Below, one piece after another: positions 1-64,000 of a DNA stretch of 64,000 bases (positions are counted from its first letter, which is position 1; every line of letters starts with the position of its first letter). The stretch lies in the NCBI RefSeq assembly GCF_027359925.1, contig NZ_CP114767.1:1488001-1552000 (forward strand), written 5' to 3'. The stretch comes from Hymenobacter canadensis. Lineage in GTDB: Bacteria > Bacteroidota > Bacteroidia > Cytophagales > Hymenobacteraceae. The position numbers and the translations under genes were made by a program. A model generated the notes under the pieces. That model was not told the origin of the DNA, searched no databases, and saw only the letters and a list, made by a program, of their open reading frames with translations.

Positions 1-129
1 CTGAAGTCATCGATGACGCTTTTTGCCGCGCTAGACGGCGCTAACCCGATTTTTCAGCAAGTGCTGGAAACATTTTTCGGCGGCGCGCCGGACGACAAAA
101 CGCTGCTGATTCTGCGGCGGCATCCGTAG
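1..129 (+). CDS. DUF1810 family protein, C-terminal end (partial)
   Basis: Only the last 42 residues are in the window; frame 1 is open from base 1 to TAG at 127-129 and the start lies upstream. The tail contains SSMTLF, then FQQVLETFFGG and DDKTLLIL, which I recognise as the usual C-terminal end of DUF1810 proteins. These are small, mostly helical proteins of unknown biochemical role. The family call rests on a short fragment. A family A repeat pair begins about 25 bases downstream, so no further gene belongs to this unit. Confidence 0.6.
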   Translation: MKSSMTLFAALDGANPIFQQVLETFFGGAPDDKTLLILRRHP

Positions 130-155
130 CAGCTGGCCGTTTCAGACGTTAAGTT

Positions 156-269
156 AGAACGGTGTAGAGACGCAACATTTTGCGTCTCGTCGTTGCTGAT
201 GTTGTTTAAGTGGCGCGGGCCCAATCGTTCAACGACGAGACGCAAAATATTGCGTCTCTACATCGTTCT
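156..269. repeat. REPIN-like inverted pair, family A
   Basis: Two palindromes in inverted orientation, bounded by AGAAC...CGTTCT. Each has the core GAGACGC...GCGTCTC, preceded or followed by TGTA/TACA and by CGTCGTTG or its complement. This two-hairpin arrangement recurs through the window. Confidence 0.85.
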
Positions 270-301
270 GGCATTCCAGCGCAATGCAACACACTTCCGA
301 C

Positions 302-1291
302 CTACCCCAAAACGGCCTCAATCCGGGCCAATTCCTCCGCACTGAACGGCAGGTTTTCCAGGCAGCGCAGCGAGTCAGTAAGCTGCTCGGGCTTGCTGGC
401 GCCGATGAGCACCGAGGTGATTCGCTCGTCGCGCAGAATCCAGCTGAGGGCCATTTGGGCCAGGCTCTGGCCGCGCTGCTGGGCCAAATTGTTGAGCTGC
501 TGAATCTGGCGGAGGCGCTGCTCGGTGAGCTGGTTTTCAGTGAGGAAGCCCACGCCTTTGGCCACCCGCGAATCGTCGGGGATGCCGTGTAGGTACTTGT
601 TGGTGAGCAGGCCCTGGGCCAGCGGCGAAAACGGGATGCAGCCCACGCCCTCCTCGCCCAATAGGTCGAGCAGGCCGTTTTCCGGGCCGCGCTCAAACAT
701 GGAGTATTTGGGCTGGTGAATCAGGCAGGGCGTGCCGAGCTCGCGCAGGATGCGGATGGCCTCGGCGGCAGCGGCGGGCTCGTAGTTGCTGATGCCCACA
801 TACAGAGCCTTGCCCTGGCGCACCACGTGGTCGAGGGCGCCCATGGTTTCCTCCAGAGGCGTGTCGGGGTCGGGCCGGTGGGAGTAGAAGATGTCCACGT
901 AGTCCAGCTTCATCCGCCGCAGGCTCTGGTCGAGGCTGGAGACGAGGTATTTGCGGGAGCCCCATTCGCCGTAGGGCCCTTCCCACATGTGGTAGCCGGC
1001 TTTGGTGGAAATCACCAGCTCGTCGCGGTAGCCGCGGAAATCCTCCTTCAGAATGCGACCGAAGTTGGTTTCGGCGGAGCCGGGCGGCGGGCCGTAGTTG
1101 TTGGCTAGGTCGAAGTGCGTGACGCCCGAGTCGAAGGCCCGGTGCAGGATGGCGCGGAAGTTCTGGAGCACGTCCACGTCGCCGAAGTTGTGCCAGAGGC
1201 CGAGCGAGACGGCCGGCAGTTTCAGGCCGCTGCGGCCGCAGCGGCGGTAGGGCATATCGGCGTAGCGGCTGGGGCTGGGTTGGTAGGGCAT
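302..1291 (-). CDS. Aldo/keto reductase, YghZ/MgrA-like
   Basis: A 329-residue NADPH-dependent aldo/keto reductase with a single (beta/alpha)8 barrel. The catalytic tetrad is visible: D61 and Y66 in the DLANNYGPPPGSAE stretch, K97 in STKAGY, and H138 in YSHRPDP. The N-terminal YRRCGRSGLKLPAVSLGLW and the GYHMWEGPYGEWGSRKYL region are typical of the YghZ branch, whose E. coli member reduces L-glyceraldehyde 3-phosphate and methylglyoxal. It is a cytosolic detoxification or carbonyl-reduction enzyme; the natural substrate here is unknown. It stands alone on the minus strand between a REPIN and the divergently transcribed permease. It is one of three aldo/keto reductases in the window, but the only one of this subtype. 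Confidence 0.88.
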   Translation of the reverse strand: MPYQPSPSRYADMPYRRCGRSGLKLPAVSLGLWHNFGDVDVLQNFRAILHRAFDSGVTHFDLANNYGPPPGSAETNFGRILKEDFRGYRDELVISTKAGYHMWEGPYGEWGSRKYLVSSLDQSLRRMKLDYVDIFYSHRPDPDTPLEETMGALDHVVRQGKALYVGISNYEPAAAAEAIRILRELGTPCLIHQPKYSMFERGPENGLLDLLGEEGVGCIPFSPLAQGLLTNKYLHGIPDDSRVAKGVGFLTENQLTEQRLRQIQQLNNLAQQRGQSLAQMALSWILRDERITSVLIGASKPEQLTDSLRCLENLPFSAEELARIEAVLG

Positions 1292-1421
1292 TTTGATAGT
1301 AGTGAGTGGCGACTGGGCAACACAAGGTAGTACGTCGCGGCGCCGGCAATTGCCGGTCCGGCAGCCACTTTCCGCGCCCGGTGCCCTACATTAGGCAGAC
1401 TGCCCTAACGCTCTGCCGCTT

Positions 1422-2768
1422 ATGCCCACCAACCCCACTACCGCCGCGCCGGCCCTGAAGAAAGTGCTCCGGCCTTTGCACCTGTGGGCTTTGGCCGTGG
1501 GACTGGTGATTTCGGGGGAGTATTTCGGGTGGAACTACGGCTGGGCGGTGGCCGGGCCGGTGGGGTTTCTGATGGCTACGCTGCTGGTGACGGTGCTCTA
1601 CGTGACGTTCATTTTCAGCTTTACGGAGCTGACCACGGCCATTCCGCACGCGGGCGGGCCGTTTGCCTACTCCTACCGCGCCTTCGGGCCCCTGGGCGGC
1701 TTGGTGGCCGGCTACGCCACGCTGGTGGAGTTTCTGCTGGCCCCGCCGGCCATTGCGCTGGCGCTGGGCAGCTACGGGCACTTTTTGCATCCGAAGGTGC
1801 CGGTGCTGGGCACGGCGCTGGCCTGCTACGCGGTGTTCATCGGCCTGAACCTGCTGGGCATGAAGGAGTCGGCGCGGTTCTCGTTGGTGGTGACGCTGCT
1901 GGCGGTGGGCGAGCTGGTGGTGTACATGGGGCTGGTGGCGCCGAGCTTCCGGGTGAGGAACTTTTTGGCCCATCCGGTGCCGCTGGGGGCGGCGGGCGTG
2001 TTTGCGGCCCTGCCATTCGCCATCTGGTTTTACCTGGCCATCGAGGGCGTGGCTATGGTAGCCGAGGAAGTCGAGGAGCCACAGAAAACTATTCCCAAAG
2101 GCTACCTCTATGGCCTGGGCACGCTGGTGGTGCTGGCCCTGGGCGTGATGGTGCTCACCGGCGGCGTCACGGACTGGCGCACCCTCAGCCGCATCGACTA
2201 CCCCCTGCCCGAGGCCCTGGCCGTGGTGCTGGGCCGCCACAATCGGCTCACGCAGCTGTTTGCCAGCATCGGGCTGTTCGGGCTGGTGGCTTCGTTTCAC
2301 GGCACCATTATCGGCTACTCGCGGCAGGTGTTTGCCCTGGCCCGCAGCGGCTACCTGCCCGGGTTTCTGGCCCGCGTGAATCCGCGCTTCCAGACGCCGC
2401 ACTGGGCCCTGGTGGCCGGCGGCGTAGTGGGTGCGGCGGCTTTGCTTACCGGCACTACGGCCCAGGTGATTGTGCTGTCGGTGCTGGGCGCGGTGGTGAT
2501 GTACGCCATCAGTCTGCTGAGCCTGTTTGCGCTGCGCCGCCGCGAGCCGCAGCTGGAGCGGCCCTTCGTGGCCCCATTCTACCCCTGGTTTCCGCTGCTG
2601 GCCCTGGCCCTCACACTGCTGAGTCTGGGGGCCATTGTGTACTATAATGTGTGGCTGAGCGTGGTGTTTTTCGCCGGTCTGGGGTTGGCGCTGGCCATTT
2701 TCGTGCTGCTGGGCCGGCACCAGCGGCCGGTACCAGCAGACGCTTTGCTGAATGCCGAACGACTGTAG
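1422..2768 (+). CDS. eat: Ethanolamine permease (APC superfamily)
   Basis: A 448-residue polytopic membrane protein with about 12 hydrophobic segments. The N-terminal LRPLHLWALAVGLVISGEYFGWN is characteristic of the ethanolamine permease branch of the APC family, and AEEVEEPQKTIPKG matches the conserved loop of APC exchangers. It should import ethanolamine, and the next gene on the strand is eutB. The last three codons and stop (GAA CGA CTG TAG) are read from the flank of a family A repeat, so the native C terminus may have been altered by repeat insertion. Eat versus a broader amino-acid permease is settled mainly by the eutB neighbour. Confidence 0.85.
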   Translation: MPTNPTTAAPALKKVLRPLHLWALAVGLVISGEYFGWNYGWAVAGPVGFLMATLLVTVLYVTFIFSFTELTTAIPHAGGPFAYSYRAFGPLGGLVAGYATLVEFLLAPPAIALALGSYGHFLHPKVPVLGTALACYAVFIGLNLLGMKESARFSLVVTLLAVGELVVYMGLVAPSFRVRNFLAHPVPLGAAGVFAALPFAIWFYLAIEGVAMVAEEVEEPQKTIPKGYLYGLGTLVVLALGVMVLTGGVTDWRTLSRIDYPLPEALAVVLGRHNRLTQLFASIGLFGLVASFHGTIIGYSRQVFALARSGYLPGFLARVNPRFQTPHWALVAGGVVGAAALLTGTTAQVIVLSVLGAVVMYAISLLSLFALRRREPQLERPFVAPFYPWFPLLALALTLLSLGAIVYYNVWLSVVFFAGLGLALAIFVLLGRHQRPVPADALLNAERL

Positions 2769-2993
2769 AGACGCGACACTTCGCGTCTCGGCGTTGCTGA
2801 GGTTGCGTGAGTTTGACAAGCCAGCGTAATCAAGCAATCAGAACGTCATGCTGAGCTTGCCGAAGCATTTCTACCGCTTCGTCTGCACAATTGGGTTAGC
2901 CAGAGGTAGAGATGCTTCGACAAGCTCAGCATGACGTTCAACAAAAGCAACATCACCAACGACGAGACGCGAAGTGTCGCGTCTCTACATCTG
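2758..2993. repeat. Family A REPIN split by a family B element
   Basis: The left family A arm (2758-2810) and right arm (about 2957-2993) are separated by a complete family B inverted pair. Other A pairs are about 114 bp end to end; this one is about 236 bp, which fits insertion of B into an older A element. The left arm also contains the eat stop codon. Confidence 0.8.
2841..2939. repeat. Family B inverted pair
   Basis: Arms GAACGTCATGCTGAGC...CGAAGCAT and its inverse, with secondary hairpins CTACCGCTTCG/GGTAGAGATGCTTCG in the middle. It lies inside a family A element between eat and eutB. Confidence 0.85.
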
Positions 2994-3040
2994 CCAGAAC
3001 GCGTCTCACTACTCAATACCAAGTACTCACTACTAACACC

Positions 3041-4423
3041 ATGTACCGCCACACCATCCGCCAACGCACCTACACTTTCCCGGACCTGCGGACGCTGCTG
3101 GCGCGGGCCTCGCCCCTGCGCTCCGGCGACCAGCTGGCCGGCGTGGCGGCCGACACCTACGAGGAGCGCGTGGCCGCCCAGTACGCCCTGGCCGACGTAC
3201 CGCTGCGCCGGTTTCTCTCCGAAGCCCTGGTGCCCTACGAGCAGGACGACGTCACCCGCCTCATTATCGATACCCACGACGCGGCCGCCTTCGCGCCCGT
3301 CAGCCACTTCACCGTGGGGCAGCTACGCGACTGGCTGCTGTCGGAAGCGGCGGACGCGGCTACGCTGCAACGCCTCGCCCCCGGCCTCACGCCCGAAATG
3401 GTGGCGGCCGTGAGCAAGCTGCTGCGCAACCAGGAGCTGATTGGCGTGGCCCGGCGCGTGGAGGTGGTGACGCGGTTTCGCAATACGCTGGGGCTGCGCG
3501 GGCGCCTGGCCACCCGCCTGCAGCCCAACCACCCCACCGACGACGCCCGGGGCATTGCCGCCAGCCTCGTCGATGGCCTGCTCTACGGCAGCGGCGACGC
3601 GGTGCTGGGCATCAACCCCGCCACCGACAGCCCCCGCGCCATCCGGCAGCTGCTGGAGCTGCTCGACGGCGTGCGGGAGCAGTTCCAGATTCCAACCCAG
3701 ACCTGCGTACTCGGCCACGTTACCACCACCCTGGAGCTGATCCGGCAGGGCGCGCCCGTGGACCTCACGTTCCAGTCCATCGGCGGCACCGAGGCCACCA
3801 ATGCCAGCTTTGGGGTGAGTCTGAGTTTGCTGCGGGAAGCCCACGAGGCCACCCTAAGTTTGAACCGGGGCACGCTCGGCGACAACGTCATGTACTTCGA
3901 AACCGGCCAGGGCAGCGCCCTGAGCGCCAACGCCCACCACGGCCTCGACCAGCAGACCTGCGAGGCCCGTGCCTACGCCGTGGCCCGGCAGTTTCGGCCG
4001 CTGCTGGTGAATTCGGTGGTTGGCTTCATCGGCCCCGAGTACCTCTACGACGGCAAGCAAATCATTCGGGCGGCCCTAGAAGACCATTTCTGCGGCAAGC
4101 TGCTGGGCCTGCCCATGGGCGTGGACGTGTGCTACACCAACCACGCCGAAGCTGACCAGGACGACATGGATACGCTTCTGACGCTGCTGGGCGTGGCCAG
4201 CTGCACCTTCATCATGGGCATCCCCGGCGCCGACGACATCATGCTCGGCTACCAGTCCACCTCCTTCCACGATGCCCTCTACCTGCGCCAGGTCCTCGGC
4301 CTGCGCCCCGCCCCCGAATTCGAGGCCTGGCTCCAGCAGCAGGGCATCTTCGGAGAGCAAGGCCAGCTACTGCCGGCTGCTGCGGGACATCGTCTGCTGA
4401 GCGCGGGCGGGCTGGGCCGGTGA
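3041..4423 (+). CDS. eutB: Ethanolamine ammonia-lyase large subunit
   Basis: A 460-residue EutB, the catalytic TIM-barrel alpha subunit of coenzyme-B12-dependent ethanolamine ammonia-lyase, which converts ethanolamine to acetaldehyde and ammonia in a complex with EutC. Recognisable segments are YEERVAAQYALADVPL, LQPNHPTDDARGIA, the DAVLGINPATDS stretch, ETGQGSALSANAHHG, and GVDVCYTNHAEADQDDMD with the substrate-binding region. ATG 3041 is chosen because the sequence upstream is repeat DNA; the length matches the family (about 450-465). It follows eat across a 272-bp repeat-filled gap, so cotranscription is uncertain. No microcompartment or EutA reactivase genes are nearby. Its partner eutC is interrupted 1.65 kb downstream, so this subunit is probably orphaned in this strain. 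Confidence 0.95.
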   Translation: MYRHTIRQRTYTFPDLRTLLARASPLRSGDQLAGVAADTYEERVAAQYALADVPLRRFLSEALVPYEQDDVTRLIIDTHDAAAFAPVSHFTVGQLRDWLLSEAADAATLQRLAPGLTPEMVAAVSKLLRNQELIGVARRVEVVTRFRNTLGLRGRLATRLQPNHPTDDARGIAASLVDGLLYGSGDAVLGINPATDSPRAIRQLLELLDGVREQFQIPTQTCVLGHVTTTLELIRQGAPVDLTFQSIGGTEATNASFGVSLSLLREAHEATLSLNRGTLGDNVMYFETGQGSALSANAHHGLDQQTCEARAYAVARQFRPLLVNSVVGFIGPEYLYDGKQIIRAALEDHFCGKLLGLPMGVDVCYTNHAEADQDDMDTLLTLLGVASCTFIMGIPGADDIMLGYQSTSFHDALYLRQVLGLRPAPEFEAWLQQQGIFGEQGQLLPAAAGHRLLSAGGLGR

Positions 4424-4443
4424 TGCATGGCGCTATCAATCCG

Positions 4444-4553
4444 CACAGTTGTAGAGAGGCAATATCTTGCGTCTCGTCGTTGAACTGCCCGCAACCACGC
4501 CGGAGTAACAACGTCAGCAACGACGAAACGCAAGATCTTGCGTTTCCACAGCC
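4444..4553. repeat. REPIN-like inverted pair, family A
   Basis: Two palindromes with AT-rich loops (GCAATATCTTGC and GCAAGATCTTGC) in inverted orientation between eutB and the VOC gene. The right arm has diverged: GAAACGC...GCGTTTC. That change is compensated on both sides of the stem. Confidence 0.8.
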
Positions 4554-4584
4554 CTGACCGCTTAAAACCCTTCCCCCAGCCCCT

Positions 4585-4953
4585 ATGGAGCAAAAAATCC
4601 TTTCTCTCCGGCCCTTCATCGGGGCCAAAGACTACGCCGTTTCGCGCAGCTTCTACCGCGCCTTTGGTTTCACCGAAATCGTCCTGTCGCCCGCCATGTC
4701 CCTGTTTACGCTGGGGGGCGTGAGCTTTTACCTGCAAAATGCTTACGTGGCGGACTGGGTGGACAACACCATGCTGTTTCTGGAGGTGGAGGATGTGGAG
4801 CAGTACTGGCAGGAGATGACGGCGCTGGATTTACCCGGTCAGTTTGCCGGCGTGAAGCTGGTGCCTATCCGGGAGGAAGTCTGGGGCCGGGAAGGCTTCG
4901 TCCACGACCCCGCCGGCATTCTCTGGCACATCGGGGAATTCAATAAAGGCTAA
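4585..4953 (+). CDS. VOC-superfamily (glyoxalase/bleomycin-resistance-like) protein
   Basis: A 122-residue small protein with one vicinal-oxygen-chelate fold: the opening LRPFIGAKDYAVSRSFYRAFGF is the classical first beta-alpha unit, and the closing REGFVHDPAGILWHIGEF is the classical last unit of glyoxalase/bleomycin-resistance/dioxygenase proteins. Such proteins act as dimers in metal-dependent or binding roles. The ligand cannot be told from the sequence, and some expected metal ligands are not obvious. It lies on the plus strand between two repeat elements, inserted between eutB and eutC, and has no evident link with ethanolamine. Confidence 0.75.
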   Translation: MEQKILSLRPFIGAKDYAVSRSFYRAFGFTEIVLSPAMSLFTLGGVSFYLQNAYVADWVDNTMLFLEVEDVEQYWQEMTALDLPGQFAGVKLVPIREEVWGREGFVHDPAGILWHIGEFNKG

Positions 4954-4960
4954 AATTCCA

Positions 4961-5060
4961 GAACGTCATGTTGAGCTTGCCGAAGCATCTCCCCCACTTC
5001 GTTTGGATTACCTCTGCGACGAAGCGGTAGAGATGCTTCGGCAAGCTCAACATGACGTTC
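4961..5060. repeat. Family B inverted pair
   Basis: GAACGTCATGTTGAGC...CGAAGCATCT and its inverse ending CATGACGTTC. It fills the gap upstream of the cupin gene and contains an in-frame ATG that is unlikely to be that gene's start. Confidence 0.85.
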
Positions 5061-5105
5061 AAGGAGTTTCAATTGACTTTTCAGACACCGCCCTTACCCG
5101 ACTCT

Positions 5106-5582
5106 ATGACTGCCCAGGATATCATCCGCCACCTGCACCTGACGCCCCACCCGGAGGGCGGCTACTACCGCGAAACCTACCGCGCCGCCCAGACGCTGAA
5201 GACGGCCGATGGCAGCACCCGCCACCTCAGCACGGCCATCTACTACCTGCTCGAAAACGACGACAAGTCGCACTTCCACCGCATCAAGTCCGATGAGCTG
5301 TGGTTTTTCCACCAGGGGCAGCCGCTGGAAATCATCCTGCTGACGCCTGGCCAGCCCACCCGCCTCGTGCTGGGCAGCGACTTGAGCCGCGGCGAGCTGC
5401 CGCAGGCCGTCGTGCCGGTCGATACGTGGTTTGCGGCCCACCTGCCGCACCGCGCCGGCTTCGCGCTCGTCAGCTGTACCGTGGCCCCCGGCTTCGATTT
5501 CGCCGATTTTGAGCTGGCTGAGCGGGCGGCGCTACTTGCAGAGTTTCCGCAGGCGGCGGAAGTGGTGGAGCAGTTTACGTAA
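5106..5582 (+). CDS. Cupin DUF985 family protein
   Basis: A 158-residue single-domain cupin. HLTPHPEGGYYRETYR near the start, STAIYYLLE, KSHFHRIKSDELWFFHQGQPLEI and the final GFDFADFELAER are hallmarks of DUF985. The family is annotated cupin-like with unknown substrate. HFHRIKSDE contributes probable metal-binding residues. ATG 5106 is preferred over an in-frame ATG at 5052 because the earlier one lies inside a family B repeat. The next gene begins 14 bases after its stop, suggesting an operon. Confidence 0.85.
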   Translation: MTAQDIIRHLHLTPHPEGGYYRETYRAAQTLKTADGSTRHLSTAIYYLLENDDKSHFHRIKSDELWFFHQGQPLEIILLTPGQPTRLVLGSDLSRGELPQAVVPVDTWFAAHLPHRAGFALVSCTVAPGFDFADFELAERAALLAEFPQAAEVVEQFT

Positions 5583-5596
5583 GAACAAAAGTCATT

Positions 5597-6061
5597 ATGC
5601 CCCTATCTAAAAATCGAAATAGTATGACTGTTCATCACCGAGACGAAAAGTATTTAGATGAAATCATCAGGCAAAGATTCTCATCTGCTTTTATGAGCAA
5701 TAGCAAATGGGCAAAACTGATTTCCACTCTGGTTGCTAATTCCTTGCATGTTAAACAGTGTAGAATAAAGCCCATATGGGATGAAAAAAAGCCATATCGG
5801 CGGCTTGTGTTTGATGAAAACACACAGTTTGGGCTCGACTTTTATGAAACCTCCATGGAGGCTATGGTTTCCGGCAAACCAAGAGGATGGTGTGATTACA
5901 AGGAAATAGAATGGCTAGATTTTCCAAGCATAGAAATCAGTGAGAGTAGCGCCCCCGCCATTCAACAGGATATAGAGACTATACAATCACTAATTGACGG
6001 TACCGGGCAATACAGAACAGAAATCACAGCAGACAATTTAAGGCTGTACGCTTACCTCTGA
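5597..6061 (+). CDS. Hypothetical protein, possibly DUF6678-like
   Basis: A 154-residue protein I do not firmly recognise. It has no signal peptide or membrane segment. The NSKWAKLISTL motif and a later EIEWLDFPSIEI resemble what I recall of DUF6678 proteins, but this is weak. The base composition is visibly AT-richer than the flanking genes, which suggests acquisition by transfer. An alternative in-frame ATG lies at 5624. It ends 11 bases before the eutC start, so it is placed to be cotranscribed with eutC despite no known link. Confidence 0.5.
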   Translation: MPLSKNRNSMTVHHRDEKYLDEIIRQRFSSAFMSNSKWAKLISTLVANSLHVKQCRIKPIWDEKKPYRRLVFDENTQFGLDFYETSMEAMVSGKPRGWCDYKEIEWLDFPSIEISESSAPAIQQDIETIQSLIDGTGQYRTEITADNLRLYAYL

Positions 6062-6135
6062 CAGTGAATAAAATGCCCGACGAACTACCCAACACCCCGC
6101 CCCCCGACGACCCCTGGGCCGGCTTGCGAGCCTAC

Positions 6136-6160
6136 TGTCTCGTCCGGCTATAGCTATACA
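6136..6160 (+). repeat. IS terminal inverted repeat, left
   Basis: 25 bp, beginning TGTCTCGTCCGGC; exact reverse complement of 7702-7726. Homology stops abruptly at base 26. Confidence 0.95.
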
Positions 6161-6271
6161 GATGAAATTGATAATCCGTCCTGCGCTTTACAGGCTGGGC
6201 TGGTAATCCGGATTGAACTTTACAGGTAGACAAGATAGTCAGCCGTTTTTTGCCACCGCTTAGGTCGGGTA

Positions 6272-7174
6272 TCACGTTGGGGCTGCGATAGCCGCCGCCT
6301 GATAGTAATTTTTCCAGCGCCGCACGAGCAGTCCTTCCTGCTCATGGGCTTGATTTGGGGTCAGGAAGTCGCAGCTGCCGTGTGGGCGCAGCTCGTTGTA
6401 GGTTCGCACCGCCTGTGCCACCAGCGCATCGGCCTGGGCAAAACCGGGCAGCGTGTTGCCCAGGCCGAATTCGTCCTTCAGGATGCCGTTGACCCGTTCG
6501 GCCACGGCGTTTTCGTACGGGTCCCCGTGCTGGGTCATGCTTAGGGCCACGCCGTGACTTTCCAGCAGGCCCACGTACTCGCGCGCCGCATACTGTAAGC
6601 CCCGGTCGGAGTGGTGAATCAGCGGGCGGTGCGGCTGCACGCGGGTCGCCAGGGCCTGCTGCAGCGCGGCAAGAGTACCGCGCACCGACAGATCGGGGTG
6701 CAGGCAGGCGCCTACGATTTTGTGCGAATACAAGTCGGTAATCAGGCTCAGGTAGCTCCAGCCGCTGAGCAGGCGCACGTAAGTGATGTCGCTGACCCAG
6801 ACCTGTTCGGCGTGGTGCACCGTCAGGTTTTCAATCAGATTTGGCCGCCGAAACAAGGGCAAGCAGGTTTGCGTGGTCACCACGCGCCGCTTGCGGCGGC
6901 GGATGAGCAGGCCGTGGCCGGCCAGCAAGGCAAACAGGTAGTCCCGGCCCACGCGGGGCGCGTGCTCACCTAGCCGCGGCTGCAGCAGGAACTGGAGCTT
7001 GCGTGTGCCCAACCGGGGTAGGTCCGTGCGGATGTCGGCCACCAGGGCCAGCACCAAGCCGTCGAGCAAGGCCTGCGCCGTAGCCCGGCGTTGGTGGTCG
7101 TAGAATGCGTTTCGCGTCTTGCCAAACAGCCCACAGAGCGTACCCACGCCTACGTGCGGGTACTTCCGGCGCAT
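6272..7174 (-). CDS. IS3-family transposase, OrfB (DDE integrase domain)
   Basis: A 300-residue retroviral-integrase-fold transposase. The DDE triad is visible as D129 (WVSDITY), D190 (IHHSDRGLQY) and E226 (NAVAERVNGILKDE), with the 35-residue D-E spacing typical of IS3 elements. An HTH_21-like segment (GVGTLCGLFGKTRNAFYDHQRR) precedes it. The ATG overlaps the orfA stop as TAATG, so OrfB could be made alone by coupling, while the active OrfAB transposase would arise by -1 frameshift at 7204-7198. It looks intact. Confidence 0.95.
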   Translation of the reverse strand: MRRKYPHVGVGTLCGLFGKTRNAFYDHQRRATAQALLDGLVLALVADIRTDLPRLGTRKLQFLLQPRLGEHAPRVGRDYLFALLAGHGLLIRRRKRRVVTTQTCLPLFRRPNLIENLTVHHAEQVWVSDITYVRLLSGWSYLSLITDLYSHKIVGACLHPDLSVRGTLAALQQALATRVQPHRPLIHHSDRGLQYAAREYVGLLESHGVALSMTQHGDPYENAVAERVNGILKDEFGLGNTLPGFAQADALVAQAVRTYNELRPHGSCDFLTPNQAHEQEGLLVRRWKNYYQAAAIAAPT

Positions 7175-7686
7175 TATTTCGACGGCTTGGCACCAGCCTT
7201 TTTTCGGATGTCAATCTTATAAGTTGCCTCTGCTTGGTCGATGAGCGTGTGCAGGGCTTCGATTTGCCACTGCGCCTGCCGCAGCTGTGCCGCCAGTGGG
7301 GTGCCGGCGTCGGCAGGCGGATCTGGCTCAGTCGTGAGTCGCCCCGACTCGCTGGCTCGGTAAGCAGCTACCCACTGGCGCAAGGTCTTTTTTAGGTGCA
7401 ACTCGTATTTGAGCAGAGCCTCGTCTTCGCTCAGGCGGCCATCGAGTAACTCCCGGGCAATCTGCTGCTTCTGGGCGGCGGTGAATTGTTTACGGCGCAT
7501 CTGCGCGTATACGGCGGTGCCGTAGCGCTTGAGCCACGCCAGCAGCGTCATGTGGCCCACACCGAACTGCTGCCGGACAGCCTGTTGCGACAAACCCGAC
7601 TCGACCAACCGGACGGCTTCTTGGCGAACAGAAATGGCATAATGATCATTTTTGCCCCTACGTGGGGCTTGTTCGAGTGCAGTCAT
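7174..7686 (-). CDS. IS3-family transposase, OrfA (DNA-binding subunit)
   Basis: A 170-residue protein with two helix-turn-helix-like stretches (SVRQEAVRLVESGLSQQAVRQQFGVG and a second around EDEALLKYELHLKKTLRQW) and a C-terminal coiled coil (LAAQLRQAQWQIEALHTLIDQAE) that would mediate multimerisation. In IS3 elements OrfA binds the terminal repeats and restrains transposition. The end of the gene carries CGA AAA AAG, the frameshift site, then stops at TAA overlapping the orfB ATG. Confidence 0.93.
   Translation of the reverse strand: MTALEQAPRRGKNDHYAISVRQEAVRLVESGLSQQAVRQQFGVGHMTLLAWLKRYGTAVYAQMRRKQFTAAQKQQIARELLDGRLSEDEALLKYELHLKKTLRQWVAAYRASESGRLTTEPDPPADAGTPLAAQLRQAQWQIEALHTLIDQAEATYKIDIRKKAGAKPSK
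7198..7204 (-). promoter_or_regulatory. Programmed -1 frameshift slippery heptamer A AAA AAG
   Basis: Read on the minus strand, the orfA codons CGA AAA AAG contain A-AAA-AAG in the correct phase. A -1 slip continues as GGC TGG TGC CAA GCC into the orfB frame, which is open there upstream of its ATG. This is the canonical IS3 way of making OrfAB. Confidence 0.88.
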
Positions 7687-7701
7687 ACATCAGTTGGAGG
7701 A

Positions 7702-7726
7702 TGTATAGCTATAGCCGGACGAGACA
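7702..7726 (-). repeat. IS terminal inverted repeat, right
   Basis: 25 bp ending in GACGAGACA, followed by the TAC target duplication. This is the orfA-proximal end, so the transposase promoter must lie in the short stretch between 7687 and 7726. Confidence 0.95.
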
Positions 7727-8460
7727 TACACCGCCGCCCGCATTGCGCTGGGCCGTACCGGCAGCAGCGTGCCGCTACACGAGGCGCTGGCGTTTCGGCT
7801 GGCCCATGCCCACGCCCGCGACGCCGTGTACTCCACCCTCGACCTGCCCCGCCTCACCGCCGGCCTGACGGCCCTCGCGCTGCCGGTGCAGCCCGTGCGC
7901 AGCCGCGCCGCAACCCGCGAGCAGTACCTCCAGCGCCCCGACTACGGCCGCCAGCTGGCCCGGGAGTCGCGACAGCTGCAGGACACGGCGGCTCCCGAAG
8001 CCGCTGACGTAGCCCTGATTCTGGCCGACGGCCTCTCCGCCACCGCCGTGAATGAGCACGCCCTGCCCCTGCTGCACGAGCTGCTGCCGAAGCTGCGGCA
8101 GGCCGGCTTCCGCCTAGCGCCCGTGGTGCTGGCTGAGCAGGCCCGCGTGGCCCTCAGCGACGAAATCGGGGAGCTGCTGGGGGCGCGGCTGGCGCTGATG
8201 CTCATTGGGGAGCGGCCGGGCCTGAGTGCACCGCACAGCCTCGGAGCCTACCTCACCTACGCCCCCCGCCCCGGCCGCACCGACGAGGCCCGCAACTGCG
8301 TCTCCAACATCCGCCCCGAAGGCCTCCCCTACGCCGCCGCCGCTGATAAGCTGTTCTACCTAGTGCAGGAGTCGTTGCGCCGCCAGCTTTCGGGGGTGGC
8401 GTTGAAGGATGAAATGGGGCTACTGGGCGAGGGAATGAGCGATAACGAGTGAAAACAGAC

Positions 8461-8499
8461 CGTCATGCTGAGCTTGTCGAAGCATCTCTACCGCTTCGG
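8461..8499. repeat. Family B single arm
   Basis: CGTCATGCTGAGC...GAAGCATCTCTACCGCTTCG, one arm without an inverted partner. It lies between the eutC stop and the next start codon. Confidence 0.75.
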
Positions 8500-8508
8500 T
8501 GGTGCACT

Positions 8509-9087
8509 ATGGAAACCATACCAATACGATACTTGATTAGCCCTGTGAAATTGCTTCTCATCGTTATCATGTTCCTGATGCCACTCTTTGGCAGAAGCCA
8601 AACCACTGTATCAGACCTCGACAAGCTGTACGCAGATGCCTATTCCTGCATCAGGTCCGATACCGTATTTCAACGGTATCGGGGGCCTGAACACTGTGTG
8701 GCCGTGTTCGACAGCTTGGTATCCCAGAGACCTTCCATGTTCTCGGAAGTTCTTGCTGAGCACTGGGGATATGCCGGCTATAAGAGAATGAACCGACTGC
8801 GGGATTCATTGAGCACGCTTGATAAACAGGCCTATCACAAGCCGTATTTCTCGAAACAGGCAGCTCGCCTCACTCCTGCTTCTGGTGTGGCAAAAGGCTG
8901 CGTGGTGATTCTGTTTTCGCGCGTAACCGATGGGATGCTACTAGCGGAAGTCAGCGACAACCAGGAAGGCGGTCCGGGCATCCGAAACGTTCTTTCCGCG
9001 TTCGATCAGTCTATTCAATACCTGTTCCTGTTAGGGGCCGATGGCAAAATCAAACGGTACCACACAAAAATTGTCAGCTATAACTAA
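8509..9087 (+). CDS. Hypothetical secreted protein
   Basis: A 192-residue protein starting METIPIRYL followed by a hydrophobic stretch (KLLLIVIMFLMPLFGRSQ) that looks like a signal peptide cleaved near GRSQ. An in-frame start at 8449 is rejected because those 20 codons come from a family B repeat arm. Two cysteines (YSCIRSD, EHCVAVF) may pair after export. I do not recognise a family. The composition is less GC-rich than its neighbours, hinting at transfer. Confidence 0.6.
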   Translation: METIPIRYLISPVKLLLIVIMFLMPLFGRSQTTVSDLDKLYADAYSCIRSDTVFQRYRGPEHCVAVFDSLVSQRPSMFSEVLAEHWGYAGYKRMNRLRDSLSTLDKQAYHKPYFSKQAARLTPASGVAKGCVVILFSRVTDGMLLAEVSDNQEGGPGIRNVLSAFDQSIQYLFLLGADGKIKRYHTKIVSYN

Positions 9088-9150
9088 CGGGCCGGCTTCA
9101 AGCCATTCCCAAAATCCTCCCGACCTTCGGCCACCTTTTTCCTGGTTTCG

Positions 9151-11169
9151 TTGTTAGAAACCAACCCTACAATAGAACCCAAGCTGTTGGCTGAACAACC
9201 TACCTATACCGAACCTTACGCCCTCGAAAAGGAGCTGCGCAAGGTGCAGGCCCTCATGAAGCTCGAGCAGCAGGAGGACCTCGAACAGTTCAAAATCAAA
9301 AGCGCCCAGGCCACCATTGCTGAGCGCCAGAAGCGGGGCCTCACCTGGTACCCGGTCAAAATCACGAAGGAAGACATTGGCTTCGGCGGCAAGCTCGTTA
9401 TTGAGCTTGAGCGCCAGGGCAATACCAGCGGGCTGCACCTGTTTCAGGTGGGCAAGAACGCCGCTTTGTTCGGCAATATTCCCGGCCGCTCGGGCTCCGA
9501 CCGGCCCACGCTGTCGGGCGTGGTGACCAGCGTCAAGCGCAACAAAATCCTGCTGGCCACCACCAAGGAAGACCTACCCGACTGGGTGGACGAGGGCAAG
9601 CTGGGCGTGGACCTGACCTTCGACGAGGTGAGCTACCGCGAGATGGAGTACGCCCTGGGCAAGGTGATGGGCGCCTACGACTCGCGCCTGGCCGAGCTGC
9701 GCGACGTGCTGCTGGGGGCCAAACCGGCCCGCTTCCGGCCCGAGGCTGAGGCAACGCTCTACTACCCCTCGCCCCTGAACGAGAGCCAGCTTTCGGCCGT
9801 GCGCCACGTGCTGGCGGCCCAGGATGTGGCCATCATCCACGGCCCGCCCGGCACCGGCAAAACCACCACCCTGGTGCAGGCCATTCTGGAAACCATCCGC
9901 CGGGAGCGGCGGGTGCTGGTGTGCGCCCCCTCCAACACGGCCGTGGATTTGCTCACCGAAAAGCTGGCCGAGCGCGGCGTAAACGTCATCCGGATGGGCA
10001 ACCCCTCCCGCGTGTCCGACCTGCTGCTGCAGCACACGCTGGACGCCCAGATTATGGCGCACAAAAGCTACGCCGAGCTGCGCAGCCTGCGCCAGACCGC
10101 CGAGCAGTACCGCGAGCAGGCCGGCAAGTTCAAGAAGCACTTTGGCTGGGAGGAGCGCGAGCAGCGGCGCTTGCTGAAAGAGCAGGCCCACCAGCTGCTG
10201 CAGGAATCGGACCAGCTGGAGCGCTACATCACGGAGGATCTGCTGGAGCAGGTGCAGGTGATTACCTGCACGCTGGTGGGCGCCGGCAACCGCGCCATCC
10301 GCCACCTCACCTACGAAACCGTGTTCATTGACGAGGCCGCCCAGGCCCTGGAGCCGGGCTGCTGGATTCCGATTACGAAGGCCAACCGCGTGGTACTGGC
10401 CGGCGACCATCAGCAGCTGCCGCCCACCGTGAAAAGCGACAAGGCGGCCCGTGAGGGTCTGCGCGAAACGCTGTTTGAGAAGTGCATCGTGCGCCAGCCT
10501 GACACGGCCCGGATGCTGCAGGTGCAGTACCGCATGCACGAGCAGATTATGGCCTTCAGCTCCGAGCAGTTCTACGACGGCAAGCTGGTGGCCGCCCCCA
10601 CCGTGGCCCACGCCGACTTGCCCGACTACGACCTGCGCTTCGCCCCCGATATGGCGGTGGAGTTTCTGGATACGGCCGGCTTCGGCTTCCAGGAAATCAC
10701 CATCGAGGAAAGCCGCTCCACGGCCAACCCCGAAGAAGCCGACCTGCTGCTCAAGCGCCTGGCGCAACTGCTGGAGCCCTACGACCAGGCCGACCACGAA
10801 GCCGACCTGCTCACCATCGGCGTGATTGCGCCCTACCGCGCCCAGATCAACTACCTCAAGGACGCCATCGAGGAAAACGACGAGCTGGTGGGCCTCATGG
10901 AGCACCGTATGCTAAGCGTGGGCACCGTGGACTCGTTCCAGGGTCAGGAGCGCGACATCATCGCCATCAGCCTCACCCGCTCGAACCCCCAGGGTGAAAT
11001 CGGCTTTCTGAGCGACATCCGCCGCATGAACGTGGGCATGACCCGCGCCCGCCGCAAGCTCCTGCTCGTCGGCGACTCCAGCACGCTCGGTTCCCACCCA
11101 TTCTACAAGGCCTTCCTGGATTACGTGGAGAGCATCGGGGCCTACCGCACGGCCTGGGAAATGCAGTAG
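9151..11169 (+). CDS. Superfamily 1 DNA/RNA helicase, IGHMBP2/DNA2-like
   Basis: A 672-residue SF1B-type helicase. After an N-terminal segment with RGLTWYPVKI and an OB-like region come motif I GPPGTGKTTT (residues 231-240), motif II FIDEAAQALEP (about 391), motif III LAGDHQQLPPTV, motif IV QVQYRMHEQIM, motif V SVGTVDSFQGQERDIIAISLTRSN and motif VI NVGMTRARRKLLLVGD. The family unwinds nucleic acid 5' to 3' using ATP, in replication or RNA processing; the bacterial role is poorly defined. The start is uncertain: TTG 9151 gives the length used here and ATG 9256 would remove 35 residues, but homologues normally have about 30-50 residues before RGLTWYP, favouring the upstream start. Confidence 0.85.
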   Translation: MLETNPTIEPKLLAEQPTYTEPYALEKELRKVQALMKLEQQEDLEQFKIKSAQATIAERQKRGLTWYPVKITKEDIGFGGKLVIELERQGNTSGLHLFQVGKNAALFGNIPGRSGSDRPTLSGVVTSVKRNKILLATTKEDLPDWVDEGKLGVDLTFDEVSYREMEYALGKVMGAYDSRLAELRDVLLGAKPARFRPEAEATLYYPSPLNESQLSAVRHVLAAQDVAIIHGPPGTGKTTTLVQAILETIRRERRVLVCAPSNTAVDLLTEKLAERGVNVIRMGNPSRVSDLLLQHTLDAQIMAHKSYAELRSLRQTAEQYREQAGKFKKHFGWEEREQRRLLKEQAHQLLQESDQLERYITEDLLEQVQVITCTLVGAGNRAIRHLTYETVFIDEAAQALEPGCWIPITKANRVVLAGDHQQLPPTVKSDKAAREGLRETLFEKCIVRQPDTARMLQVQYRMHEQIMAFSSEQFYDGKLVAAPTVAHADLPDYDLRFAPDMAVEFLDTAGFGFQEITIEESRSTANPEEADLLLKRLAQLLEPYDQADHEADLLTIGVIAPYRAQINYLKDAIEENDELVGLMEHRMLSVGTVDSFQGQERDIIAISLTRSNPQGEIGFLSDIRRMNVGMTRARRKLLLVGDSSTLGSHPFYKAFLDYVESIGAYRTAWEMQ

Positions 11170-11399
11170 GCGAACGGGAGACGTACGCAGCGCGTGCAAG
11201 GGGCCAGCCCCAGCCCCCAACTGGATAGCCAGGAAGCTTTGTAGCCGCTGGGAAAGCCGAAATATTATAGGCCCGAAAGTGCCGCCAACGGCTGGCTTTG
11301 GCGGTTATCGGGTCGACAAATCCGGGCTAATTCCGTAACTAGCCTGCTCAAACCCATTCCTCACCCCCATGCCCCGGCGCGCCCGCGCCCACCCCGCAT

Positions 11400-11915
11400 A
11401 TGGCTCAAATCAGCGAAAACAAAGTCGTTACCATCACCTACGACCTGAGCGTAACCGACGAAAATCAAGAGAAAGTCCTCGTAGAATCGGCCGAGGAAGA
11501 TGCGCCGATGGTGTTCCTGTTTGGCCAGAGCGGCCTGCCCGAGGAGTTCGAGCGCCAGCTCAGCGGCAAAAGCACCGGCGACTCGTTCACCTTCTCGCTC
11601 ACCCCCGAGCAGGCCTACGGCGAGTACGACGAGCAGGCCGTGGTGGAAATCCCGAAGAACGTGTTCGAAATCGACGGCCAGATTGACGGCGAGATGCTGC
11701 AGGTGGGCAACTTCCTGCCCATGGCCGACAACCAGGGCCACCACATGCAGGGCAAAGTGGTGGAAATCGGCGACTCGGCCGTGAAAATGGACTTCAACCA
11801 TCCCCTGGCTGGCATGGTGATGCACTTCGACGGCAAAGTGGCCGAGGTGCGCGAAGCCACCCAGGAAGAAATGGAGCACGGCCACGTCCACGGCGAAGGC
11901 GGCCACCAGCACTAG
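11400..11915 (+). CDS. slyD: SlyD-type FKBP peptidyl-prolyl cis-trans isomerase
   Basis: A 171-residue protein with an FKBP domain (VTITYDLSV..., FLFGQSGLPEEFERQLSGKSTGDSFTFSLTPEQAYGEYDE) interrupted by the insert-in-flap chaperone domain (residues about 75-125, MLQVGNFLPMADNQGHHMQGKVVEI), then DFNHPLAGMVMHFDGKV. The C terminus is histidine-rich (EHGHVHGEGGHQH), like the nickel-binding tail of E. coli SlyD but short. It should catalyse proline isomerisation and act as a cytosolic chaperone, possibly in metal handling. A strong terminator follows, so it is probably monocistronic. Confidence 0.92.
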   Translation: MAQISENKVVTITYDLSVTDENQEKVLVESAEEDAPMVFLFGQSGLPEEFERQLSGKSTGDSFTFSLTPEQAYGEYDEQAVVEIPKNVFEIDGQIDGEMLQVGNFLPMADNQGHHMQGKVVEIGDSAVKMDFNHPLAGMVMHFDGKVAEVREATQEEMEHGHVHGEGGHQH

Positions 11916-11937
11916 GTTTCCAGACGTTTGATAAAGC

Positions 11938-11967
11938 AAAAGAGCGACTCGTGAGGGTCGCTCTTTC
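11938..11967 (+). terminator. Rho-independent terminator of slyD
   Basis: Stem AGAGCGAC/GTCGCTCT with loop TCGTGAGG followed by TTTC; about 25 bases after the slyD stop. Confidence 0.85.
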
Positions 11968-11975
11968 TGTTTGTT

Positions 11976-12088
11976 AGAACGATGTAGAGACGCAATACTT
12001 TGCGTCTCGTCGTTGCTGACGTTGCTTGATCTGCGCAATACCGGCCGTTCAACGACGAGACGCAAAATATTGCGTCTCTACATCGTTT
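11976..12088. repeat. REPIN-like inverted pair, family A
   Basis: 113 bp, bounded AGAACGATGTAGAG...CTCTACATCGTTT; two palindromes of the AT-looped type (GCAATACTTTGC, GCAAAATATTGC). It is the cleanest full-length copy in the window together with 156-269. Confidence 0.9.
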
Positions 12089-12156
12089 CACCGACAGCAC
12101 GCGAGATGCTTCGGCTACGCATCTGCATGACGCTCAATGTCACGCAAAAAACCGCC

Positions 12157-13218
12157 TCACTGCCAGCCCTGCACGGATGCCCCACCGAAAACGCCTTTAT
12201 TGACTGCGGGCGTGAAGATGGCGTAGGGAAAGGCCGGGGCCGGGGTGCTGGCTTCGTATAGGCGTTGCAGGTGCGCCGGGGTCAGGTGCAGGTCGAGGGC
12301 GGCGAGGTTGGTGCGGAGCTGGGCGAGTTGGCTTGCCCCGAGGATGAGCGAGGTGATGCCGGGCTGCGCCAGGGCCCAGGCCAGCGCCACCTGAGCCGGG
12401 GGCCGGTCCAACTCGGCGGCCACGGCCTGCAGCACCGCTAGAATCTGCCAGTTACGCTCGGTGAACTTGCTGTCCTGAAACGGATTGGGTCCGGCGAGGC
12501 GTCCTTCGCCTTGGGCCTTGGTTTCCGGGCCGGTGGGACGCTGGTATTTGCCGGCCAGAAACCCGGCCGCCAGCGGGCTCCAGGGCGTGATGCCCAGCCC
12601 ACACTCGCGGGCGGCGGGTACGTACTCGTGCTCGATGCTGCGCTCCACCAGCGAGTATTCCAGCTGCAGGGCAATAGGGCCCGGAATGCCGTGGGCGGCG
12701 GCCAGCGTGGCGGCTTTGGTGGCGTACCAGGCCGGAATATCGGAGAAGGCAAAGTAGCGGATTTTGCCCGCCCGCACCAGGTCGCCGAGGGTCTGGAGAA
12801 CCTCTTCCACGGGCGTCACCATGTCCCAGACGTGCAGCCAGTACAGGTCCACGTAGTCGGTTTGGAGGCGGCGCAGGGAGGCTTCCAGGGCTTGGTGGAT
12901 GCTCTTGCGGCCGTTGCCGCCGCCGTGCGGGTTGCCCGGCTGCCCGCTATGGAACCCCGATTTGGTAGCCAGCACCAGCTGGTCGCGGAGCTGGCTCTCG
13001 GCCACGTAGCGGCCCACCAGCTCCTCGCTGCGGCCCTTGGCGTACACGTTGGCCGTATCGATGAAATTGCCGCCGGCCTCCACGTAACCCCGAAAAATGG
13101 CGGCCGATTCTTCATCCGAAGAACCCCAGCGCGGCGTGCCGAACGTCATGGTACCCAAAGCCAGCGGGCTCACCACTAAGCCGGAGCGGCCCAGAGTGCG
13201 AAAATCAGTCAGTTGCAT
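12157..13218 (-). CDS. Aldo/keto reductase
   Basis: A 353-residue NADPH-dependent oxidoreductase. The catalytic set is D54 and Y59 (NFIDTANVYAKGRSE), K86 (LATKSGF) and H129 (YWLHVWD). The opening FRTLGRSGLVVSPLALGTMTFG and the end ITSLILGASQLAQLRTNLAALD (cofactor phosphate site) fit the general YajO/aryl-alcohol-dehydrogenase-like group. The start is set at ATG 13218, because the in-frame extension upstream to 13281 lacks conserved sequence and overlaps repeat DNA. An AraC regulator lies on the same strand upstream, then a third aldo/keto reductase; joint control is possible but repeats separate all three. Confidence 0.88.
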   Translation of the reverse strand: MQLTDFRTLGRSGLVVSPLALGTMTFGTPRWGSSDEESAAIFRGYVEAGGNFIDTANVYAKGRSEELVGRYVAESQLRDQLVLATKSGFHSGQPGNPHGGGNGRKSIHQALEASLRRLQTDYVDLYWLHVWDMVTPVEEVLQTLGDLVRAGKIRYFAFSDIPAWYATKAATLAAAHGIPGPIALQLEYSLVERSIEHEYVPAARECGLGITPWSPLAAGFLAGKYQRPTGPETKAQGEGRLAGPNPFQDSKFTERNWQILAVLQAVAAELDRPPAQVALAWALAQPGITSLILGASQLAQLRTNLAALDLHLTPAHLQRLYEASTPAPAFPYAIFTPAVNKGVFGGASVQGWQ

Positions 13219-13272
13219 AGGAAAGGAAGTGGAAAGTGAAGCCGTTGGTGGAATGCGGCAGGGACATAATAG

Positions 13273-13389
13273 AAACGTCATGCTGAGCGAAGGCGCAGCC
13301 GCAGTCGAAGCATCTCTACCGCTGGCTAACCATCCTATAGCATTCAGCGAAGCGGTAGAGATGCTTCGACAAGCTCAGCATGACAGTTC
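13273..13389. repeat. Family B inverted pair
   Basis: AAACGTCATGCTGAGC...GAAGCATCTCTACCGC and the inverse GGTAGAGATGCTTCGACAAGCTC. The left arm has an extra stretch (GAAGGCGCAGCCGCAGT) and so is a variant. Confidence 0.8.
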
Positions 13390-13407
13390 CGCACCGTCTA
13401 CCCGCTT

Positions 13408-14319
13408 CTACTGCACCGACAGGCGGAAGGCGGCGGGCGTGAAGCCGGTTTTGCTTTTAAACAGGCGGGTGAAATACTGCGGATACTCGAAGCCCAGCTG
13501 GTAGGCCGTTTCGTTCACGGACAGCGACGTGCTGAGCAGCAGCTGTTTGGCTTTCTCGATGAGCGTCTGGTGGATGTGCTGCTGGGTGCTCTGGCCGGTG
13601 AGGGTGCGCAGCATATCGCCGAGGTAGGCCGGCGACACGTGCAGAGCGTCGGCGAAGTGCTGCACGGTAGGCAATGGCCGTTCGGCGCTTTGCTCGAAGT
13701 AGTCGTGCAGCTCCTGCTCGAAGCGGGAAAGCAGGTCGTGTTCAGCGGTGCGGCGCGTGAGGAACTGCCGGTGGTAGAAGCGGTTGGCGTAGCTCAGCAG
13801 CACGTCGAGCTGGGCCACCAGCACGTCCTGGCTGAACGTGTCAATCGGTTGCTCGTGCTCGGCGCGAATGGTATCTATCAGCCCTTCCAGCAGCTGCTCC
13901 TCGCGGGCCGAGAGGTGCAAAGCCTCACTCACCTGATAGGAGAAAAAGGTGTAGCCCAGGATCTTCCGGCCCAGCGGATGCCGCAGCAGCAGATCCGGAT
14001 GAAACACCAGCATCCAGCCCTCTAACTCCGACAAATCCACCGACGGGTCGCTGGCGCACACCTGGCCGGGAGCGTAGAAGGCCAGCACGCCTTCGCTGAA
14101 ATCGTACGAGTGGTGGCCGTACTGCAGGCGGCCCTTCAGCCCCTTTTTGAGGGCAATGATGTAGAGCTGCCGCAAAGCCGGCCCCGTTACGGGTGGGTTG
14201 CGGTGCCGGGTCAGATCCACCACCGACAGCAGCGGGTGCACCGGCGGCGGAAACCCGAAATGCCGGGCGAAGTCGCTCACCGAGGCAAGCAGGCGGAAAG
14301 GTGGCGTGGCTGGTTTCAT
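13408..14319 (-). CDS. AraC-family transcriptional regulator
   Basis: A 303-residue protein with an N-terminal ligand-sensing region (LYIIALKKGLKGRLQYGHHSYDF, VLAFYAPGQV) and a C-terminal AraC/XylS double helix-turn-helix (VQHFADALHVSPAYLGDMLRTLTG and VNETAYQLGFEYPQYFTRLFKSKTGFTPAAFR). In Bacteroidota such regulators often sit beside oxidoreductases that they activate. Here the flanking aldo/keto reductases are candidate targets. ATG 14319 fits the family start; an upstream in-frame extension begins at 14343. The inducer is unknown. Confidence 0.88.
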   Translation of the reverse strand: MKPATPPFRLLASVSDFARHFGFPPPVHPLLSVVDLTRHRNPPVTGPALRQLYIIALKKGLKGRLQYGHHSYDFSEGVLAFYAPGQVCASDPSVDLSELEGWMLVFHPDLLLRHPLGRKILGYTFFSYQVSEALHLSAREEQLLEGLIDTIRAEHEQPIDTFSQDVLVAQLDVLLSYANRFYHRQFLTRRTAEHDLLSRFEQELHDYFEQSAERPLPTVQHFADALHVSPAYLGDMLRTLTGQSTQQHIHQTLIEKAKQLLLSTSLSVNETAYQLGFEYPQYFTRLFKSKTGFTPAAFRLSVQ

Positions 14320-14360
14320 AACACAAGAACAGAGAGAGGACAAGATAAGTCAGCCGGCGC

Positions 14361-14599
14361 GGTGTAGAGAGGCGTATTCGCGCCGCGTCGTTGAATGGCT
14401 GGAAACGCGCTACGATAATCAGAACGTCATGCTGAACCTGCCAAAGCATCTCGCGTGCTGATGTTGCAGGAGTAATCCGGCGTCAGCACGCGAGATGCTT
14501 CGGCAAGCTCAGCATGACGTTCTTTTACACTTCAGCCGACTTCTGCAAGCTGCTTCAACGTCAGCAACGACGAGACGCAAAATATTACGTCTCTACATC
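14361..14599. repeat. Family A arms enclosing a family B element
   Basis: The left A arm (14361-14401) is degenerate (GAGAGGCG...CGCCGCGTC); the right A arm (14554-14599) is intact. A complete family B pair sits between them, the same nesting as at 2758-2993. Confidence 0.75.
14420..14523. repeat. Family B inverted pair
   Basis: AGAACGTCATGCTGAAC...AAGCATCTCGCGTGCTG and the inverse CAGCACGCGAGATGCTTCGG...CATGACGTTCT. The centre differs from other B copies (CTCGCGTGCTG in place of CTACCGCTTCG) but is still self-complementary. Confidence 0.85.
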
Positions 14600-14609
14600 C
14601 ATCCGGACC

Positions 14610-15605
14610 TTAAAAGCCTTCCGGGTACGCCGCGCCCACGGCGCCGCCGACCGGCATAATGGCTTCCAGCTCGGCCAGCTCCTGGGGGCTGAGGGTGAGG
14701 TGGGCGGCGGCCACGTTCTGCTCCAGGTACTTGCGCCGCTTGGTGCCCGGTATGACCACCACGCCCTGGGCCAGCACCCAGGCCAGCGCCAGCTGCGCCG
14801 ACGTCACGCCTTTGGCCGCGGCCAGGGTTTCGAGCTTCTGCACCAGCTCCAGATTCTTGTAGAAGTTCTCGCCCTGGAAGCGCGGGAAAATCCGGCGCGA
14901 ATCGTTGGCCTCGAAGTCGTCGGGGCTCTTGATGTCGCCCGACAGAAAGCCCCGGCCCAGCGGCGAGTAGGCCACAAACCCGATGCCCAGCTCCCGCGCC
15001 GCCTGCAAGGCTCCGGTTTCCTCCACACCCCTATCAAACAATGAATACTCGGTCTGCAGCGCCGTAATGGGGTGCACGGCGTGGGCCCGGCGCAACGCCT
15101 CCACCGGCGTTTCCGACACGCCCAGGTAGCGCACCTTGCCCTCCTCCACGAACCGGCTCATCTCCCCGATGCTGTCCTCGATGGGCACCTGCGGGTCCTG
15201 GCGGTGCAGGTAGTAGAGGTCCACGTTGTCGGTGCCAAGGTTGCGCAGGGAGCGTTCCAGGCACTTGCGGGCGTAGGCGGGGTGGCCGTTGAGCTGGCCG
15301 GTGAAGGTGCCGCTGTCATCGACTTCGAAGCCGAATTTAGTGGCCAGGATAACCTCTTGGCGGCGGCCGGCAATGGCGCGGCCAATCAGCTGCTCGTTCA
15401 GCAGCGGGCCGTAGAGGTCAGCCGTGTCCAGCAGGTTCACGCCCAGCTCCAGGGCGCGGTGCAGGGTGGCCAGGCTTTCCCGCTCGTCGGCCTCGCCGTA
15501 CACGCTCATGCCGCCGACGCCGCTGGTCATGCCCATGCAGCCCAGGCCTTCTACCGGCGCTTCCAGACCCTGGCTGCCCAGGGGTACTCGTTTGAGGTTG
15601 CTCAT
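14610..15605 (-). CDS. Aldo/keto reductase, AKR13-like
   Basis: A 331-residue barrel oxidoreductase with D60 and Y65 (LLDTADLYGP), K90 (LATKFGF) and H134 (YYLHRQDP). The start RVPLGSQGLEAPVEGLGCMGM and the phrase FEANDSRRIFPRFQGENFYKNLELV identify the AKR13 (YakC/pyridoxal-reductase-like) group, usually NADPH-dependent. ATG 15605 is chosen over an upstream in-frame ATG at 15641 because homologues begin just before the LGSQGLE strand. It is upstream of the AraC gene on the same strand with about 290 bp of repeats between, so it is probably its own transcription unit. Confidence 0.88.
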   Translation of the reverse strand: MSNLKRVPLGSQGLEAPVEGLGCMGMTSGVGGMSVYGEADERESLATLHRALELGVNLLDTADLYGPLLNEQLIGRAIAGRRQEVILATKFGFEVDDSGTFTGQLNGHPAYARKCLERSLRNLGTDNVDLYYLHRQDPQVPIEDSIGEMSRFVEEGKVRYLGVSETPVEALRRAHAVHPITALQTEYSLFDRGVEETGALQAARELGIGFVAYSPLGRGFLSGDIKSPDDFEANDSRRIFPRFQGENFYKNLELVQKLETLAAAKGVTSAQLALAWVLAQGVVVIPGTKRRKYLEQNVAAAHLTLSPQELAELEAIMPVGGAVGAAYPEGF

Positions 15606-15732
15606 TGTGCAGTAAATCAGGAGAATGATTGAACAGCACAAAGGTCCTCCCCCGCCGCCCCGCCGGAGCTACACAAACCCACGCTTCTGCAATACGAAAC
15701 GCGGGTGGGCCGGTGACAATCTTCTGCTTGCT

Positions 15733-16074
15733 CTATCCACGTAGCGTTGCAACCGGGACATTTGTAATCATACCAGACTTACAAGCTTGTTGCTGATAAG
15801 ATTTAACGAATTCTTGAGCCTCTTGCATCGTGGCCGGGTAATCCACGCAACGCCCACCCCACGGACGATCGTAAATGTGCTGGTAAAAGAACCCGTGGTA
15901 TGATAAGTATTTAGCCACCTCCCATTTAGCCGTTTCACGCTTTTTAGGCGGCCGAAACCGGTGCGCCATCACCACTATTGCACCGCCGCAACTCGGGCAT
16001 TTTGATGGCCCTGTTGCGCCATAGGGCACATTGAAAGCCTGCTGACAAGGGAAGCAAGTATGTTTAACGCCCAT
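15733..16074 (-). CDS. Hypothetical protein with N-terminal zinc ribbon
   Basis: A 113-residue protein with two CxxC pairs (CFPCQQAF and CPSCGGAIVV) about 20 residues apart, the pattern of a zinc ribbon, followed by a basic stretch (RFRPPKKRETAKWEVAKYL) and an unfamiliar C-terminal part with aromatic residues. It could bind nucleic acid or protein, but no family is evident. The composition is AT-richer than its neighbours. It stands alone on the minus strand, 30 bases after the acpH-like gene ends. Confidence 0.6.
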   Translation of the reverse strand: MGVKHTCFPCQQAFNVPYGATGPSKCPSCGGAIVVMAHRFRPPKKRETAKWEVAKYLSYHGFFYQHIYDRPWGGRCVDYPATMQEAQEFVKSYQQQACKSGMITNVPVATLRG

Positions 16075-16104
16075 GTAAATTTTGCTTTTCGACGAAAAAT
16101 CGGC

Positions 16105-16740
16105 TCAAGAATACGGCGGAAATTCCAGGTCGGCTGCTGTTACGAGTGTAGATACTCCCGCCCGCAGCTCCGGCCAGAACTCCCGAAAATCCGCTTCATA
16201 CGCCGGAAGCTCCGCCAGAAATGCGGCGGCCCCGGTGGCCAGCACGGCGGCGGCGGGCACGCGGCGGCTCAGGCCCAGCAGGGCGCGGTGCAGGCCCTCG
16301 GGGTGGGCGTAGCCGGTCAGCCAGTCGTGCTGACGCATGTAGTGTAGCATTTCCTGCAAACGCTCGGGCAGCTCGTGGCGGCGCTGATGCAACAGCTGGT
16401 ACTGGCGCTGGGCGAAATCCGGCAGCGGCTCTGATGGGTGAAACTTGGCGAAGTCGCGGGCCAGCAGGTGGTCGTAGCCCACATCGGACACCACGCCGGC
16501 CCACTTGCCCAGGCCGGCGGCGCGCAGGCGGGCGGTGGTGCGCCGCACAACAGGGTGCGTATCAGTGAACGAGTCGATGAAGCGGTGCAGACGGATGCCG
16601 CGCTGCACGGCGGCCGGGTAGGCTTCCAGGGCGGCGCGACCCCGCACGGCTTCGGCGGCAAAGTTGCCGACGACAATATCGGGGTAGTCGGGGGTGGTGG
16701 CGGGCGAGCCGGAAAGCAACAGGTGGGCGAGGATATTCAT
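16105..16740 (-). CDS. ACP phosphodiesterase-like (AcpH/DUF479) protein
   Basis: A 211-residue protein opening MNILAHLLLSG, with IVVGNFAAEAVRG, GIRLHRFIDSFTDTHPVVRR and VSDVGYDHLLARDFAKFHP, the conserved blocks of the AcpH family. E. coli AcpH hydrolyses the phosphopantetheine from acyl carrier protein, using metal ligands in an HD-like arrangement (H in RLHRFID, D in SDVGYDH). ATG 16740 is chosen because it begins the conserved MNILAH motif. Whether this homologue acts on ACP is inferred from the family. Confidence 0.85.
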   Translation of the reverse strand: MNILAHLLLSGSPATTPDYPDIVVGNFAAEAVRGRAALEAYPAAVQRGIRLHRFIDSFTDTHPVVRRTTARLRAAGLGKWAGVVSDVGYDHLLARDFAKFHPSEPLPDFAQRQYQLLHQRRHELPERLQEMLHYMRQHDWLTGYAHPEGLHRALLGLSRRVPAAAVLATGAAAFLAELPAYEADFREFWPELRAGVSTLVTAADLEFPPYS

Positions 16741-16894
16741 AGAGTAGCAGGAAGTACGGCAAAACTCCGCGAGTGGCGCAGGTGCGCGGGGCCAACCCGG
16801 CAGCGCCTGAAACCGTACAGCACAACAAGCCACCGGCTTTTTAGGCCGGCCGCAGTACTCGTTATTCATCCTGCTCTTCTAAAACACCCCAACC

Positions 16895-17407
16895 ATGGCC
16901 GATAAATCGCCCGTCACCAACGACCTCTCCAAACTCATCGACAAGATTAAGGATGTGCGCATTGCCATGCTCACTACCCAGGACACTGATGGCAGCCTCC
17001 GCAGCCGGCCTATGTACACCCAGAAGCCCGACGGCAGCAGCGCCTTGGTCTTCCTGACCGATAAGGACTCGGCCAAGGTGTACGAAGTGAAAAAAGACAG
17101 CCACGTCAACCTGAGCTACGGCCAGCCCGACGATAACATCTACGTCTCGGTTTCGGGCCGGGCCAACGCCTACCGCGACCAGGCCGAAATCGACCAGCTC
17201 TGGAGCGAGCCAATGCGCGCCTGGTTCCCCAAAGGCAAAGACGACGAGAGCATCTACATCCTGAAAGTGGAAATTGAGAAAGGCGAGTACTGGGATACTC
17301 CCAGCAGCCTCCTCACCCAGGCCGCCGCGTACGTGAAAGCCTTGGCCACCGGCGAACGGAGCACCTCCGACGACGTGAACGAGCACGCCAAAGTAGAAGT
17401 GAAGTAG
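16895..17407 (+). CDS. Pyridoxamine 5'-phosphate oxidase-like flavin-binding protein
   Basis: A 170-residue split-barrel protein of the general stress protein 26 type. LIDKIKDVRIAMLTTQDTDGSLRSRPMYTQ is the typical opening, followed by LVFLTDKDSAKVYEVKKDSHVNLSYGQP and YVSVSGRANAYRD. Such proteins bind FMN, FAD or F420-like cofactors and are linked with stress tolerance in Bacteroidota; true PNPOx activity is unlikely because PLP-site residues are not evident. A strong terminator follows, so it is monocistronic. Confidence 0.85.
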   Translation: MADKSPVTNDLSKLIDKIKDVRIAMLTTQDTDGSLRSRPMYTQKPDGSSALVFLTDKDSAKVYEVKKDSHVNLSYGQPDDNIYVSVSGRANAYRDQAEIDQLWSEPMRAWFPKGKDDESIYILKVEIEKGEYWDTPSSLLTQAAAYVKALATGERSTSDDVNEHAKVEVK

Positions 17408-17425
17408 GTCTCACCTACCAATATG

Positions 17426-17457
17426 AAAAGGCCCGGAAGCAATTCCGGGCCTTTTTT
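17426..17457 (+). terminator. Rho-independent terminator
   Basis: AAAAGGCCCGGAA / TTCCGGGCCTTTT hairpin with T run, 19 bases after the preceding stop. No minus-strand gene faces it. Confidence 0.9.
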
Positions 17458-17462
17458 GCGTC

Positions 17463-17613
17463 CGAACGGTTGTAGAGACGCGACACCTCGCCTCTCGGCG
17501 TTGCTGAGGTTGCTTACGGCAGTCTATCGGCACGATGCCCTGGCCTGATGGCTGCCAGCTGCCAGACCCGAGCACCGTTCAACGGTACGACGCAAAGTGT
17601 CGCGTCTCTACAA
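17463..17613. repeat. REPIN-like inverted pair, family A
   Basis: Left arm TGTAGAGACGCGACACCTCGC and right arm GACGCAAAGTGTCGCGTC in inverted orientation, with a longer spacer than usual. The right arm overlaps an open frame upstream of the monooxygenase gene, which argues against starts before 17674. Confidence 0.8.
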
Positions 17614-17673
17614 CATTTTTTGCCACGCCCGGCTTTAGCTTGCGGCCCAATAGCCCTCCATTCCCTTTTCACC

Positions 17674-18369
17674 TTGCCTCTTACCACCCTTTCCATTCTC
17701 ACCCTCCTGCCCAACCAGCGCCGCTGGGGCTTTGCTCAGATGGGCACCGCCCAAGGGCCGTTGCAGCGGGTGCCGGGGCTGCGGTTTCAGAAACTGCTGG
17801 GCAGCGGCGCGGGCGGTTTCGGGGCTTTGCCCAACCTGCACCGCTATGGCTTTATGGCTGTGTGGGAGGATGAACAGGCGGCCCGGGCATTCTTCGACGG
17901 GCACCCGCTGTGGCAGCAGTACCAGCAGCGCACCTCGGAAATCTGGACGGCGTGGCTGGCCCCGCTCAAGTCGCACGGGCTATGGGACGGCGTGAATCCG
18001 TTCGACTACTCAGAGGCTGCAGTAGCTGCGGAGGACGGGCCGGTGATGGTGCTCACCCGGGCCTCGATCCGGTGGCAGAAAACACCGCGCTTCTGGCGCT
18101 ACGTGGCCCCGGTGAGTGCCACCATTGCGGGGGCGCCGGGCGTGCGCGCCGCCATCGGGCTGGGCGAGCTGCCGGTGGTGCGCCAGGCCACCGTGAGTGT
18201 CTGGGACTCGGCCCGGGCCATGCAGGACTACGCCTACCGCAGCCCAAAGCACAAAGAAGTTATCCGCCTCACCCGCCAGGAAGACTGGTATGGCGAGGAG
18301 ATGTTTGCCCGGTTCAGGGTGCTGCGCACGGAGGGCACCTGGGACGGGCGCTGCCCGCTGGCTGGCTGA
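17674..18369 (+). CDS. Spheroidene monooxygenase (CrtA)-like protein
   Basis: A 231-residue protein resembling CrtA, the haem-dependent carotenoid monooxygenase: LSILTLLPNQRRWGFAQMGTAQGPLQRVPGLRF, KLLGSG, GFMAVWEDEQAARAFF, SHGLWDGVNPFD, VLTRASIRWQKTPRFW and the C-terminal RSPKHKEVIRLTRQEDWYGEEMFARF follow the family order. CrtA oxidises spheroidene at C-2 in purple bacteria; in pigmented Bacteroidota the homologue's substrate is unproven, though a carotenoid 2-position hydroxylase or ketolase is a fair guess. The start is probably TTG 17674 (MPLTTLSIL...), because the in-frame ATG at 17548 lies in repeat DNA. No other carotenoid genes are near. Confidence 0.75.
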   Translation: MPLTTLSILTLLPNQRRWGFAQMGTAQGPLQRVPGLRFQKLLGSGAGGFGALPNLHRYGFMAVWEDEQAARAFFDGHPLWQQYQQRTSEIWTAWLAPLKSHGLWDGVNPFDYSEAAVAAEDGPVMVLTRASIRWQKTPRFWRYVAPVSATIAGAPGVRAAIGLGELPVVRQATVSVWDSARAMQDYAYRSPKHKEVIRLTRQEDWYGEEMFARFRVLRTEGTWDGRCPLAG

Positions 18370-18654
18370 GGCCGGTTACCCGTCTGTCGCTTGCGGCCGT
18401 TTCCAAAAACTGGATATATCCGGCAATTTGACACCAAATTGAAACCTCATTTTCCCTGCGTTGGAAGGCCTTTTTTGCGCCCTAAAACGCTCATTAAAGA
18501 CATTATATAACTTAACCAATTGCTCAAATAAATTAATATAGAATTTTATCTTTTTTAACCCGATACGCAATCCGCTTCCAATCCCGCAAGCCCAGCCGTT
18601 GGTTACTTATCTGAACGCCAGTTGTGCGTTTGGCCCGACCAAAGGAGTTGCTTC

Positions 18655-19569
18655 GTGTTGTTCTGTTATAGTATTCTGTGGTTGCTGTGGAGCACCCGGC
18701 CGGTTCTAGAAACCGTGCCGGCTGCTACGCCCGCGCGCCCTCTCCGGCAGCAGCAGGAGCTGGGCTGGCTGCTGTTCTACGAGCCGGCGCTGTCGGCCAA
18801 CGGCAAGCGCAGCTGCGCCTCCTGCCACCGCCCCCAGAAAGCCTACACCGACCACCGGTCCACGGCCCGGGCGTTCCGGCTGGCGGCCAGCCTGGAGCGC
18901 AACACGCCCACCCTGCTCAACGCCACCGACCAGTCGCGGTTTTTCCACGATGGCCGGGCCGGCAGCCTTTCGGAGGTGATTGAAAGCGTGGTAACCAACC
19001 CGCGCGAGTTCAACACCACCTACGCCGCCGTGGCCCGGCAGCTCAGCCAGAGCCGCGAGTACCGCCGCCGCTTCCGGCAGGCCTTCGCCGCGCCCATCGG
19101 CGAGGCCACCATCAACCAGGCCCTCATTGCCTTCCTCAGCAGCCAGCAGGCCCGCAACAGCCCCTTCGACCAGTACCAGCGCGGCCAGGCCGCCCTGCCC
19201 GAGCCGGCCCTGCGCGGCCTGCGCGTGTTCACCGCCGCCGAGTGCGGCCGCTGCCACCCCGCCCCCGCCTTCCGCGACGACCAGCTGCACCCGGTGCAGA
19301 CCGGTCTGCTGCTCAAAACGCCCGGCCTGCGCAACGTGGCCGTCACGCCGCCCTACGGGGCCCGGGGCCAGCACGCCACTCTGGCCGCGGCCTTCACTGA
19401 TGCCTTTCACCAGCAGGCCACGCCCGGCGCCCTGAGCACCACCGACGTGCAGGACCTGACGGCTTTTCTGGCCACGCTCACTGATACCACTTCGCTGCGC
19501 CTGCGCCCGCCACAGGCCCTGCCGGCGCTGCCGGCCCTCCCCGACCGCACCATTGGCGGTGTGTACTAG
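18655..19569 (+). CDS. Di-haem cytochrome c peroxidase / MauG-like protein
   Basis: A 304-residue exported protein with two c-type haem motifs, CASCH (residues 54-58) and CGRCH (197-201). FHDGRAGSLSEVIESVVTNPREFN and LKTPGLRNVAVTPPYGARGQHATLAAAF are typical of bacterial CCP/MauG proteins, which reduce peroxide or oxidise protein substrates in the periplasm. The start is GTG 18655: a clear AAAGGAG lies seven bases before it, unusual in this phylum, and a hydrophobic N-terminal anchor follows. The first haem is only about 50 residues in. The 285 bases upstream are AT-rich (about 18480-18570) and hold no gene I can see, only a likely promoter region. Confidence 0.85.
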   Translation: MLFCYSILWLLWSTRPVLETVPAATPARPLRQQQELGWLLFYEPALSANGKRSCASCHRPQKAYTDHRSTARAFRLAASLERNTPTLLNATDQSRFFHDGRAGSLSEVIESVVTNPREFNTTYAAVARQLSQSREYRRRFRQAFAAPIGEATINQALIAFLSSQQARNSPFDQYQRGQAALPEPALRGLRVFTAAECGRCHPAPAFRDDQLHPVQTGLLLKTPGLRNVAVTPPYGARGQHATLAAAFTDAFHQQATPGALSTTDVQDLTAFLATLTDTTSLRLRPPQALPALPALPDRTIGGVY

Positions 19570-19621
19570 GGGCTTCTTCTGCTCTCCGTTTCTCTCATTT
19601 TATTTTTTCTACATCCCCCGT

Positions 19622-21079
19622 ATGAAAGCTTCTCTACTCGCGCTGGGCCTGGCCCTGCTGGCTCCGCTGGCCCATGCAGCCTCCGACCCCGACAGCGGCC
19701 CCGCCACGCCCAACCTGGTCCAGAACATTCAGACGTCCGCCGCCCTGCTGGCCGTAGACTATAGCCCAGATGGCAAGCGCCTGGTTACGGGCGGCCTGGG
19801 GCGAGATATTGTGATTTGGGACGCCGAAACCGGCAAGCAGGCCATGGTGCTGCATGGCCACACCGACGATGTGGTGACGGTGAAGTTCAGCCCCAACGGC
19901 CGCTACATTGCCTCGGGCGGCGTAGATAAGGCCCTGATTCTGTGGGATGCCATTACGGGCGAAATCCTGCGCAAAAACACCGACCACACCGACTACGTGC
20001 GCGACGTGGCCTTTAGCCCCGACAGTAAGCTGGTGGCCAGCGCCGGCTGGGACGGCCAGGCCATCGTGTGGGAAACCTTCAGCGGCATCAAAGTAGCCAC
20101 CCTCACCGGCCAGAAAGCCGCCGCCGTGGCTTCCACGGCCGCCTACGAGAAAAACCGCACCAACAAGGGCCGCTCCAACAATATGACGTCGGTAGCCTTC
20201 AGCCCCAACGGCGCGGAGCTGCTCACGGCCAGCGGCGACCGGACGGTGCGCGGCTGGGACACCCAGACCTGGCAGCAGAAATACGTGCTCAACGGCCACA
20301 CCGACGAGGTGTGGGATGCCCGCTTCTCGCCCAACGGACGCTTTGTGGTGAGCGGGGCCTGGGACAACACGGCCCGCATCTGGGACGTGAGCACCCGCCA
20401 GGCCGTGGCCGTGGTGCCGGCCCACCTCTCCGACGTGTGGGGCACCACCTTCAGCCCCGACGGCCAGCTGATTGCCACCTGCGGCGGCGACCGGAAAGTG
20501 AAAGTCTGGGACATGGCCACCGGCTTGCTGGTGCGCGACGTGTCGGGCGAGGCTCACACGGCCGAGGTGGAAACCCTCGTGTTCAGCCCCGACGGCCGCC
20601 AGCTGGCCAGCGTGAGCCGCGACGGGTCCCTGAAAATCTGGCGGGTGCCGTCCACCTTTGACCGGGTATCGGCCTACGCCGATACGCAGCTGGAGAAGTG
20701 GGAGAAGAAGGGCGAGTTTGAGAAAACAGACGAGTACCAGAAGCGCATGGCCCAGAAGCTCAAGCGCTGGGAGGAGTTCAAGCAGGAAGCCCGCACCAAG
20801 ATGCTGGCCGCCTTCCCCCAAAGTGCCGACTGGCAGAACTTCAGCCTGGCCAGCTACAACCCCGATACGGAAATGTATCAGGTCAGCTCCAAGCTGTTTG
20901 CGGGGCCGTTTTTCATCAAGGTGGCCCCGCGCGATGCCGAGCAGCTGCGCAACAACTTCGGCAAGGTGATTTACGGCACGCCGGCTTTGGAGCTGAAAAA
21001 CGACGCTCTGCTGCTCAAGAGCGTGGAGCTGACTGTGCCCACCGGCTCGGAAACCAAGGTATTCACCGTGATGCGCTAA
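19622..21079 (+). CDS. WD40 repeat protein, exported
   Basis: A 485-residue protein with a signal peptide (SLLALGLALLAPLAHAAS) and seven WD40 blades between residues about 40 and 345, most ending in IWD, LWD or VWD after a GH/D motif (e.g. VLHGHTDDVVTVKFSPNG, GGDRKVKVWD). The blades form one closed propeller. The C-terminal 140 residues are charged and helical (EKWEKKGEFEKTDEYQKRM) and end in a beta-rich part; I do not recognise that domain. It is probably a periplasmic or surface scaffold. The next gene starts five bases after its stop, so the two form an operon. Confidence 0.85.
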   Translation: MKASLLALGLALLAPLAHAASDPDSGPATPNLVQNIQTSAALLAVDYSPDGKRLVTGGLGRDIVIWDAETGKQAMVLHGHTDDVVTVKFSPNGRYIASGGVDKALILWDAITGEILRKNTDHTDYVRDVAFSPDSKLVASAGWDGQAIVWETFSGIKVATLTGQKAAAVASTAAYEKNRTNKGRSNNMTSVAFSPNGAELLTASGDRTVRGWDTQTWQQKYVLNGHTDEVWDARFSPNGRFVVSGAWDNTARIWDVSTRQAVAVVPAHLSDVWGTTFSPDGQLIATCGGDRKVKVWDMATGLLVRDVSGEAHTAEVETLVFSPDGRQLASVSRDGSLKIWRVPSTFDRVSAYADTQLEKWEKKGEFEKTDEYQKRMAQKLKRWEEFKQEARTKMLAAFPQSADWQNFSLASYNPDTEMYQVSSKLFAGPFFIKVAPRDAEQLRNNFGKVIYGTPALELKNDALLLKSVELTVPTGSETKVFTVMR

Positions 21080-21083
21080 CTGT

Positions 21084-22013
21084 ATGATTCGGCTTTTCTC
21101 TGTTCTGCTGCTGAGCTGGCTGCTGGGGCCCGGGGCCCTGCCCACGCCCCGCCGCGAGTTTGTGATGCCCGAGGGCTCCGGCTCGCTCACCGGCTTCAGC
21201 CGCAACGGCCGGCTGGTGGGCGTGAGCGGCGGCACCGCCCAAGTGGCAGTTTTCCAGACCGGTACCGGCCTGCTGCTGCGCACCTACCGGGGCCACCAGC
21301 AGCCGGTGGTGGCCTTCGCCTTCTCGCCCCGCCTCGATACGGTGGTGAGCGTGGATGCCAGCGGGCAGGCCCACGCCTGGAACCCCGAAACCCTTACCAC
21401 CCTGGCCCGCTGGCAGGCCCCGGCCGGCGTCACGCGGGTGCTGTTCTCGCCCGATGGACAGCAGGCGCTGCTGGCCTCACGGAGCCGGCGCTGGCTCTGG
21501 AACCTGCGCTACCCCGCCACCGAGCCCGTGGAACTGGAATTCAGCGGCCTCGTGGTGGGCGACATCACGGCCCTGAGCTTCAGCACCGACGGCACGCGCT
21601 TGGCCACCGGCTTCGATACGGGCACGGTGCTGGTGCAGGACCTCAAAACCCGCACCCACCAGCAGGTGGCACTGTTTCGCACTCCCGTGCAGGGCCTCAG
21701 CTTCGGGCGCGACAGTCTGCTGGCGGTGGCCGGCACGCCCGAGTTCCGCAGCTGGCACCCCGGCACCAGCGCCGCGCCCCACACCCAGCCGCTGGAGCAA
21801 CCCGCCGTGGCCATTGCCTTCGACGAAGACGCCCAGCTGGTGCTGCTGGGCAGCCCTACCGGCCTTACCTCAGTATGGAGCCCGCCCGAAAAGCAGCTGA
21901 TTTTCACCTGCCAGGGCAAGGGCCGCACCAGCTTCGTGCAGTTTCAGCCCGAGGGCAGCCTGATCCTGGCCGCTTTCACCGAGGACCGCGCCAAAACCTG
22001 GAAGCTGCAGTAA
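21084..22013 (+). CDS. WD40-like beta-propeller protein, exported
   Basis: A 309-residue protein with a signal peptide (LFSVLLLSWLLGPGALP) and degenerate WD40-type repeats (VVAFAFSPRLDTVVSVDASGQAHAWN, ITALSFSTDGTRLATGFDTGTVLVQD, FVQFQPEGSLILAAFTEDRAKTWKLQ). It is a truncated or diverged relative of the preceding protein, with which it is translationally near-coupled, and the two may pair. No enzymatic motif is visible. A terminator lies about 100 bases downstream. Confidence 0.75.
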   Translation: MIRLFSVLLLSWLLGPGALPTPRREFVMPEGSGSLTGFSRNGRLVGVSGGTAQVAVFQTGTGLLLRTYRGHQQPVVAFAFSPRLDTVVSVDASGQAHAWNPETLTTLARWQAPAGVTRVLFSPDGQQALLASRSRRWLWNLRYPATEPVELEFSGLVVGDITALSFSTDGTRLATGFDTGTVLVQDLKTRTHQQVALFRTPVQGLSFGRDSLLAVAGTPEFRSWHPGTSAAPHTQPLEQPAVAIAFDEDAQLVLLGSPTGLTSVWSPPEKQLIFTCQGKGRTSFVQFQPEGSLILAAFTEDRAKTWKLQ

Positions 22014-22109
22014 AAAGCAGCGGGGTTTTCAGGCTGAAAACCTCGCCGTAAGCCTCCACCCAGCCTACCATTCCGGATTTTCACCCTTCCATTTTGATAG
22101 GGTGCAACG

Positions 22110-22147
22110 AAATAGCCAACGCATACGCGTTGGCTATTTTTTATTTT
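22110..22147 (+). terminator. Rho-independent terminator of the WD40 operon
   Basis: ATAGCCAACGC / GCGTTGGCTAT stem with ATAC loop followed by TTTTTATTTTAT. Confidence 0.92.
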
Positions 22148-22248
22148 ATCTGCTGATTAACAACAACTTATATATAATTTAATCCAGGTAGACAGCTGGC
22201 GGCATCCGGTTTGGCAATAGGCATTCATCCTCCTAAACGCCGCCAACC

Positions 22249-22950
22249 ATGCCGCTCTTCGATTCCATCACCAAAGCCGCCAAAGACTTCTTCATTGAGG
22301 AAGCTTCCCCGGGCGGCCCCTCGGTAGCCGCAGTGGCTGTCCGGGCCCTGCCGGGCCAGCCGGCCCTGTTTCCGCTGGGCAGCGGGGCCGCCACCGCCCC
22401 GGCCGCGCCACTGGCGGCCCCGCTCCTCACCCAGCCCGAGCAGCGCCACCTCGACCACATCCGGCAGCTGCTCTCCGGCGACGGCAAGGACTTCATGGCC
22501 TTCACCAAAATGGTGACCAGCCTGCAGGCCAGCGGCCTCTCGGGCCCCATCCTGTACCAGACGGCCTTCAACGCCTTTGCCGCCGTGACCAGCCTGGATT
22601 TGCCGGCGCTGCTGAAATCGGCTGAGCAGTTTGAGCTGAAGCTGACCTCGGACCGCAACAGTATTCTGGAGCGGCACCGCGAGAAGGTGGGCGAAATCCG
22701 GATTCCGAACGTACCGCCCAGCCCCCTGGTGCAGCTGCAGCTGCAGGAGCAGCAGCTGCAAACCGGCCTCGCCGACCTGGCCCGGCAGCTGGAAGAAGCC
22801 CAGCAGCGCCTGCAGGCCGTGCGCCAGGAGTTGCAGCAGCAGCAGCAGAAAGCCACGGCCGCCCTGGCCTCCTACGAGCTGGCCCACGCCACCGCCTCGG
22901 CCGAGCTAAAATCCCACCAGCAGGCCTTGCAGGCCTTTTTGCTGAAGTGA
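22249..22950 (+). CDS. Hypothetical coiled-coil protein, first gene of the PspA-like/ABC cluster
   Basis: A 233-residue cytoplasmic protein (no signal or membrane segment). The N terminus MPLFDSITKAAKDFFIEEA could be an amphipathic helix, like membrane-binding helices of PspA-type proteins. Then come an Ala/Pro-rich linker, a helical middle (residues 65-140) and a long Gln-rich coiled coil (about 160-225, LQLQEQQLQTGLADLARQLEEAQQRLQAVRQ). I do not recognise a named family. It is followed 90 bases later by the membrane-anchored coiled-coil gene on the same strand, with no terminator between, so a functional link is likely. Confidence 0.65.
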   Translation: MPLFDSITKAAKDFFIEEASPGGPSVAAVAVRALPGQPALFPLGSGAATAPAAPLAAPLLTQPEQRHLDHIRQLLSGDGKDFMAFTKMVTSLQASGLSGPILYQTAFNAFAAVTSLDLPALLKSAEQFELKLTSDRNSILERHREKVGEIRIPNVPPSPLVQLQLQEQQLQTGLADLARQLEEAQQRLQAVRQELQQQQQKATAALASYELAHATASAELKSHQQALQAFLLK

Positions 22951-23040
22951 AGCGGCCCGGCCCGGGTGAAAATCCTGGTCCTTCCCTCCGACTTCTAACC
23001 GTCCCCTTACTCGCCATTTCACCATCTCACCATTTCACTG

Positions 23041-24027
23041 ATGAACTCTCTTTCCACTCCCGATTTTAAAACCGGCGAGCTGCCCAAGTGGCAGCAGCCC
23101 GAAAAAGTGGCCGGCTGGGTATTTCTGGCCGGGCTGGCAGGGGCCGGCGTGTACGGCTGGGGCACCATCGTGCCGTTTCTGGTAGAAATGGTATTCGACA
23201 CCGTGAAGCTGGGCATCGGGCTAGGCGTGTTGCTGGCCGCCTGGCTGGTGTTGACTAGCCCCCGCGTGAAGGCGGGGCTGTGGTACGCCGGGCAGCGCAT
23301 CTTCCGCACCGCCGCCGGCATCTTCGTCAACACCGACCCCATCGGTATCATGGAGGACTACATCCGCAGCACCTCGCAGGAGGCCCGCAAGATGGAGGAG
23401 GAAGTGGGCCACGTGGAGGGCGCCCACGAGCTGGTGAAGCGCAAGCTGGAAGCCAACACCCTGCAGATGCGCGAGTACCTGGCCCTGGCCGACGCCGCCA
23501 CCCGCCAGCGCGAGCCCGACGCCGCCGAACAGTACGCCAGCCGCGCCGCCCAGCTGCAGGACTACAACCAGCGCCTGCAGCCCATGGCCACCACCACCCA
23601 GAACGTGAGCCTGGTGATGCGGCAGATCCTGAAAGCCGCTTTGCGCCAGATTGACGGCAGCAAGTTCAAGGTGAACCTGCTCAAGGACGAGTACCAGCTG
23701 GTGAAGCGCACCAGCTCAGGCATGCGCGCCGCCATGAACATCCTGCGCGGCGACCCGGACAAGAAGTACTTCTTCGACCTGGCCACCGACCGGGTGGCCC
23801 AGGACATGGCCCAGCAGCTCGGCCAGATCAAGCAGGCCATGCGCTACTCGCAGGAGTTCGTGAAGGAAATGGACATCCAGAACGGCGTGATGAGCGAAAA
23901 AGGCCAGCGTCTGCTCGAAAAGTATCAGAAAGGCGACTTCAACGCCCTGCTCGACGAGAAGCCCGCCCCCAACACTACTCAGCAGCGCACCGCCACCAAC
24001 GACGCCTACCGCAGTCTGCTGGACTAA
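23041..24027 (+). CDS. Membrane-anchored PspA-like coiled-coil protein
   Basis: A 328-residue protein with two adjacent hydrophobic segments near the start (VAGWVFLAGLAGAGVYGWG and a second about residues 50-75), then a long charged coiled coil (residues 105-290). Within it GIMEDYIRSTSQEARKMEEEV, NTLQMREYLALADAATRQREPDAAEQYASRAAQL and LMKDEYQ-like patterns resemble the PspA/IM30 layout, in which helix pairs scaffold membranes. True PspA lacks transmembrane segments, so this is at best a membrane-tethered derivative. It precedes a substrate-binding/OmpA fusion and an ABC importer, suggesting envelope maintenance. The PspA relation is by pattern only. Confidence 0.6.
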   Translation: MNSLSTPDFKTGELPKWQQPEKVAGWVFLAGLAGAGVYGWGTIVPFLVEMVFDTVKLGIGLGVLLAAWLVLTSPRVKAGLWYAGQRIFRTAAGIFVNTDPIGIMEDYIRSTSQEARKMEEEVGHVEGAHELVKRKLEANTLQMREYLALADAATRQREPDAAEQYASRAAQLQDYNQRLQPMATTTQNVSLVMRQILKAALRQIDGSKFKVNLLKDEYQLVKRTSSGMRAAMNILRGDPDKKYFFDLATDRVAQDMAQQLGQIKQAMRYSQEFVKEMDIQNGVMSEKGQRLLEKYQKGDFNALLDEKPAPNTTQQRTATNDAYRSLLD

Positions 24028-24048
24028 CCGGCCTCCACGCCCTAGGCG

Positions 24049-24140
24049 TCCCAGGGCTGAAGCCCTGGGCTATGCAGCGCCTCAAATGACCGCTCACGCC
24101 CCACACACGCCCTAAATAGCCCAGGGCTTCAGCCCTGGGA
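24049..24140. repeat. Family E palindrome pair
   Basis: Two near-perfect 20-bp palindromes of the CCCAGGGCT...AGCCCTGGG type at 24050-24069 and 24120-24139, about 50 bases apart. A related single copy lies at 33891-33919. Confidence 0.85.
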
Positions 24141-24207
24141 ACTGGGGACCGGGAGCCGCGTGCCGGAACAACAACGAAAAACAACCAACCCAAAACCAAC
24201 AACGACA

Positions 24208-25986
24208 ATGACAACCCGTGGTAAATTGGTACTAGGCGTCCTACTTGCAGCGCTGCTGTACTTCGGCATCAACAAGCTCGTGCAGAGCGGGGTGCTGTTC
24301 AAGAAAGCCGCCACCGAATCGGTGCTGCTGAGCTCCATTGAGCTGCCAAGCAGCGCCGGAGGCTCGCGAACCAACGTGGCCGTACCGCTGGCCCCGCTGC
24401 CTTCTGAAACGCCGGCCGGTAAGGGCACTCCGCTCGTGTGGGAAGTGATGGCCTGGAACTCGCAGATGGCTGGCATGCTGGCCAACGGCGGCCCCCGCAC
24501 CACTCAGGGCTCCAGCATGGCCGCCGGCGGCCTGGATATGCAGATTGTGCGCCAGGACGACGTGGCCAAAATGCAGGCCGACCTGGTGAAAAACGCCCTC
24601 GACCTGCAAAGCAACCCCGAAACCCCGGGCCTGCTGGTGAGCATCATGGGCGACGGGTTGCCGGCCTTCTCGGCGGTACAGCCCCAGCTGGAAAAAGCCG
24701 GCACCGGCCTGCAAATCATTCCCTACTCGGTGGGCAAGAGCTTCGGCGAAGACAAGCTGATGGGCCCCAAGGAGTGGCTGGAAAATCCCAAAGCCGCCTT
24801 GGGCAAAACCGTGGCCTGCTACCTGCGCGACGGGGACCAGAACATTGCCCTGAAATGGTGCGCCGACAACGGCCTGAAAGTCAACCCCGACGAAACCACC
24901 TACGACCCCGAGGCCGTGAACTTCATGGCCGCCTCCGACTTCCTGGTGGCCGCCGAAAAATACATCATCGGCAAGCCCGAGCAGCGCGTGAAGGTGGTAA
25001 AAGGCAAAAACACCGGCGTGAAAGTAGACGTGGTAGCCGACGCCGTAGCCACTTGGACGCCCGGCGACGTGAACATTGCCAAGCAGAAAGGCGGCCTGGT
25101 GAACATCGTGAGCACCAAGGACTACAGCAACCAGATGCCCAACATCATGGTGACCACCAAGCGCTGGTACGACGCCCACCCCAAGGAAGTGGAAGCCCTG
25201 ATGACGGCCCTGGCCGTGTCTGGCGACCAGGTAAAATCTCACCCCGAGGCCCTGAGCCGCGCCGCCGATATTTCGGCCTCCGTGTACGGCGATAAGGACA
25301 AGCCCGGCAGCTACTGGCTGCGCTACTACAAGGGCGTGAGCGAGGCCGACCGCAACGGCGAGGTGGTGGAGCTGGGCGGCTCCAAGGCCTTCAACTTCGC
25401 CGATAACCTGGCCCTGTTTGGCCTCAACGAAGGCGGCACCAACATCTACGCCGCCGTGTACAAAACCTTCGGCGACGTGCAGCACCAGCTCTACCCCCGG
25501 GAGCTGCCCAGCTACGTGCCCCTCGACCAGATGCTGGACCTCGCCCCGCTGCGCAAGCTGCAGGACAAGTACCGCGGCAAAAACCTGGCCCCGGCCGAGC
25601 AGCAGCAGTTTGCCGCCGATGACGAAATCCGCCAGAGCGTGAGCCGCCGGGCCTGGAACATCGAGTTCAACACCGGCCAGCGCACCTTCACGCCCGCCGC
25701 CGAGCAGCAGCTCGACCAGCTCTTCAACGACCTGGTAGTAGCCGGCCGCCTCAAAGTAGCCGTGCACGGCCACACCGACAACGTGGGCGACACCCAGCGC
25801 AACCAGCAGCTCAGCCAGGACCGCGCCGAGGCCGTGCGCCAGTGGCTGGAGCAGCGCAGCGCCAGCGCCTTCCCCGCCGGCCGCGTGCAAACCTACGCCC
25901 ACGGCGCCCAGGAGCCGGTAGCCCCCAACACCACCCCCGAAGGCAAAGCCCGCAACCGCCGCGTGGAAATCGTGCTGGGCAACTAA
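24208..25986 (+). CDS. Substrate-binding protein fused to OmpA domain
   Basis: A 592-residue envelope protein. A single N-terminal membrane anchor (KLVLGVLLAALLYFGINKLV) is followed by a type II periplasmic-binding-protein region of the NMT1/nitrate-taurine class (residues about 70-390; e.g. KTVACYLRDGDQNIALKWCADNGL, VDVVADAVATWTPGDVN) and a C-terminal OmpA/MotB peptidoglycan-binding domain (about 480-592: FNTGQRTFTPAAEQQLDQL, VHGHTDNVGDTQRNQQLSQDRAEAVRQWL, GKARNRRVEIVL). It is therefore likely tethered to the inner membrane and also to the cell wall. The neighbouring permease and ATPase make a cognate ABC importer probable. ATG 24208 is chosen as the codon just before the anchor. Confidence 0.85.
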   Translation: MTTRGKLVLGVLLAALLYFGINKLVQSGVLFKKAATESVLLSSIELPSSAGGSRTNVAVPLAPLPSETPAGKGTPLVWEVMAWNSQMAGMLANGGPRTTQGSSMAAGGLDMQIVRQDDVAKMQADLVKNALDLQSNPETPGLLVSIMGDGLPAFSAVQPQLEKAGTGLQIIPYSVGKSFGEDKLMGPKEWLENPKAALGKTVACYLRDGDQNIALKWCADNGLKVNPDETTYDPEAVNFMAASDFLVAAEKYIIGKPEQRVKVVKGKNTGVKVDVVADAVATWTPGDVNIAKQKGGLVNIVSTKDYSNQMPNIMVTTKRWYDAHPKEVEALMTALAVSGDQVKSHPEALSRAADISASVYGDKDKPGSYWLRYYKGVSEADRNGEVVELGGSKAFNFADNLALFGLNEGGTNIYAAVYKTFGDVQHQLYPRELPSYVPLDQMLDLAPLRKLQDKYRGKNLAPAEQQQFAADDEIRQSVSRRAWNIEFNTGQRTFTPAAEQQLDQLFNDLVVAGRLKVAVHGHTDNVGDTQRNQQLSQDRAEAVRQWLEQRSASAFPAGRVQTYAHGAQEPVAPNTTPEGKARNRRVEIVLGN

Positions 25987-26115
25987 GTGGGTTGTCAGTT
26001 GCTCGTTGTCCGTTATCAGTCTGTTCGTTGCCTCCCATTGGTGACGAACAGCTGACAACGGACAATAAACCCCAACCAGCCACTAACAACTGACAACGAA
26101 CAACTGACAACTACT
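25987..26115. repeat. Family G (ACAACTGACAAC) repeats
   Basis: Clusters of GTTGTCAGTTG and its complement CAACTGACAAC in both orientations fill the gap before the permease gene; similar blocks occur at 51216-51333 and 56966-57132. Confidence 0.8.
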
Positions 26116-26122
26116 ACCCCCC

Positions 26123-26899
26123 ATGAAATCCCTCTTCCTCCCCAACGCCCGGCCGCCGCGCACCACGTTTGCCCTGATGGCGGCCGGGCAGGCGGGACTG
26201 CTGCTGCTGCTGTGGCTGTTTTATCCGCTGCAGCTGTTCCCCTCCCTCGGTGACGTGCTGCGCGCCCTCGCGGACCTCACCACCACCCAGGGCCTGGTGC
26301 CGGAGCTGTGGGCCAGCATGACCACCGCGTTGCAGGCTTTGGGCATGGCCACGGTGCTGGCGCTGCTGATTTCCTATCTCACGGCCCTGCCCTTTTTCCG
26401 GCCGTTGGCCTACGCGGCTTCCAAGATGCGCTACCTTACCCTCACCGGCCTCACCTTCTTCGTGGCCCTGCTGGTGAGCTCGGGCCACGAGGTGAAGCTC
26501 TCGGTGCTCACCTTCGCCACCACCGTGTACCTGGTCACGGGCATGACGGCCGTGATGCTCAGCACCACTCAGCAGGAGCTGGACCACGCCCGCACCCTGG
26601 GCCTGGGCGAGTGGCGCAGCTTCTGGGAAGTGGTGGTGCTAGGCAAGCTGGCCGATATGATGGAAGTGGTGCGCCAGAACTTCGCCATCATCTGGACGAT
26701 GATTACGTTGGTGGAAACCCTCTACCAATCCGAAGGCGGCATCGGCCTGCTACTCTACAAGCAAAACCGCTACCTCCACCTCGACGGCGTAGTGGCCATC
26801 CAGCTCGTCATCCTGGCCGCCGGCGCCGCCCAGGACTACCTGTTCGAGTTGCTCCGCCGCGTGTTCTTCCCCTACGCCGGACTGGCGGCGGCACGGTAG
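26123..26899 (+). CDS. ABC transporter permease, nitrate/sulfonate/taurine type
   Basis: A 258-residue BPD_transp_1 protein with about six membrane segments. The cytoplasmic coupling loop HARTLGLGEWRSFWEVVVLGKLADMM is the expected place of the EAA motif, and RQNFAIIWTMITLVETLY is typical of SsuC/TauC-like permeases. It should form the translocation path for the ligand of the preceding binding protein. The ligand is unknown; family members carry nitrate, sulfonates, bicarbonate or thiamine precursors. It is separated from the ATPase by a family F repeat. Confidence 0.85.
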   Translation: MKSLFLPNARPPRTTFALMAAGQAGLLLLLWLFYPLQLFPSLGDVLRALADLTTTQGLVPELWASMTTALQALGMATVLALLISYLTALPFFRPLAYAASKMRYLTLTGLTFFVALLVSSGHEVKLSVLTFATTVYLVTGMTAVMLSTTQQELDHARTLGLGEWRSFWEVVVLGKLADMMEVVRQNFAIIWTMITLVETLYQSEGGIGLLLYKQNRYLHLDGVVAIQLVILAAGAAQDYLFELLRRVFFPYAGLAAAR

Positions 26900-26904
26900 T
26901 TCGC

Positions 26905-27057
26905 CTCACCCCCCAGCCCCCTCTCCTTCAGAGAGGGAGAGCCGGACGATGCCTTGAGCCTGTTTTGGCGGCTTCCTCCGATTCTTCAAAAAACGCGCAT
27001 CCGCCGAGCCGCCGTGGCTCCCCCTCTCTGAAGGAGAGGGGGCCGGGGGGTGAGGCA
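26905..27057. repeat. Family F inverted repeat
   Basis: CCTCACCCCCCAGCCCCCTC...AGAGAGGG and its inverse ...AGAGGGGG...GGGGGGTGAGG, about 150 bp end to end, between permease and ATPase genes. A second copy lies inside ispG (45644-45757). Confidence 0.88.
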
Positions 27058-27070
27058 AACTACTCCCCCC

Positions 27071-27901
27071 ATGACTCCCTACTCCTACAAATCCCCCGTC
27101 CTCACCCTCGACAATGTGTCGCTGACGCTGAATGGGGAAACCATTCTGCGCGATATTTCGGCGCAGGTGCTGGATGTGTGCCGGCCGGGCATGAGCCAGG
27201 GCCAGGTGGTGGGCTTCTACGGCCGCTCGGGCATGGGTAAGTCTGTCCTGTGCCGGCTGATGGCGGGGCTGCTGGCCCCCAGCAGCGGCACCGTGCTGGT
27301 GGGCGAGGCCCAGCAGCTGGCCACGCCCGGCGCGGTGGGCTTCGTGCAACAGCACTACCCGCTGTTCAACCACCGCACCCTTCTCGATAACCTACTGGTG
27401 GCCGCCGCCCGCCGCTACCCCGACCCCGCCGAGGCCCGCCGCCAGGCCGAAGCCTACCTGGAGCGGTTCCAGCTCACGGCCCACCGCACCAAATACCCGG
27501 CCCACCTCTCGGGCGGCCAGCGCCAGCGCGCCGCCATTGCCCAGCAGCTGCTCTGCTCCGACCACCTCATCCTCCTCGACGAGCCCTTCTCCGGCCTCGA
27601 CGTGGCCATGCTCGACGAGGTGCGCAAAATCATCCTCGAAGTCACCACCCTCGACGAGCTCAACACCGTGGTCATCGTCTCCCACGACTTGGCCACCACC
27701 ACCGCCCTCTCCGACCGGCTCTGGCTGCTAGGCCAGGAGCGCGACGCCGCGGGCCAGCTGCTACCCGGCGCCACCATCAGCCCCCAGCACCAGTACAACC
27801 TCGCCGAAATGGGCCTCGCCTGGCACGAAAACGTGGAAGCCGAACCGGAGTTCGTCCGGTTTGTGGAGCATCTGAAGGAGGAGATTCGGCAGAGTGCGTA
27901 G
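27071..27901 (+). CDS. ABC transporter ATP-binding protein
   Basis: A 276-residue ATPase of the nitrate/sulfonate importer type. Walker A is GRSGMGKS (after GQVVGFY), the signature is LSGGQRQR, Walker B is HLILLDEP and the H-loop is VSHD. The first 35 residues place the strand VLTLDNVSLTLNGETILRD before an inserted piece LDVCRPGMSQG that is less usual. It should energise the preceding permease. ATG 27071 lies right after the family F repeat. The last codons run to TAG at 27899-27901, next to a family A arm. Confidence 0.92.
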   Translation: MTPYSYKSPVLTLDNVSLTLNGETILRDISAQVLDVCRPGMSQGQVVGFYGRSGMGKSVLCRLMAGLLAPSSGTVLVGEAQQLATPGAVGFVQQHYPLFNHRTLLDNLLVAAARRYPDPAEARRQAEAYLERFQLTAHRTKYPAHLSGGQRQRAAIAQQLLCSDHLILLDEPFSGLDVAMLDEVRKIILEVTTLDELNTVVIVSHDLATTTALSDRLWLLGQERDAAGQLLPGATISPQHQYNLAEMGLAWHENVEAEPEFVRFVEHLKEEIRQSA

Positions 27902-27902
27902 C

Positions 27903-28100
27903 AGAACGATTGTAGAGACACGACACTTCGCGTCTCCCCGCTGAACAACCAAAACCACCGATGCAACCGCAGAACGATGTAGAGACGCGACACTTCGCGT
28001 CTCCTCATTGAACGACTGGAATACAACAGTTACCTTGAATGGCCGCTAACTGTATTCGTTCCAACGCTGAGACGCGAAGTGTCGCGTCTCTACATCGTTC
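27903..28100. repeat. Three family A palindromes upstream of the RAYT
   Basis: A single arm (27903-27946) and an inverted pair (27971-28100, AGAACGATGTAGAG...CTCTACATCGTTC). All have the GACACTTC or GAAGTGTC loop type, the same as the copy inside the RAYT gene. Confidence 0.9.
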
Positions 28101-28106
28101 AGGAGG

Positions 28107-28691
28107 ATGGATGAACCGCTATTACACGACCAATACCGCATTCCATCCAACCGTTTGCCGGGTTATAACTACGGGCAAAGCGGAGCTTATTTTGTCACGA
28201 TTTGCACGCATCAGCGCCAACCCTATTTTGGCACTATAGAAGTTCCAAGAAACGATTGGGACGCCGCATTTTTACGGCCCACGCCTTTGGGGGTAAAGGC
28301 GTCGGAATACTGGGACGCCATTCCACAGTTTGCGCCATTTGTGCGGCTGGATGCGTTTGTATTGATGCCGGACCACCTGCACGGGGTATTGCTGTTCGAC
28401 AAGGACGAACCTGATGGCGCGGACGAGGAGACGCGAAGTGTCGCGTCTCTACTGGCCTACGAAAACCGGTTTGGGCCACAGTCGCGCAACCTAGCTTCTG
28501 TGTTGCGCGGGTTTAAATCGGCGGTTACCACGTACGCGCGCCATCACCAGCTGACTTTTCAATGGCAGGCCCGGTTTCATGACCGGGTGGTACGCAGCGA
28601 AGCCGAACTGGAGAAAATCCGCTCGTATATCGTCACCAATCCAACCCGTTGGGCAAAGGAATACGACAACGGCGAAGGCCTATATCGTTGA
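28107..28691 (+). CDS. REP-associated tyrosine transposase (RAYT, IS200/IS605-like Y1 HUH)
   Basis: A 194-residue single-strand transposase. YGQSGAYFVTICTHQRQPYFG is the typical RAYT opening, LMPDHLHGVLLF carries the HUH pair (H90 and H92), and IRSYIVTNPTRW supplies the presumed nucleophilic Y174. Conserved middle part: NLASVLRGFKSAVTTYAR and FHDRVVRSEAELEKI. RAYTs are single-copy transposases thought to mobilise REP/REPIN palindromes. This one is bracketed by family A palindromes on both sides, and residues about 105-116 (ADEETRSVASLL) are encoded by an in-frame family A palindrome at 28422-28452, in the variable loop between HUH and the next conserved block. The start is inferred from family length. 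Confidence 0.9.
   Translation: MDEPLLHDQYRIPSNRLPGYNYGQSGAYFVTICTHQRQPYFGTIEVPRNDWDAAFLRPTPLGVKASEYWDAIPQFAPFVRLDAFVLMPDHLHGVLLFDKDEPDGADEETRSVASLLAYENRFGPQSRNLASVLRGFKSAVTTYARHHQLTFQWQARFHDRVVRSEAELEKIRSYIVTNPTRWAKEYDNGEGLYR
28422..28452. repeat. Family A palindrome inside the RAYT coding sequence
   Basis: Core GAGACGCG...CGCGTCTC at 28428-28449 with the right-arm flank TCTAC, in the same orientation as the right arms at 28060-28100 and 28770-28815. It keeps the reading frame and adds no stop. Confidence 0.9.
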
Positions 28692-28815
28692 ACAGTTGTA
28701 GAGACGCGACACTTTGCGTCTCGTCGTGCGCGCCGCTCGGGCAATGTGGCAGGCACGAAATCAGATAAAACAACATCAGCAACGACGAGACGCGAAGTGT
28801 CGCGTCTCTACATTT
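28689..28815. repeat. REPIN-like inverted pair, family A
   Basis: GTTGAACAGTTGTAGAGACG... and ...CGCGTCTCTACATTTG. The RAYT stop TGA (28689-28691) lies in the first flanking bases. Confidence 0.88.
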
Positions 28816-28845
28816 GCGCAATTCTCAGATCTTACCCCTCCCCCA

Positions 28846-30204
28846 ATGCCCACCGGTACCCTGCTCCTGATTGATGATGAACCGCGCCTGCGGCAGCTGT
28901 TGGCGCGGGTGTTGGAGCTGGAAGGCTACACCGTACTGCAGGCCCCCGATGCCAGCCGCGGCCTGGAGCTGCTCCAGCAGCACGCCCGCGAGGTGCTGGT
29001 GGTCATTTCCGACGTGAAGCTGCCCGACGGCCACGGCGTGGACCTGATGCCGCGCTACCGCGCCAAGGCCCCCGACTGCGAAATTGTGCTGCTCACCGCC
29101 TTCGGCACCATCCCCGACGGCGTGCGGGCCATGAAGCAGGGCGCCTTCGACTACCTCACCAAGGGCGACTACGAGCAGCAGCTGGTGGTGGTGGTGGAGC
29201 GCGCCGCCGAAAAAGCCCGTCTGCGCCACCGCGTGGCCGAGTTGGAGCGGCGCATGAGCCAGCGGTTCAGCTTCGAGAGCATGATTGGTACGGCCCCGGC
29301 CCTGCGCCGCGCCCAGGACCTGGCCCGCCAGGTAGCCCCCACCGACAGCACCGTGCTGCTGGAAGGCCCCACCGGCGCGGGTAAGGAGCTGTTTGCCCAG
29401 GCCCTGCACGAGGCCAGTGAGCGGAAAGCCAAGTCGTTTGTGGCCGTGAACTGCTCGGCCTTCCCCAAGGATTTGCTGGAATCGGAGCTGTTTGGCTACA
29501 AGAAGGGTGCGTTTACGGGCGCGCTGGCCGATAAGAAGGGACTGCTGGAGGAAGCCAGCGGCGGCACGCTGTTTCTGGACGAAATCGGGGAGCTGGAGCT
29601 GAACGTGCAGGCCAAGTTCCTGCGGGTGCTGGAGACGCGGCAGTTCACCAAGCTCGGCGACACCAAGCCCACCAGCGTAAACGTGCGCATTGTGGCCGCC
29701 ACCAACCGCAACCTCAAGCAGGAAGCCGCCGAGGGCCGCTTCCGCCCCGACCTCTACTACCGCCTCTCCGTCTTCACCCTCCACGTGCCCAGCCTGCGCG
29801 ACCGGGCCGCCGACGTGCCGGCCCTGGCTGCCCACTTTCTGCAGCACTTCGCGGCCCAGCTGCGCAAGCGCCTGCCGGGCCTGGAGCCCGAGTGCGTGGA
29901 GCTGCTGCAGCGCTACGAGTGGCCCGGCAACGTGCGCGAGCTGAAAAACGTGCTGGAGCGCGCCGCCATCCTGGCCCCCGCCGACCAGCCCCTCTCCGCC
30001 GGCTACCTCCCCGACGAGTTCCACACCCTGCCCGCCCCCCTCAGCCCCGACGCCGACCCCGCCGACCAGAGCCTGCGCGCCGTGGAAGCCCGCCACATCC
30101 GCCAGGTGCTGCACCAGTGCCAAGGCAACAAAACCGAAGCCGCCCGCCGCCTCGGCATCGGCCTGACGACGCTGTATAGGAAAGTGCAGGAGTACGAGTT
30201 GTAG
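28846..30204 (+). CDS. NtrC-family sigma-54-dependent response regulator
   Basis: A 452-residue regulator. The receiver domain (residues about 5-120) has the acidic pocket IDDE and the phospho-acceptor D56 (ISDVKLPDG). The AAA+ domain has Walker A GPTGAGKE, the sigma-54 contact loop GAFTGA (about 221), Walker B GGTLFLDEIGEL and the R-finger region RFRPDLYYRLSVF. The C terminus is a Fis-type HTH (NKTEAARRLGIGLTTLYRKVQEY). It should drive sigma-54 promoters when phosphorylated by the kinase encoded just downstream. The ATG at 28846 follows the family A repeat pair. The target genes are unknown. Confidence 0.95.
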   Translation: MPTGTLLLIDDEPRLRQLLARVLELEGYTVLQAPDASRGLELLQQHAREVLVVISDVKLPDGHGVDLMPRYRAKAPDCEIVLLTAFGTIPDGVRAMKQGAFDYLTKGDYEQQLVVVVERAAEKARLRHRVAELERRMSQRFSFESMIGTAPALRRAQDLARQVAPTDSTVLLEGPTGAGKELFAQALHEASERKAKSFVAVNCSAFPKDLLESELFGYKKGAFTGALADKKGLLEEASGGTLFLDEIGELELNVQAKFLRVLETRQFTKLGDTKPTSVNVRIVAATNRNLKQEAAEGRFRPDLYYRLSVFTLHVPSLRDRAADVPALAAHFLQHFAAQLRKRLPGLEPECVELLQRYEWPGNVRELKNVLERAAILAPADQPLSAGYLPDEFHTLPAPLSPDADPADQSLRAVEARHIRQVLHQCQGNKTEAARRLGIGLTTLYRKVQEYEL

Positions 30205-30220
30205 GACGTGGCAAGAGCAT

Positions 30221-30399
30221 AGGAGTTGTCTGTCATCCTGAGCCTGCGAAGGACCTTGTCACGCCTGAACAACTCCTTCCGAACGACTCTGCGCCCTCCG
30301 CGCACCCTTCTGCGTCCTCTGCGGGCTAAAAAACTGCTGAACGACCATCGTGCAACTGGCATAAGGTCCTTCGCAAGCTCAGGATGACAGACAACTCCT
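30221..30399. repeat. Family C inverted repeat
   Basis: AGGAGTTGTCTGTCATCCTGAGC...GAAGGACCTT and its inverse, forming about 38-bp complementary ends around a central spacer. It lies between the response regulator and kinase genes; a second family C copy is at 37386-37484. Confidence 0.88.
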
Positions 30400-30433
30400 A
30401 AACTCAAACCCGCCCACCCTCATACCCCAAATA

Positions 30434-32215
30434 ATGTCCCTCAAACTCAAAATCCGCCTGAGCATTGCGCTGATGCTGGTCCTGCTGCTGGGGCTGGGCG
30501 GGTACACGTTCTTCAGTTTGCAGCGGCTGGAAGGCGGGGCCCGGGGGATTCAGCGGGCCAACTTCCGCTCGGTGGAGTACGGCGAGCAGATGCTGCGGGC
30601 CCTGGAGGCGCTGCAGGACCGGCCCACGGCCCAGCCGCCGCTGCAGCAGCTGCGCCGCGCCCTCACCCGCGAGGCCGCCAACATCACCGAGCCCGGCGAG
30701 CTGGAGCTGGTGGACACGCTCACCCAGCAGCTGGCCGACTACCAGCGCCTGGTGGATGACCGCGCCCCGGACGCCGCCCAGGTAGCCCAGCTGCACCAGC
30801 TGCGGGCCGCCACCCACCGCATGATGCAACTCAACGCCCGCTCCTTCAACCGCCAGACCGACCAGGCCGCCGCCACCGCCCGCGGGGCCCGGCGCACGGT
30901 GCTGGTGTTGCTGCTGCTAAGCACGGTGGTGGGCCTGAGTTTGGTGGTGCGCCTGCCCCGGGCCGTGCTGCGCCCGTTGCGCCGCCTGCGCGCCGACGTG
31001 GAGGACGTGGCCAGCCCCGGCCCGGCCACCCAGGTGTCCATTGCCAAAAACGACGAAGTGGGCGCCGTGGCCCTGGCCCTGAACCGCGCCTTCGGCTACA
31101 TGCAGGACCAGCGCAGCGTCACGCGGGCGGCTTTGGCCACCGAGCGCAGCCGCCTGGAAAGCCTCATCGAGCACCTCGATGAGGGCCTGCTCCTGCTCGA
31201 CCCCGACCGCACCGTGCTGCTGGCCAACCCCGTGGCCCGGGAGCTGCTGGGCCGCGAGGCTGCCGCGCTGGTGGGCCGTCGGGCCGAGGACCTGAGCCAG
31301 GAAACCGAGCTGCTCAATGCCCTGTTCCGCCCCCTGCTGGCCCAGGAAGGCGCCCAGGCCGGCACCACGCCCGCCCCCGTCACGCTCACCTTCACCCGCC
31401 CCGACGGCGAAACGGCCTACTACCAGCTCACCCTCAACCACATCGTGAGCCGCAACCGCGAAACCGGCCGCACCGAGTTTGTGGGCCACATCCTGAGTCT
31501 GCGCAACGTGTCCGACTTCAAGAAGCTCGATGAGGTGAAGTCGAACTACCTGGCCACCATTTCGCACGAGCTGAAAACCCCTCTGGCCAGCATCAAGCTC
31601 AGCCTAATGCTGTTGCAGGATGAGCGCACCGAGCCCGAGGAGCGCCAGCGCATTGCCGACGGCATCGGCGACGAAACCCAGCGCCTGCTGGGCATGGTGG
31701 GCCAGCTGCTGGCCGTGTCCAGGCTGGATGCTGGGGCCGAAATCCAGTTCGACGTGCAGCCCATCACCCTGGCCCAGGTGGTGAATTACGCCATCGACAC
31801 GGTGCGCCCGCAGGTGGAGGACAAGGAGCTGCGCCTGCGCCTGGAGCTGCCCGCGAGCCTGCCCGCCGCCCGCGCCGACGTGGAAAAGACCACCTGGGTG
31901 CTCATCAACCTGCTGGCCAACGCCATCCGCTACTCCCCCCGCGGCGCCGACCTGTGCGTGCGCGCCGACCAGCACGCCGCGCACGAGCTGACCATCAGCG
32001 TACAGGACTGCGGGCCGGGCATCGCGCCCGAACACCACGAGCGGATTTTCCAGCGTTTTTCGGAAGTGCCCAATACCACCGGCCACAAGGGCGGCTCGGG
32101 CCTGGGCCTGAGCATCTCCCGCGAGTTCATCGAGGCCCAGGGAGGCCGCCTGTGGGTGGTGAGCGAGCCGGCGCAGGGCAGCCACTTCCGCTTCACGCTG
32201 CCGGTGGCAGGATAG
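30434..32215 (+). CDS. Sensor histidine kinase (HAMP-PAS-HisKA-HATPase)
   Basis: A 593-residue membrane kinase. An N-terminal membrane segment (SIALMLVLLLGLGGYTFF) and a second at residues about 155-180 enclose a helical periplasmic sensor. A HAMP region (LPRAVLRPLRRLRADVEDVA) follows, then a PAS domain (LIEHLDEGLLLLDPDRTVLLANPVARELLG), the H-box ISHELKTPL with H378, and the ATPase boxes NLLANAIRYSP, DCGPGIAPEHHERIFQRF and GSGLGLSISREFIEAQGG. It resembles KinB/NtrY-type kinases and is the obvious partner of the preceding regulator; about 230 bp with a family C repeat separates them. The signal is unknown. Confidence 0.93.
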   Translation: MSLKLKIRLSIALMLVLLLGLGGYTFFSLQRLEGGARGIQRANFRSVEYGEQMLRALEALQDRPTAQPPLQQLRRALTREAANITEPGELELVDTLTQQLADYQRLVDDRAPDAAQVAQLHQLRAATHRMMQLNARSFNRQTDQAAATARGARRTVLVLLLLSTVVGLSLVVRLPRAVLRPLRRLRADVEDVASPGPATQVSIAKNDEVGAVALALNRAFGYMQDQRSVTRAALATERSRLESLIEHLDEGLLLLDPDRTVLLANPVARELLGREAAALVGRRAEDLSQETELLNALFRPLLAQEGAQAGTTPAPVTLTFTRPDGETAYYQLTLNHIVSRNRETGRTEFVGHILSLRNVSDFKKLDEVKSNYLATISHELKTPLASIKLSLMLLQDERTEPEERQRIADGIGDETQRLLGMVGQLLAVSRLDAGAEIQFDVQPITLAQVVNYAIDTVRPQVEDKELRLRLELPASLPAARADVEKTTWVLINLLANAIRYSPRGADLCVRADQHAAHELTISVQDCGPGIAPEHHERIFQRFSEVPNTTGHKGGSGLGLSISREFIEAQGGRLWVVSEPAQGSHFRFTLPVAG

Positions 32216-32237
32216 ACCGGCTGTGTGCAAAAGCCCT

Positions 32238-32339
32238 GGAACGTCATGCTGAGCTCGCCGACGCATCTCTACTGCTTCTTTGGATTGATGTTGCAACGAA
32301 GCGGTAGAGATGCTTCGACAAGCTCAGCATGACGTTCCG
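32238..32339. repeat. Family B inverted pair
   Basis: GGAACGTCATGCTGAGC...GACGCATCTCTACTGCTTC and inverse ...GCGGTAGAGATGCTTCGACAAGC...CATGACGTTCC. It lies between convergent genes. Confidence 0.85.
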
Positions 32340-32360
32340 AAATGTGCCTATCTGCCGCTC

Positions 32361-33809
32361 CTATTTGCTTTTTGCCGCCTTGCGAGGCAAAGGCTGCACG
32401 CGCACGGCGGGCAACGCCACTTTGGCCACGGCCCGACGGGCAGCTACAGGCGCTAGCAGCAGCTGCACCTGCGGACGGTTGGTGCGCACCCGCAGCCACT
32501 GCGCCAGCCGCGCCCGCTCCGCAGGTGGCACTGAGTCGCGGGTTTCCGCACTGACCACCAGCACGGTATCGGCGGGGAGCGAGTCGCGGGGAATGGCGGG
32601 GCGGGGCAGTGCCGTGAGGGTCAGGCGACGGATGGCGGGGTGCTCTACCTGCACCTCGCGCAGCAGGGCCTCGGGGGCGGGCAAAGCGGTGCGGGCGGCC
32701 ACCACCAGCTGTTGCAGGCGGTTCAGCTCCACCTCGTAGCGGCTCTGGGCCTGGCTCTGGCGGGCGCGCACGTCTTCCAGCAAACTCTGGCGCAGGCTCT
32801 GGGCATCAAATGAGTCGTAGGCCTGCAGGCCCTGGCGCACCACCAACGCGGTGCCGCCGAGGCGGTAGCGGGCCAGTTCCCGGCGGGCCGCGCCCAACCG
32901 CACCGTGTCCACGGGACGGCCCACCAGCAGCACATTGATAGTGCGCTGCCGGGGGTCAATCTGCCGCGTTACCACGTAGGTACCCGCGAAATTCAGCTCC
33001 TTGGCCACAAAATCCTCAGCGGCGTGGGCGTACACCGAGCGTTGCACGATGCGGTAGCCCAGCCACACGCTGGGGCCGGCCACCACCACGGCCGCCGCCA
33101 GCATCAGGCGGCGCACCCGCCGGGCCTGGGCCTCATCCTGAAACCGGTGGGCCGGCAGCCCCAGAAACCGAATCACCAGGAAAGCCGCCAGCGTGATGAA
33201 CACGCAGTTGATGGAAAACAGGTAGAACGCGCCCAGCGCGTAGTTCCAGTGGCCCGAGGCCAGGCCGTAGCCGGCCGTGCAAAGCGGCGGCATGAGGGCC
33301 GTGGCAATGGCCACGCCGGGAATGACGTTGCTTTTCTCGCGGCGCGTGAGGCCCACGGCCCCGGCCAGCCCCCCGAACAGGGCAATGAGCACGTCCCAGA
33401 TGGTGGGCTCAGTGCGGGCCAGCAGCTCCGACTGCGCCCCGCTCAGCGGCGTCAGCAGGAAGTACACCGTGGAGGTAAGCAGGCTGATAACCACCGCCAG
33501 CCCCAGGTTTTTCACGGCCCGCCGCAGTAGATCGGGGTTGTTGGTGGCGGCGCTGTAGCCGATGCTTACCAGCGGCCCCATCAGCGGCGAAATCAGCATG
33601 GCCCCGATGATAACGGCCGTGGAATTGACGTTGAGCCCCACCGAGGCAATGAGGATGGCGAAAATCAGCACCCACAGATTGGTCCCCCGAAACGAAACGC
33701 CCGACTCCACGCTCTCCTCTATCACGGCCGGGTCGGCGGTATCGTCACGCAAATCAAACCGTTGGCGCAGAAAGCGCAGCAGCAGCGTCGGGTACTTCAT
33801 CAGAGGCAT
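32361..33809 (-). CDS. DUF389 family membrane protein
   Basis: A 482-residue integral membrane protein. The DUF389 core is clear: NLWVLIFAILIASVGLNVNSTAVIIGAMLISPLMGPLVSIG, FLLTPLSGAQSELLARTEPTIWDVLIALFGGLAGAVGLTRREKSNVIPGVAIATALMPPLCTAGYGLA and WNYALGAFYLFSINCVFITLAAF. About seven membrane segments are followed by a roughly 200-residue soluble C-terminal part. The function of DUF389 is unknown. It runs towards the kinase gene (convergent). The N-terminal extension of 40 residues before the first membrane segment is charged. Confidence 0.88.
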   Translation of the reverse strand: MPLMKYPTLLLRFLRQRFDLRDDTADPAVIEESVESGVSFRGTNLWVLIFAILIASVGLNVNSTAVIIGAMLISPLMGPLVSIGYSAATNNPDLLRRAVKNLGLAVVISLLTSTVYFLLTPLSGAQSELLARTEPTIWDVLIALFGGLAGAVGLTRREKSNVIPGVAIATALMPPLCTAGYGLASGHWNYALGAFYLFSINCVFITLAAFLVIRFLGLPAHRFQDEAQARRVRRLMLAAAVVVAGPSVWLGYRIVQRSVYAHAAEDFVAKELNFAGTYVVTRQIDPRQRTINVLLVGRPVDTVRLGAARRELARYRLGGTALVVRQGLQAYDSFDAQSLRQSLLEDVRARQSQAQSRYEVELNRLQQLVVAARTALPAPEALLREVQVEHPAIRRLTLTALPRPAIPRDSLPADTVLVVSAETRDSVPPAERARLAQWLRVRTNRPQVQLLLAPVAARRAVAKVALPAVRVQPLPRKAAKSK

Positions 33810-33890
33810 AGGCGGGCGGAATTTGGGGCGGAAGTATCGAAGTGCTTACGGTGGAGTTGCGCGGGTGTTGGCCCAATGCGCCGTTGCTCC

Positions 33891-33919
33891 GTAGCCCAGG
33901 GTTTAAACCCTGGGCTACG
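33891..33919. repeat. Family E palindrome, single
   Basis: GTAGCCCAGGGTTTAAACCCTGGGCTAC, written here as arms GTAGCCCAGGG / CCCTGGGCTAC with TTTAAA at the centre: a perfect palindrome. Confidence 0.85.
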
Positions 33920-33955
33920 GAGCAGTTGCTGCTGAACAGTTCGACTGTCAGCTAG

Positions 33956-34203
33956 CACGATGTAGAGACGCGTATTCGCGTCTCGTCGTTGAATGACCCG
34001 GCACCGCACCGCCCCAACCACGTCAGTACGATTGTAGAGACGCAATATTTTGCGTCTCGTCGTTGAACGACCCGGCACCGCGCCCCCCAATTAACACGAT
34101 GTAGAGACGCGACCCTTCGCGTCTCTACATTGAACGACCCGGAACCGCACCGTTCATCAAACAACGTCAGCAACGACGAGACGCGAATACGCGTCTCTAC
34201 ACT
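33956..34203. repeat. Cluster of four family A palindromes
   Basis: Palindromes at about 33964-33984, 34035-34056, 34103-34125 and 34179-34200, with four different loops (GTATTC, AATATTTT, GACCCTTC, GAATAC). Together with the family E palindrome they fill the 484-bp gap between the DUF389 and leuS starts; the leuS promoter must lie in the last about 90 bases. Confidence 0.9.
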
Positions 34204-34293
34204 CCCCTATCGGCCCCAAACGAAGAAGGCGGCGTTTTCCCGGCAATTCCGCGTAATTTCGCCCGTTCCGATTCATCGAATTACCGACTGTCC

Positions 34294-37200
34294 ATGCCCG
34301 GCTACCATCCCCAGGATATTGAGAAAAAGTGGCAAGCCCACTGGAAAGATCAGCAGACGTTCAAGGCCGATAACGCCTCCGACAAGCCCAAATACTACGT
34401 GCTCGACATGTTTCCGTACCCCAGCGGGGCGGGGCTGCACGTCGGCCATCCGCTGGGCTACATTGCCTCCGATATCGTGTCGCGCTACAAGCGCCTGCGT
34501 GGCTTCAACGTGCTGCATCCCATGGGTTTCGACTCGTTTGGTTTGCCCGCCGAGCAGTACGCCATCCAGACCGGCCAGCACCCGGCCCTGACCACCGAGC
34601 AGAACATCGACACCTACATCCGGCAGCTCAACTCGCTGGGCTTCAGCTACGATTGGAGCCGCGAGGTGCGCACCTCCGACCCGGCGTATTACAAGTGGAC
34701 GCAGTGGATTTTCCTCAAGCTGTTCAATAGCTGGTACAACCTCGACACCAACAAGGCCGAGCCGCTGAAAACCCTGCTGGAGAAGTTCGAGCAGAACGGC
34801 AGCGAAGGTATCCGGGCGGCCGGCGACGACGAGGAGCGCCACAGCTTCACGGCGGGCCAGTGGAAGCTATTCTCGGAAAAGCAGCGCCTGGAAGTCGTAC
34901 ACCCCTACCGCCTGGCCTATCAGCAGGACACCTACGTGAACTGGTGCCCCGGCCTGGGCACGGTGTTGTCGAATGATGAAGTAAAAGACGGCCTCTCGGA
35001 GCGCGGCGGCTTCCCCGTGGAGCGCCGCCTGATGCCCCAGTGGAACCTGCGCATCACCGCCTACGCCGACCGCCTCCTGCAGGGCCTCGACACCCTCGAC
35101 TGGCCCGACGCCGTGAAGGAAATGCAGCGCAACTGGATCGGCAAAAGCATCGGGGCTGAAGTCACGTTCCAGGTGCAGGACCACGAGCAGGCGCAGATTA
35201 AAGTCTATACGACGCGGGTTGACACCATTTACGGTGCCACGTTCCTGGTGCTGGCGCCCGAGCATGAGCTGGTGAAGGAGCTGACCACGCCGGGGCAGCA
35301 GGCCGAAATCCAGGACTACATCGACGCCACCAAGCGCCGCTCGGAGCGCGACCGGATGGCCGATACCAAAACGGTTACCGGCGCTTTCACCGGTGCCTAC
35401 GCCCTCAATCCGCTCAGCAACGAGCCCATCCAGATCTGGATTGCCGATTACGTGCTGGCCGGCTACGGCACCGGCGCCGTGATGGCCGTGCCCTCGGGCG
35501 ACCAGCGCGACTACGTATTCGCCAAGAACTTCGACCTGCCCATCGTACAGGTAGTCGATGCCCAGCAGATCGACGAGCAGGCCGACCCCACCAAGGACGG
35601 CCTCTACTTGCACGGCCTCATCAAGGGCCAGAACTACAAGCAGGCCACCCAAACCCTGATCGGGGAGCTGGAGCAGCGCGGCATCGGCAAGGGCAAAACC
35701 AACTTCCGCATCCGCGACGCCATCTTCGGCCGCCAGCGCTACTGGGGCGAGCCCATCCCGATTTACTACAAGGAAGGCACCGCCTATGGCGTGGCCGAAG
35801 CCGACCTGCCCCTGGTGCTCCCGGAAATCGACGAGTACAAGCCCACCGAAACCGGTGAACCGCCCCTGGGCCGCGCCAAGGACTGGAAATACAAGGGCCT
35901 CTACGAGTACGAGCTGAGCACCATGCCCGGCTGGGCCGGCTCCAGCTGGTACTACCTCCGCTACATGGACCCGCAGAACACCGGCCGTTTTGTGGGCGAA
36001 GAAGCCGAGCAGTATTGGCAGCAGGTGGATTTATATATGGGTGGCGCAGAGCATGCTACGGGCCACTTGCTCTACTCCCGCTTCTGGCACCTGTTCCTGA
36101 AAGACCTCGGCGTGGTATCCGCCCCCGAGCCCTTCCAGAAGCTCATCAACCAGGGCATGATTCTGGGGGTTTCAGAGAAGATCCGACGCAGTGGTTACAA
36201 AACTACAGCTGGTGACGAAGGCGAAGGAGCATCAAACTCTGCTTTTATTATCACTAAAAAAGGCAGCAGACAACTTTTGAATAATGACGTTTTCAGTGTG
36301 TACCTAAGCGCAGATGTATACAGTGAAAAATATGCAGATAGCAAACTGCCACAGTATATTGAAACCCATGTTCCGATAGATTTAACAAGAAACTCGGAAA
36401 TGGATGTAGAAAACATATTATCGTATCTCAAGAATAAAAGAGAAGAATCTTCTGCTGTTTTTGTGTGTGAAAATGGGTTTCATGTGTTCCATTACGATAA
36501 GAGCAGTGAAACTTATATCTACAAAGGATTCGATGAGATTCTTGATATAGAGCATGTTGAGCACTCTAGAAGTGGGCTTGGAGAAATAAAAAATCCAGCC
36601 AGCCATCCGGCTCCATTTAAAACTCGGCCTGAGGTCGAAAAAATGTCGAAGTCAAAATACAACGTCGTTAATCCTGACGTTCTAATCGACAAATATGGGG
36701 CCGATGCGCTGCGCTTGTACGAGATGTTCCTCGGGCCGCTGGAGCAGTTCAAGCCTTGGAACACCAACGGCATGAGCGGCGTGGCCGGCTTCCTCAAGAA
36801 GCTCTGGCGCCTCTACCACCCCCAGGACGGCACCTTCGCCGTAACCGATGAGGCCGCGACGCCCCAGGAGCTGAAGGCCCTGCACAAGGCCATCCGCAAG
36901 GTGGAAGAGGACATCGAGAAGTTCTCGTTCAACACCACCGTCAGCGCCCTGATGATTACGGTGAACGAGCTGACGGCCCTCGACTGCCACAAACGCGCCA
37001 TCCTGGAGCCGCTGGTGCTGCTGCTCTCCCCCTACGCCCCGCACCTCGCCGAGGAGCTGTGGCAGCAGCTCGGCCACCCGGCCGGCAGCATCAGCCACAC
37101 CCAGTACCCCGAGTTCCGGGAGGAGTATCTGGTGGAAGACACCGTGAACTACCCCGTAGCCATCAACGGCAAGGTGCGCGAGACGCTGCAGTTCCCCGCC

Positions 37201-37326
37201 ACCGCCACCCCCGCCGACATCGAAGCCGCCGTGCGCGCCTCCGACTTCCTGCCCCGCTTCGCCGACGGCAAGGAACCCAAGAAGTTCATCGTCGTGCCCG
37301 GCCGCATGGTGAACGTAGTGGTGTAA
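34294..37326 (+). CDS. leuS: Leucyl-tRNA synthetase
   Basis: A 1010-residue class Ia synthetase charging tRNA-Leu. MFPYPSGAGLHVGHPLG contains the HIGH motif (HVGH 49-52). The editing (CP1) domain is present (YTTRVDTIYGATFLVLAPEHEL, GAVMAVPSGDQRDYVFA). WAGSSWYYLRYMDP and HLLYSRFWHLFLKDLG follow; KMSKS is at residues 783-787, and the anticodon domain ends KKFIVVPGRMVNVVV. The segment from about residue 625 to 800 (DNA 36165-36690), between NQGMI and just beyond KMSKS, is distinctly AT-rich and reads unlike the usual Bacteroidota sequence for that region, so the gene appears to be a mosaic. The frame is intact and catalytic motifs remain, as expected for an essential enzyme. Confidence 0.95.
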   Translation: MPGYHPQDIEKKWQAHWKDQQTFKADNASDKPKYYVLDMFPYPSGAGLHVGHPLGYIASDIVSRYKRLRGFNVLHPMGFDSFGLPAEQYAIQTGQHPALTTEQNIDTYIRQLNSLGFSYDWSREVRTSDPAYYKWTQWIFLKLFNSWYNLDTNKAEPLKTLLEKFEQNGSEGIRAAGDDEERHSFTAGQWKLFSEKQRLEVVHPYRLAYQQDTYVNWCPGLGTVLSNDEVKDGLSERGGFPVERRLMPQWNLRITAYADRLLQGLDTLDWPDAVKEMQRNWIGKSIGAEVTFQVQDHEQAQIKVYTTRVDTIYGATFLVLAPEHELVKELTTPGQQAEIQDYIDATKRRSERDRMADTKTVTGAFTGAYALNPLSNEPIQIWIADYVLAGYGTGAVMAVPSGDQRDYVFAKNFDLPIVQVVDAQQIDEQADPTKDGLYLHGLIKGQNYKQATQTLIGELEQRGIGKGKTNFRIRDAIFGRQRYWGEPIPIYYKEGTAYGVAEADLPLVLPEIDEYKPTETGEPPLGRAKDWKYKGLYEYELSTMPGWAGSSWYYLRYMDPQNTGRFVGEEAEQYWQQVDLYMGGAEHATGHLLYSRFWHLFLKDLGVVSAPEPFQKLINQGMILGVSEKIRRSGYKTTAGDEGEGASNSAFIITKKGSRQLLNNDVFSVYLSADVYSEKYADSKLPQYIETHVPIDLTRNSEMDVENILSYLKNKREESSAVFVCENGFHVFHYDKSSETYIYKGFDEILDIEHVEHSRSGLGEIKNPASHPAPFKTRPEVEKMSKSKYNVVNPDVLIDKYGADALRLYEMFLGPLEQFKPWNTNGMSGVAGFLKKLWRLYHPQDGTFAVTDEAATPQELKALHKAIRKVEEDIEKFSFNTTVSALMITVNELTALDCHKRAILEPLVLLLSPYAPHLAEELWQQLGHPAGSISHTQYPEFREEYLVEDTVNYPVAINGKVRETLQFPATATPADIEAAVRASDFLPRFADGKEPKKFIVVPGRMVNVVV
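36165..36690 (+). other. AT-rich, foreign-looking segment within leuS
   Basis: The base composition drops sharply relative to the rest of leuS and to neighbouring genes at about 36165-36235 and returns at about 36690-36710. Encoded residues include SEKIRRSGYKTTAGDEGEG and NILSYLKNKREESSAVFVCENG. The part around ETHVPIDLTRNSEMDVENI could correspond to the HVDVNIV... stretch of other Bacteroidota LeuRS, so it may be homologous replacement rather than pure insertion. Confidence 0.7.
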
Positions 37327-37347
37327 GTTGATTTTAGCTGTTATTGG

Positions 37348-37387
37348 AAAAAGGCCCGCCGGATAATCCGGTGGGCCTTTTTCGTTT
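37348..37387 (+). terminator. Rho-independent terminator of leuS
   Basis: AAAAAGGCCCGCCGGAT / ATCCGGTGGGCCTTTTT hairpin about 20 bases after the leuS stop. Confidence 0.92.
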
Positions 37388-37484
37388 GTCATCCTGAGCG
37401 GAGCGAAGGATCTTATCACGTCAGAACACTTCGTATGATAGCCATCCTTACGTGATAAGGTCCTTCGCTCCGCTCAGGATGACA
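37386..37484. repeat. Family C inverted repeat
   Basis: TTGTCATCCTGAGCGGAGCGAAGG...TTATCACGT and its inverse ACGTGATAAGG...TCAGGATGACAG. It separates leuS from the convergent oxidoreductase gene. Confidence 0.85.
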
Positions 37485-37490
37485 GATATA

Positions 37491-38141
37491 CTAATACGCT
37501 GCGGTGAACCGCTGGCGGCTGTGTTTGGGCTGCTCTACTTCGTCGAGCACCACCACGGCCAGATCTTCGCCCGAGAGGATGCTGCGGCCTTCGGCGTTAA
37601 ACACTGGGTTTTCGGTGCCGAGGCGGTAGTGGCCGGTGCGGCCGGTGTCGATACCGGGGTGCATTTCGATGGCGGGGCTCAGGAACGTCCAATCGAGGGT
37701 GTCGTTCGTTTTCAGCTCGTTGTGGTAGTCGCGGGCGGCCTGGGCCCCGGGTTTGATGTCGGCGGGGAAATCCGGGCCGTCTACTAGCTGCTGGCCGTTG
37801 ATATAGAGGCTGCCGGCTCCGCCGATGGCCACCAGCCGTGCCACGCCCGACTGCACGGTGGCGGCTTCGATGGCGCGAGAGCCTTCCAGGAAGTCGTGGT
37901 AGAGGTTGGGGTTGGTCCAGCCGGCGCTGAAGGCGTTGATAACCACGTCGTGGCCGGCCAGCTGGCGGGCGGTTTCGTCGACGTGGGTTACGTCGCCGGT
38001 TACTACGGTCAGGTGGTCGGAGGTCTGGGTGAGTTTGGCGGGGTCGCGCACGAGGGCCGTTACGTGGTGGCCGCGCTGCAGGGCTTCGGCCAGGATGCGG
38101 GAGCCAACAAAGCCAGTGGCACCGATGAGGGCAATTTTCAT
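37491..38141 (-). CDS. NAD(P)-binding oxidoreductase (atypical SDR, YwnB/YhfK-like)
   Basis: A 216-residue Rossmann-fold protein opening [16 protein letters not shown] (dinucleotide-binding GxxGxxG) with [22 protein letters not shown] and [11 protein letters not shown]. This is the NmrA/atypical-SDR class often called NAD(P)H-binding protein; it lacks the classical YxxxK site. The gene is on the same strand as the Rrf2-type regulator just upstream, and an operator matching the regulator's own lies 39 bases before its start, so it is probably the regulated target. Homologous pairs of an Rrf2 regulator and an NmrA-like protein exist in Bacillus (ywnA/ywnB). Confidence 0.85.
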
Positions 38142-38179
38142 GGAAGTAAAGGGTAAAGTGAAGAGAAAAAGAGACGCAC

Positions 38180-38198
38180 TGTAACCACTATAGTTACA
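38180..38198. promoter_or_regulatory. Putative Rrf2-type operator of the oxidoreductase gene
   Basis: TGTAAC-N7-GTTACA. The same half-sites with the same 7-base spacing occur in the regulator's own promoter (38725-38743). It sits between the regulator stop and the oxidoreductase start, overlapping a TTG that could be the -33 element of the minus-strand promoter. Confidence 0.72.
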
Positions 38199-38216
38199 AT
38201 CAAGCGCAAAAAAAAG

Positions 38217-38657
38217 TCAGGGAATAAGGGCTTTGGCTGCAATGTCGGTGGTGACCTGCTGCAGGGTGGCGTGGGCCAGCACCTGCTCCAGGGCCTTCTG
38301 GGCGCGCTGCAGCGTATCATCCAGCGCCGACTGAATGTGGCGGCCCACCAGGCAGGCCGGGTTGGGCTTGTCGTGCACGCTGAACAGCTGGCCTTCCTCC
38401 ACCACTTCCACGGCCCGGTACACCTCCAGCAGCGTGATGGCCGCAGGCTGGCGCGTAAGGAACGTGCCGCCCGAAGCCGGCCGCACTTCTACCAGCCCGG
38501 CCTTCTTGAGCTGCCCCAGAATCCGCCGAATCACCACCGGGTTGGTGTTCACGCTGCCCGCCATGCGCTCCGAAGTCAGCAACACAGCATCCTGCTCCGG
38601 CAGCGCCAGCAGGGAAAGTACATGTACGGCGACGGAAAAACGGCTGCTGATCTGCAT
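38217..38657 (-). CDS. Rrf2-family transcriptional regulator (YwnA-like)
   Basis: A 146-residue winged-helix repressor: MQISSRFSVAVHVLSLLAL, LTSERMAGSVNTNPVVIRRILGQLKKAGLVEVRPASGGTFLTRQPAAITLLEVYRAVE is the characteristic Rrf2 DNA-binding domain. Only one cysteine (NPACLVG) is present near the region where Fe-S members such as IscR have three, so it is not an Fe-S sensor of that type; single-cysteine members resemble YwnA or YjeB-like thiol or electrophile sensors. It probably represses itself and the downstream NAD(P)-binding gene through the paired TGTAAC-N7-GTTACA sites. Confidence 0.88.
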   Translation of the reverse strand: MQISSRFSVAVHVLSLLALPEQDAVLLTSERMAGSVNTNPVVIRRILGQLKKAGLVEVRPASGGTFLTRQPAAITLLEVYRAVEVVEEGQLFSVHDKPNPACLVGRHIQSALDDTLQRAQKALEQVLAHATLQQVTTDIAAKALIP

Positions 38658-38712
38658 AATCTGGGAGAGAAAAGCCCGGCGGCACGGCCGTGGCTTCCGG
38701 TACTTGGTGCGA

Positions 38713-38744
38713 CAAAAGTAGCATTGTAACTAATGAAGTTACAA
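38713..38744 (-). promoter_or_regulatory. Rrf2-family gene promoter with embedded operator
   Basis: On the minus strand TTG (38744-38742), 21 bases, then TACTTTTG (38720-38713) fit the Bacteroidota -33/-7 consensus (TTG, TAnnTTTG). The palindrome TGTAAC-N7-GTTACA (38725-38743) fills the spacer between them, an ideal position for repression. Confidence 0.75.
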
Positions 38745-38756
38745 CCTGATTTAAAA

Positions 38757-38781
38757 AGAAAGCGGCAGAAGCCGCTTTTAC
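38757..38781 (-). terminator. Terminator of the YjbR gene
   Basis: Minus-strand stem AAAGCGGC / GCCGCTTT with TTCT loop followed by CTTTTTAA, directly after the YjbR stop and just upstream of the Rrf2-type promoter. Confidence 0.85.
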
Positions 38782-38795
38782 ACTTGGATGGCGCG

Positions 38796-39155
38796 CTACT
38801 GCTCGGCGGCGGCCAGCTCCTCGCGCAGCTTTTTGGGCAGAGAAGCGCGCACCAGGTCATAGGAATGGTCGATCAGTTCGCGCAGCTGCCGCTCCGGCGC
38901 GCCCGTGCCGATGAGCACCGTGTTCCAGTGCTTCTTGTTCATGTGGTAGCCGGGCAGCACGTACTCGTGCTGTTCGCGCAGCTCTTGGGCCCGCTCCGGG
39001 TCACATTTCAGGTTGATGCTGCCGAAGGTTTCGATGTCGGTGAGGGCAAACACTTTGCCGCCGACTTTGAACACCAGCGTTTCGGGGCCGAAAGGCGTTT
39101 CTTCGGTCACGCCGGCTTTGAGCAGGCAATAGTCGCGGAAGTCTTCGATGTTCAT
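38796..39155 (-). CDS. MmcQ/YjbR family DNA-binding-like protein
   Basis: A 119-residue protein with the YjbR fold: NIEDFRDYCLLKAGVTEETPFGPETLVFKVGGKVFAL, SINLKCDPERAQELREQHEYVLPGYHMNKKHWNTVLI and a C-terminal LRELIDHSYDLVRASLPKKLREEL. The family is common, with a CyaY-like/DNA-binding-like fold, but the function is unknown. ATG 39155 fits the length of homologues. It is monocistronic, ending at a terminator. Confidence 0.9.
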   Translation of the reverse strand: MNIEDFRDYCLLKAGVTEETPFGPETLVFKVGGKVFALTDIETFGSINLKCDPERAQELREQHEYVLPGYHMNKKHWNTVLIGTGAPERQLRELIDHSYDLVRASLPKKLREELAAAEQ

Positions 39156-39348
39156 GCGGCGAAGCTACCGGTTTCAACAGATTTACGAAGCATTCAGGCA
39201 GTACGCGGGCTGTTTGGCTGTGGGGCCCACCGGCGGCGAGAGGTGCGGGGCATAAAATCCGGCCAATTGGCTGTTGCATAGCAACCCGCTGCAAACGAAG
39301 CTGGTATAGGCAGTCACTCCAATTCTCTCCTCCTGACCCACAACCGCC

Positions 39349-40020
39349 ATGCTGCACCGCCTCACTCCTACCAAACCCCGCTTTTCCCTACTTGCCGGCA
39401 GCCTGCTGCTGGCCCTGGGCCTCGGCAGCTGCGGCATCTCCGAGCAGGTGCAGCAGGCCAAAGCCTTCAAAGACACCCAGATCCGGCTGGCCTCCGTGGA
39501 GCAGGCCACTGTGGCCGGCATCGACGTGACCCAGATCCGGCGGCCCGGCGACTTGAGCACCATCGACAAGGCCCGGCTGGCTACCGCCTACGCCACCGGC
39601 AACCTGCCGCTGCGCATGCGCGTGAATCTGGAAATCCGCAACCCCAACGACGAAACCGCCGCCCTCAACGAGCTGGACTACATTGCCCTCATCGACGGCA
39701 AGCAGGTGGCCACCGGCCGCTCCACCGAGCGCATCGAAGTGGCACCCAACGGCACCGCGCTGGCCCCCGTCACGCTGGAAAGCAACCTGCGCGAAGCCGT
39801 GGGCGAAAAGTCCGGGGAGGCGCTGGCGGACCTGGTACTGGGCCTGGCCGACCGTGACCGGCAGCCCGTGCGCCTGACGATGCGCATCCGGCCCACGTTT
39901 ATCACCGGCAGCGGCCGCCGCATCGCGCCCGCCGGCTACATCACCGTAGACAAGGATTTCACGGCCAATCAGGTGCTCGACGCCATCGACAAGCGCGACT
40001 CGCTGAAAACGCGCCCCTAG
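39349..40020 (+). CDS. LEA type 2 family lipoprotein
   Basis: A 223-residue envelope lipoprotein. The signal peptide ends in a lipobox (LLALGLGSC, Cys at residue about 28). The body has the LEA-14/WHy pattern: LPLRMRVNLEIRNPNDETAALNELDYIALIDGKQVATGRSTERIEVAPNGTALAPVTL. Such proteins are implicated in stress or desiccation protection, but the role of bacterial members is unproven. It is followed by a terminator and faces the DUF6728 gene. Confidence 0.8.
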   Translation: MLHRLTPTKPRFSLLAGSLLLALGLGSCGISEQVQQAKAFKDTQIRLASVEQATVAGIDVTQIRRPGDLSTIDKARLATAYATGNLPLRMRVNLEIRNPNDETAALNELDYIALIDGKQVATGRSTERIEVAPNGTALAPVTLESNLREAVGEKSGEALADLVLGLADRDRQPVRLTMRIRPTFITGSGRRIAPAGYITVDKDFTANQVLDAIDKRDSLKTRP

Positions 40021-40040
40021 CCACGTCCGGCCCTAATTAC

Positions 40041-40084
40041 AACGGCCCCGGCACCTGCCTTACAGCAGCTGTCGGGGCCGTTTT
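40041..40084. terminator. Terminator between convergent genes
   Basis: AACGGCCCCG / CGGGGCCGTT stem with a 22-base loop that itself contains CAGCAGCTG, followed by TTTT. Confidence 0.75.
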
Positions 40085-40096
40085 GTGGGGTGCGGC

Positions 40097-40270
40097 TTAG
40101 CGGATAAACCAGCGGTAAATCAGCACCATGAGGCCCACCAGAAACATGGCCATGCTCAGCTTATTGATGAAGTGCATGGTGCGCAGGTTGAAATTGGTGT
40201 GGCGCGCGGGGTCGTCTTTGCGGAAAAAGTACCCGAACATCGGGCCGAAATTGAACAGGTCTTTGCGCAT
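40097..40270 (-). CDS. DUF6728 family small membrane protein
   Basis: A 57-residue protein opening MRKDLFNFGPMFGYFFRKDDPARHTNFNLRTMHFINK, then one hydrophobic segment (SMAMFLVGLMVLIYRWF). I recall this pattern as DUF6728, a short conserved protein of Cytophagia; its role is unknown. ATG 40270 is chosen over 40330 because the conserved part begins there. Its small size and conserved cytoplasmic FFRK-DP...NFNLR motif suggest a membrane adaptor. Confidence 0.7.
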   Translation of the reverse strand: MRKDLFNFGPMFGYFFRKDDPARHTNFNLRTMHFINKLSMAMFLVGLMVLIYRWFIR

Positions 40271-40425
40271 GAGGCAGTTGGATTCGGGTTCGGAAATATA
40301 ACACCCGGGGAGCGGAAAAGATTTGCGCAACGGCCGGATAGCCGGTAGTAGCGCGAACTTTGCAGCTCGCGTTTCTGCGCACAGTCAGAGTCGTTGAACG
40401 GCTGGCGTTGTTGCGTTTTGACAAC

Positions 40426-40525
40426 AGAACGTCATGCTGAGCTTGCCGAAGCATCTCTACCGTTAGTAATTCACTCATTACAACGAAGCGGTAGAGATGC
40501 TTCGACAAGCTCAGCATGACGTTCT
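40426..40525. repeat. Family B inverted pair
   Basis: AGAACGTCATGCTGAGC...GAAGCATCTCTACCG and inverse CGGTAGAGATGCTTCGACAAGC...CATGACGTTCT. It lies just downstream of the acyl-CoA ligase stop. Confidence 0.88.
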
Positions 40526-40547
40526 TTCACGCTAACCGGCTACGGCG

Positions 40548-42317
40548 CTACCCCCGAAACAGGTTCTCGATGCGCTGCTGGTTGTTCTGGCTGATGATTT
40601 TGCGGCGCACTTTGAGCGTGGGCGTCAGCTCGCCCGATTCCACGCTCCAGAGGGCGGGTAGCAGCTCGATTTTCTTGATCTGCTCCCACTGGGCGAAGGC
40701 GGCGTTGGTTTGCTGCACCAGCTGCTCGTAGAGCTGGCGCACCTGGGCGTGGGCGGCCAGGGCGGCATCGGAGAGGTCGGCGGGGAGCTGGTGCTGCTTG
40801 GCCCAGGCGCGCAGCTCGGTGAAGGCGGGCACCAGCAGGGCGGCGGCGTACTTCTCGCCCTCACCCAGCACCATCACCTGCTCCACCAGCGGCGACTCCG
40901 ACAGCTTCGATTCCAGCGGTTGCGGGGCCACATACTTGCCGTTGGAGGTTTTGAACATCTCCTTTTTGCGGTCCGTGATTTTGAGGAAGCGGCCCTGCAC
41001 CATCTCGCCAATGTCGCCGGTGTGCAGCCAGCCCTCGGCGTCGATGACTTCGGCCGTGAGGTCGGGGCGCTGGTAGTAGCCCTGCATCACGGAGGGCGAG
41101 CGGGTCAGGATTTCGCCGTCGGCGGCGATTTTCACCTCCACGCCCGGCAGCACCGGCCCTACGGCCCCGATGAGGTTGCCCTCGGGCACGGGCTGGCTGG
41201 CGGCAATAACGGGCGAGGTTTCGGTCATGCCGTAGCCCTCCATCACCCGGATGCCGGCCGCCCAGAACACCCGCGCCAGCCGCGGCTGCAGGGCCCCGCC
41301 CCCGCTCACGATGTAGCGCACCTGCCCGCCCATAGCCGCGCGCCACTTGCTGAACACCAGCTTGTTGGCCAGCGCCAATTGGGCGTTATACCACGCGCCC
41401 TGGTCTTTTTGGGTGTCGTAGCGCAGCCCCAGATCAAGGGCCCAGAAGAACAGCTTGCGCTTGAGGCCGGTGAGCTGCTGGCCGGTGGCCACAATCTTGT
41501 CGTAGATTTTTTCGAGCAGGCGGGGCACCGTAGTAAACACGTGGGGCTGCACCTCGCGCAGGTTGTCGGCAATGCGCTCCACGCTTTCGGCGTAGTAGAT
41601 GCTGAAGCCCAGCTGCAGGTACAGGAAGGTGGCCGTGCGCTCGAAAATATGGCTCAGGGGCAGAAAGCTGAGGGTTTTGTGGCCCGGAGACAGGGGCAGG
41701 TAGCTCAGCAGATTCTGGCAGTTGAACAGGATGTTGCGGTGGCTGAGCATCACGCCTTTGGGCCGGCCGGTGGTACCGGAGGTGTAGATGAGCGTGAGCA
41801 GGTCGTCGGGCTGCACGGCGGCTTTCAGGGGCTCCAGCGCGGCCACGTCGGCGGCGGCCCCCAGGGCCAGCAGGTCGGCGAAGGAGCGGTGGCCGGGCGT
41901 GGGCTCGAAGGTGAGGATGTGCTCGGGACCGTGCGGCAGCCCGGCTACAGCCTCCTGCACCCGAGCCAGCAGCTTTTCGCCCTCCACCAGCACCACGCGC
42001 ACGCCGGCATCCTGGAAAATGTGGCGGTAGTCCTCCACCGTGATGGTCGGGTACATGGGCACGCTCACGGCCCCCAGCTGAGCAATGCCCATATCGGCCA
42101 CCACCCACTCGGGGCGGTTGGGGCAGATGATGGCCACCTTATCGGCGGCCCGCACGCCCAACGCACGCAGCCCCAGGCTGGCGTGGTTGCTCATTTCCTG
42201 CACCTTGGCGGCACTCAGCGGATGCCAGTGGTCGTCCTTTTTTTCTACCAGGCAATCGGCCTCGGGGGTGGTGTGGGCCAGGTGAGCCAGCAGGTCGAAG
42301 GTGCGGGAAAACGTCAT
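40548..42317 (-). CDS. Long-chain fatty-acid--CoA ligase (AMP-binding)
   Basis: A 589-residue adenylate-forming enzyme that activates fatty acids to acyl-CoA. The AMP-binding core shows LTLIYTSGTTGRPKGVMLSHRN (P-loop-like A3 motif), LPLSHIFERTATFLY, YGMTETSPVIAAS (A5), GWLHTGDIGEM (A7) and FLKITDRKKEMFKTSNGKYVAPQPLE (A8, A10 Lys). The opening MTFSRTFDLLAHLAH is typical of Bacteroidota members. It is cytosolic or membrane-associated. ATG 42317 is set by the conserved N terminus; sequence upstream is repeat DNA. It is transcribed alone. Confidence 0.92.
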   Translation of the reverse strand: MTFSRTFDLLAHLAHTTPEADCLVEKKDDHWHPLSAAKVQEMSNHASLGLRALGVRAADKVAIICPNRPEWVVADMGIAQLGAVSVPMYPTITVEDYRHIFQDAGVRVVLVEGEKLLARVQEAVAGLPHGPEHILTFEPTPGHRSFADLLALGAAADVAALEPLKAAVQPDDLLTLIYTSGTTGRPKGVMLSHRNILFNCQNLLSYLPLSPGHKTLSFLPLSHIFERTATFLYLQLGFSIYYAESVERIADNLREVQPHVFTTVPRLLEKIYDKIVATGQQLTGLKRKLFFWALDLGLRYDTQKDQGAWYNAQLALANKLVFSKWRAAMGGQVRYIVSGGGALQPRLARVFWAAGIRVMEGYGMTETSPVIAASQPVPEGNLIGAVGPVLPGVEVKIAADGEILTRSPSVMQGYYQRPDLTAEVIDAEGWLHTGDIGEMVQGRFLKITDRKKEMFKTSNGKYVAPQPLESKLSESPLVEQVMVLGEGEKYAAALLVPAFTELRAWAKQHQLPADLSDAALAAHAQVRQLYEQLVQQTNAAFAQWEQIKKIELLPALWSVESGELTPTLKVRRKIISQNNQQRIENLFRG

Positions 42318-42428
42318 GGGAGAAGCGCGGGGAAAGGGGCCGAAACTGCGGCAATCCGTAAAAATAGGCGGCTGCCCGGTGGCAATAGCGGCAAGCCATA
42401 ATTTTATCAAGCCACGGACAGCCGCGCG

Positions 42429-42598
42429 GTATAGAGCCGCGACCCTCCGCGGCTCGTCGTTGAACGAGCGGAACCGCACCGGCAGTACGATGTAGAGACG
42501 CGTATTCACGTCTCGCCGTTGAACGACTGAGGCCGCGCCGTCCACTCAAATAACATCAGCAACGACGAGACGCGAATACGCGTCTCTACATCCAACGT
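42429..42598. repeat. Three family A palindromes
   Basis: The first (42434-42455) has GAGCCGCG...CGCGGCTC: both arms changed together, so pairing is kept. The second (about 42494-42513) has one mismatch (ACGTCTC). The third (about 42568-42589) is intact. They occupy most of the 346 bp between the ligase and NTF2-like genes. Confidence 0.85.
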
Positions 42599-42663
42599 CG
42601 GCCCGCGTGCTGCTTCGGCAGGACGTTCTGTTACTTTGCGCGCTCCACCCTCCTGCCCTATTT

Positions 42664-43122
42664 ATGAAGCCTCTGCTCCTGCTGCCCCTGATGCTAACCG
42701 CTTCGGCGGCCTTCGCCCAAACCAAACCGGCTACCGAAACCGAGGCGGTGCAGCAAACCATCCGTCGGTTCTTCGACGGGATGCGCCGCGGCGACAGTGC
42801 CGCCGTGCGCGCCACGCTGGCGCCGGGGGCCGTATTTCACACCCTCACCGCCAAAAACGGCCAGACGCAGTTGCGCCCCGAAAACCCCTCGAATTTCGTG
42901 AAGGCAGTAGGCACGCCGCATTCGGAGGTGTGGGATGAGCGCATCACGTTCGACAAAGTGCTCATCGACGCCAACCTGGCCAGCGTCTGGACGCCCTACG
43001 AGTTCTACCGGGGCAGCACCTTCAGCCACTGCGGCTACAACTCGTTTCAGCTGGTGAAGCTGACAGAGGGCTGGAGGATTGCGCACATCATCGACACGCG
43101 CCGGAAGGATAAGTGTAGGTAG
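42664..43122 (+). CDS. NTF2-like/SnoaL-like exported protein
   Basis: A 152-residue protein with a signal peptide (LLLLPLMLTASAAFAQ) and an NTF2-like cone fold: AVQQTIRRFFDGMRRGDSAAVRATLAPGAVFHTL, VWTPYEFYRGSTFSHCGYNSFQLVKLTEGWRIAHIIDTRR. Similar small secreted proteins in Bacteroidota are annotated nuclear transport factor 2 family or lumazine-binding-like; they bind small ligands or are enzymes, but this one's role is unknown. ATG 42664 is chosen for the signal peptide. Confidence 0.8.
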   Translation: MKPLLLLPLMLTASAAFAQTKPATETEAVQQTIRRFFDGMRRGDSAAVRATLAPGAVFHTLTAKNGQTQLRPENPSNFVKAVGTPHSEVWDERITFDKVLIDANLASVWTPYEFYRGSTFSHCGYNSFQLVKLTEGWRIAHIIDTRRKDKCR

Positions 43123-43134
43123 GTCAAGCTGGCA

Positions 43135-43325
43135 CGGTGTAGAGACGCAATATTTTGCGTCTCCCCGTTGAACGGCCGGAACCGTACCGCCAGGCAAACA
43201 ACATCAGCAATGAGGAGACGCGAAGTGTCGCGTCTCTACATCGTGCGCTTCATCGTTGAACGGCCGGAATTTCTCCAGGTAAACAACATCAGCAACGATG
43301 AGACGCAAGATATTGCGTCTCTACC
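43135..43325. repeat. Three family A palindromes
   Basis: An AT-looped copy (GCAATATTTTGC), then two right-arm-type copies. The last ends TCTCTACC and contains the stop codon of the minus-strand NAD(P)-binding gene. Confidence 0.88.
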
Positions 43326-43986
43326 CTTTCGCCGCGGCCACGATGTCGGGTACTTCCAGGATGGGTTTGGGGTAGCCGCGCTGGGCTACATGCAGCATGG
43401 CTTGGCCCAGCTCCACCAGCGTGGAGGCAAATTTGGGGGCCACGCCCCGCACCACGGGGTACAGCCAGCCGAAATACTTGTAGTACGACAGCACGTGCCG
43501 CTGGCCGGGGGTGGCCCGCAGGAAACCGGGCCGGAACATGAACGCCTGCCGGAAATCCAGCTGCCGCAGCTCATTTTCGGTTTCGCCCTTCACGCGGGCC
43601 CACATCTGGCGGCTGCGCAGCGTGTCGTCGGTGCCAGCGCCCGAGACGTAGCAGAACGTGAGGTCGGGGCCGTTGTGGGTGAGCAGCGTCTGGGCGAAGT
43701 GCAGGGTCAGGTCGTGGGTGAGGCGGCGGTACTCCGGCTCCTGCATCCCCACCGACGATACACCCAGGCAGAAAAAGCAGGCGTTGTAGCCCCGCAGTTG
43801 GTCGGCAATGGGCGTGAGGTTCTGGAAATCCTCGTGCAGCAGCTCCCGCAGCTTGGGGTGCTGGTGCCCACTGGGCCGGCGGCTGATGCTGAGCACCTGC
43901 TCCACTTCCGAGCTGTTGAGGCATTCGAGTAGCACTCCTTCTCCTACCATGCCGGTCGTGCCGGTCAGGATTACGCGTAGTTTCAT
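43321..43986 (-). CDS. NAD(P)-binding Rossmann protein (HTATIP2-like)
   Basis: A 221-residue atypical SDR: LRVILTGTTGMVGEGVLLECL, VEQVLSISRRPSG, CFFCLGVSSVGM and FCYVSGAGTDDTLRSRQMWARVKGETENEL (YVSGAG and KGETE are typical of the HTATIP2/epimerase-like group). The substrate is unknown. The stop TAG is formed by the inverted TCTCTAC end of a family A repeat, so the original C terminus may have been changed by that insertion. Confidence 0.82.
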   Translation of the reverse strand: MKLRVILTGTTGMVGEGVLLECLNSSEVEQVLSISRRPSGHQHPKLRELLHEDFQNLTPIADQLRGYNACFFCLGVSSVGMQEPEYRRLTHDLTLHFAQTLLTHNGPDLTFCYVSGAGTDDTLRSRQMWARVKGETENELRQLDFRQAFMFRPGFLRATPGQRHVLSYYKYFGWLYPVVRGVAPKFASTLVELGQAMLHVAQRGYPKPILEVPDIVAAAKG

Positions 43987-44043
43987 GCTGGGGAGGACGG
44001 ATGAGCGGCGCGGATGTTTTAGAGCCGATTTACTACTCTGTAT

Positions 44044-44568
44044 CTATTCGGTATTTTCCGGACTCCAATAGCCGGTAAACTCTGCGCCGGTGTAAGCGGC
44101 GGCTTCATACGCATCAACAGGGTATTCATCTATTGAAACCGAGTTCATAAAGAACTGTCCTATAGAGCAATCCATCTTAATCAGATACTTCCTAGGGTCT
44201 TCTCCTTCATCTTCCAAGAAGTAATCATGAAATAGAATACCTATCTGGTAGTCATTCAAATCCAGCGCTACCAAATCTCCATTAGCTGTACTACCGACCA
44301 GGAGTAAGTTATGCCTTAAAGCATATTTGAACGCGTCATCCCAAGTGTATTCTTTTTTAAGCTCATTGCTCTCATTGAAACAATACGCGCCAATTTCAAC
44401 AACTGTGTCGAAGGAAAACTCAGCAAAGAAACACCTAGCCTCCAGATCAGGGCATATCAGTTCAAGCACTTCCAGATTCTCACTTCTCAAAATCGAAGCG
44501 TGTTTTTTACTATTGAATGCGATTCGCTCAAGAGCTAGCCACATTTTCTCATTATCCACAATAGCCAT
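44044..44568 (-). CDS. Hypothetical protein, SMI1/KNR4 (SUKH)-like
   Basis: A 174-residue cytoplasmic protein. LLVGSTANGDLVALDLNDYQIGILFHDYF matches the SUKH core pattern (G-D-hydrophobic-D ... HD). SUKH proteins are often immunity proteins to polymorphic toxins or DNA-processing adaptors. The gene is clearly AT-richer than its neighbours, as typical of mobile immunity genes, yet no toxin gene is nearby. It begins 12 bases after the ispG stop on the same strand, so it is probably read through from ispG. The assignment is by pattern only. Confidence 0.5.
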   Translation of the reverse strand: MAIVDNEKMWLALERIAFNSKKHASILRSENLEVLELICPDLEARCFFAEFSFDTVVEIGAYCFNESNELKKEYTWDDAFKYALRHNLLLVGSTANGDLVALDLNDYQIGILFHDYFLEDEGEDPRKYLIKMDCSIGQFFMNSVSIDEYPVDAYEAAAYTGAEFTGYWSPENTE

Positions 44569-44579
44569 ATAGCTACAAG

Positions 44580-46676
44580 CTACCCCGCCACCGGCTCTTC
44601 CAGCAGCTCCTTTTCCATCCAGCGGCCGTCTTCGCGCATGAGGTCGATGAGCTGGTCCACGGCTTGTTCTTCGGGCACCGATTTCTTGATGACTTCCTGG
44701 CCGCGGTAGAGGGCAATTTTGCCTTTACCCACGCCCACGTAGCCGTAGTCGGCATCGGCCATTTCGCCGGGACCGTTCACGATGCAGCCCATGATGCCGA
44801 TTTTCACGCCCTTCAGGTGGTCGGTGCGCTTGCGGATCATGGCGGTGGTTTCCTGCAGGTCGAACAGAGTACGGCCGCAGCTGGGGCAGCTGATGTACTC
44901 CGTCTTGCTCATGCGCGTGCGGGCCGCCTGCAGGATGCCGAAGCTGAGCTGGTTGAGTTGGTCAATGTCGCGCAACCAAGCTTCCTGGCCTTGCTCAGGT
45001 AGTAGGTCAGTGCACAGCGAGATACCGTCGCCGAGGCCGTCGATTAGCAAGCCACCTACGTCGGTAGCCGCGTCGAGTTGAGTTTGGGAAGGGCTTTCCA
45101 GCGTGTAGGTACGGCGCACTACCACGGGGCAGGTAACACCGTTGTTGATCAGCTCGAAGAATGCCCGCCGCAACTCGGGCATGGCGTGGGCATTGGTGGT
45201 TTCGAGCACCAGTACCACCGTGCGGTCCTGGCGAAGCTGGGCCAGCAGGTCCGCATCGAGCGTGCTGAGTTCCAGTAGCAGGAAGTTGAGCGTGGGGTGC
45301 AGCTTGGGGAAGTTGCTCAGATAGGTGTCGGCTGTGAGCAGCGGGAAATGGTCGGAGCGCTGGCCGGCATCCATCCAGGCGCGGTGCGCTACCACTTCCT
45401 TCAGGCCGTTGGGTAGCATAAATGGTACCGGCCGCTCGCCGGTGTACACGTAGTCGGCACCCAGGTCGCTCATCTGAAACTTATCCAGAAACGACGAATA
45501 CAAGTGCCCGGCCGCCCGCAAATCGGCGTATTCCAGGCGCGGCAGACGCGAGAGGTCGGCTACTACCCGCGGCACGTTCTGCCCCCCAAAGTTGGCTACC
45601 TCGTGCGTGTGGCGGCGGTGATACTGGAAGGGGTCGATGGGCACCTCACTCCCTAGCCCCCTCTCCTCAGGAGAGGAGGAACTAGCGTCTAGCTTTTTAG
45701 AATCAGTTTCTAAAGCTAGTTTCCCCTCTCCTGAGGAGAGGGGGCTAGGGGGTGAGGTCAACGGCCGAATGGGCCGCGCCTCCTGCGCCCGGTTGGTGTA
45801 CCGGTCAATCAGCGCTTTGGCCACCGGAGCTTCGGCTTCGGGGGCTTCGGTGAGGCTCACGCGCACGGTGTCGCCGAGGCCGTCTTCGAGCAGCGTGCCG
45901 ATGCCGACGGCGCTCTTGATGCGGCCGTCTTCGGCTTCGCCGGCTTCCGTCACGCCCAGGTGCAGCGGGTAGGGCTGCAGGCCTTCGGTGTCGAGTTTCT
46001 GCACCAGCAGGCGGTAGGCCTGCACCATCACCTGGGTGTTGCTGGCCTTCATGCTCAGCACCACATCGTAGTAGTTTTCCTCCTCGCAGAGGCGCAGGAA
46101 TTCCAGCGCCGACTCCACCATACCCAATGGCGTATCGCCGTAACGGCTCAGAATCCGGTCCGAAAGGGAGCCGTGGTTGGTGCCGATGCGCATGGCCGTG
46201 CCGTACTGCTTGCAGATCTGGACCAGCGGACGGAACCGCTCCCGGATGCGCTCCACCTCGGCGGCGTAGCTGCTGTCGGTGTACTCAATGACGTCGAATT
46301 TCTTCTTGTCGGCGTAGTTGCCGGGGTTCACGCGCACTTTCTCCACGATGCGGGCGGCCAGCTCGGCGGCGTTGGGCGTGAAATGGATGTCGGCAATGAG
46401 CGGCACGGTGCAGCCCCGCTTGCGCAGCTCCTTCTTGATTTCGAGCAGGTTCTGGGCCTCCTTCACGCTGGGGGCCGTGATGCGCACGTACTCGCACCCG
46501 GCTTCCACCATGCGCAGCGTCTGCTCCACCGAGCCCAGCGTGTCCATGGTGTCCACGGTGGTCATGCTCTGCACCCGAATGGGGTTGAGCCCGCCCATCG
46601 GCAGGTCGCCGATTTTCACTTCGCGGGAGATGCGGCGCTTGTATTCGGTGAGGCTGGGGCAATACGTCTTGTTCAT
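44580..46676 (-). CDS. ispG: 4-hydroxy-3-methylbut-2-en-1-yl diphosphate synthase (three-domain type)
   Basis: A 698-residue IspG (GcpE), the [4Fe-4S] enzyme of the MEP isoprenoid pathway that makes HMBPP from MEcPP. The TIM barrel (residues 1-295; VKIGDLPMGGLNPIRVQSMTTVDT, ADIHFTPNAAELAARIVEKVRVNPGNYADKKK) is followed by the extra A* domain of Bacteroidota/plant-type enzymes, and the C-terminal Fe-S domain with CPSCGRTLF and GIMGCIVNGPGEMADADYGYVG. Length is within the long type. Residues about 307-344 are encoded by a 114-bp family F repeat in frame, at the barrel/A* junction. ATG 46676 fits. The gene is probably essential, so the insertion must be tolerated. Confidence 0.95.
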   Translation of the reverse strand: MNKTYCPSLTEYKRRISREVKIGDLPMGGLNPIRVQSMTTVDTMDTLGSVEQTLRMVEAGCEYVRITAPSVKEAQNLLEIKKELRKRGCTVPLIADIHFTPNAAELAARIVEKVRVNPGNYADKKKFDVIEYTDSSYAAEVERIRERFRPLVQICKQYGTAMRIGTNHGSLSDRILSRYGDTPLGMVESALEFLRLCEEENYYDVVLSMKASNTQVMVQAYRLLVQKLDTEGLQPYPLHLGVTEAGEAEDGRIKSAVGIGTLLEDGLGDTVRVSLTEAPEAEAPVAKALIDRYTNRAQEARPIRPLTSPPSPLSSGEGKLALETDSKKLDASSSSPEERGLGSEVPIDPFQYHRRHTHEVANFGGQNVPRVVADLSRLPRLEYADLRAAGHLYSSFLDKFQMSDLGADYVYTGERPVPFMLPNGLKEVVAHRAWMDAGQRSDHFPLLTADTYLSNFPKLHPTLNFLLLELSTLDADLLAQLRQDRTVVLVLETTNAHAMPELRRAFFELINNGVTCPVVVRRTYTLESPSQTQLDAATDVGGLLIDGLGDGISLCTDLLPEQGQEAWLRDIDQLNQLSFGILQAARTRMSKTEYISCPSCGRTLFDLQETTAMIRKRTDHLKGVKIGIMGCIVNGPGEMADADYGYVGVGKGKIALYRGQEVIKKSVPEEQAVDQLIDLMREDGRWMEKELLEEPVAG
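45644..45757. repeat. Family F inverted repeat inside ispG
   Basis: CCTCACTCCCTAGCCCCCTC...GAGAGG with its inverse, 114 bp (38 codons), in frame. The encoded minus-strand peptide begins TSPPSPLSSGEG and ends SPEERGLGSEV. The same family lies at 26905-27057 in a non-coding gap. Confidence 0.92.
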
Positions 46677-46719
46677 AGAAAGAAAACCGGCGGCGGAAGG
46701 CGAAAGTTGCGGGACCGGG

Positions 46720-46727
46720 CAAAGGTA
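46720..46727 (-). promoter_or_regulatory. Putative -7 element of ispG
   Basis: TACCTTTG on the minus strand (consensus TAnnTTTG), 43 bases before the ispG ATG. No clear -33 TTG is present at the usual spacing. Confidence 0.5.
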
Positions 46728-46865
46728 CGAGGTAGCCGTTACGTTCGGGTGCCGCGCCAGCTGCCCGGGACTGGTCGGCAGCCACCACCCGGGCTGCGCG
46801 CACCGAAAGCCCTCTTTACCCGCTACCTTGTCGGCCTGCTTTCCCCGCCTCTTACCCGCCTTGCC

Positions 46866-48062
46866 ATGACCGATTTCACTGCTTCCCGGCGCCACTTTCT
46901 GAAGCTCACCGGCCTCACGCTGGTGGGTTTGCCGCTGGGCCTTTCCGGCTGCGCCAGCGCCCTCACCGGCCGCAGCCGGCCCGACTATCTGGTGTACGTG
47001 GGCACCTATGCCAAGGCAGAGGCCGACAGCATTTTCCTCTACCGCCTCAACGCCACCACCGGCGCCCTCACCCGCCTGCGGGCCGAGAAAGGCGGCCCCA
47101 ATCCGGCTTTTCTGGCCATCGACAGCAAGCAGGAGCACCTGTACGCCGCCAACGAAGTAGACGAGTTCCAGGGCGCGAAAAGCGGCTACGTCAGCGCCTT
47201 TGCCATCGACCGGCGCACGGGCGGCCTCACGGCGCTCAACCAGCAGCCCTCAGCCGGCGGCGGCCCCTGCTACCTCAGTCTCGACGGCTCCGGCCGGGCG
47301 GCGCTGGTGGCCAACTACGGCGGCGGCAGCGTGAGCCTGCTGCCCATTGCTCCGGATGGCACGCTGCGGCCCCCTTCCGCCACCGACCAGCACCGCGGCT
47401 CCGGCCCCAATAAAAACCGCCAGACCGAAGCTCACGCCCACTGCATCATCCCGGATCCGGCGGGCCGCTTTGCCTTCGCCGTGGACCTGGGCACCGACCA
47501 AGTGCTGGGCTACCGGCTGGATGCCGGCGCGGGCCAGTGGACGCCGCTGCCGGCCCCGGCCTTCACCACCCAGCCGGGCGCCGGGCCGCGCCACCTCACG
47601 TTCCACCCCAACGGCCGCTGGGCCTACCTCATCAACGAGCTGACATCTAGCGTAACGGCGCTGGCTTACGACGCCGCAGCCGGCACGTTCCGGGAGCTGC
47701 ACACGGTACCGGCGTTGCCAGCCGGCTTCACGGCCCCCAACACCTGCGCCGATATCCATGTGCATCCCAACGGCCGGTTCGTGTACGCCACCAACCGCGG
47801 CCACGACAGCCTGGCCGTGTTTGCCGTGGCGCCCGACTCCGGCCGCCTGACGCTGGTAGAGCACGTGAGCACCCAGGGCAAGACGCCCCGCAACTTCGCC
47901 ATCGACCCCAGCGGCGCCATTCTGCTGGTGGCCAACCAGAACTCCAACAACATCGTGACCTACACCATCAACGCCCAAACGGGCCGGCTGACGCCTACGG
48001 GCGTGGTGGTGGAAGTGCCCGCGCCCGTCTGCCTGCAGGTGGTGCCGGACTTTATGGCCTGA
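46866..48062 (+). CDS. Lactonase family beta-propeller protein (6-phosphogluconolactonase-like), exported
   Basis: A 398-residue protein with a twin-arginine-type signal (SRRHFLKLTG) running into a lipobox (LGLSGC). The mature part has the seven-bladed lactonase propeller: YLVYVGTYAKAEADSIFLYRLNATTGALT, NPAFLAIDSKQEHLYAANEV, GPRHLTFHPNGRWAYLINEL, CADIHVHPNGRFVYATNRGHDSLAVF, GKTPRNFAIDPSGAILLVANQNSNNIVTY. E. coli Pgl hydrolyses 6-phosphogluconolactone in the cytosol; an exported lipoprotein version must act on something extracytoplasmic, so the exact substrate is unclear. It diverges from ispG, sharing a 189-bp promoter region. Confidence 0.88.
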   Translation: MTDFTASRRHFLKLTGLTLVGLPLGLSGCASALTGRSRPDYLVYVGTYAKAEADSIFLYRLNATTGALTRLRAEKGGPNPAFLAIDSKQEHLYAANEVDEFQGAKSGYVSAFAIDRRTGGLTALNQQPSAGGGPCYLSLDGSGRAALVANYGGGSVSLLPIAPDGTLRPPSATDQHRGSGPNKNRQTEAHAHCIIPDPAGRFAFAVDLGTDQVLGYRLDAGAGQWTPLPAPAFTTQPGAGPRHLTFHPNGRWAYLINELTSSVTALAYDAAAGTFRELHTVPALPAGFTAPNTCADIHVHPNGRFVYATNRGHDSLAVFAVAPDSGRLTLVEHVSTQGKTPRNFAIDPSGAILLVANQNSNNIVTYTINAQTGRLTPTGVVVEVPAPVCLQVVPDFMA

Positions 48063-48151
48063 GCCGTCCTGTTCAGGTTTCAGGGGTTGCGGCAACTTCG
48101 GCGGCCGTTGGCTGTCTGTCAATCAGCCCCCTGTTGATCTTTCCATTGTCT

Positions 48152-48640
48152 ATGATGCACAAATTCATCCTGCTGGCCCTGGCCTGTTGCCTGCTGGCTT
48201 TGCCGGGCCAGGCGCAGCGGGTGGCCGTGGTGCGGCTGCCGGAGCTGCAACGCCGCCTGAGCCAGCCCTCCGACACCACCTACGTGGTAAACTTCTGGGC
48301 CACCTGGTGCGCGCCCTGCGTGAAAGAGCTGCCGAATTTCGAACAGCTAAATCGCGCCTACGCGGGCCGGAAAGTGAAGGTGCTGCTGGTCAGTACCGAT
48401 TATGCGTCGCAGCTCGACAAGAAAGTCCGGCCGTTTGTGGCCAGGCGCGGCCTGCGCTCGGAGGTGCTGCTGCTCAACGAAACCGACCCGAATACCTGGA
48501 TGGATAAGGTGGACAGCCAGTGGTCGGGCGCGCTGCCGTTTACGCTGATGATCAACAACAAACGGCAGAAGCGCGCCTCGTTCGAGCAGGAATTCACCCA
48601 GCCCGAGCTGACGGCCGCGCTACAGCAGTTTCTGCAATAG
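48152..48640 (+). CDS. Thioredoxin-like (TlpA/ResA type) exported protein
   Basis: A 162-residue protein with a signal peptide (KFILLALACCLLALPGQAQ) and a thioredoxin fold containing the redox motif WATWCAPCVKELP. VLLVSTDYASQLDKKVRPF and SGALPFTLMINNK (cis-Pro region) complete the fold. It should reduce or exchange disulfides in the periplasm. ATG 48152 gives MMHKFILL; ATG 48155 is equally possible. The next thioredoxin-fold gene follows after 30 bases, forming an operon. Confidence 0.9.
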   Translation: MMHKFILLALACCLLALPGQAQRVAVVRLPELQRRLSQPSDTTYVVNFWATWCAPCVKELPNFEQLNRAYAGRKVKVLLVSTDYASQLDKKVRPFVARRGLRSEVLLLNETDPNTWMDKVDSQWSGALPFTLMINNKRQKRASFEQEFTQPELTAALQQFLQ

Positions 48641-48670
48641 ATTCCTTTTCACATTCACTTCTTCCTCACC

Positions 48671-49294
48671 ATGAAAAAGCTTCTTCCCGCTCTGGCCGCC
48701 TGCCTGCTGCTGGCCCTGAGTAGTTTTATGATGCTCCGCACGGCAGCCACCGGCTACCAAGTCGGCGACAAAGCCGCTGACTTTCAACTGAAAAACGTGG
48801 ACGGCAAGCTGGTATCGCTGGCTTCCAACAAGGCCGCCAAAGGCTACATCGTGGTGTTCACCTGCAACACCTGCCCCTACGCCAAAGCCTACGAGCAGCG
48901 CATCATCGACCTGCACACCAAATACGCGCCGCAGGGCTACCCCGTGGTAGCCATCAACCCCAACGACCCCGCCGTAGCGCCCGGCGACTCGTTTGCCGAT
49001 ATGCAGAAACGGGCCAAGGAGAAGAAATACGGCTTCCCGTACCTGCAGGATGAGTCGCAGGAGGTAGCGCGGCAGTATGGCGCCACCCGCACGCCGCACC
49101 TATACGTCGTCAGCCGCCAGGGCAACGACTTTGTGGTGAGCTACATTGGGGCCATCGACGATAACTCGGAAGATGCCAAGCTGGTGAAAACCAAGTATCT
49201 GGAAAACGCCATGACCGATATCCTGGCGGGCAAGCCGGCTACGGTAGGCGCCACTAAGGCCATCGGCTGCACCATTAAGTGGAAGAAAGCATAA
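48671..49294 (+). CDS. Thioredoxin family/AhpC-TSA-like exported protein
   Basis: A 207-residue protein with a signal peptide (LLPALAACLLLALSSFMML), then VGDKAADFQLKNVDGKLVSLASNKAAKGYIVVFTCNTCPYAKAYEQRI (redox CNTC), VVAINPNDPAVAPGDSFADMQKRAKEKKYGFPYLQDESQEVARQYGATRTPHLYVV. This is the alkyl-hydroperoxide-reductase/thiol-specific antioxidant class of thioredoxin-like proteins, and the operon partner of the preceding TlpA-type protein. The C-terminal Cys (KAIGCTIKW) may add a third redox or metal site. A role in peroxide or thiol homeostasis is inferred. Confidence 0.88.
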   Translation: MKKLLPALAACLLLALSSFMMLRTAATGYQVGDKAADFQLKNVDGKLVSLASNKAAKGYIVVFTCNTCPYAKAYEQRIIDLHTKYAPQGYPVVAINPNDPAVAPGDSFADMQKRAKEKKYGFPYLQDESQEVARQYGATRTPHLYVVSRQGNDFVVSYIGAIDDNSEDAKLVKTKYLENAMTDILAGKPATVGATKAIGCTIKWKKA

Positions 49295-49297
49295 AGT

Positions 49298-49407
49298 AAC
49301 GTTCCAGCTTGCGCGAACGAGCGAAGCGAGTAGCCGGGGCCGCGCCACTTAGCGCCAACGCCGACTACTCGCTTCGCTCGTTCGCGCAAGCTGGCGCTTC
49401 GCGTTAC
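49298..49407. repeat. Large inverted repeat (family D-like)
   Basis: CAGCTTGCGCGAACGAGCG...GCGAGTAG and its inverse CTACTCGCTTCGCTC...GCAAGCTG, flanked by AGTAACG/CGTTACT. The right end carries the TAA stop of the following minus-strand gene. Confidence 0.85.
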
Positions 49408-50060
49408 TGATTGGCGCGGCGGAACACGCCTTCCAGCGTATCGATCTGCACACCGGGCTTGAGGTCGAGGGCGGCGTTGAGCATGGCCTGCGCCACTTCG
49501 CGGCCGTGGATGGGGCGGTACTGCTGCAGGCCGGGCAGCCGGGCTACCAGGTCGGCCAGGGGCAGCGCAATACGCTCGGCCAGGCGCGGCTCGTGGCGGC
49601 TGCCGGCCAGCATACCGGGCTGGATGATGCGGATTCGCTGAAAAGGCAGGCGCTTGATGGCCCGTTCCAGCTCCCCTTTCATGCGCGTGTAGAACATAAA
49701 CGACTCCGGGTCGGCGGAGGCCGACGACACCAGCACGTAGGAGGCAACGCCGTTTTGGGCGGCCGCTTCGGCTGTCTGGTACTGATACGTGTAGTCTACC
49801 TTGTACTGGGCGGCGGTGCTGCCGGCCTGGCCCAGCGTGGTACCCAGGGCCGAAAACAGCACGTCGCCGGTCAGCAGGTGCTGCCACTGCTGGGGCTGGT
49901 CGAAATCCACTACGTGCTCTTCCAGCCGTTCGGGATTGTGGTAACCAGTTGGCCGGCGGGTAAATACTTTAATACGGTCAAAACGAGTATCGGAAAGCAA
50001 CTGGCGCAACGTGTAGTCGCCGACCAGTCCGGTGGCCCCGATAAGTAAAGCGGTAAGCAT
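49404..50060 (-). CDS. NAD(P)-binding Rossmann protein (HTATIP2/YbjT-like)
   Basis: A 218-residue atypical SDR: TALLIGATGLVGDYTLRQLL, FDRIKVFTRRPTGYHNPERLEEHVVDFD, LFSALGTTLGQAG and YVLVSSASADPESFMFYTRMKGELERAIKRLPF. It is distinct from, but in the same class as, the proteins at 43321-43986 and 37491-38141. The substrate is unknown. ATG 50060 begins the dinucleotide-binding strand. The stop is within the flanking inverted repeat. Confidence 0.84.
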   Translation of the reverse strand: MLTALLIGATGLVGDYTLRQLLSDTRFDRIKVFTRRPTGYHNPERLEEHVVDFDQPQQWQHLLTGDVLFSALGTTLGQAGSTAAQYKVDYTYQYQTAEAAAQNGVASYVLVSSASADPESFMFYTRMKGELERAIKRLPFQRIRIIQPGMLAGSRHEPRLAERIALPLADLVARLPGLQQYRPIHGREVAQAMLNAALDLKPGVQIDTLEGVFRRANQ

Positions 50061-50172
50061 AAGGTGCAGGTGTGAGCAGAGAGCGGCACTTCGCCACACA
50101 TAGGCCGGCGAAATTCCCCTTTGTACGCAGCTGCCTGCCTTTAGTTCGCTGAAAAATCCTGCTCACCCAAAA

Positions 50173-51150
50173 TTATTCCACTACCAGCAGCACCAGCTTG
50201 CCAATGTGGGCGCTGCTTTCCAGCATTTCGTGCGCGGCGGCGGCCTCGGCCAGCGGGAAGGTGTGATGCAACAGCGGCTTCATTTTGCCGGCCGCCAGCA
50301 ATGGCCAGACGTGGCGCTCTACTTCCACGGCCAGCGCGGCCTTGAAGTCGGCGGAGCGGGGCCGCAGCGTACTGCCGGTAATGGTCAGGCGACGGCGCAT
50401 CACGTCCAGGGCGTTGAATTCGGCCTTGCCGCCCTGCATGGCATTGATGAACACGAGGCGGCCGTCGTCGCGCAGCAGGCGCAGGTTTTTAGGCGTATAG
50501 TCGCCGCCGATCATGTCCAGCACCACATCGGCGCCACCGGCAGCCTGCACCGCTTCCTCAAAATCGTCCTCTTTGTAGTTGACAACCAAGTCGGCGCCAA
50601 GCTGCCGCACGGCCTCAGCCTTCGCCTCGCTGCCCACCGTGGCGGCTACCGGGCTGCCCAGGGCCGCGGCCAGCTGCACGGCTGTGGTACCGATGCCGCT
50701 GCTGCCGCCGTGTACCAGCAGCCGCTCGCCGGGCTGCAGCTGCCCCCGCTGAAACACGTTGTGCCACACCGTAAACACGGTTTCGGGCAGCGCGGCCGCC
50801 GCCGGAAAGTCCCAGCCGGCGGGCACGGGCAGGCAATGGCGGGCATCTACCACGGCATACTCGGCGTAGCCGCCGGCGGCCAGCAACGCGCACACCCGGT
50901 CGCCGGGCTGCCAGCGGGCCACGTCCGCGCCACATTCCGCTACCACTCCGGCCACTTCCAGGCCCGGTACGGTACCGGCCACGTCGTCGGCACCGGCGTA
51001 TTTGCCCTGCCGCAGCAGCACATCGGGCCGGTTGACGCCGGCGGCATGCACCCGGATGAGCACCTCGTGGGCCGCCGGCACCGGCCGGGGCTGCTCCTGT
51101 ACCTGCAGCACCTCGGGGCCGCCCGGCTGCGTAATGATAATAGCCTTCAT
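50173..51150 (-). CDS. NADPH:quinone oxidoreductase (zeta-crystallin-like MDR)
   Basis: A 325-residue zinc-free medium-chain dehydrogenase/reductase: MKAIIITQPGGPEVLQVQE, HEVLIRVHAAGVNRPDVLLRQGKY, GLEVAGVVAECGADVARWQPGDRVCALLAAGGYAEY, LLVHGGSSGIGTTAVQLAAALG (NADPH-binding) and DVVLDMIGGDYTPKNLRLLRDDGRLVFIN. Such enzymes reduce quinones or enals by hydride transfer. ATG 51150 is chosen as the conserved MKAI start; an upstream extension is mere repeat DNA. Confidence 0.92.
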   Translation of the reverse strand: MKAIIITQPGGPEVLQVQEQPRPVPAAHEVLIRVHAAGVNRPDVLLRQGKYAGADDVAGTVPGLEVAGVVAECGADVARWQPGDRVCALLAAGGYAEYAVVDARHCLPVPAGWDFPAAAALPETVFTVWHNVFQRGQLQPGERLLVHGGSSGIGTTAVQLAAALGSPVAATVGSEAKAEAVRQLGADLVVNYKEDDFEEAVQAAGGADVVLDMIGGDYTPKNLRLLRDDGRLVFINAMQGGKAEFNALDVMRRRLTITGSTLRPRSADFKAALAVEVERHVWPLLAAGKMKPLLHHTFPLAEAAAAHEMLESSAHIGKLVLLVVE

Positions 51151-51215
51151 AAACGAAAACAAGTGAGATACTGCGGGCACATGCCCACCCCCCAATACGT
51201 AGCCGGCCGCCGTTG

Positions 51216-51333
51216 GTCGTTGCTAGTTGTCAGTTGCTAGTTGTCAGTTGTCAGTTGTCAGTTGTCAGTTGTCAGTTGTTGGGTAGGAAATTGGCGAAAT
51301 GCTGACAACTGACAACCAGCAACTGACAACTAA
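51216..51333. repeat. Family G repeats with 7-bp tandem units
   Basis: At least six near-tandem GTTGTCA units, then an inverted block CTGACAACTGACAAC. Same sequence family as 25987-26115. Confidence 0.85.
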
Positions 51334-51374
51334 TCGTCGCCGGTTGCGCCTGATTTTGCGTACTTACCTGCGAG

Positions 51375-51908
51375 ATGAAAAAAGTAAGCCTGCTCCCCCA
51401 CTTTCTGCGCACCGCCGGCCAGCTCACAGGCATGGCCGCCTGGCAAACGGGCCGCCTGTTCCGCAAAGCCGCGTCCTCGGCCCTCGATTCTATTCAGGAG
51501 GTGCTGCGGGCCGAGCTGAAAAAAGGCAATCAGCAACTGGTGGTGGATTTCCTGACCAACAAAGCCCTGCCGGCGGCGCGGGCGCTGCTGCTGGAGCGCA
51601 TGGCGGCCCGGCTGCTGGTGCGTATCGGGCTGCGCGGGGTGCTGGCCTCCAGCGTAGTGGGCTGGATTCTGCCGTTTGTGCTGGAGCAGATGGTGAAAGT
51701 GGGCCAAAAGACCGGCCTGTTCGAGAAGATCCGCAGCCACGGTTCCGTGCAGGATACCCTGCTCCGCCTTGATGAGTTGAAGCAGGCCGTCTGGAAACGC
51801 CTCGCGCCCGACCACGGCAGCAGCGTGGAGCTGCTGGACGATGATGCGGAACTGCCGCGCCGGATTTCGGCCCCGAAGGAAGAGCAAACGCCACTTTCCG
51901 AGGGATAA
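51375..51908 (+). CDS. Hypothetical protein
   Basis: A 177-residue protein without a signal peptide I can defend. A helical N-terminal half (HFLRTAGQLTGMAAWQTGRLFRKAASSALDSIQ) leads to a hydrophobic stretch (MAARLLVRIGLRGVLASSVVGWILPFVLEQMV, residues about 75-107) that could be membrane-associated, followed by an acidic tail. No family is recognised. It and the next gene follow on the same strand with 76 bp between. Confidence 0.55.
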   Translation: MKKVSLLPHFLRTAGQLTGMAAWQTGRLFRKAASSALDSIQEVLRAELKKGNQQLVVDFLTNKALPAARALLLERMAARLLVRIGLRGVLASSVVGWILPFVLEQMVKVGQKTGLFEKIRSHGSVQDTLLRLDELKQAVWKRLAPDHGSSVELLDDDAELPRRISAPKEEQTPLSEG

Positions 51909-51984
51909 TTCCCTTGCGAAAATTTAGTTATTTTCGGCTAAAACAGTAAATCCAGCCCGTTTTTCTTCGTCGTAAGTGCGTCCG

Positions 51985-52338
51985 ATGAATACCTCGGACG
52001 AACTCACCCCGGAGCGGCTCACCCAAGACTCGCTTACGCTGGGCCGGTCGTTGCGCACTCTCTACCGCAACGCCCGGCACCTGCAGCACACCGACCCCTA
52101 CGCCGCGGCTCGCCTCGGTCGCCTTGCCGATCAGGCCGAATACTTTCTACAGCAATGGCCCGCGGCCCAGTGGCCCGAGCACGCCTCCGGCCCCGACTGG
52201 CCCATGCCCGAAAAAACAGTGCTCCTGACCTGGCTGACTACGGCCCGCCGCGAGGCCGCCGCGGGCGGTACACTCACCTACTCGCGCTGGCATCAGATGC
52301 TGAACACGCTGCTGGCCGCCCTGGTCCCATTTGCGTAA
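51985..52338 (+). CDS. Hypothetical protein
   Basis: A 117-residue soluble protein: TPERLTQDSLTLGRSLRTLYRNARHLQHTDPYAAARLGRLADQAEYFLQQWP looks all-helical. No known motif. ATG 51985 is preferred to a GTG at 51976. A terminator follows 16 bases after the stop. Confidence 0.55.
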   Translation: MNTSDELTPERLTQDSLTLGRSLRTLYRNARHLQHTDPYAAARLGRLADQAEYFLQQWPAAQWPEHASGPDWPMPEKTVLLTWLTTARREAAAGGTLTYSRWHQMLNTLLAALVPFA

Positions 52339-52353
52339 AACTGCCCTGAACAG

Positions 52354-52396
52354 AAACCGGCCGGCCCGCTTTACAAGCAGACCGGCCGGTTTTTTG
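52354..52396 (+). terminator. Rho-independent terminator
   Basis: AAACCGGCCGG / CCGGCCGGTTT stem with a 17-base loop and TTT tail. Confidence 0.88.
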
Positions 52397-52443
52397 TGCA
52401 CCAATAGTCATTTAGCCAGGATTGCAAGCCGAACTATATGGGC

Positions 52444-52480
52444 ACAAAAAAGGCCGCCCCACCCGGAACGGCTTTTTTGA
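52444..52480 (-). terminator. Terminator of glnN
   Basis: Minus-strand AAAAAAGCCGTTCC...GGCGGCCTTTTTT hairpin, 57 bases after the glnN stop; one bulged base. Confidence 0.7.
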
Positions 52481-52536
52481 AATCATGGCACGGAGAAAAT
52501 TCCCACCCAACTCCGGCCCGATTCTGAACGCTGGGC

Positions 52537-54726
<2,190 letters not shown>

Positions 54727-55093
54727 GAAAGTGGTGAGCGGGAATTGTTTGGTGTAAATCAGTTTGGTGATACAAAGGTTACGGATTAAGCGTTGTTTTC
54801 CAAACCCACCCTTCGATTCGGGGTCATTAATTTTAAAAACACCGCATTTTACACACATACCCCCTTCCAAAAACAGACAACCGAAGGATTATCACTTTAA
54901 ATCCTTGTTCACCCCCTGTTTTTACCAGGCCTATAGATAACACGCCAGCCAAGTAAGTACTCACTATCTATGCGTGGGCATTGGCTTACCGCCACGGAGC
55001 CGGCTTTGCCGGATGGCGGCGGCCGGCAACCGGCCGCCTGACGGATTCTGCCGGCAAATGTCCGGCGTTGCGGTGGGCATGCGGCGCAGGCGC

Positions 55094-55101
55094 TACCTTT
55101 G
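55094..55101 (+). promoter_or_regulatory. Putative -7 element of the LTA-synthase-like gene
   Basis: TACCTTTG matching TAnnTTTG, with TTG at 55068-55070 (23-base gap). The expected transcription start coincides with GTG 55106, so the mRNA would be leaderless or almost so. Confidence 0.5.
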
Positions 55102-55105
55102 GGGC

Positions 55106-56956
55106 GTGAAAAACCGCTTTGCGTTTCAGTTGCGCTACTTCCTGTTCTGGCTGCTCTTCTTCTGCAGCACCCGGGCGCTATTTCTACTGTATCAGGCCGG
55201 CCAGACGGCCAGCCTGCCGGCGGGCACGGTGGCGGGCACCTTCGGCTACGGGCTGCGGCTGGATGCTTCGGCGGCGGCCTACCTGAGCGTGGTGCCGTTT
55301 GGGCTGCTGCTGGCTGGCAGCCTGCTAGGCCGGCGCCTACCCACCAACCGGCTGCTGCGCTTCTACACCGCCGTGATGGGCGTGGTAGTGGCCTTTCTGA
55401 CGGTTGCCGACCTGGAGCTGTACCGCACCTGGGGCTTCCGCCTCGATGCCACGCCCCTGCAGTACCTGAACTCGCCGGTGGAAATGGCGGCCTCGGCCGG
55501 CAACGCGCCGCTGCTGCTGCTGCTGGGCCTGCTGGCGGGGCTGCTGCTGCTGGGCTGGCTCTTATATACGAAGGTGGTAGGCCGGCTGCCGGCACTGCCG
55601 GCCGGCTTCGGGCGCGGGCGGGCGGCGCTGGTGAGCGTGCTGTACACGGCGCTGCTGGTGGTGCCGCTGCGGGGCGGCGTGCAGCAGATTCCCATCAACC
55701 AGAGCGACGTGTACTTTGCCCGCCAGCCCTTCGCCAACCACGCGGCCGTCAACCTGCCCTGGAACGTGGTCAACTCGCTGACGCAGCGGGAAACCGACCC
55801 GGCCCGCTACCGTTTCCTGCCCGACAGCACGGCCCAACGGCTGGTGCGCCCGCTCTACACCTACACCGCCCCCGATACCGTGCGCCTGCTGCGCAACGCC
55901 CGGCCCAACGTCGTGTTCATCATCCTGGAGAGCTTCACGGGGAAGCTGGTGGCCAGCACCGGCGGCGAAGCCGGCGTGACGCCCAACCTCGACAGCCTGG
56001 CCCGCACCGGGGTGCTGTTCAACAACATCTACGCGGCCGGCGACCGGAGCCAGAAGGGGCTGGTGGCGCTGCTCTCCGGCTACCCCAGCCAGCCCACCTC
56101 GGGCGGCATCATCAAGTCGCCGCGCAAAACCGAGAAGCTGCCCCACCTGCGCCAAGCGCTGGGCCGGGTGGGCTACAGCTCCCACTATTATTATGGGGGC
56201 GAGCTGGCCTTTGCCAACATGAAAAGCTACTTGAGCGCCGCCGGCTACGATGCCTTCACGGAGCGCGAAAACTTCCCGCGCAGCCAGCAGAACTCGAAGT
56301 GGGGCGCCCACGACCACGTGCTGTTCGACCAAGTGCTGGCCGATCTGCGCACCCAGGCGCAGCCGTTCTTCGTGACGGCCTTCACGCTCAGCAGCCACGA
56401 GCCGTTTGAGATTCCTATTGCGCCGAAGTTCAAAGGCACCACCGAAACGGCGCTGTTCCGCAACTCGGTCTACTACACCGACTGGGCGCTGGGCCGCTTC
56501 CTGCAGGCCGCCCGCCAGCAGCCCTGGTACGACAACACGCTGCTGGTGCTCGTGGCCGACCACGGCCACACGCTGCCCGGCCACAGCGTGCCGGAGGAAC
56601 CGGCCAAGTTTCGGATTCCGCTGGTGCTGGCCGGCGGCGCGCTGCGCCCCGAAGTGCGCGGCCAGGTGAGGGCCGACCTGGGCTCGCAGACCGACGTGGC
56701 CGCGACCCTGCTGGGCCAGCTGCAGCTGCCCGCCACCGACTACCATTGGAGCCGCAACCTGCTGCGCCCCGTGCAGGAGCCGTCGGCTTTCTACTGTTAT
56801 ACCGATGGTTTCGGCTTCATCACCCCCGCCGGTTTCCTGGCCTACGACAACGTGGCGCGGCAGCCGGTCATCCGCAGCCGCGGCGCCACGCAGCGGCAGG
56901 TGCAGCAGGGCCAGGCCTACGAGCAGCTGTCGTTTGCCGATTATCTGGGGAAGTGA
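55106..56956 (+). CDS. LTA synthase/phosphoethanolamine transferase-like sulfatase, membrane-bound
   Basis: A 616-residue alkaline-phosphatase-superfamily enzyme. Five membrane segments occupy residues about 1-200 (FLFWLLFFCSTRALFLLY and others); the extracytoplasmic catalytic domain has VVFIILESFTGK, the metal/nucleophile region LARTGVLFNNIYAAGDRSQKGLVALLSGYPSQP, HDHVLFDQVLADL, FTLSSHEPFEIP and VADHGHTLPG. LTA synthase relatives transfer phosphoglycerol; in Bacteroidota, which lack LTA, the homologue is likely a phosphotransferase on lipid or glycan. GTG 55106 is chosen (MKNRF homologue-like start and promoter fit); ATG 55079 is an alternative in-frame start. Confidence 0.85.
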   Translation: MKNRFAFQLRYFLFWLLFFCSTRALFLLYQAGQTASLPAGTVAGTFGYGLRLDASAAAYLSVVPFGLLLAGSLLGRRLPTNRLLRFYTAVMGVVVAFLTVADLELYRTWGFRLDATPLQYLNSPVEMAASAGNAPLLLLLGLLAGLLLLGWLLYTKVVGRLPALPAGFGRGRAALVSVLYTALLVVPLRGGVQQIPINQSDVYFARQPFANHAAVNLPWNVVNSLTQRETDPARYRFLPDSTAQRLVRPLYTYTAPDTVRLLRNARPNVVFIILESFTGKLVASTGGEAGVTPNLDSLARTGVLFNNIYAAGDRSQKGLVALLSGYPSQPTSGGIIKSPRKTEKLPHLRQALGRVGYSSHYYYGGELAFANMKSYLSAAGYDAFTERENFPRSQQNSKWGAHDHVLFDQVLADLRTQAQPFFVTAFTLSSHEPFEIPIAPKFKGTTETALFRNSVYYTDWALGRFLQAARQQPWYDNTLLVLVADHGHTLPGHSVPEEPAKFRIPLVLAGGALRPEVRGQVRADLGSQTDVAATLLGQLQLPATDYHWSRNLLRPVQEPSAFYCYTDGFGFITPAGFLAYDNVARQPVIRSRGATQRQVQQGQAYEQLSFADYLGK

Positions 56957-56965
56957 TGATGAGCT

Positions 56966-57132
56966 GGCAGTTGTTGGTTGTCAGTTGTCAGGTACTTGAT
57001 GATCTACTGACTTACAACCTGACATTCCACTGCCGGCCAACCATTGCTAACCTGCAGCTTCGGCAACCATGAAGCTTATCCGTTCAGCGTATCAGACTAA
57101 CAACTGACAACGACCAACCAACAACTCACTAT
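56966..57132. repeat. Family G repeats
   Basis: GTTGTTGGTTGTCAGTTGTCAGG at the left and CAACTGACAACGACCAACC at the right, forming an inverted pair between two plus-strand genes. Confidence 0.8.
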
Positions 57133-57136
57133 CTGT

Positions 57137-57493
57137 ATGCCCGAGCTGCTCTTTGTATACAATGCCAATGCCGGCTGGCTGAACGGGGTGCTCGACACGC
57201 TGCACAAGACCTTCTCGCCGGCCACCTACCCCTGCTCGCTGTGCGCCGTCACGTACGGGGCGCGCACGATGTACCCGGAGTGGCGGGCGTTTCTGGAGCG
57301 GCTGCCGGCCCAGGCCCAGTTTCTGCACCGCGACGAGCTGCGCCAGCAGTACCCGGAGCTGACGGACCAGGCGCTGCCGGCCATTTTCCGGCGGCAGTCG
57401 GCTGCCGAGGCCTGGCAGCCGCTGCTCACGGCAGAGCAGCTCCGGCCGCTGGATTTGTCCGCCCTGATGGCCGCCGTGGAGGCCCGGCTGTGA
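57137..57493 (+). CDS. Hypothetical protein (conserved, Bacteroidota type)
   Basis: A 118-residue cytoplasmic protein: ELLFVYNANAGWLNGVLDTLHKTFSPATYPCSLCAVTYG with a CxxC (CSLC), then a helical part. Similar short proteins in this phylum are sometimes labelled GTPase without having GTPase motifs; none is visible here. It ends just before the mtaB promoter. Confidence 0.6.
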   Translation: MPELLFVYNANAGWLNGVLDTLHKTFSPATYPCSLCAVTYGARTMYPEWRAFLERLPAQAQFLHRDELRQQYPELTDQALPAIFRRQSAAEAWQPLLTAEQLRPLDLSALMAAVEARL

Positions 57494-57555
57494 AACCTGC
57501 CGGCCCGTCGGCGGGTTATGGCTCACCCACTACTGGAAACCCGCAACTTCCGCCG

Positions 57556-57563
57556 TATCTTTG
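57556..57563 (+). promoter_or_regulatory. Putative -7 element of mtaB
   Basis: TATCTTTG (TAnnTTTG), 11 bases before ATG 57575. No convincing -33 TTG. A start just after it would give a very short leader. Confidence 0.5.
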
Positions 57564-57580
57564 CCGCCTTGTTTATGGAA

Positions 57581-58921
57581 ATGGAAACCAGAAAAGTCGC
57601 CTTTTACACGCTGGGCTGCAAGCTCAACTTCTCCGAAACGTCGGCCATTGGCCGGCAGTTTGAGGAGCACGGCTTCGTGAAAGCGGCCTTCGAGGACGCG
57701 GCCGACATCTACGTCATCAACACCTGCTCGGTCACGGACCACGCCGACCGCAAGTGCCGGAAGGTGGTGAAGGAGGCCCTCAAGCACAACCCTGAGGCCT
57801 TCGTAGCCATTGTGGGCTGCTACGCCCAGCTCAAGCCCCAGGAAATTGCCGAAATCCCCGGCGTGCACGCCGTGTTGGGCGCCGCCGAGAAGTTTCAGCT
57901 GGTAGAAACGCTGGCCGGCTTCCAGAAGCCGGCCGCCGGTGAGCCGGGGCGGGTATTCGCCTCCCCTATTTCCGAAGCCACCGAGTTTCACGCCGCCCAC
58001 TCCTACGGCGACCGGACGCGCACCTTCCTGAAGGTGCAGGACGGCTGCGACTACTCGTGCTCGTTCTGCACCATTCCGCTGGCGCGCGGGGCCAGCCGCT
58101 CGGGCTCGGTGCAGAGCGTGGTGGAACGCGTGCAGAAGCTGGCCGAAACCGGCGTGAAGGAAATCGTGCTGACCGGCGTCAACCTCGGCGACTTCGGCCT
58201 GCAGGGCCCTGAGCGGGAGCGGCAGGAAGACTTCTTCGACTTGGTGCGGGCCCTGGATGAGGTGGAAGGCATCGAGCGGTTCCGCATCAGCAGCTGCGAG
58301 CCGAATCTGTTGTCCGACGAGATTATCCGGTTTGTGGCACAGTCGAAGCGGTTTATGCCGCACTTCCACATTCCGCTGCAGTCGGGCTCCAACAAGATTC
58401 TTGGCTTGATGCGCCGCCGCTACCGCCGCGAGCTATACGTGGAGCGGGTGCGCCTGATCAAGGAGGTGATGCCGCACGCCTGCATCGGCGTCGACGTCAT
58501 CGTGGGCTTCCCCGGCGAAACGGAGGCCGATTTCCTGGAAACCTACCAGTTCCTGAACGAGCTGGACGTAAGCTATCTGCACGTATTCCCGTACTCGGAG
58601 CGCGAAAACACGCTGGCCCCCACCCTGCCCGGCCGCGTGCAGGACCGCCACCGCCACGAGCGCACCACCCAGCTGCGGGGCCTTTCGGAAAAGAAAAAGC
58701 GCCACTTCTACGAGCAGCATGTAGGCCTGGAAACGGCCGTGCTGTTCGAGGACGACGTGACCAACGGCCAGATGGAAGGCTTTACACCCAACTACATTCG
58801 CGTGACGGCCAAGTACGACCCGCTGCTGGTGGGCGAGTTGAAGCGCCTGCGCCTAACCGCCGTGACACCCCAGAACCTGATGGAAGCCGAGGAAATGGGC
58901 ATCGAGGTGTTCCAGCACTAA
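57581..58921 (+). CDS. mtaB: tRNA threonylcarbamoyladenosine methylthiotransferase
   Basis: A 446-residue radical-SAM methylthiotransferase that adds a methylthio group to t6A37 of tRNA. The N-terminal UPF0004 domain has cysteines in YTLGCKLN, INTCSVT and VGCYAQ; the radical-SAM core has CDYSCSFC; a C-terminal TRAM-like part follows. The spacing and CKLNFSETS start favour MtaB over MiaB or RimO. METRKVAF at 57581 is used; ATG 57575 is in frame and equally plausible. The gene is transcribed from its own TATCTTTG promoter. Confidence 0.92.
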   Translation: METRKVAFYTLGCKLNFSETSAIGRQFEEHGFVKAAFEDAADIYVINTCSVTDHADRKCRKVVKEALKHNPEAFVAIVGCYAQLKPQEIAEIPGVHAVLGAAEKFQLVETLAGFQKPAAGEPGRVFASPISEATEFHAAHSYGDRTRTFLKVQDGCDYSCSFCTIPLARGASRSGSVQSVVERVQKLAETGVKEIVLTGVNLGDFGLQGPERERQEDFFDLVRALDEVEGIERFRISSCEPNLLSDEIIRFVAQSKRFMPHFHIPLQSGSNKILGLMRRRYRRELYVERVRLIKEVMPHACIGVDVIVGFPGETEADFLETYQFLNELDVSYLHVFPYSERENTLAPTLPGRVQDRHRHERTTQLRGLSEKKKRHFYEQHVGLETAVLFEDDVTNGQMEGFTPNYIRVTAKYDPLLVGELKRLRLTAVTPQNLMEAEEMGIEVFQH

Positions 58922-58923
58922 CA

Positions 58924-59029
58924 TTACTGTAACGCGAAGTTCCACTTCGCGGGGCGTGCGCGCCGTTGGACGATGGGTCCTACGGCGACGTTTCAACGCT
59001 CCGCGAAGTGGAACTTCGCGTTACCAGTA
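58924..59029. repeat. Family D inverted repeat
   Basis: TTACTGTAACGCGAAGTTCC...CCGCGAAGTGGAACTTCGCG: about 29-bp complementary ends (GCGAAGTTCCACTTCGC) around a short spacer, downstream of mtaB. Confidence 0.88.
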
Positions 59030-59052
59030 AGCAGCACAGGCTGAGGCCGATG

Positions 59053-59733
59053 CTACATTTTTCGTTGCATCAAATCCAGCATCTGCTGCATCAGGCGCTG
59101 CTGGTCCTGCAGGTGCTGGTTGCGCAGCTCGGCCATAGCCAGCTGGTGGGCCATCTGCTGCGTGTAAAGAGCCGACTGCCACGCTGCCTCGGGAGCAACT
59201 GCCGGCGCCGGCGCCACAGCTGCTGCTGCCACAGGCGGCACTTCCGCGGCCGGGGCTGCCGCCGAAACAGGTGCGGGGGCTGCAACTGGCGCAACAGCCG
59301 GTACAGACTCCCAAACGAGCGTGGGAGCCGGAGTGGCTGCTGCTGGCGCGGGTGCTGGAGCAGCGGCTACGGGCGCGGCTGGGGCAACTGAGGCCACTGC
59401 AATTTCGGGGGCAGAGGAAGCCGGTGGCTGTACAGCCGGGCTGTAAGTATCAGTGGCACCGGGGGCAGCGGCGGCTGGCAGCGGTGCGACAGGTGCGGGA
59501 CTATCCGTTATCAGCATGGAGCCAACACCCTGAAGTAGCCAATCTTTTGATACATTTGGGTACACTTCAAACACTTTACACAAAAGGTCAAAACCTGGCT
59601 TATTCCGCTCTTCAACAAGGTGTTGGATAACGGTGGCCGTCTTGTCAAGCGTATTAGCAAAGGCATTCTTACTTATACCCAAATGAGCAATAAGCTGTAT
59701 GAATCTTTGCCCGACTGTTTCCTGTTCTACCAT
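59053..59733 (-). CDS. XRE-type helix-turn-helix protein with Pro/Ala-rich linker and C-terminal coiled coil
   Basis: A 226-residue protein. The N-terminal 70 residues (TVGQRFIQLIAHLGISKNAFANTLDKTATVIQHLVEERNKPGFDLLCKVFEVYPNVSKDWLLQGVG) form an XRE/CI-repressor-like HTH followed by the Ser-Trp-Leu-rich end common in Bacteroidota. About 115 residues of alternating Ala, Pro and Val then form a flexible linker, and a Gln/Leu/Met-rich helix (QQMAHQLAMAELRNQHLQDQQRLMQQMLDLMQRKM) closes the protein. It is probably an oligomeric transcription regulator with tethered self-association. ATG 59733 is set by the conserved HTH start. Its target is unknown. Confidence 0.8.
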   Translation of the reverse strand: MVEQETVGQRFIQLIAHLGISKNAFANTLDKTATVIQHLVEERNKPGFDLLCKVFEVYPNVSKDWLLQGVGSMLITDSPAPVAPLPAAAAPGATDTYSPAVQPPASSAPEIAVASVAPAAPVAAAPAPAPAAATPAPTLVWESVPAVAPVAAPAPVSAAAPAAEVPPVAAAAVAPAPAVAPEAAWQSALYTQQMAHQLAMAELRNQHLQDQQRLMQQMLDLMQRKM

Positions 59734-60053
59734 ATACCCAAATGATTTTATACACAAATGTATATAAAATACCGGCAAGTGCAAGCCCAATTCTCGGCTC
59801 CGCCCCGCCGGCCCCCGCCGCAAGCAGGAGTTAATGAGCAACGAAAAAATTCTTCGAGCTGGAAACATGACAGGCGCGCAACCAGCGCACCCGCACCGGG
59901 TCAGCAGCCCAGAGGCCGCACCTTGCGGCGGCAACTCCGGCGGCCCCGCCGGCCGTGGGCGCCGGGCCCGGCCAAGCGCCTGTGCGGAAGCGTCGCCGCC
60001 CGCGTGTTGCCACCGTCTGATTTCCTCACGGCGCCTGTGCCTGTGCCTGACAC

Positions 60054-60086
60054 GCCTATGCCCGCCTACTCACTGCGGGCATAGGC
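60054..60086. repeat. 12-bp perfect hairpin
   Basis: GCCTATGCCCGC and its exact complement GCGGGCATAGGC around a nine-base loop. It lacks a T run, so it is not a typical terminator. Confidence 0.7.
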
Positions 60087-60667
60087 TGCGTTGCTTCAGC
60101 CGGCTGGCCGTGTGCGGGCGCTGCGCATCCCGGGAAACGCCTCGGCCTACCAGCCGGGCAACTACGAGCCCGCGGCGGCAGGCGCCATACACACGGCTTC
60201 AGCCGCCCCGCTGCAGGACTGCCCAACAGCCACCCAGGGTGTGTGGGCAATACGTTTTTTGCTGCTACAGAGAAACGGATGTTTCGCTTCGGACCTGATG
60301 CGCCACATGCCCTGCATGACCTCATGCGGCCGTCAGGACATACACTGCACGCCGGGCCTCCTGCTGCCTGCTCCCCCGCCCCTACCCGCGCGGCCGACGC
60401 CTGCTTCCGGTAAATAGCCGTCTGATGCGCTGCCTCTATCCCGGCTCCTGCCCCGACCCATAGCTGCGGGCGAACAGGCTGGCGGCACCAGGTTTCAGCA
60501 TTTCCCTCAGGTGGTGGCCACCGTCGCCGGCGGGCCGGTCAGCTTCCCCGGGCGGCTCGGCGGCAACACCCTAATCAGCGGCTTTCCAAGCCCGGGGGCA
60601 GAGCAGCTGCAGCCGGCGGCCTAGTTGCGCTACAAACGAAACGGCAGCTTCGGCCAGCAGGAAAACG

Positions 60668-60711
60668 CGGCGCACTGGCGGCGCACTGGCGGCGCACTGG
60701 CGGCGCACTGG
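60668..60711. repeat. 11-bp tandem repeat, four units
   Basis: Unit CGGCGCACTGG at 60668, 60679, 60690 and 60701, followed by a partial unit CGGCG. The unit length is not a multiple of three, which further argues against coding. Confidence 0.85.
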
Positions 60712-60889
60712 CGGCGGGCAGAGGCAGCAGCTGATGAAGGCAGATAGTGGCAACGGATAGCGACGGCAGCTGACGGAAAACAGTGGCGGCCAGCGGGTCG
60801 GAGCTGGTATGCGCCGCTCCCACAGCGGCGGCCGGGAGCAGCGGCCGAAGGGCCGACACTGGCATCGGCTACCGCCGGGCGCCCCGACC

Positions 60890-62128
60890 CTACTCGTAAC
60901 GCAGGCTCTCGATGGGGTCGAGGGCGGCGGCTTTGCTGGCCGGATAGTAGCCGGAGGCCAAACCCACGGTGATGCAGATCACCAGGCCCAGCGACATCCA
61001 GAGCCACGGCACAATGAACGCGCCCTGCTCCATAAACAGCGTGAGCAGGTTGCCGCCGCCCACGCCCAGCACGATGCCCAGCACCCCGCCCATCACGCAA
61101 ATCACAATGGCCTCGATGAGGAACTGCTGGCGGATCTGGCGGGCCGTAGCACCCAGCGCCTTCCGGATTCCGATTTCGCGGGTGCGCTCCGTCACCGACA
61201 CCATCATGATGTTCATGAGGGCAATGCTGGCCCCGAGCAGCGTGATGAAGCCCACCAGAAAGCCGCCCACTTTCAGGCCGCCGCTCAGCTCATCGAGCTT
61301 GGCGGCCATGGAATCGGAGCGCTCCACCTCGAAGCTGTCTTCCTGGCCCAGCGCGTCGTGGCGCACGGCGCGCATGGTGCCGGTGGCCTGGCCCGTGAGG
61401 TAGGTAAGTTCCTCGGGACGGGTGGTGGCGGTTTTCACGTCGAAGGTGAGGGCGCGCTGCCGGGGCAGCTGGTTGCCGGTTTCCAGCGGAATCAGCACCA
61501 TGCGGTCGGCGCCGCCGCCCTGGCCGCTGCTGCCGCTTTTCTCCAGCACGCCCACTATCTGAAAGCGCCGGCCCAGCAGGTACACGTACTTGTTGAGGCT
61601 GCTTTCCGAGGGGTAGAGCTTGTCTTTCACTTCCGAGCCGATGATGGCTACGTTGGTGCCGTTGTCGAGTTCCAGCGACGAGAAGGTGCGGCCCGTGCCC
61701 AGGGTATAGCTCTGGATCTGCAGGTAGTTTTCGTCGCCGGCCACCACCTGAATATTGGGGTTGGTTTTTTCGCCGTTGCCTTTCACTTCGGTAGCTCCGG
61801 AAATAAAGGCCGAAACCCCCACCTGCGCTTCGTCGCTGAGGGCCAGCTTATATTTCTTGGCCTGCAGCAAGGTAATGGGCGGATACACTTTGCCCTGCAC
61901 CCCGCCCCGCCGGTAGCGGTTGCCGTAGCCCTTCGCCTTCATTTCAAAGGAGTTGGCGCCCAGGCTGGCAAACGTCTGGTTCAGGGAATACTTCATGGCA
62001 TCGATGGCCGTGAGAATGCCCACCAGCGCCATGATGCCGATGCTCACGATCAGGGCCGTGAGGACGGTACGCAGCAGGTTGCTCTTAATGGAGCGAAACG
62101 CTTCCCGAATGTTTTCCAGCAGATCCAT
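60890..62128 (-). CDS. MacB-like ABC transporter permease
   Basis: A 412-residue membrane protein: [45 protein letters not shown] is the canonical opening of the FtsX/MacB permeases, a large periplasmic MacB_PCD-type domain follows (residues about 45-270), and [50 protein letters not shown] with two further membrane helices closes it. MacB proteins pump siderophores, peptides or lipoproteins with a partner ATPase. No ATPase gene is next to it in the window. It diverges from the gene at 62365. Confidence 0.9.
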
Positions 62129-62364
62129 ACATCGTCAAATTCCGGCCAATCTACGCATTTGCGGCGGGTTTTGCAGTGGCCCTTTTCCGGGCCGGCGGCA
62201 ACGCAAAAACCGGCCGCCCGGCGCGGAACCGGAACCGCGGCGGCCCCGTTCTGGCTGGCGCGCCCGTTGCCGGGTGGGTGGCCGCGATTTTGCGCGGGTA
62301 CCGCCAATGTTGAGTACCTTGAGCGGTGGTTGAACGCGGCCGGACGGCTTTATTTTCTTTGGCT

Positions 62365-63648
62365 ATGATACACAGCAAACAACGATTCTGGGCCACGCTG
62401 CTGGTGCTGGTGTGCCTGCTGGCCGGGCCGGGCGCGGCCTGGGCCAACCAGGTGCTCATCCCGATGGACAACACCCAGAAAGAGCACCTCAAGGCCTACG
62501 GCATTGCCTACTGGCTGCTCGGCAAGCAGATTGAGGTCGACTGGCTGCTCAACTACCGCGGCGGCTCGTTTGCCTGCGAGGTGGCGCCCGGCGTGGAAAA
62601 CGAACTGGCCGTGCGCGGCGTCACGTACCAGGTGATTTCCGGCGCCCAGTACAACGGCATCCTCTCCGAAATAGCCGACCCCAACGCCAACATGGACATC
62701 ATGAAGCTGGAGAAGGTGCCCAAAATTGCGGTGTACACCCCCAAAGGCAAGCAGCCCTGGGACGACGCCGTGACGCTGGTGCTGGGCTACGCCGAAATCC
62801 CCTACGACCAGATCTACGACGACGACGTGCTCGACGGCAAGCTGCCCAAGTACGACTGGCTGCACCTGCACCACGAGGATTTTACGGGCGAGTACGGCAA
62901 GTTCTTCGCCCAGTACCGCAACCGGCCCTGGTATCAGCAGCAGCAGCGCGACTCAGAAGCTACGGCCAAGCGGCACGGCTTCGCCAAAGTCAGCCAGATG
63001 AAGGGCGCGGTGGTGGTGAAGATGCAGGAGTTTATTGCCGGCGGCGGCTTCCAGTTTGCCATGTGCTCGGCCACCGACACCTACGATATTGCCCTGGCCG
63101 GCCTGGGCGTGGACATGGTGGAAAACATGTACGACGGCGACGGCGCCGACCCCGCCGCGCAGAGCAAGCTCAACTTCAACCGTACGCTGGCCTTCCAGAA
63201 CTTCCAGCTCGTGCGCGACCCATACCAGTACGAGTACAGCAACATCGACATGCAGCCCCAGGAGCGCGGCGTCTACGAAGACAACGACTACTTCCAGCTC
63301 TTCACATTCTCGGCCAAGTACGACCCGGTACCCACCATGCTCACCCAGGACCACGAGAAGACCATCAAGGGCTTTATGGGCCAGACCACGGCTTTCCGCA
63401 AGCAACTGGTGAAACCCGACGTGGTAGTGATGGGCGACAACAAGGCCTCGGGCGAAATCCGCTACATGCACGGCACGCTGGGCAAAGGCACTTGGACCTT
63501 CTATGGCGGCCACGACCCCGAAGATTACCAGCACCTGGTAGAGGAAGAGCCGACCGACCTGTCGCTGCACCCCAACTCGCCCGGCTACCGCCTTATCCTC
63601 AACAACGTGCTGTTCCCAGCCGCTAAAAAGAAGAAGCAAAAGACCTGA
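62365..63648 (+). CDS. Conserved Bacteroidota secreted protein (commonly mislabelled asparagine synthetase B)
   Basis: A 427-residue exported protein with a signal peptide (WATLLVLVCLLAGPGAAWAN). NQVLIPMDNTQKEHLKAYGIAYW, WLLNYRGGSF, KIAVYTPKGKQPWDDAVTLVLGYAEIPYDQIYD, YDWLHLHHEDFTGEYGKF, FAMCSATDTYDIALA, TFYGGHDPEDYQH and PGYRLILNNVLFPAAKKKKQKT are near invariant in the family I recall from flavobacteria. No ATP-pyrophosphatase or glutaminase motif is present, so it is not asparagine synthetase. Its function is unknown; the conserved His, Asp and Cys suggest an enzyme fold. ATG 62365 is the start before the signal peptide. Confidence 0.8.
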   Translation: MIHSKQRFWATLLVLVCLLAGPGAAWANQVLIPMDNTQKEHLKAYGIAYWLLGKQIEVDWLLNYRGGSFACEVAPGVENELAVRGVTYQVISGAQYNGILSEIADPNANMDIMKLEKVPKIAVYTPKGKQPWDDAVTLVLGYAEIPYDQIYDDDVLDGKLPKYDWLHLHHEDFTGEYGKFFAQYRNRPWYQQQQRDSEATAKRHGFAKVSQMKGAVVVKMQEFIAGGGFQFAMCSATDTYDIALAGLGVDMVENMYDGDGADPAAQSKLNFNRTLAFQNFQLVRDPYQYEYSNIDMQPQERGVYEDNDYFQLFTFSAKYDPVPTMLTQDHEKTIKGFMGQTTAFRKQLVKPDVVVMGDNKASGEIRYMHGTLGKGTWTFYGGHDPEDYQHLVEEEPTDLSLHPNSPGYRLILNNVLFPAAKKKKQKT

Positions 63649-63667
63649 GTTGGCCGGCTACTAAACC

Positions 63668-63709
63668 ATAAGAAAGCCCCGAACAGCAATCTGTTCGGGG
63701 CTTTCTTAT
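63668..63709. terminator. Bidirectional terminator
   Basis: A 19-bp perfect stem (ATAAGAAAGCCCCGAACAG and complement) with CAAT loop, between convergent genes; T and A runs on both sides. Confidence 0.92.
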
Positions 63710-63729
63710 GACTCTATTCTTGGTGAAAC

Positions 63730-64000
63730 CTACTTGCTCAGCCGCACCATGCGCTGGGCTATTTCGGGCAGGTCGGCGGTTTTTTCGGGGTCTATGTCTG
63801 TGGTCAGCTGCACTACTACGGGCTGGCCTTTGGCCGTGCCGTAGAAGATGAGCTGGTAGGCCTCCCCGCCTTCGATGGCGTAGCTGAGGCGGTAGCCTTT
63901 GGCCGGCATATCGAGGATGAAACAATCAAAAGCCTGCTGCTCTGCTGGTTTATGCTTCTTTTTCTCCACTTTCACCATCGTCTCCACCACGGGCAGCAGC
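63730..64000 (-). CDS. Hypothetical protein, C-terminal part (partial)
   Basis: The frame is open to the window edge and ends at 63730. The 89 visible residues contain a basic stretch (VKVEKKKHKP), then AFDCFILDMPAKGYRLSYAIEGGEAYQLIFYG and VVVQLTTDIDPEKTADLPEIAQRMVRLSK. No family is recognised. A GTG at 63990 could start it, but residues before it (LLPVVETM) continue in frame, so a longer protein is likely, perhaps with a signal peptide beyond the edge. Confidence 0.5.
   Translation of the reverse strand, partial: LLPVVETMVKVEKKKHKPAEQQAFDCFILDMPAKGYRLSYAIEGGEAYQLIFYGTAKGQPVVVQLTTDIDPEKTADLPEIAQRMVRLSK

Follow-up and report, generated by a model that had tools for sequence, protein, structure and literature searches.

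Why would a transposase gene carry, within its own reading frame, a copy of the repeat that surrounds it? The question is raised by the gene for a REP-associated tyrosine transposase (RAYT) in a 64,000-nucleotide stretch of the Hymenobacter canadensis genome (NZ_CP114767.1, positions 1,488,001 to 1,552,000), referred to here as the window, whose numbering is used below. A first-pass annotation had described a 194-residue RAYT flanked by at least five family A palindromes, with a sixth lying in frame between the HUH motif and the next conserved block. This description was borne out: the open reading frame occupies 28107-28691 (+), core matches begin at 27912, 27979, 28069, 28698 and 28787 on either side of it, and an exact core lies inside it at 28428-28452. 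The features of the locus are listed below.

27050..27901, plus strand: left neighbour ORF, marking the shared locus (relatives adjoin the RAYT in L036-L040)
27912..27936, plus strand: lone flanking family A REP, one mismatch (core match)
27979..28093, no strand: upstream REPIN, core matches at 27979-28003 (+) and 28069-28093 (-)
28107..28691, plus strand: RAYT/TnpAREP-like HUH tyrosine transposase (ORF, 194 aa)
28374..28382, plus strand: HUH motif H90-L-H92, both histidines being the same in every one of the 64 sequences in alignment A2
28395..28469, plus strand: variable loop of low model confidence (pLDDT), approximately residues 97-121, holding the insert
28422..28427, no strand: GACGAG at the left edge of the insert, similar to the inner side of the genome's other REPs, which is often ACGAC
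28428..28452, minus strand: internal family A REP (exact match), encoding ETRSVASL in frame, with its GTAG foot on the minus strand
28626..28628, plus strand: presumed catalytic tyrosine Y174, conserved without exception across the 64 sequences in alignment A2
28698..28811, no strand: downstream REPIN, core matches at 28698-28722 (+, one mismatch) and 28787-28811 (-)
28714..30204, plus strand: right neighbour ORF, marking the shared locus (relatives adjoin the RAYT in L036-L040)

From its sequence motifs we take the left neighbour to be presumably an ABC-type ATPase; the right neighbour is presumably a response regulator with a sigma-54-type ATPase domain, and its true start is probably downstream of 28714.

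The RAYT is matched by the NCBIfam model NF047646 (REP_Tyr_transpos; E 1.1e-15) with 57.7 bits, under the 80-bit cut-off of that model, and by no Pfam family at E <= 1. The curated cut-off is not a biological feature, and we read the shortfall as likely divergence because the other RAYT/TnpAREP features tested hold. The protein appears to have an HUH motif and a single presumed catalytic tyrosine, the role of Y174 being presumed from the family; alignment A2 comprises 64 sequences picked by us out of 120 listed homologues, and two homologues outside it (P0023 and P0062) have a tyrosine in the HUH motif. An AlphaFold2 model built from 64 aligned sequences (mean pLDDT 85.3) had 4er8 as its best PDB match (E 2.6e-6, TM 0.50/0.58; first of 29 at E <= 0.001), which suggests a Y1 transposase fold nearest to TnpAREP. 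Mean pLDDT falls to 59 (residues 101-110) and 62 (residues 111-120) in the loop holding the insert, against 95 (residues 91-100) and 90 (residues 121-130) beside it. The gene is flanked by GTAG REPs that recur elsewhere in the genome, and it is the one RAYT match in the 5.09-Mb genome at E <= 0.001.

Family A (core GTAGAGACGCGACACTTCGCGTCTC) is present as five copies around the RAYT gene and one exact copy within it. With up to three mismatches allowed, the core matches at 14 places in the window (0 in 100 shuffles) and at 57 in the 5.09-Mb genome (reversed control 0). These repeats have the hallmarks of GTAG REPs, namely a GTAG foot by a short hairpin (9-bp stem and 4-nt loop) and many genomic copies; the loop is CACT. 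Both flanking pairs consist of two inverted REPs and are thus REPINs, while the internal copy is single and forms none; its ACGAG left edge looks like a REPIN inner arm. Placed 3' of H90-L-H92 and 5' of the conserved block F122-G-P-Q, the internal REP reads in the gene as GAG ACG CGA AGT GTC GCG TCT CTA, or ETRSVASL (residues 108-115), which together with adjoining codons makes up the peptide ADEETRSVASLL of the first-pass annotation. It is predicted to fold as a DNA hairpin of -10.9 kcal/mol (z -5.03), and as RNA with a z of -2.66 (91 nt).

Other repeats also occur in the window. REPs of a second type, whose cores include CAATATTTTG, lie at 164-261, 11984-12081, 14572-14596, 34034-34058, 43139-43163 and 43300-43324; REPs of this type flank another RAYT group in L058-L060, and the sole matched RAYT of the present genome is the family A one. 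At 43139-43239, a REP of the CAATATTTTG type (+) and one of family A (-) may form a mixed REPIN. The repeat GGAGAGGGGGCCGGGGGGTGAGG and its variants (up to three mismatches) form two inverted pairs, at 26904-26926, 27033-27055, 45644-45666 and 45735-45757.

Conservation and loss of the internal repeat

A REP locked in a coding gene allows its maintenance as DNA to be gauged against the synonymous sites of that gene. The RAYTs with both DNA and insert were five Hymenobacter genes (L031-L035), whose proteins are 66-85% identical. Nucleotide identity is 98.3% over the eight insert codons and 69.9% over the rest of the gene. At pairs with identical amino acids the codon differs in 4 of 80 cases within the insert and in 706 of 1288 outside it; all four differences trace to L035. 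The resulting fraction, 0.05, compares with a lowest value of 0.255 among the other 8-codon windows (157 tested, counted only with at least 40 amino-acid-identical pairs). Among amino-acid-invariant codons, 7 of 8 in the insert and 12 of 91 in the rest are identical in all five genes (Fisher p 2.4e-5), in a test that covers five genes only, all selected for having the insert.

The REPs flanking the RAYT genes behave alike. Where a strict REPIN pattern was found, they are 100% and 99% identical and their spacers 52% and 45%; the pattern was found upstream in 6 and downstream in 6 of the ten loci L031-L040, the window's RAYT being among both. This comparison is softer because a REP must already agree at 15 of its 25 bases to show the pattern and because 4 of the 10 loci per side fail it, some visibly decayed and some with longer spacers, and are excluded from the identity figures. 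Taken together, the sequences suggest that the internal copy evolves as a REP and not as a stretch of protein.

The insert is not a constant part of the gene. In L036-L040 the RAYT lies between the same neighbours as in the window, and the insert is absent in all five; L032, L034 and L035 have another upstream neighbour in common, and L033 has none of these in the DNA examined. The L035 copy is decayed, with one stem base altered and the foot changed from CTAC to CTAG, and its stem variant with an intact GTAG foot is absent from all five carrier genomes. Altered insert peptides are seen in P0002, P0003 and P0011, which, like P0005, P0008 and P0013, are RAYTs of this group whose insert was read from the protein alone. 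When 55 proteins, 12 of them with the insert, are placed on a tree from which the loop is excluded, the distribution of the insert takes at least four changes, including the distant P0057 (shuffled mean 11.0); carriers are interspersed with non-carriers, and well-supported branches force only two changes. In all five carriers the distance from the insert to the right-hand block and the codon phase are constant. Moreover, L031 and L033 have 12 further bases in common left of the core, which favours shared descent of at least those two, and possible remnants of the insert can be discerned, by eye only, in the insert-less L037 and L038.

Hairpins in the loop of other RAYTs

A first scan of genome contigs with the single RAYT protein gave no confirmed locus; a second, using alignment A1, gave 80 loci out of 574 confirmed stretches. 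An open frame was obtained for 107 of 110 loci (L051, L065 and L070 were missed). Dropping three odd frames (L068, L087 and L098) and two duplicates (L075 and L080, which repeat L055 and L059 in the compared RAYT stretch) left 102, with both landmarks present in 97; an earlier version of the own-flank match count covered 94 loci. For the hairpin survey, 137 frames less 12 (the five just named, L151, and the duplicates L154, L158, L160-L162 and L167) gave 125, of which 121 contained the landmarks.

REP-type hairpins were found in the HUH loop at 61 of these 121 RAYT loci: 4 of 28 in L031-L060 and 57 of 93 elsewhere, one of those 93 loci (L085) being a further Hymenobacter locus. The other 24 of the 28 Hymenobacter loci, among them L035 with its decayed copy, have no loop REP hairpin. 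Elsewhere in the 121 genes, hairpins occur after the FG.I motif at nine loci, between the sites at one and by the C-terminus at one. They also occur before the first site at 23 loci, a count that, like the other counts of hairpins or matches "before" given here, includes upstream REPs read into over-long open frames, as in L031, and left unsorted. A count of perfect stems of at least 8, with no repeat motif required, gives 50 in the loop, 30 before it and 4 after it in 111 loci. The first-pass annotation had called an internal copy unusual; it is not, because half of the loci have a loop hairpin and such copies are described as predominant in TnpAREP subclass 2.4 in a published study (PMC6006769).

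Many loop hairpins resemble the repeats beside their own gene. Exact matches to a gene's own flanks that are 16 nt or longer fall in the loop at 21, before it at 6 and after it at 1 of 97 RAYT loci; lowering the threshold to 12 nt weakens the excess in the loop (33, 24 and 18). Where the loop shares at least 15 nt with its own flank, that flank is the best match in 15 of 23 loci and is not in 8. In a test with a slightly looser hairpin filter, which gave 62 carriers and not 61, an 18-nt hairpin core from the loop (up to one mismatch) recurred in the gene's own flank in 24 carriers, where 2000 shuffled pairings gave 2.0 on average and 8 at most; the shuffled value is raised because L031-L034, which are among the carriers, share one core. 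For the remaining 38 loop hairpins, the up to ~1.5 kb of own flank examined per side contains no match. There are 37 distinct cores among the 62.

At the protein level, REP-like peptides stand at the loop in many of the 120 homologues listed (ETRSVASL, VETQDLASL, RDAMHGVST and others), and other lineages encode unrelated loop peptides such as RDAMHCVST and VETLHATSL. The loop of the L143 RAYT contains seven tandem copies of NIASLQ, a REP-like peptide unit. The idea that FG.I-site and HUH-loop insertions exclude one another, each RAYT needing one internal REP, was rejected (Fisher p 0.73): in the 93 loci outside L031-L060, 5 have both, 4 the FG.I site only, 52 the loop only and 32 neither.

The flanking repeats differ between RAYT groups. 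Their cores are CGACACTTCG near L031-L040, mostly CGACCC types near L041-L044, and CAATATTTTG or CAACATCTTG near L057-L060; no strict-pattern REP lies beside the RAYT in L045-L056. The first-pass annotation expected family A to follow this RAYT, and in part it does: the 34 of 120 genomes whose RAYT shows 46% identity or more carry more family A than the others (one-sided p 3.6e-5). Exceptions are many: 15 of the 72 genomes in which no RAYT was matched have at least 10 copies, and 8 of the 34 have none. A test did not show family A to depend strictly on this RAYT. It had also asked whether genomes without family A share the insert. All five insert-carrying genomes contain family A (17-64 copies at up to one mismatch), the insert state being read in 30 of the 48 RAYT-matched genomes from the best locus of each.

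RAYT is not the only gene to contain the repeat. Of the 30 family A copies read in context in this genome, 6 are spanned by an open frame 120 residues long or longer. These frames are the RAYT, a P-type ATPase (L026; Pfam E1-E2_ATPase) and four others. The ATPase gene, which occurs also in L171, bears an in-frame REPIN (REP at G000:C1:1249853-1249877). Of 29 fetched orthologues, 9 had a loop at the REPIN site that could be matched by pattern; in these 9 it ranges from 14 to 68 residues and is REP-free. Because a loop of the ATPase also bears an in-frame insertion, tolerance is favoured over a role dedicated to the RAYT.

Origin and upkeep of the insert

In the account that we consider probable, the insert is a REP half-copy that a disordered loop tolerates and that is maintained in the same way as the flanking REPs, its peptide being a by-product. 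RAYT activity on single-stranded REP DNA, assumed here from the E. coli relative, would place or re-copy REPs preferentially near its own gene. The disordered loop between the HUH strand and the next helix would accommodate extra residues, and in-frame copies could survive there for that reason. An intact internal copy would then be held at the family master sequence on the DNA level, as the flanking REPs would be, its exactness being due either to re-copying, with other REPs as the source, or to selection for the hairpin, and it would decay or be lost once this upkeep fails. We infer that the RAYT made the insertion and that re-copying, not selection on the DNA, keeps the insert identical; frozen insert DNA can equally arise from selection on a DNA or RNA element.

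Selection of that kind is central to the proposal that the internal REP is a control element, the RAYT binding or cutting the hairpin in its own gene or an mRNA hairpin slowing translation. The scarcity of synonymous changes in the insert, the stability of the hairpin as DNA (-10.9 kcal/mol) and RNA (z -2.66), and the recurrence of loop hairpins (61/121 loci, 37 distinct cores among 62) would all agree with it. However, same-locus relatives (L036-L040) lack the insert, 24 of the 28 Hymenobacter loci scanned have no loop REP hairpin (L035, with its decayed copy, included), the peptide is altered in P0002, P0003 and P0011, and flanking REPs that show the strict pattern are equally uniform, so the internal copy is not set apart; we regard such control as quite unlikely. 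A broader proposal, which we hold to be unlikely, makes the internal REP a working DNA element whose peptide is irrelevant: a seed or self-substrate keeping transposase and repeat matched, or a means by which the RAYT limits itself, with its exactness due to selection or to templated renewal from the genome's own REPs. If true, a built-in seed would preserve the match between transposase and repeat when the gene changes place or diverges.

Separate, recent insertions of one REP at a preferred site, with no long-term maintenance, could explain why carriers are mixed with non-carriers over at least four changes among the 55 proteins, P0057 included, and why the loop is a hot spot for own-flank matches. 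Yet codon phase and spacing to the right-hand block are uniform in the five carriers, L031 and L033 share their 12 further bases, and L037 and L038 may retain remnants (by eye only), which makes this account doubtful. The first-pass annotation had offered three options, self-targeting, a linker under selection and a feedback hairpin. A useful peptide linker under selection at the protein level would account for the identity of ETRSVASL in the five genes compared with DNA, but it is disfavoured, and in our view highly improbable, because the synonymous sites of the insert hardly vary, in contrast to the rest of the gene, because the peptides encoded at the same place in other lineages (RDAMHCVST, VETLHATSL) are unrelated, and because same-locus RAYTs lack it; the loop is also one of low model confidence. 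Self-targeting would fit best of the three.

REPs in coding genes bear on how REPs spread and stay uniform. With more genomes, the synonymous-site test could tell re-copying from selection, for which intergenic REPs are less direct.

Relation to known systems

The best fold match of the modelled RAYT is to E. coli TnpAREP (4er8), an HUH/Tyr transposase bound to a REP hairpin. It differs in having 165 residues, against 194 here, and the two share 15% identity in the structural alignment, with a sequence match of E 0.82. Cleavage of REP DNA by the E. coli RAYT is cited in Di Nocera et al. 2013 (PMC3733652). Passages of that paper describe short GTAG-tagged palindromes in coding sequences, dimers included, much like those reported here; the host genes that these passages name are repair, replication and RNA genes, and they place none of the palindromes in a RAYT.

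An in-frame REP within a RAYT gene is a trait already described, because REPs are reported in subclass 2.4 genes themselves by Quentin et al. 2018 (PMC6006769) and within other genes by Di Nocera et al. What is new is that the insert is frozen as DNA relative to the synonymous sites of its own gene; among the titles and abstract openings listed by a literature search, none described a synonymous-site test of REP inserts in RAYTs.

According to Quentin et al. 2018, TnpAREP subclass 2.4, which they map to RAYT group 4 of Bertels et al., is abundant in Cyanobacteria and Bacteroidetes, and its genes themselves hold REPs, as a rule between HuH and Y and with the frame preserved, in a region that may have little impact on activity. 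The main text of that paper makes no mention of Hymenobacter. The window's RAYT differs from the consensus given there in having DHLH where subclass 2.4 has NH[IFV]H (its relatives have both N and D) and YIVTNP where the tyrosine consensus is YIxNNP. It is like subclass 2.4 in its Bacteroidetes host, in its length (the median of the subclass is 194), in its WQ motif, and in having GTAG REPs both flanking the gene and in frame between HuH and Y. On these sequence features we suggest a likeness to subclass 2.4 and claim no membership, and the best explanation of the locus is a RAYT/TnpAREP cassette like those of that subclass (RAYT group 4), with a half-copy of its cognate REP in its own gene.
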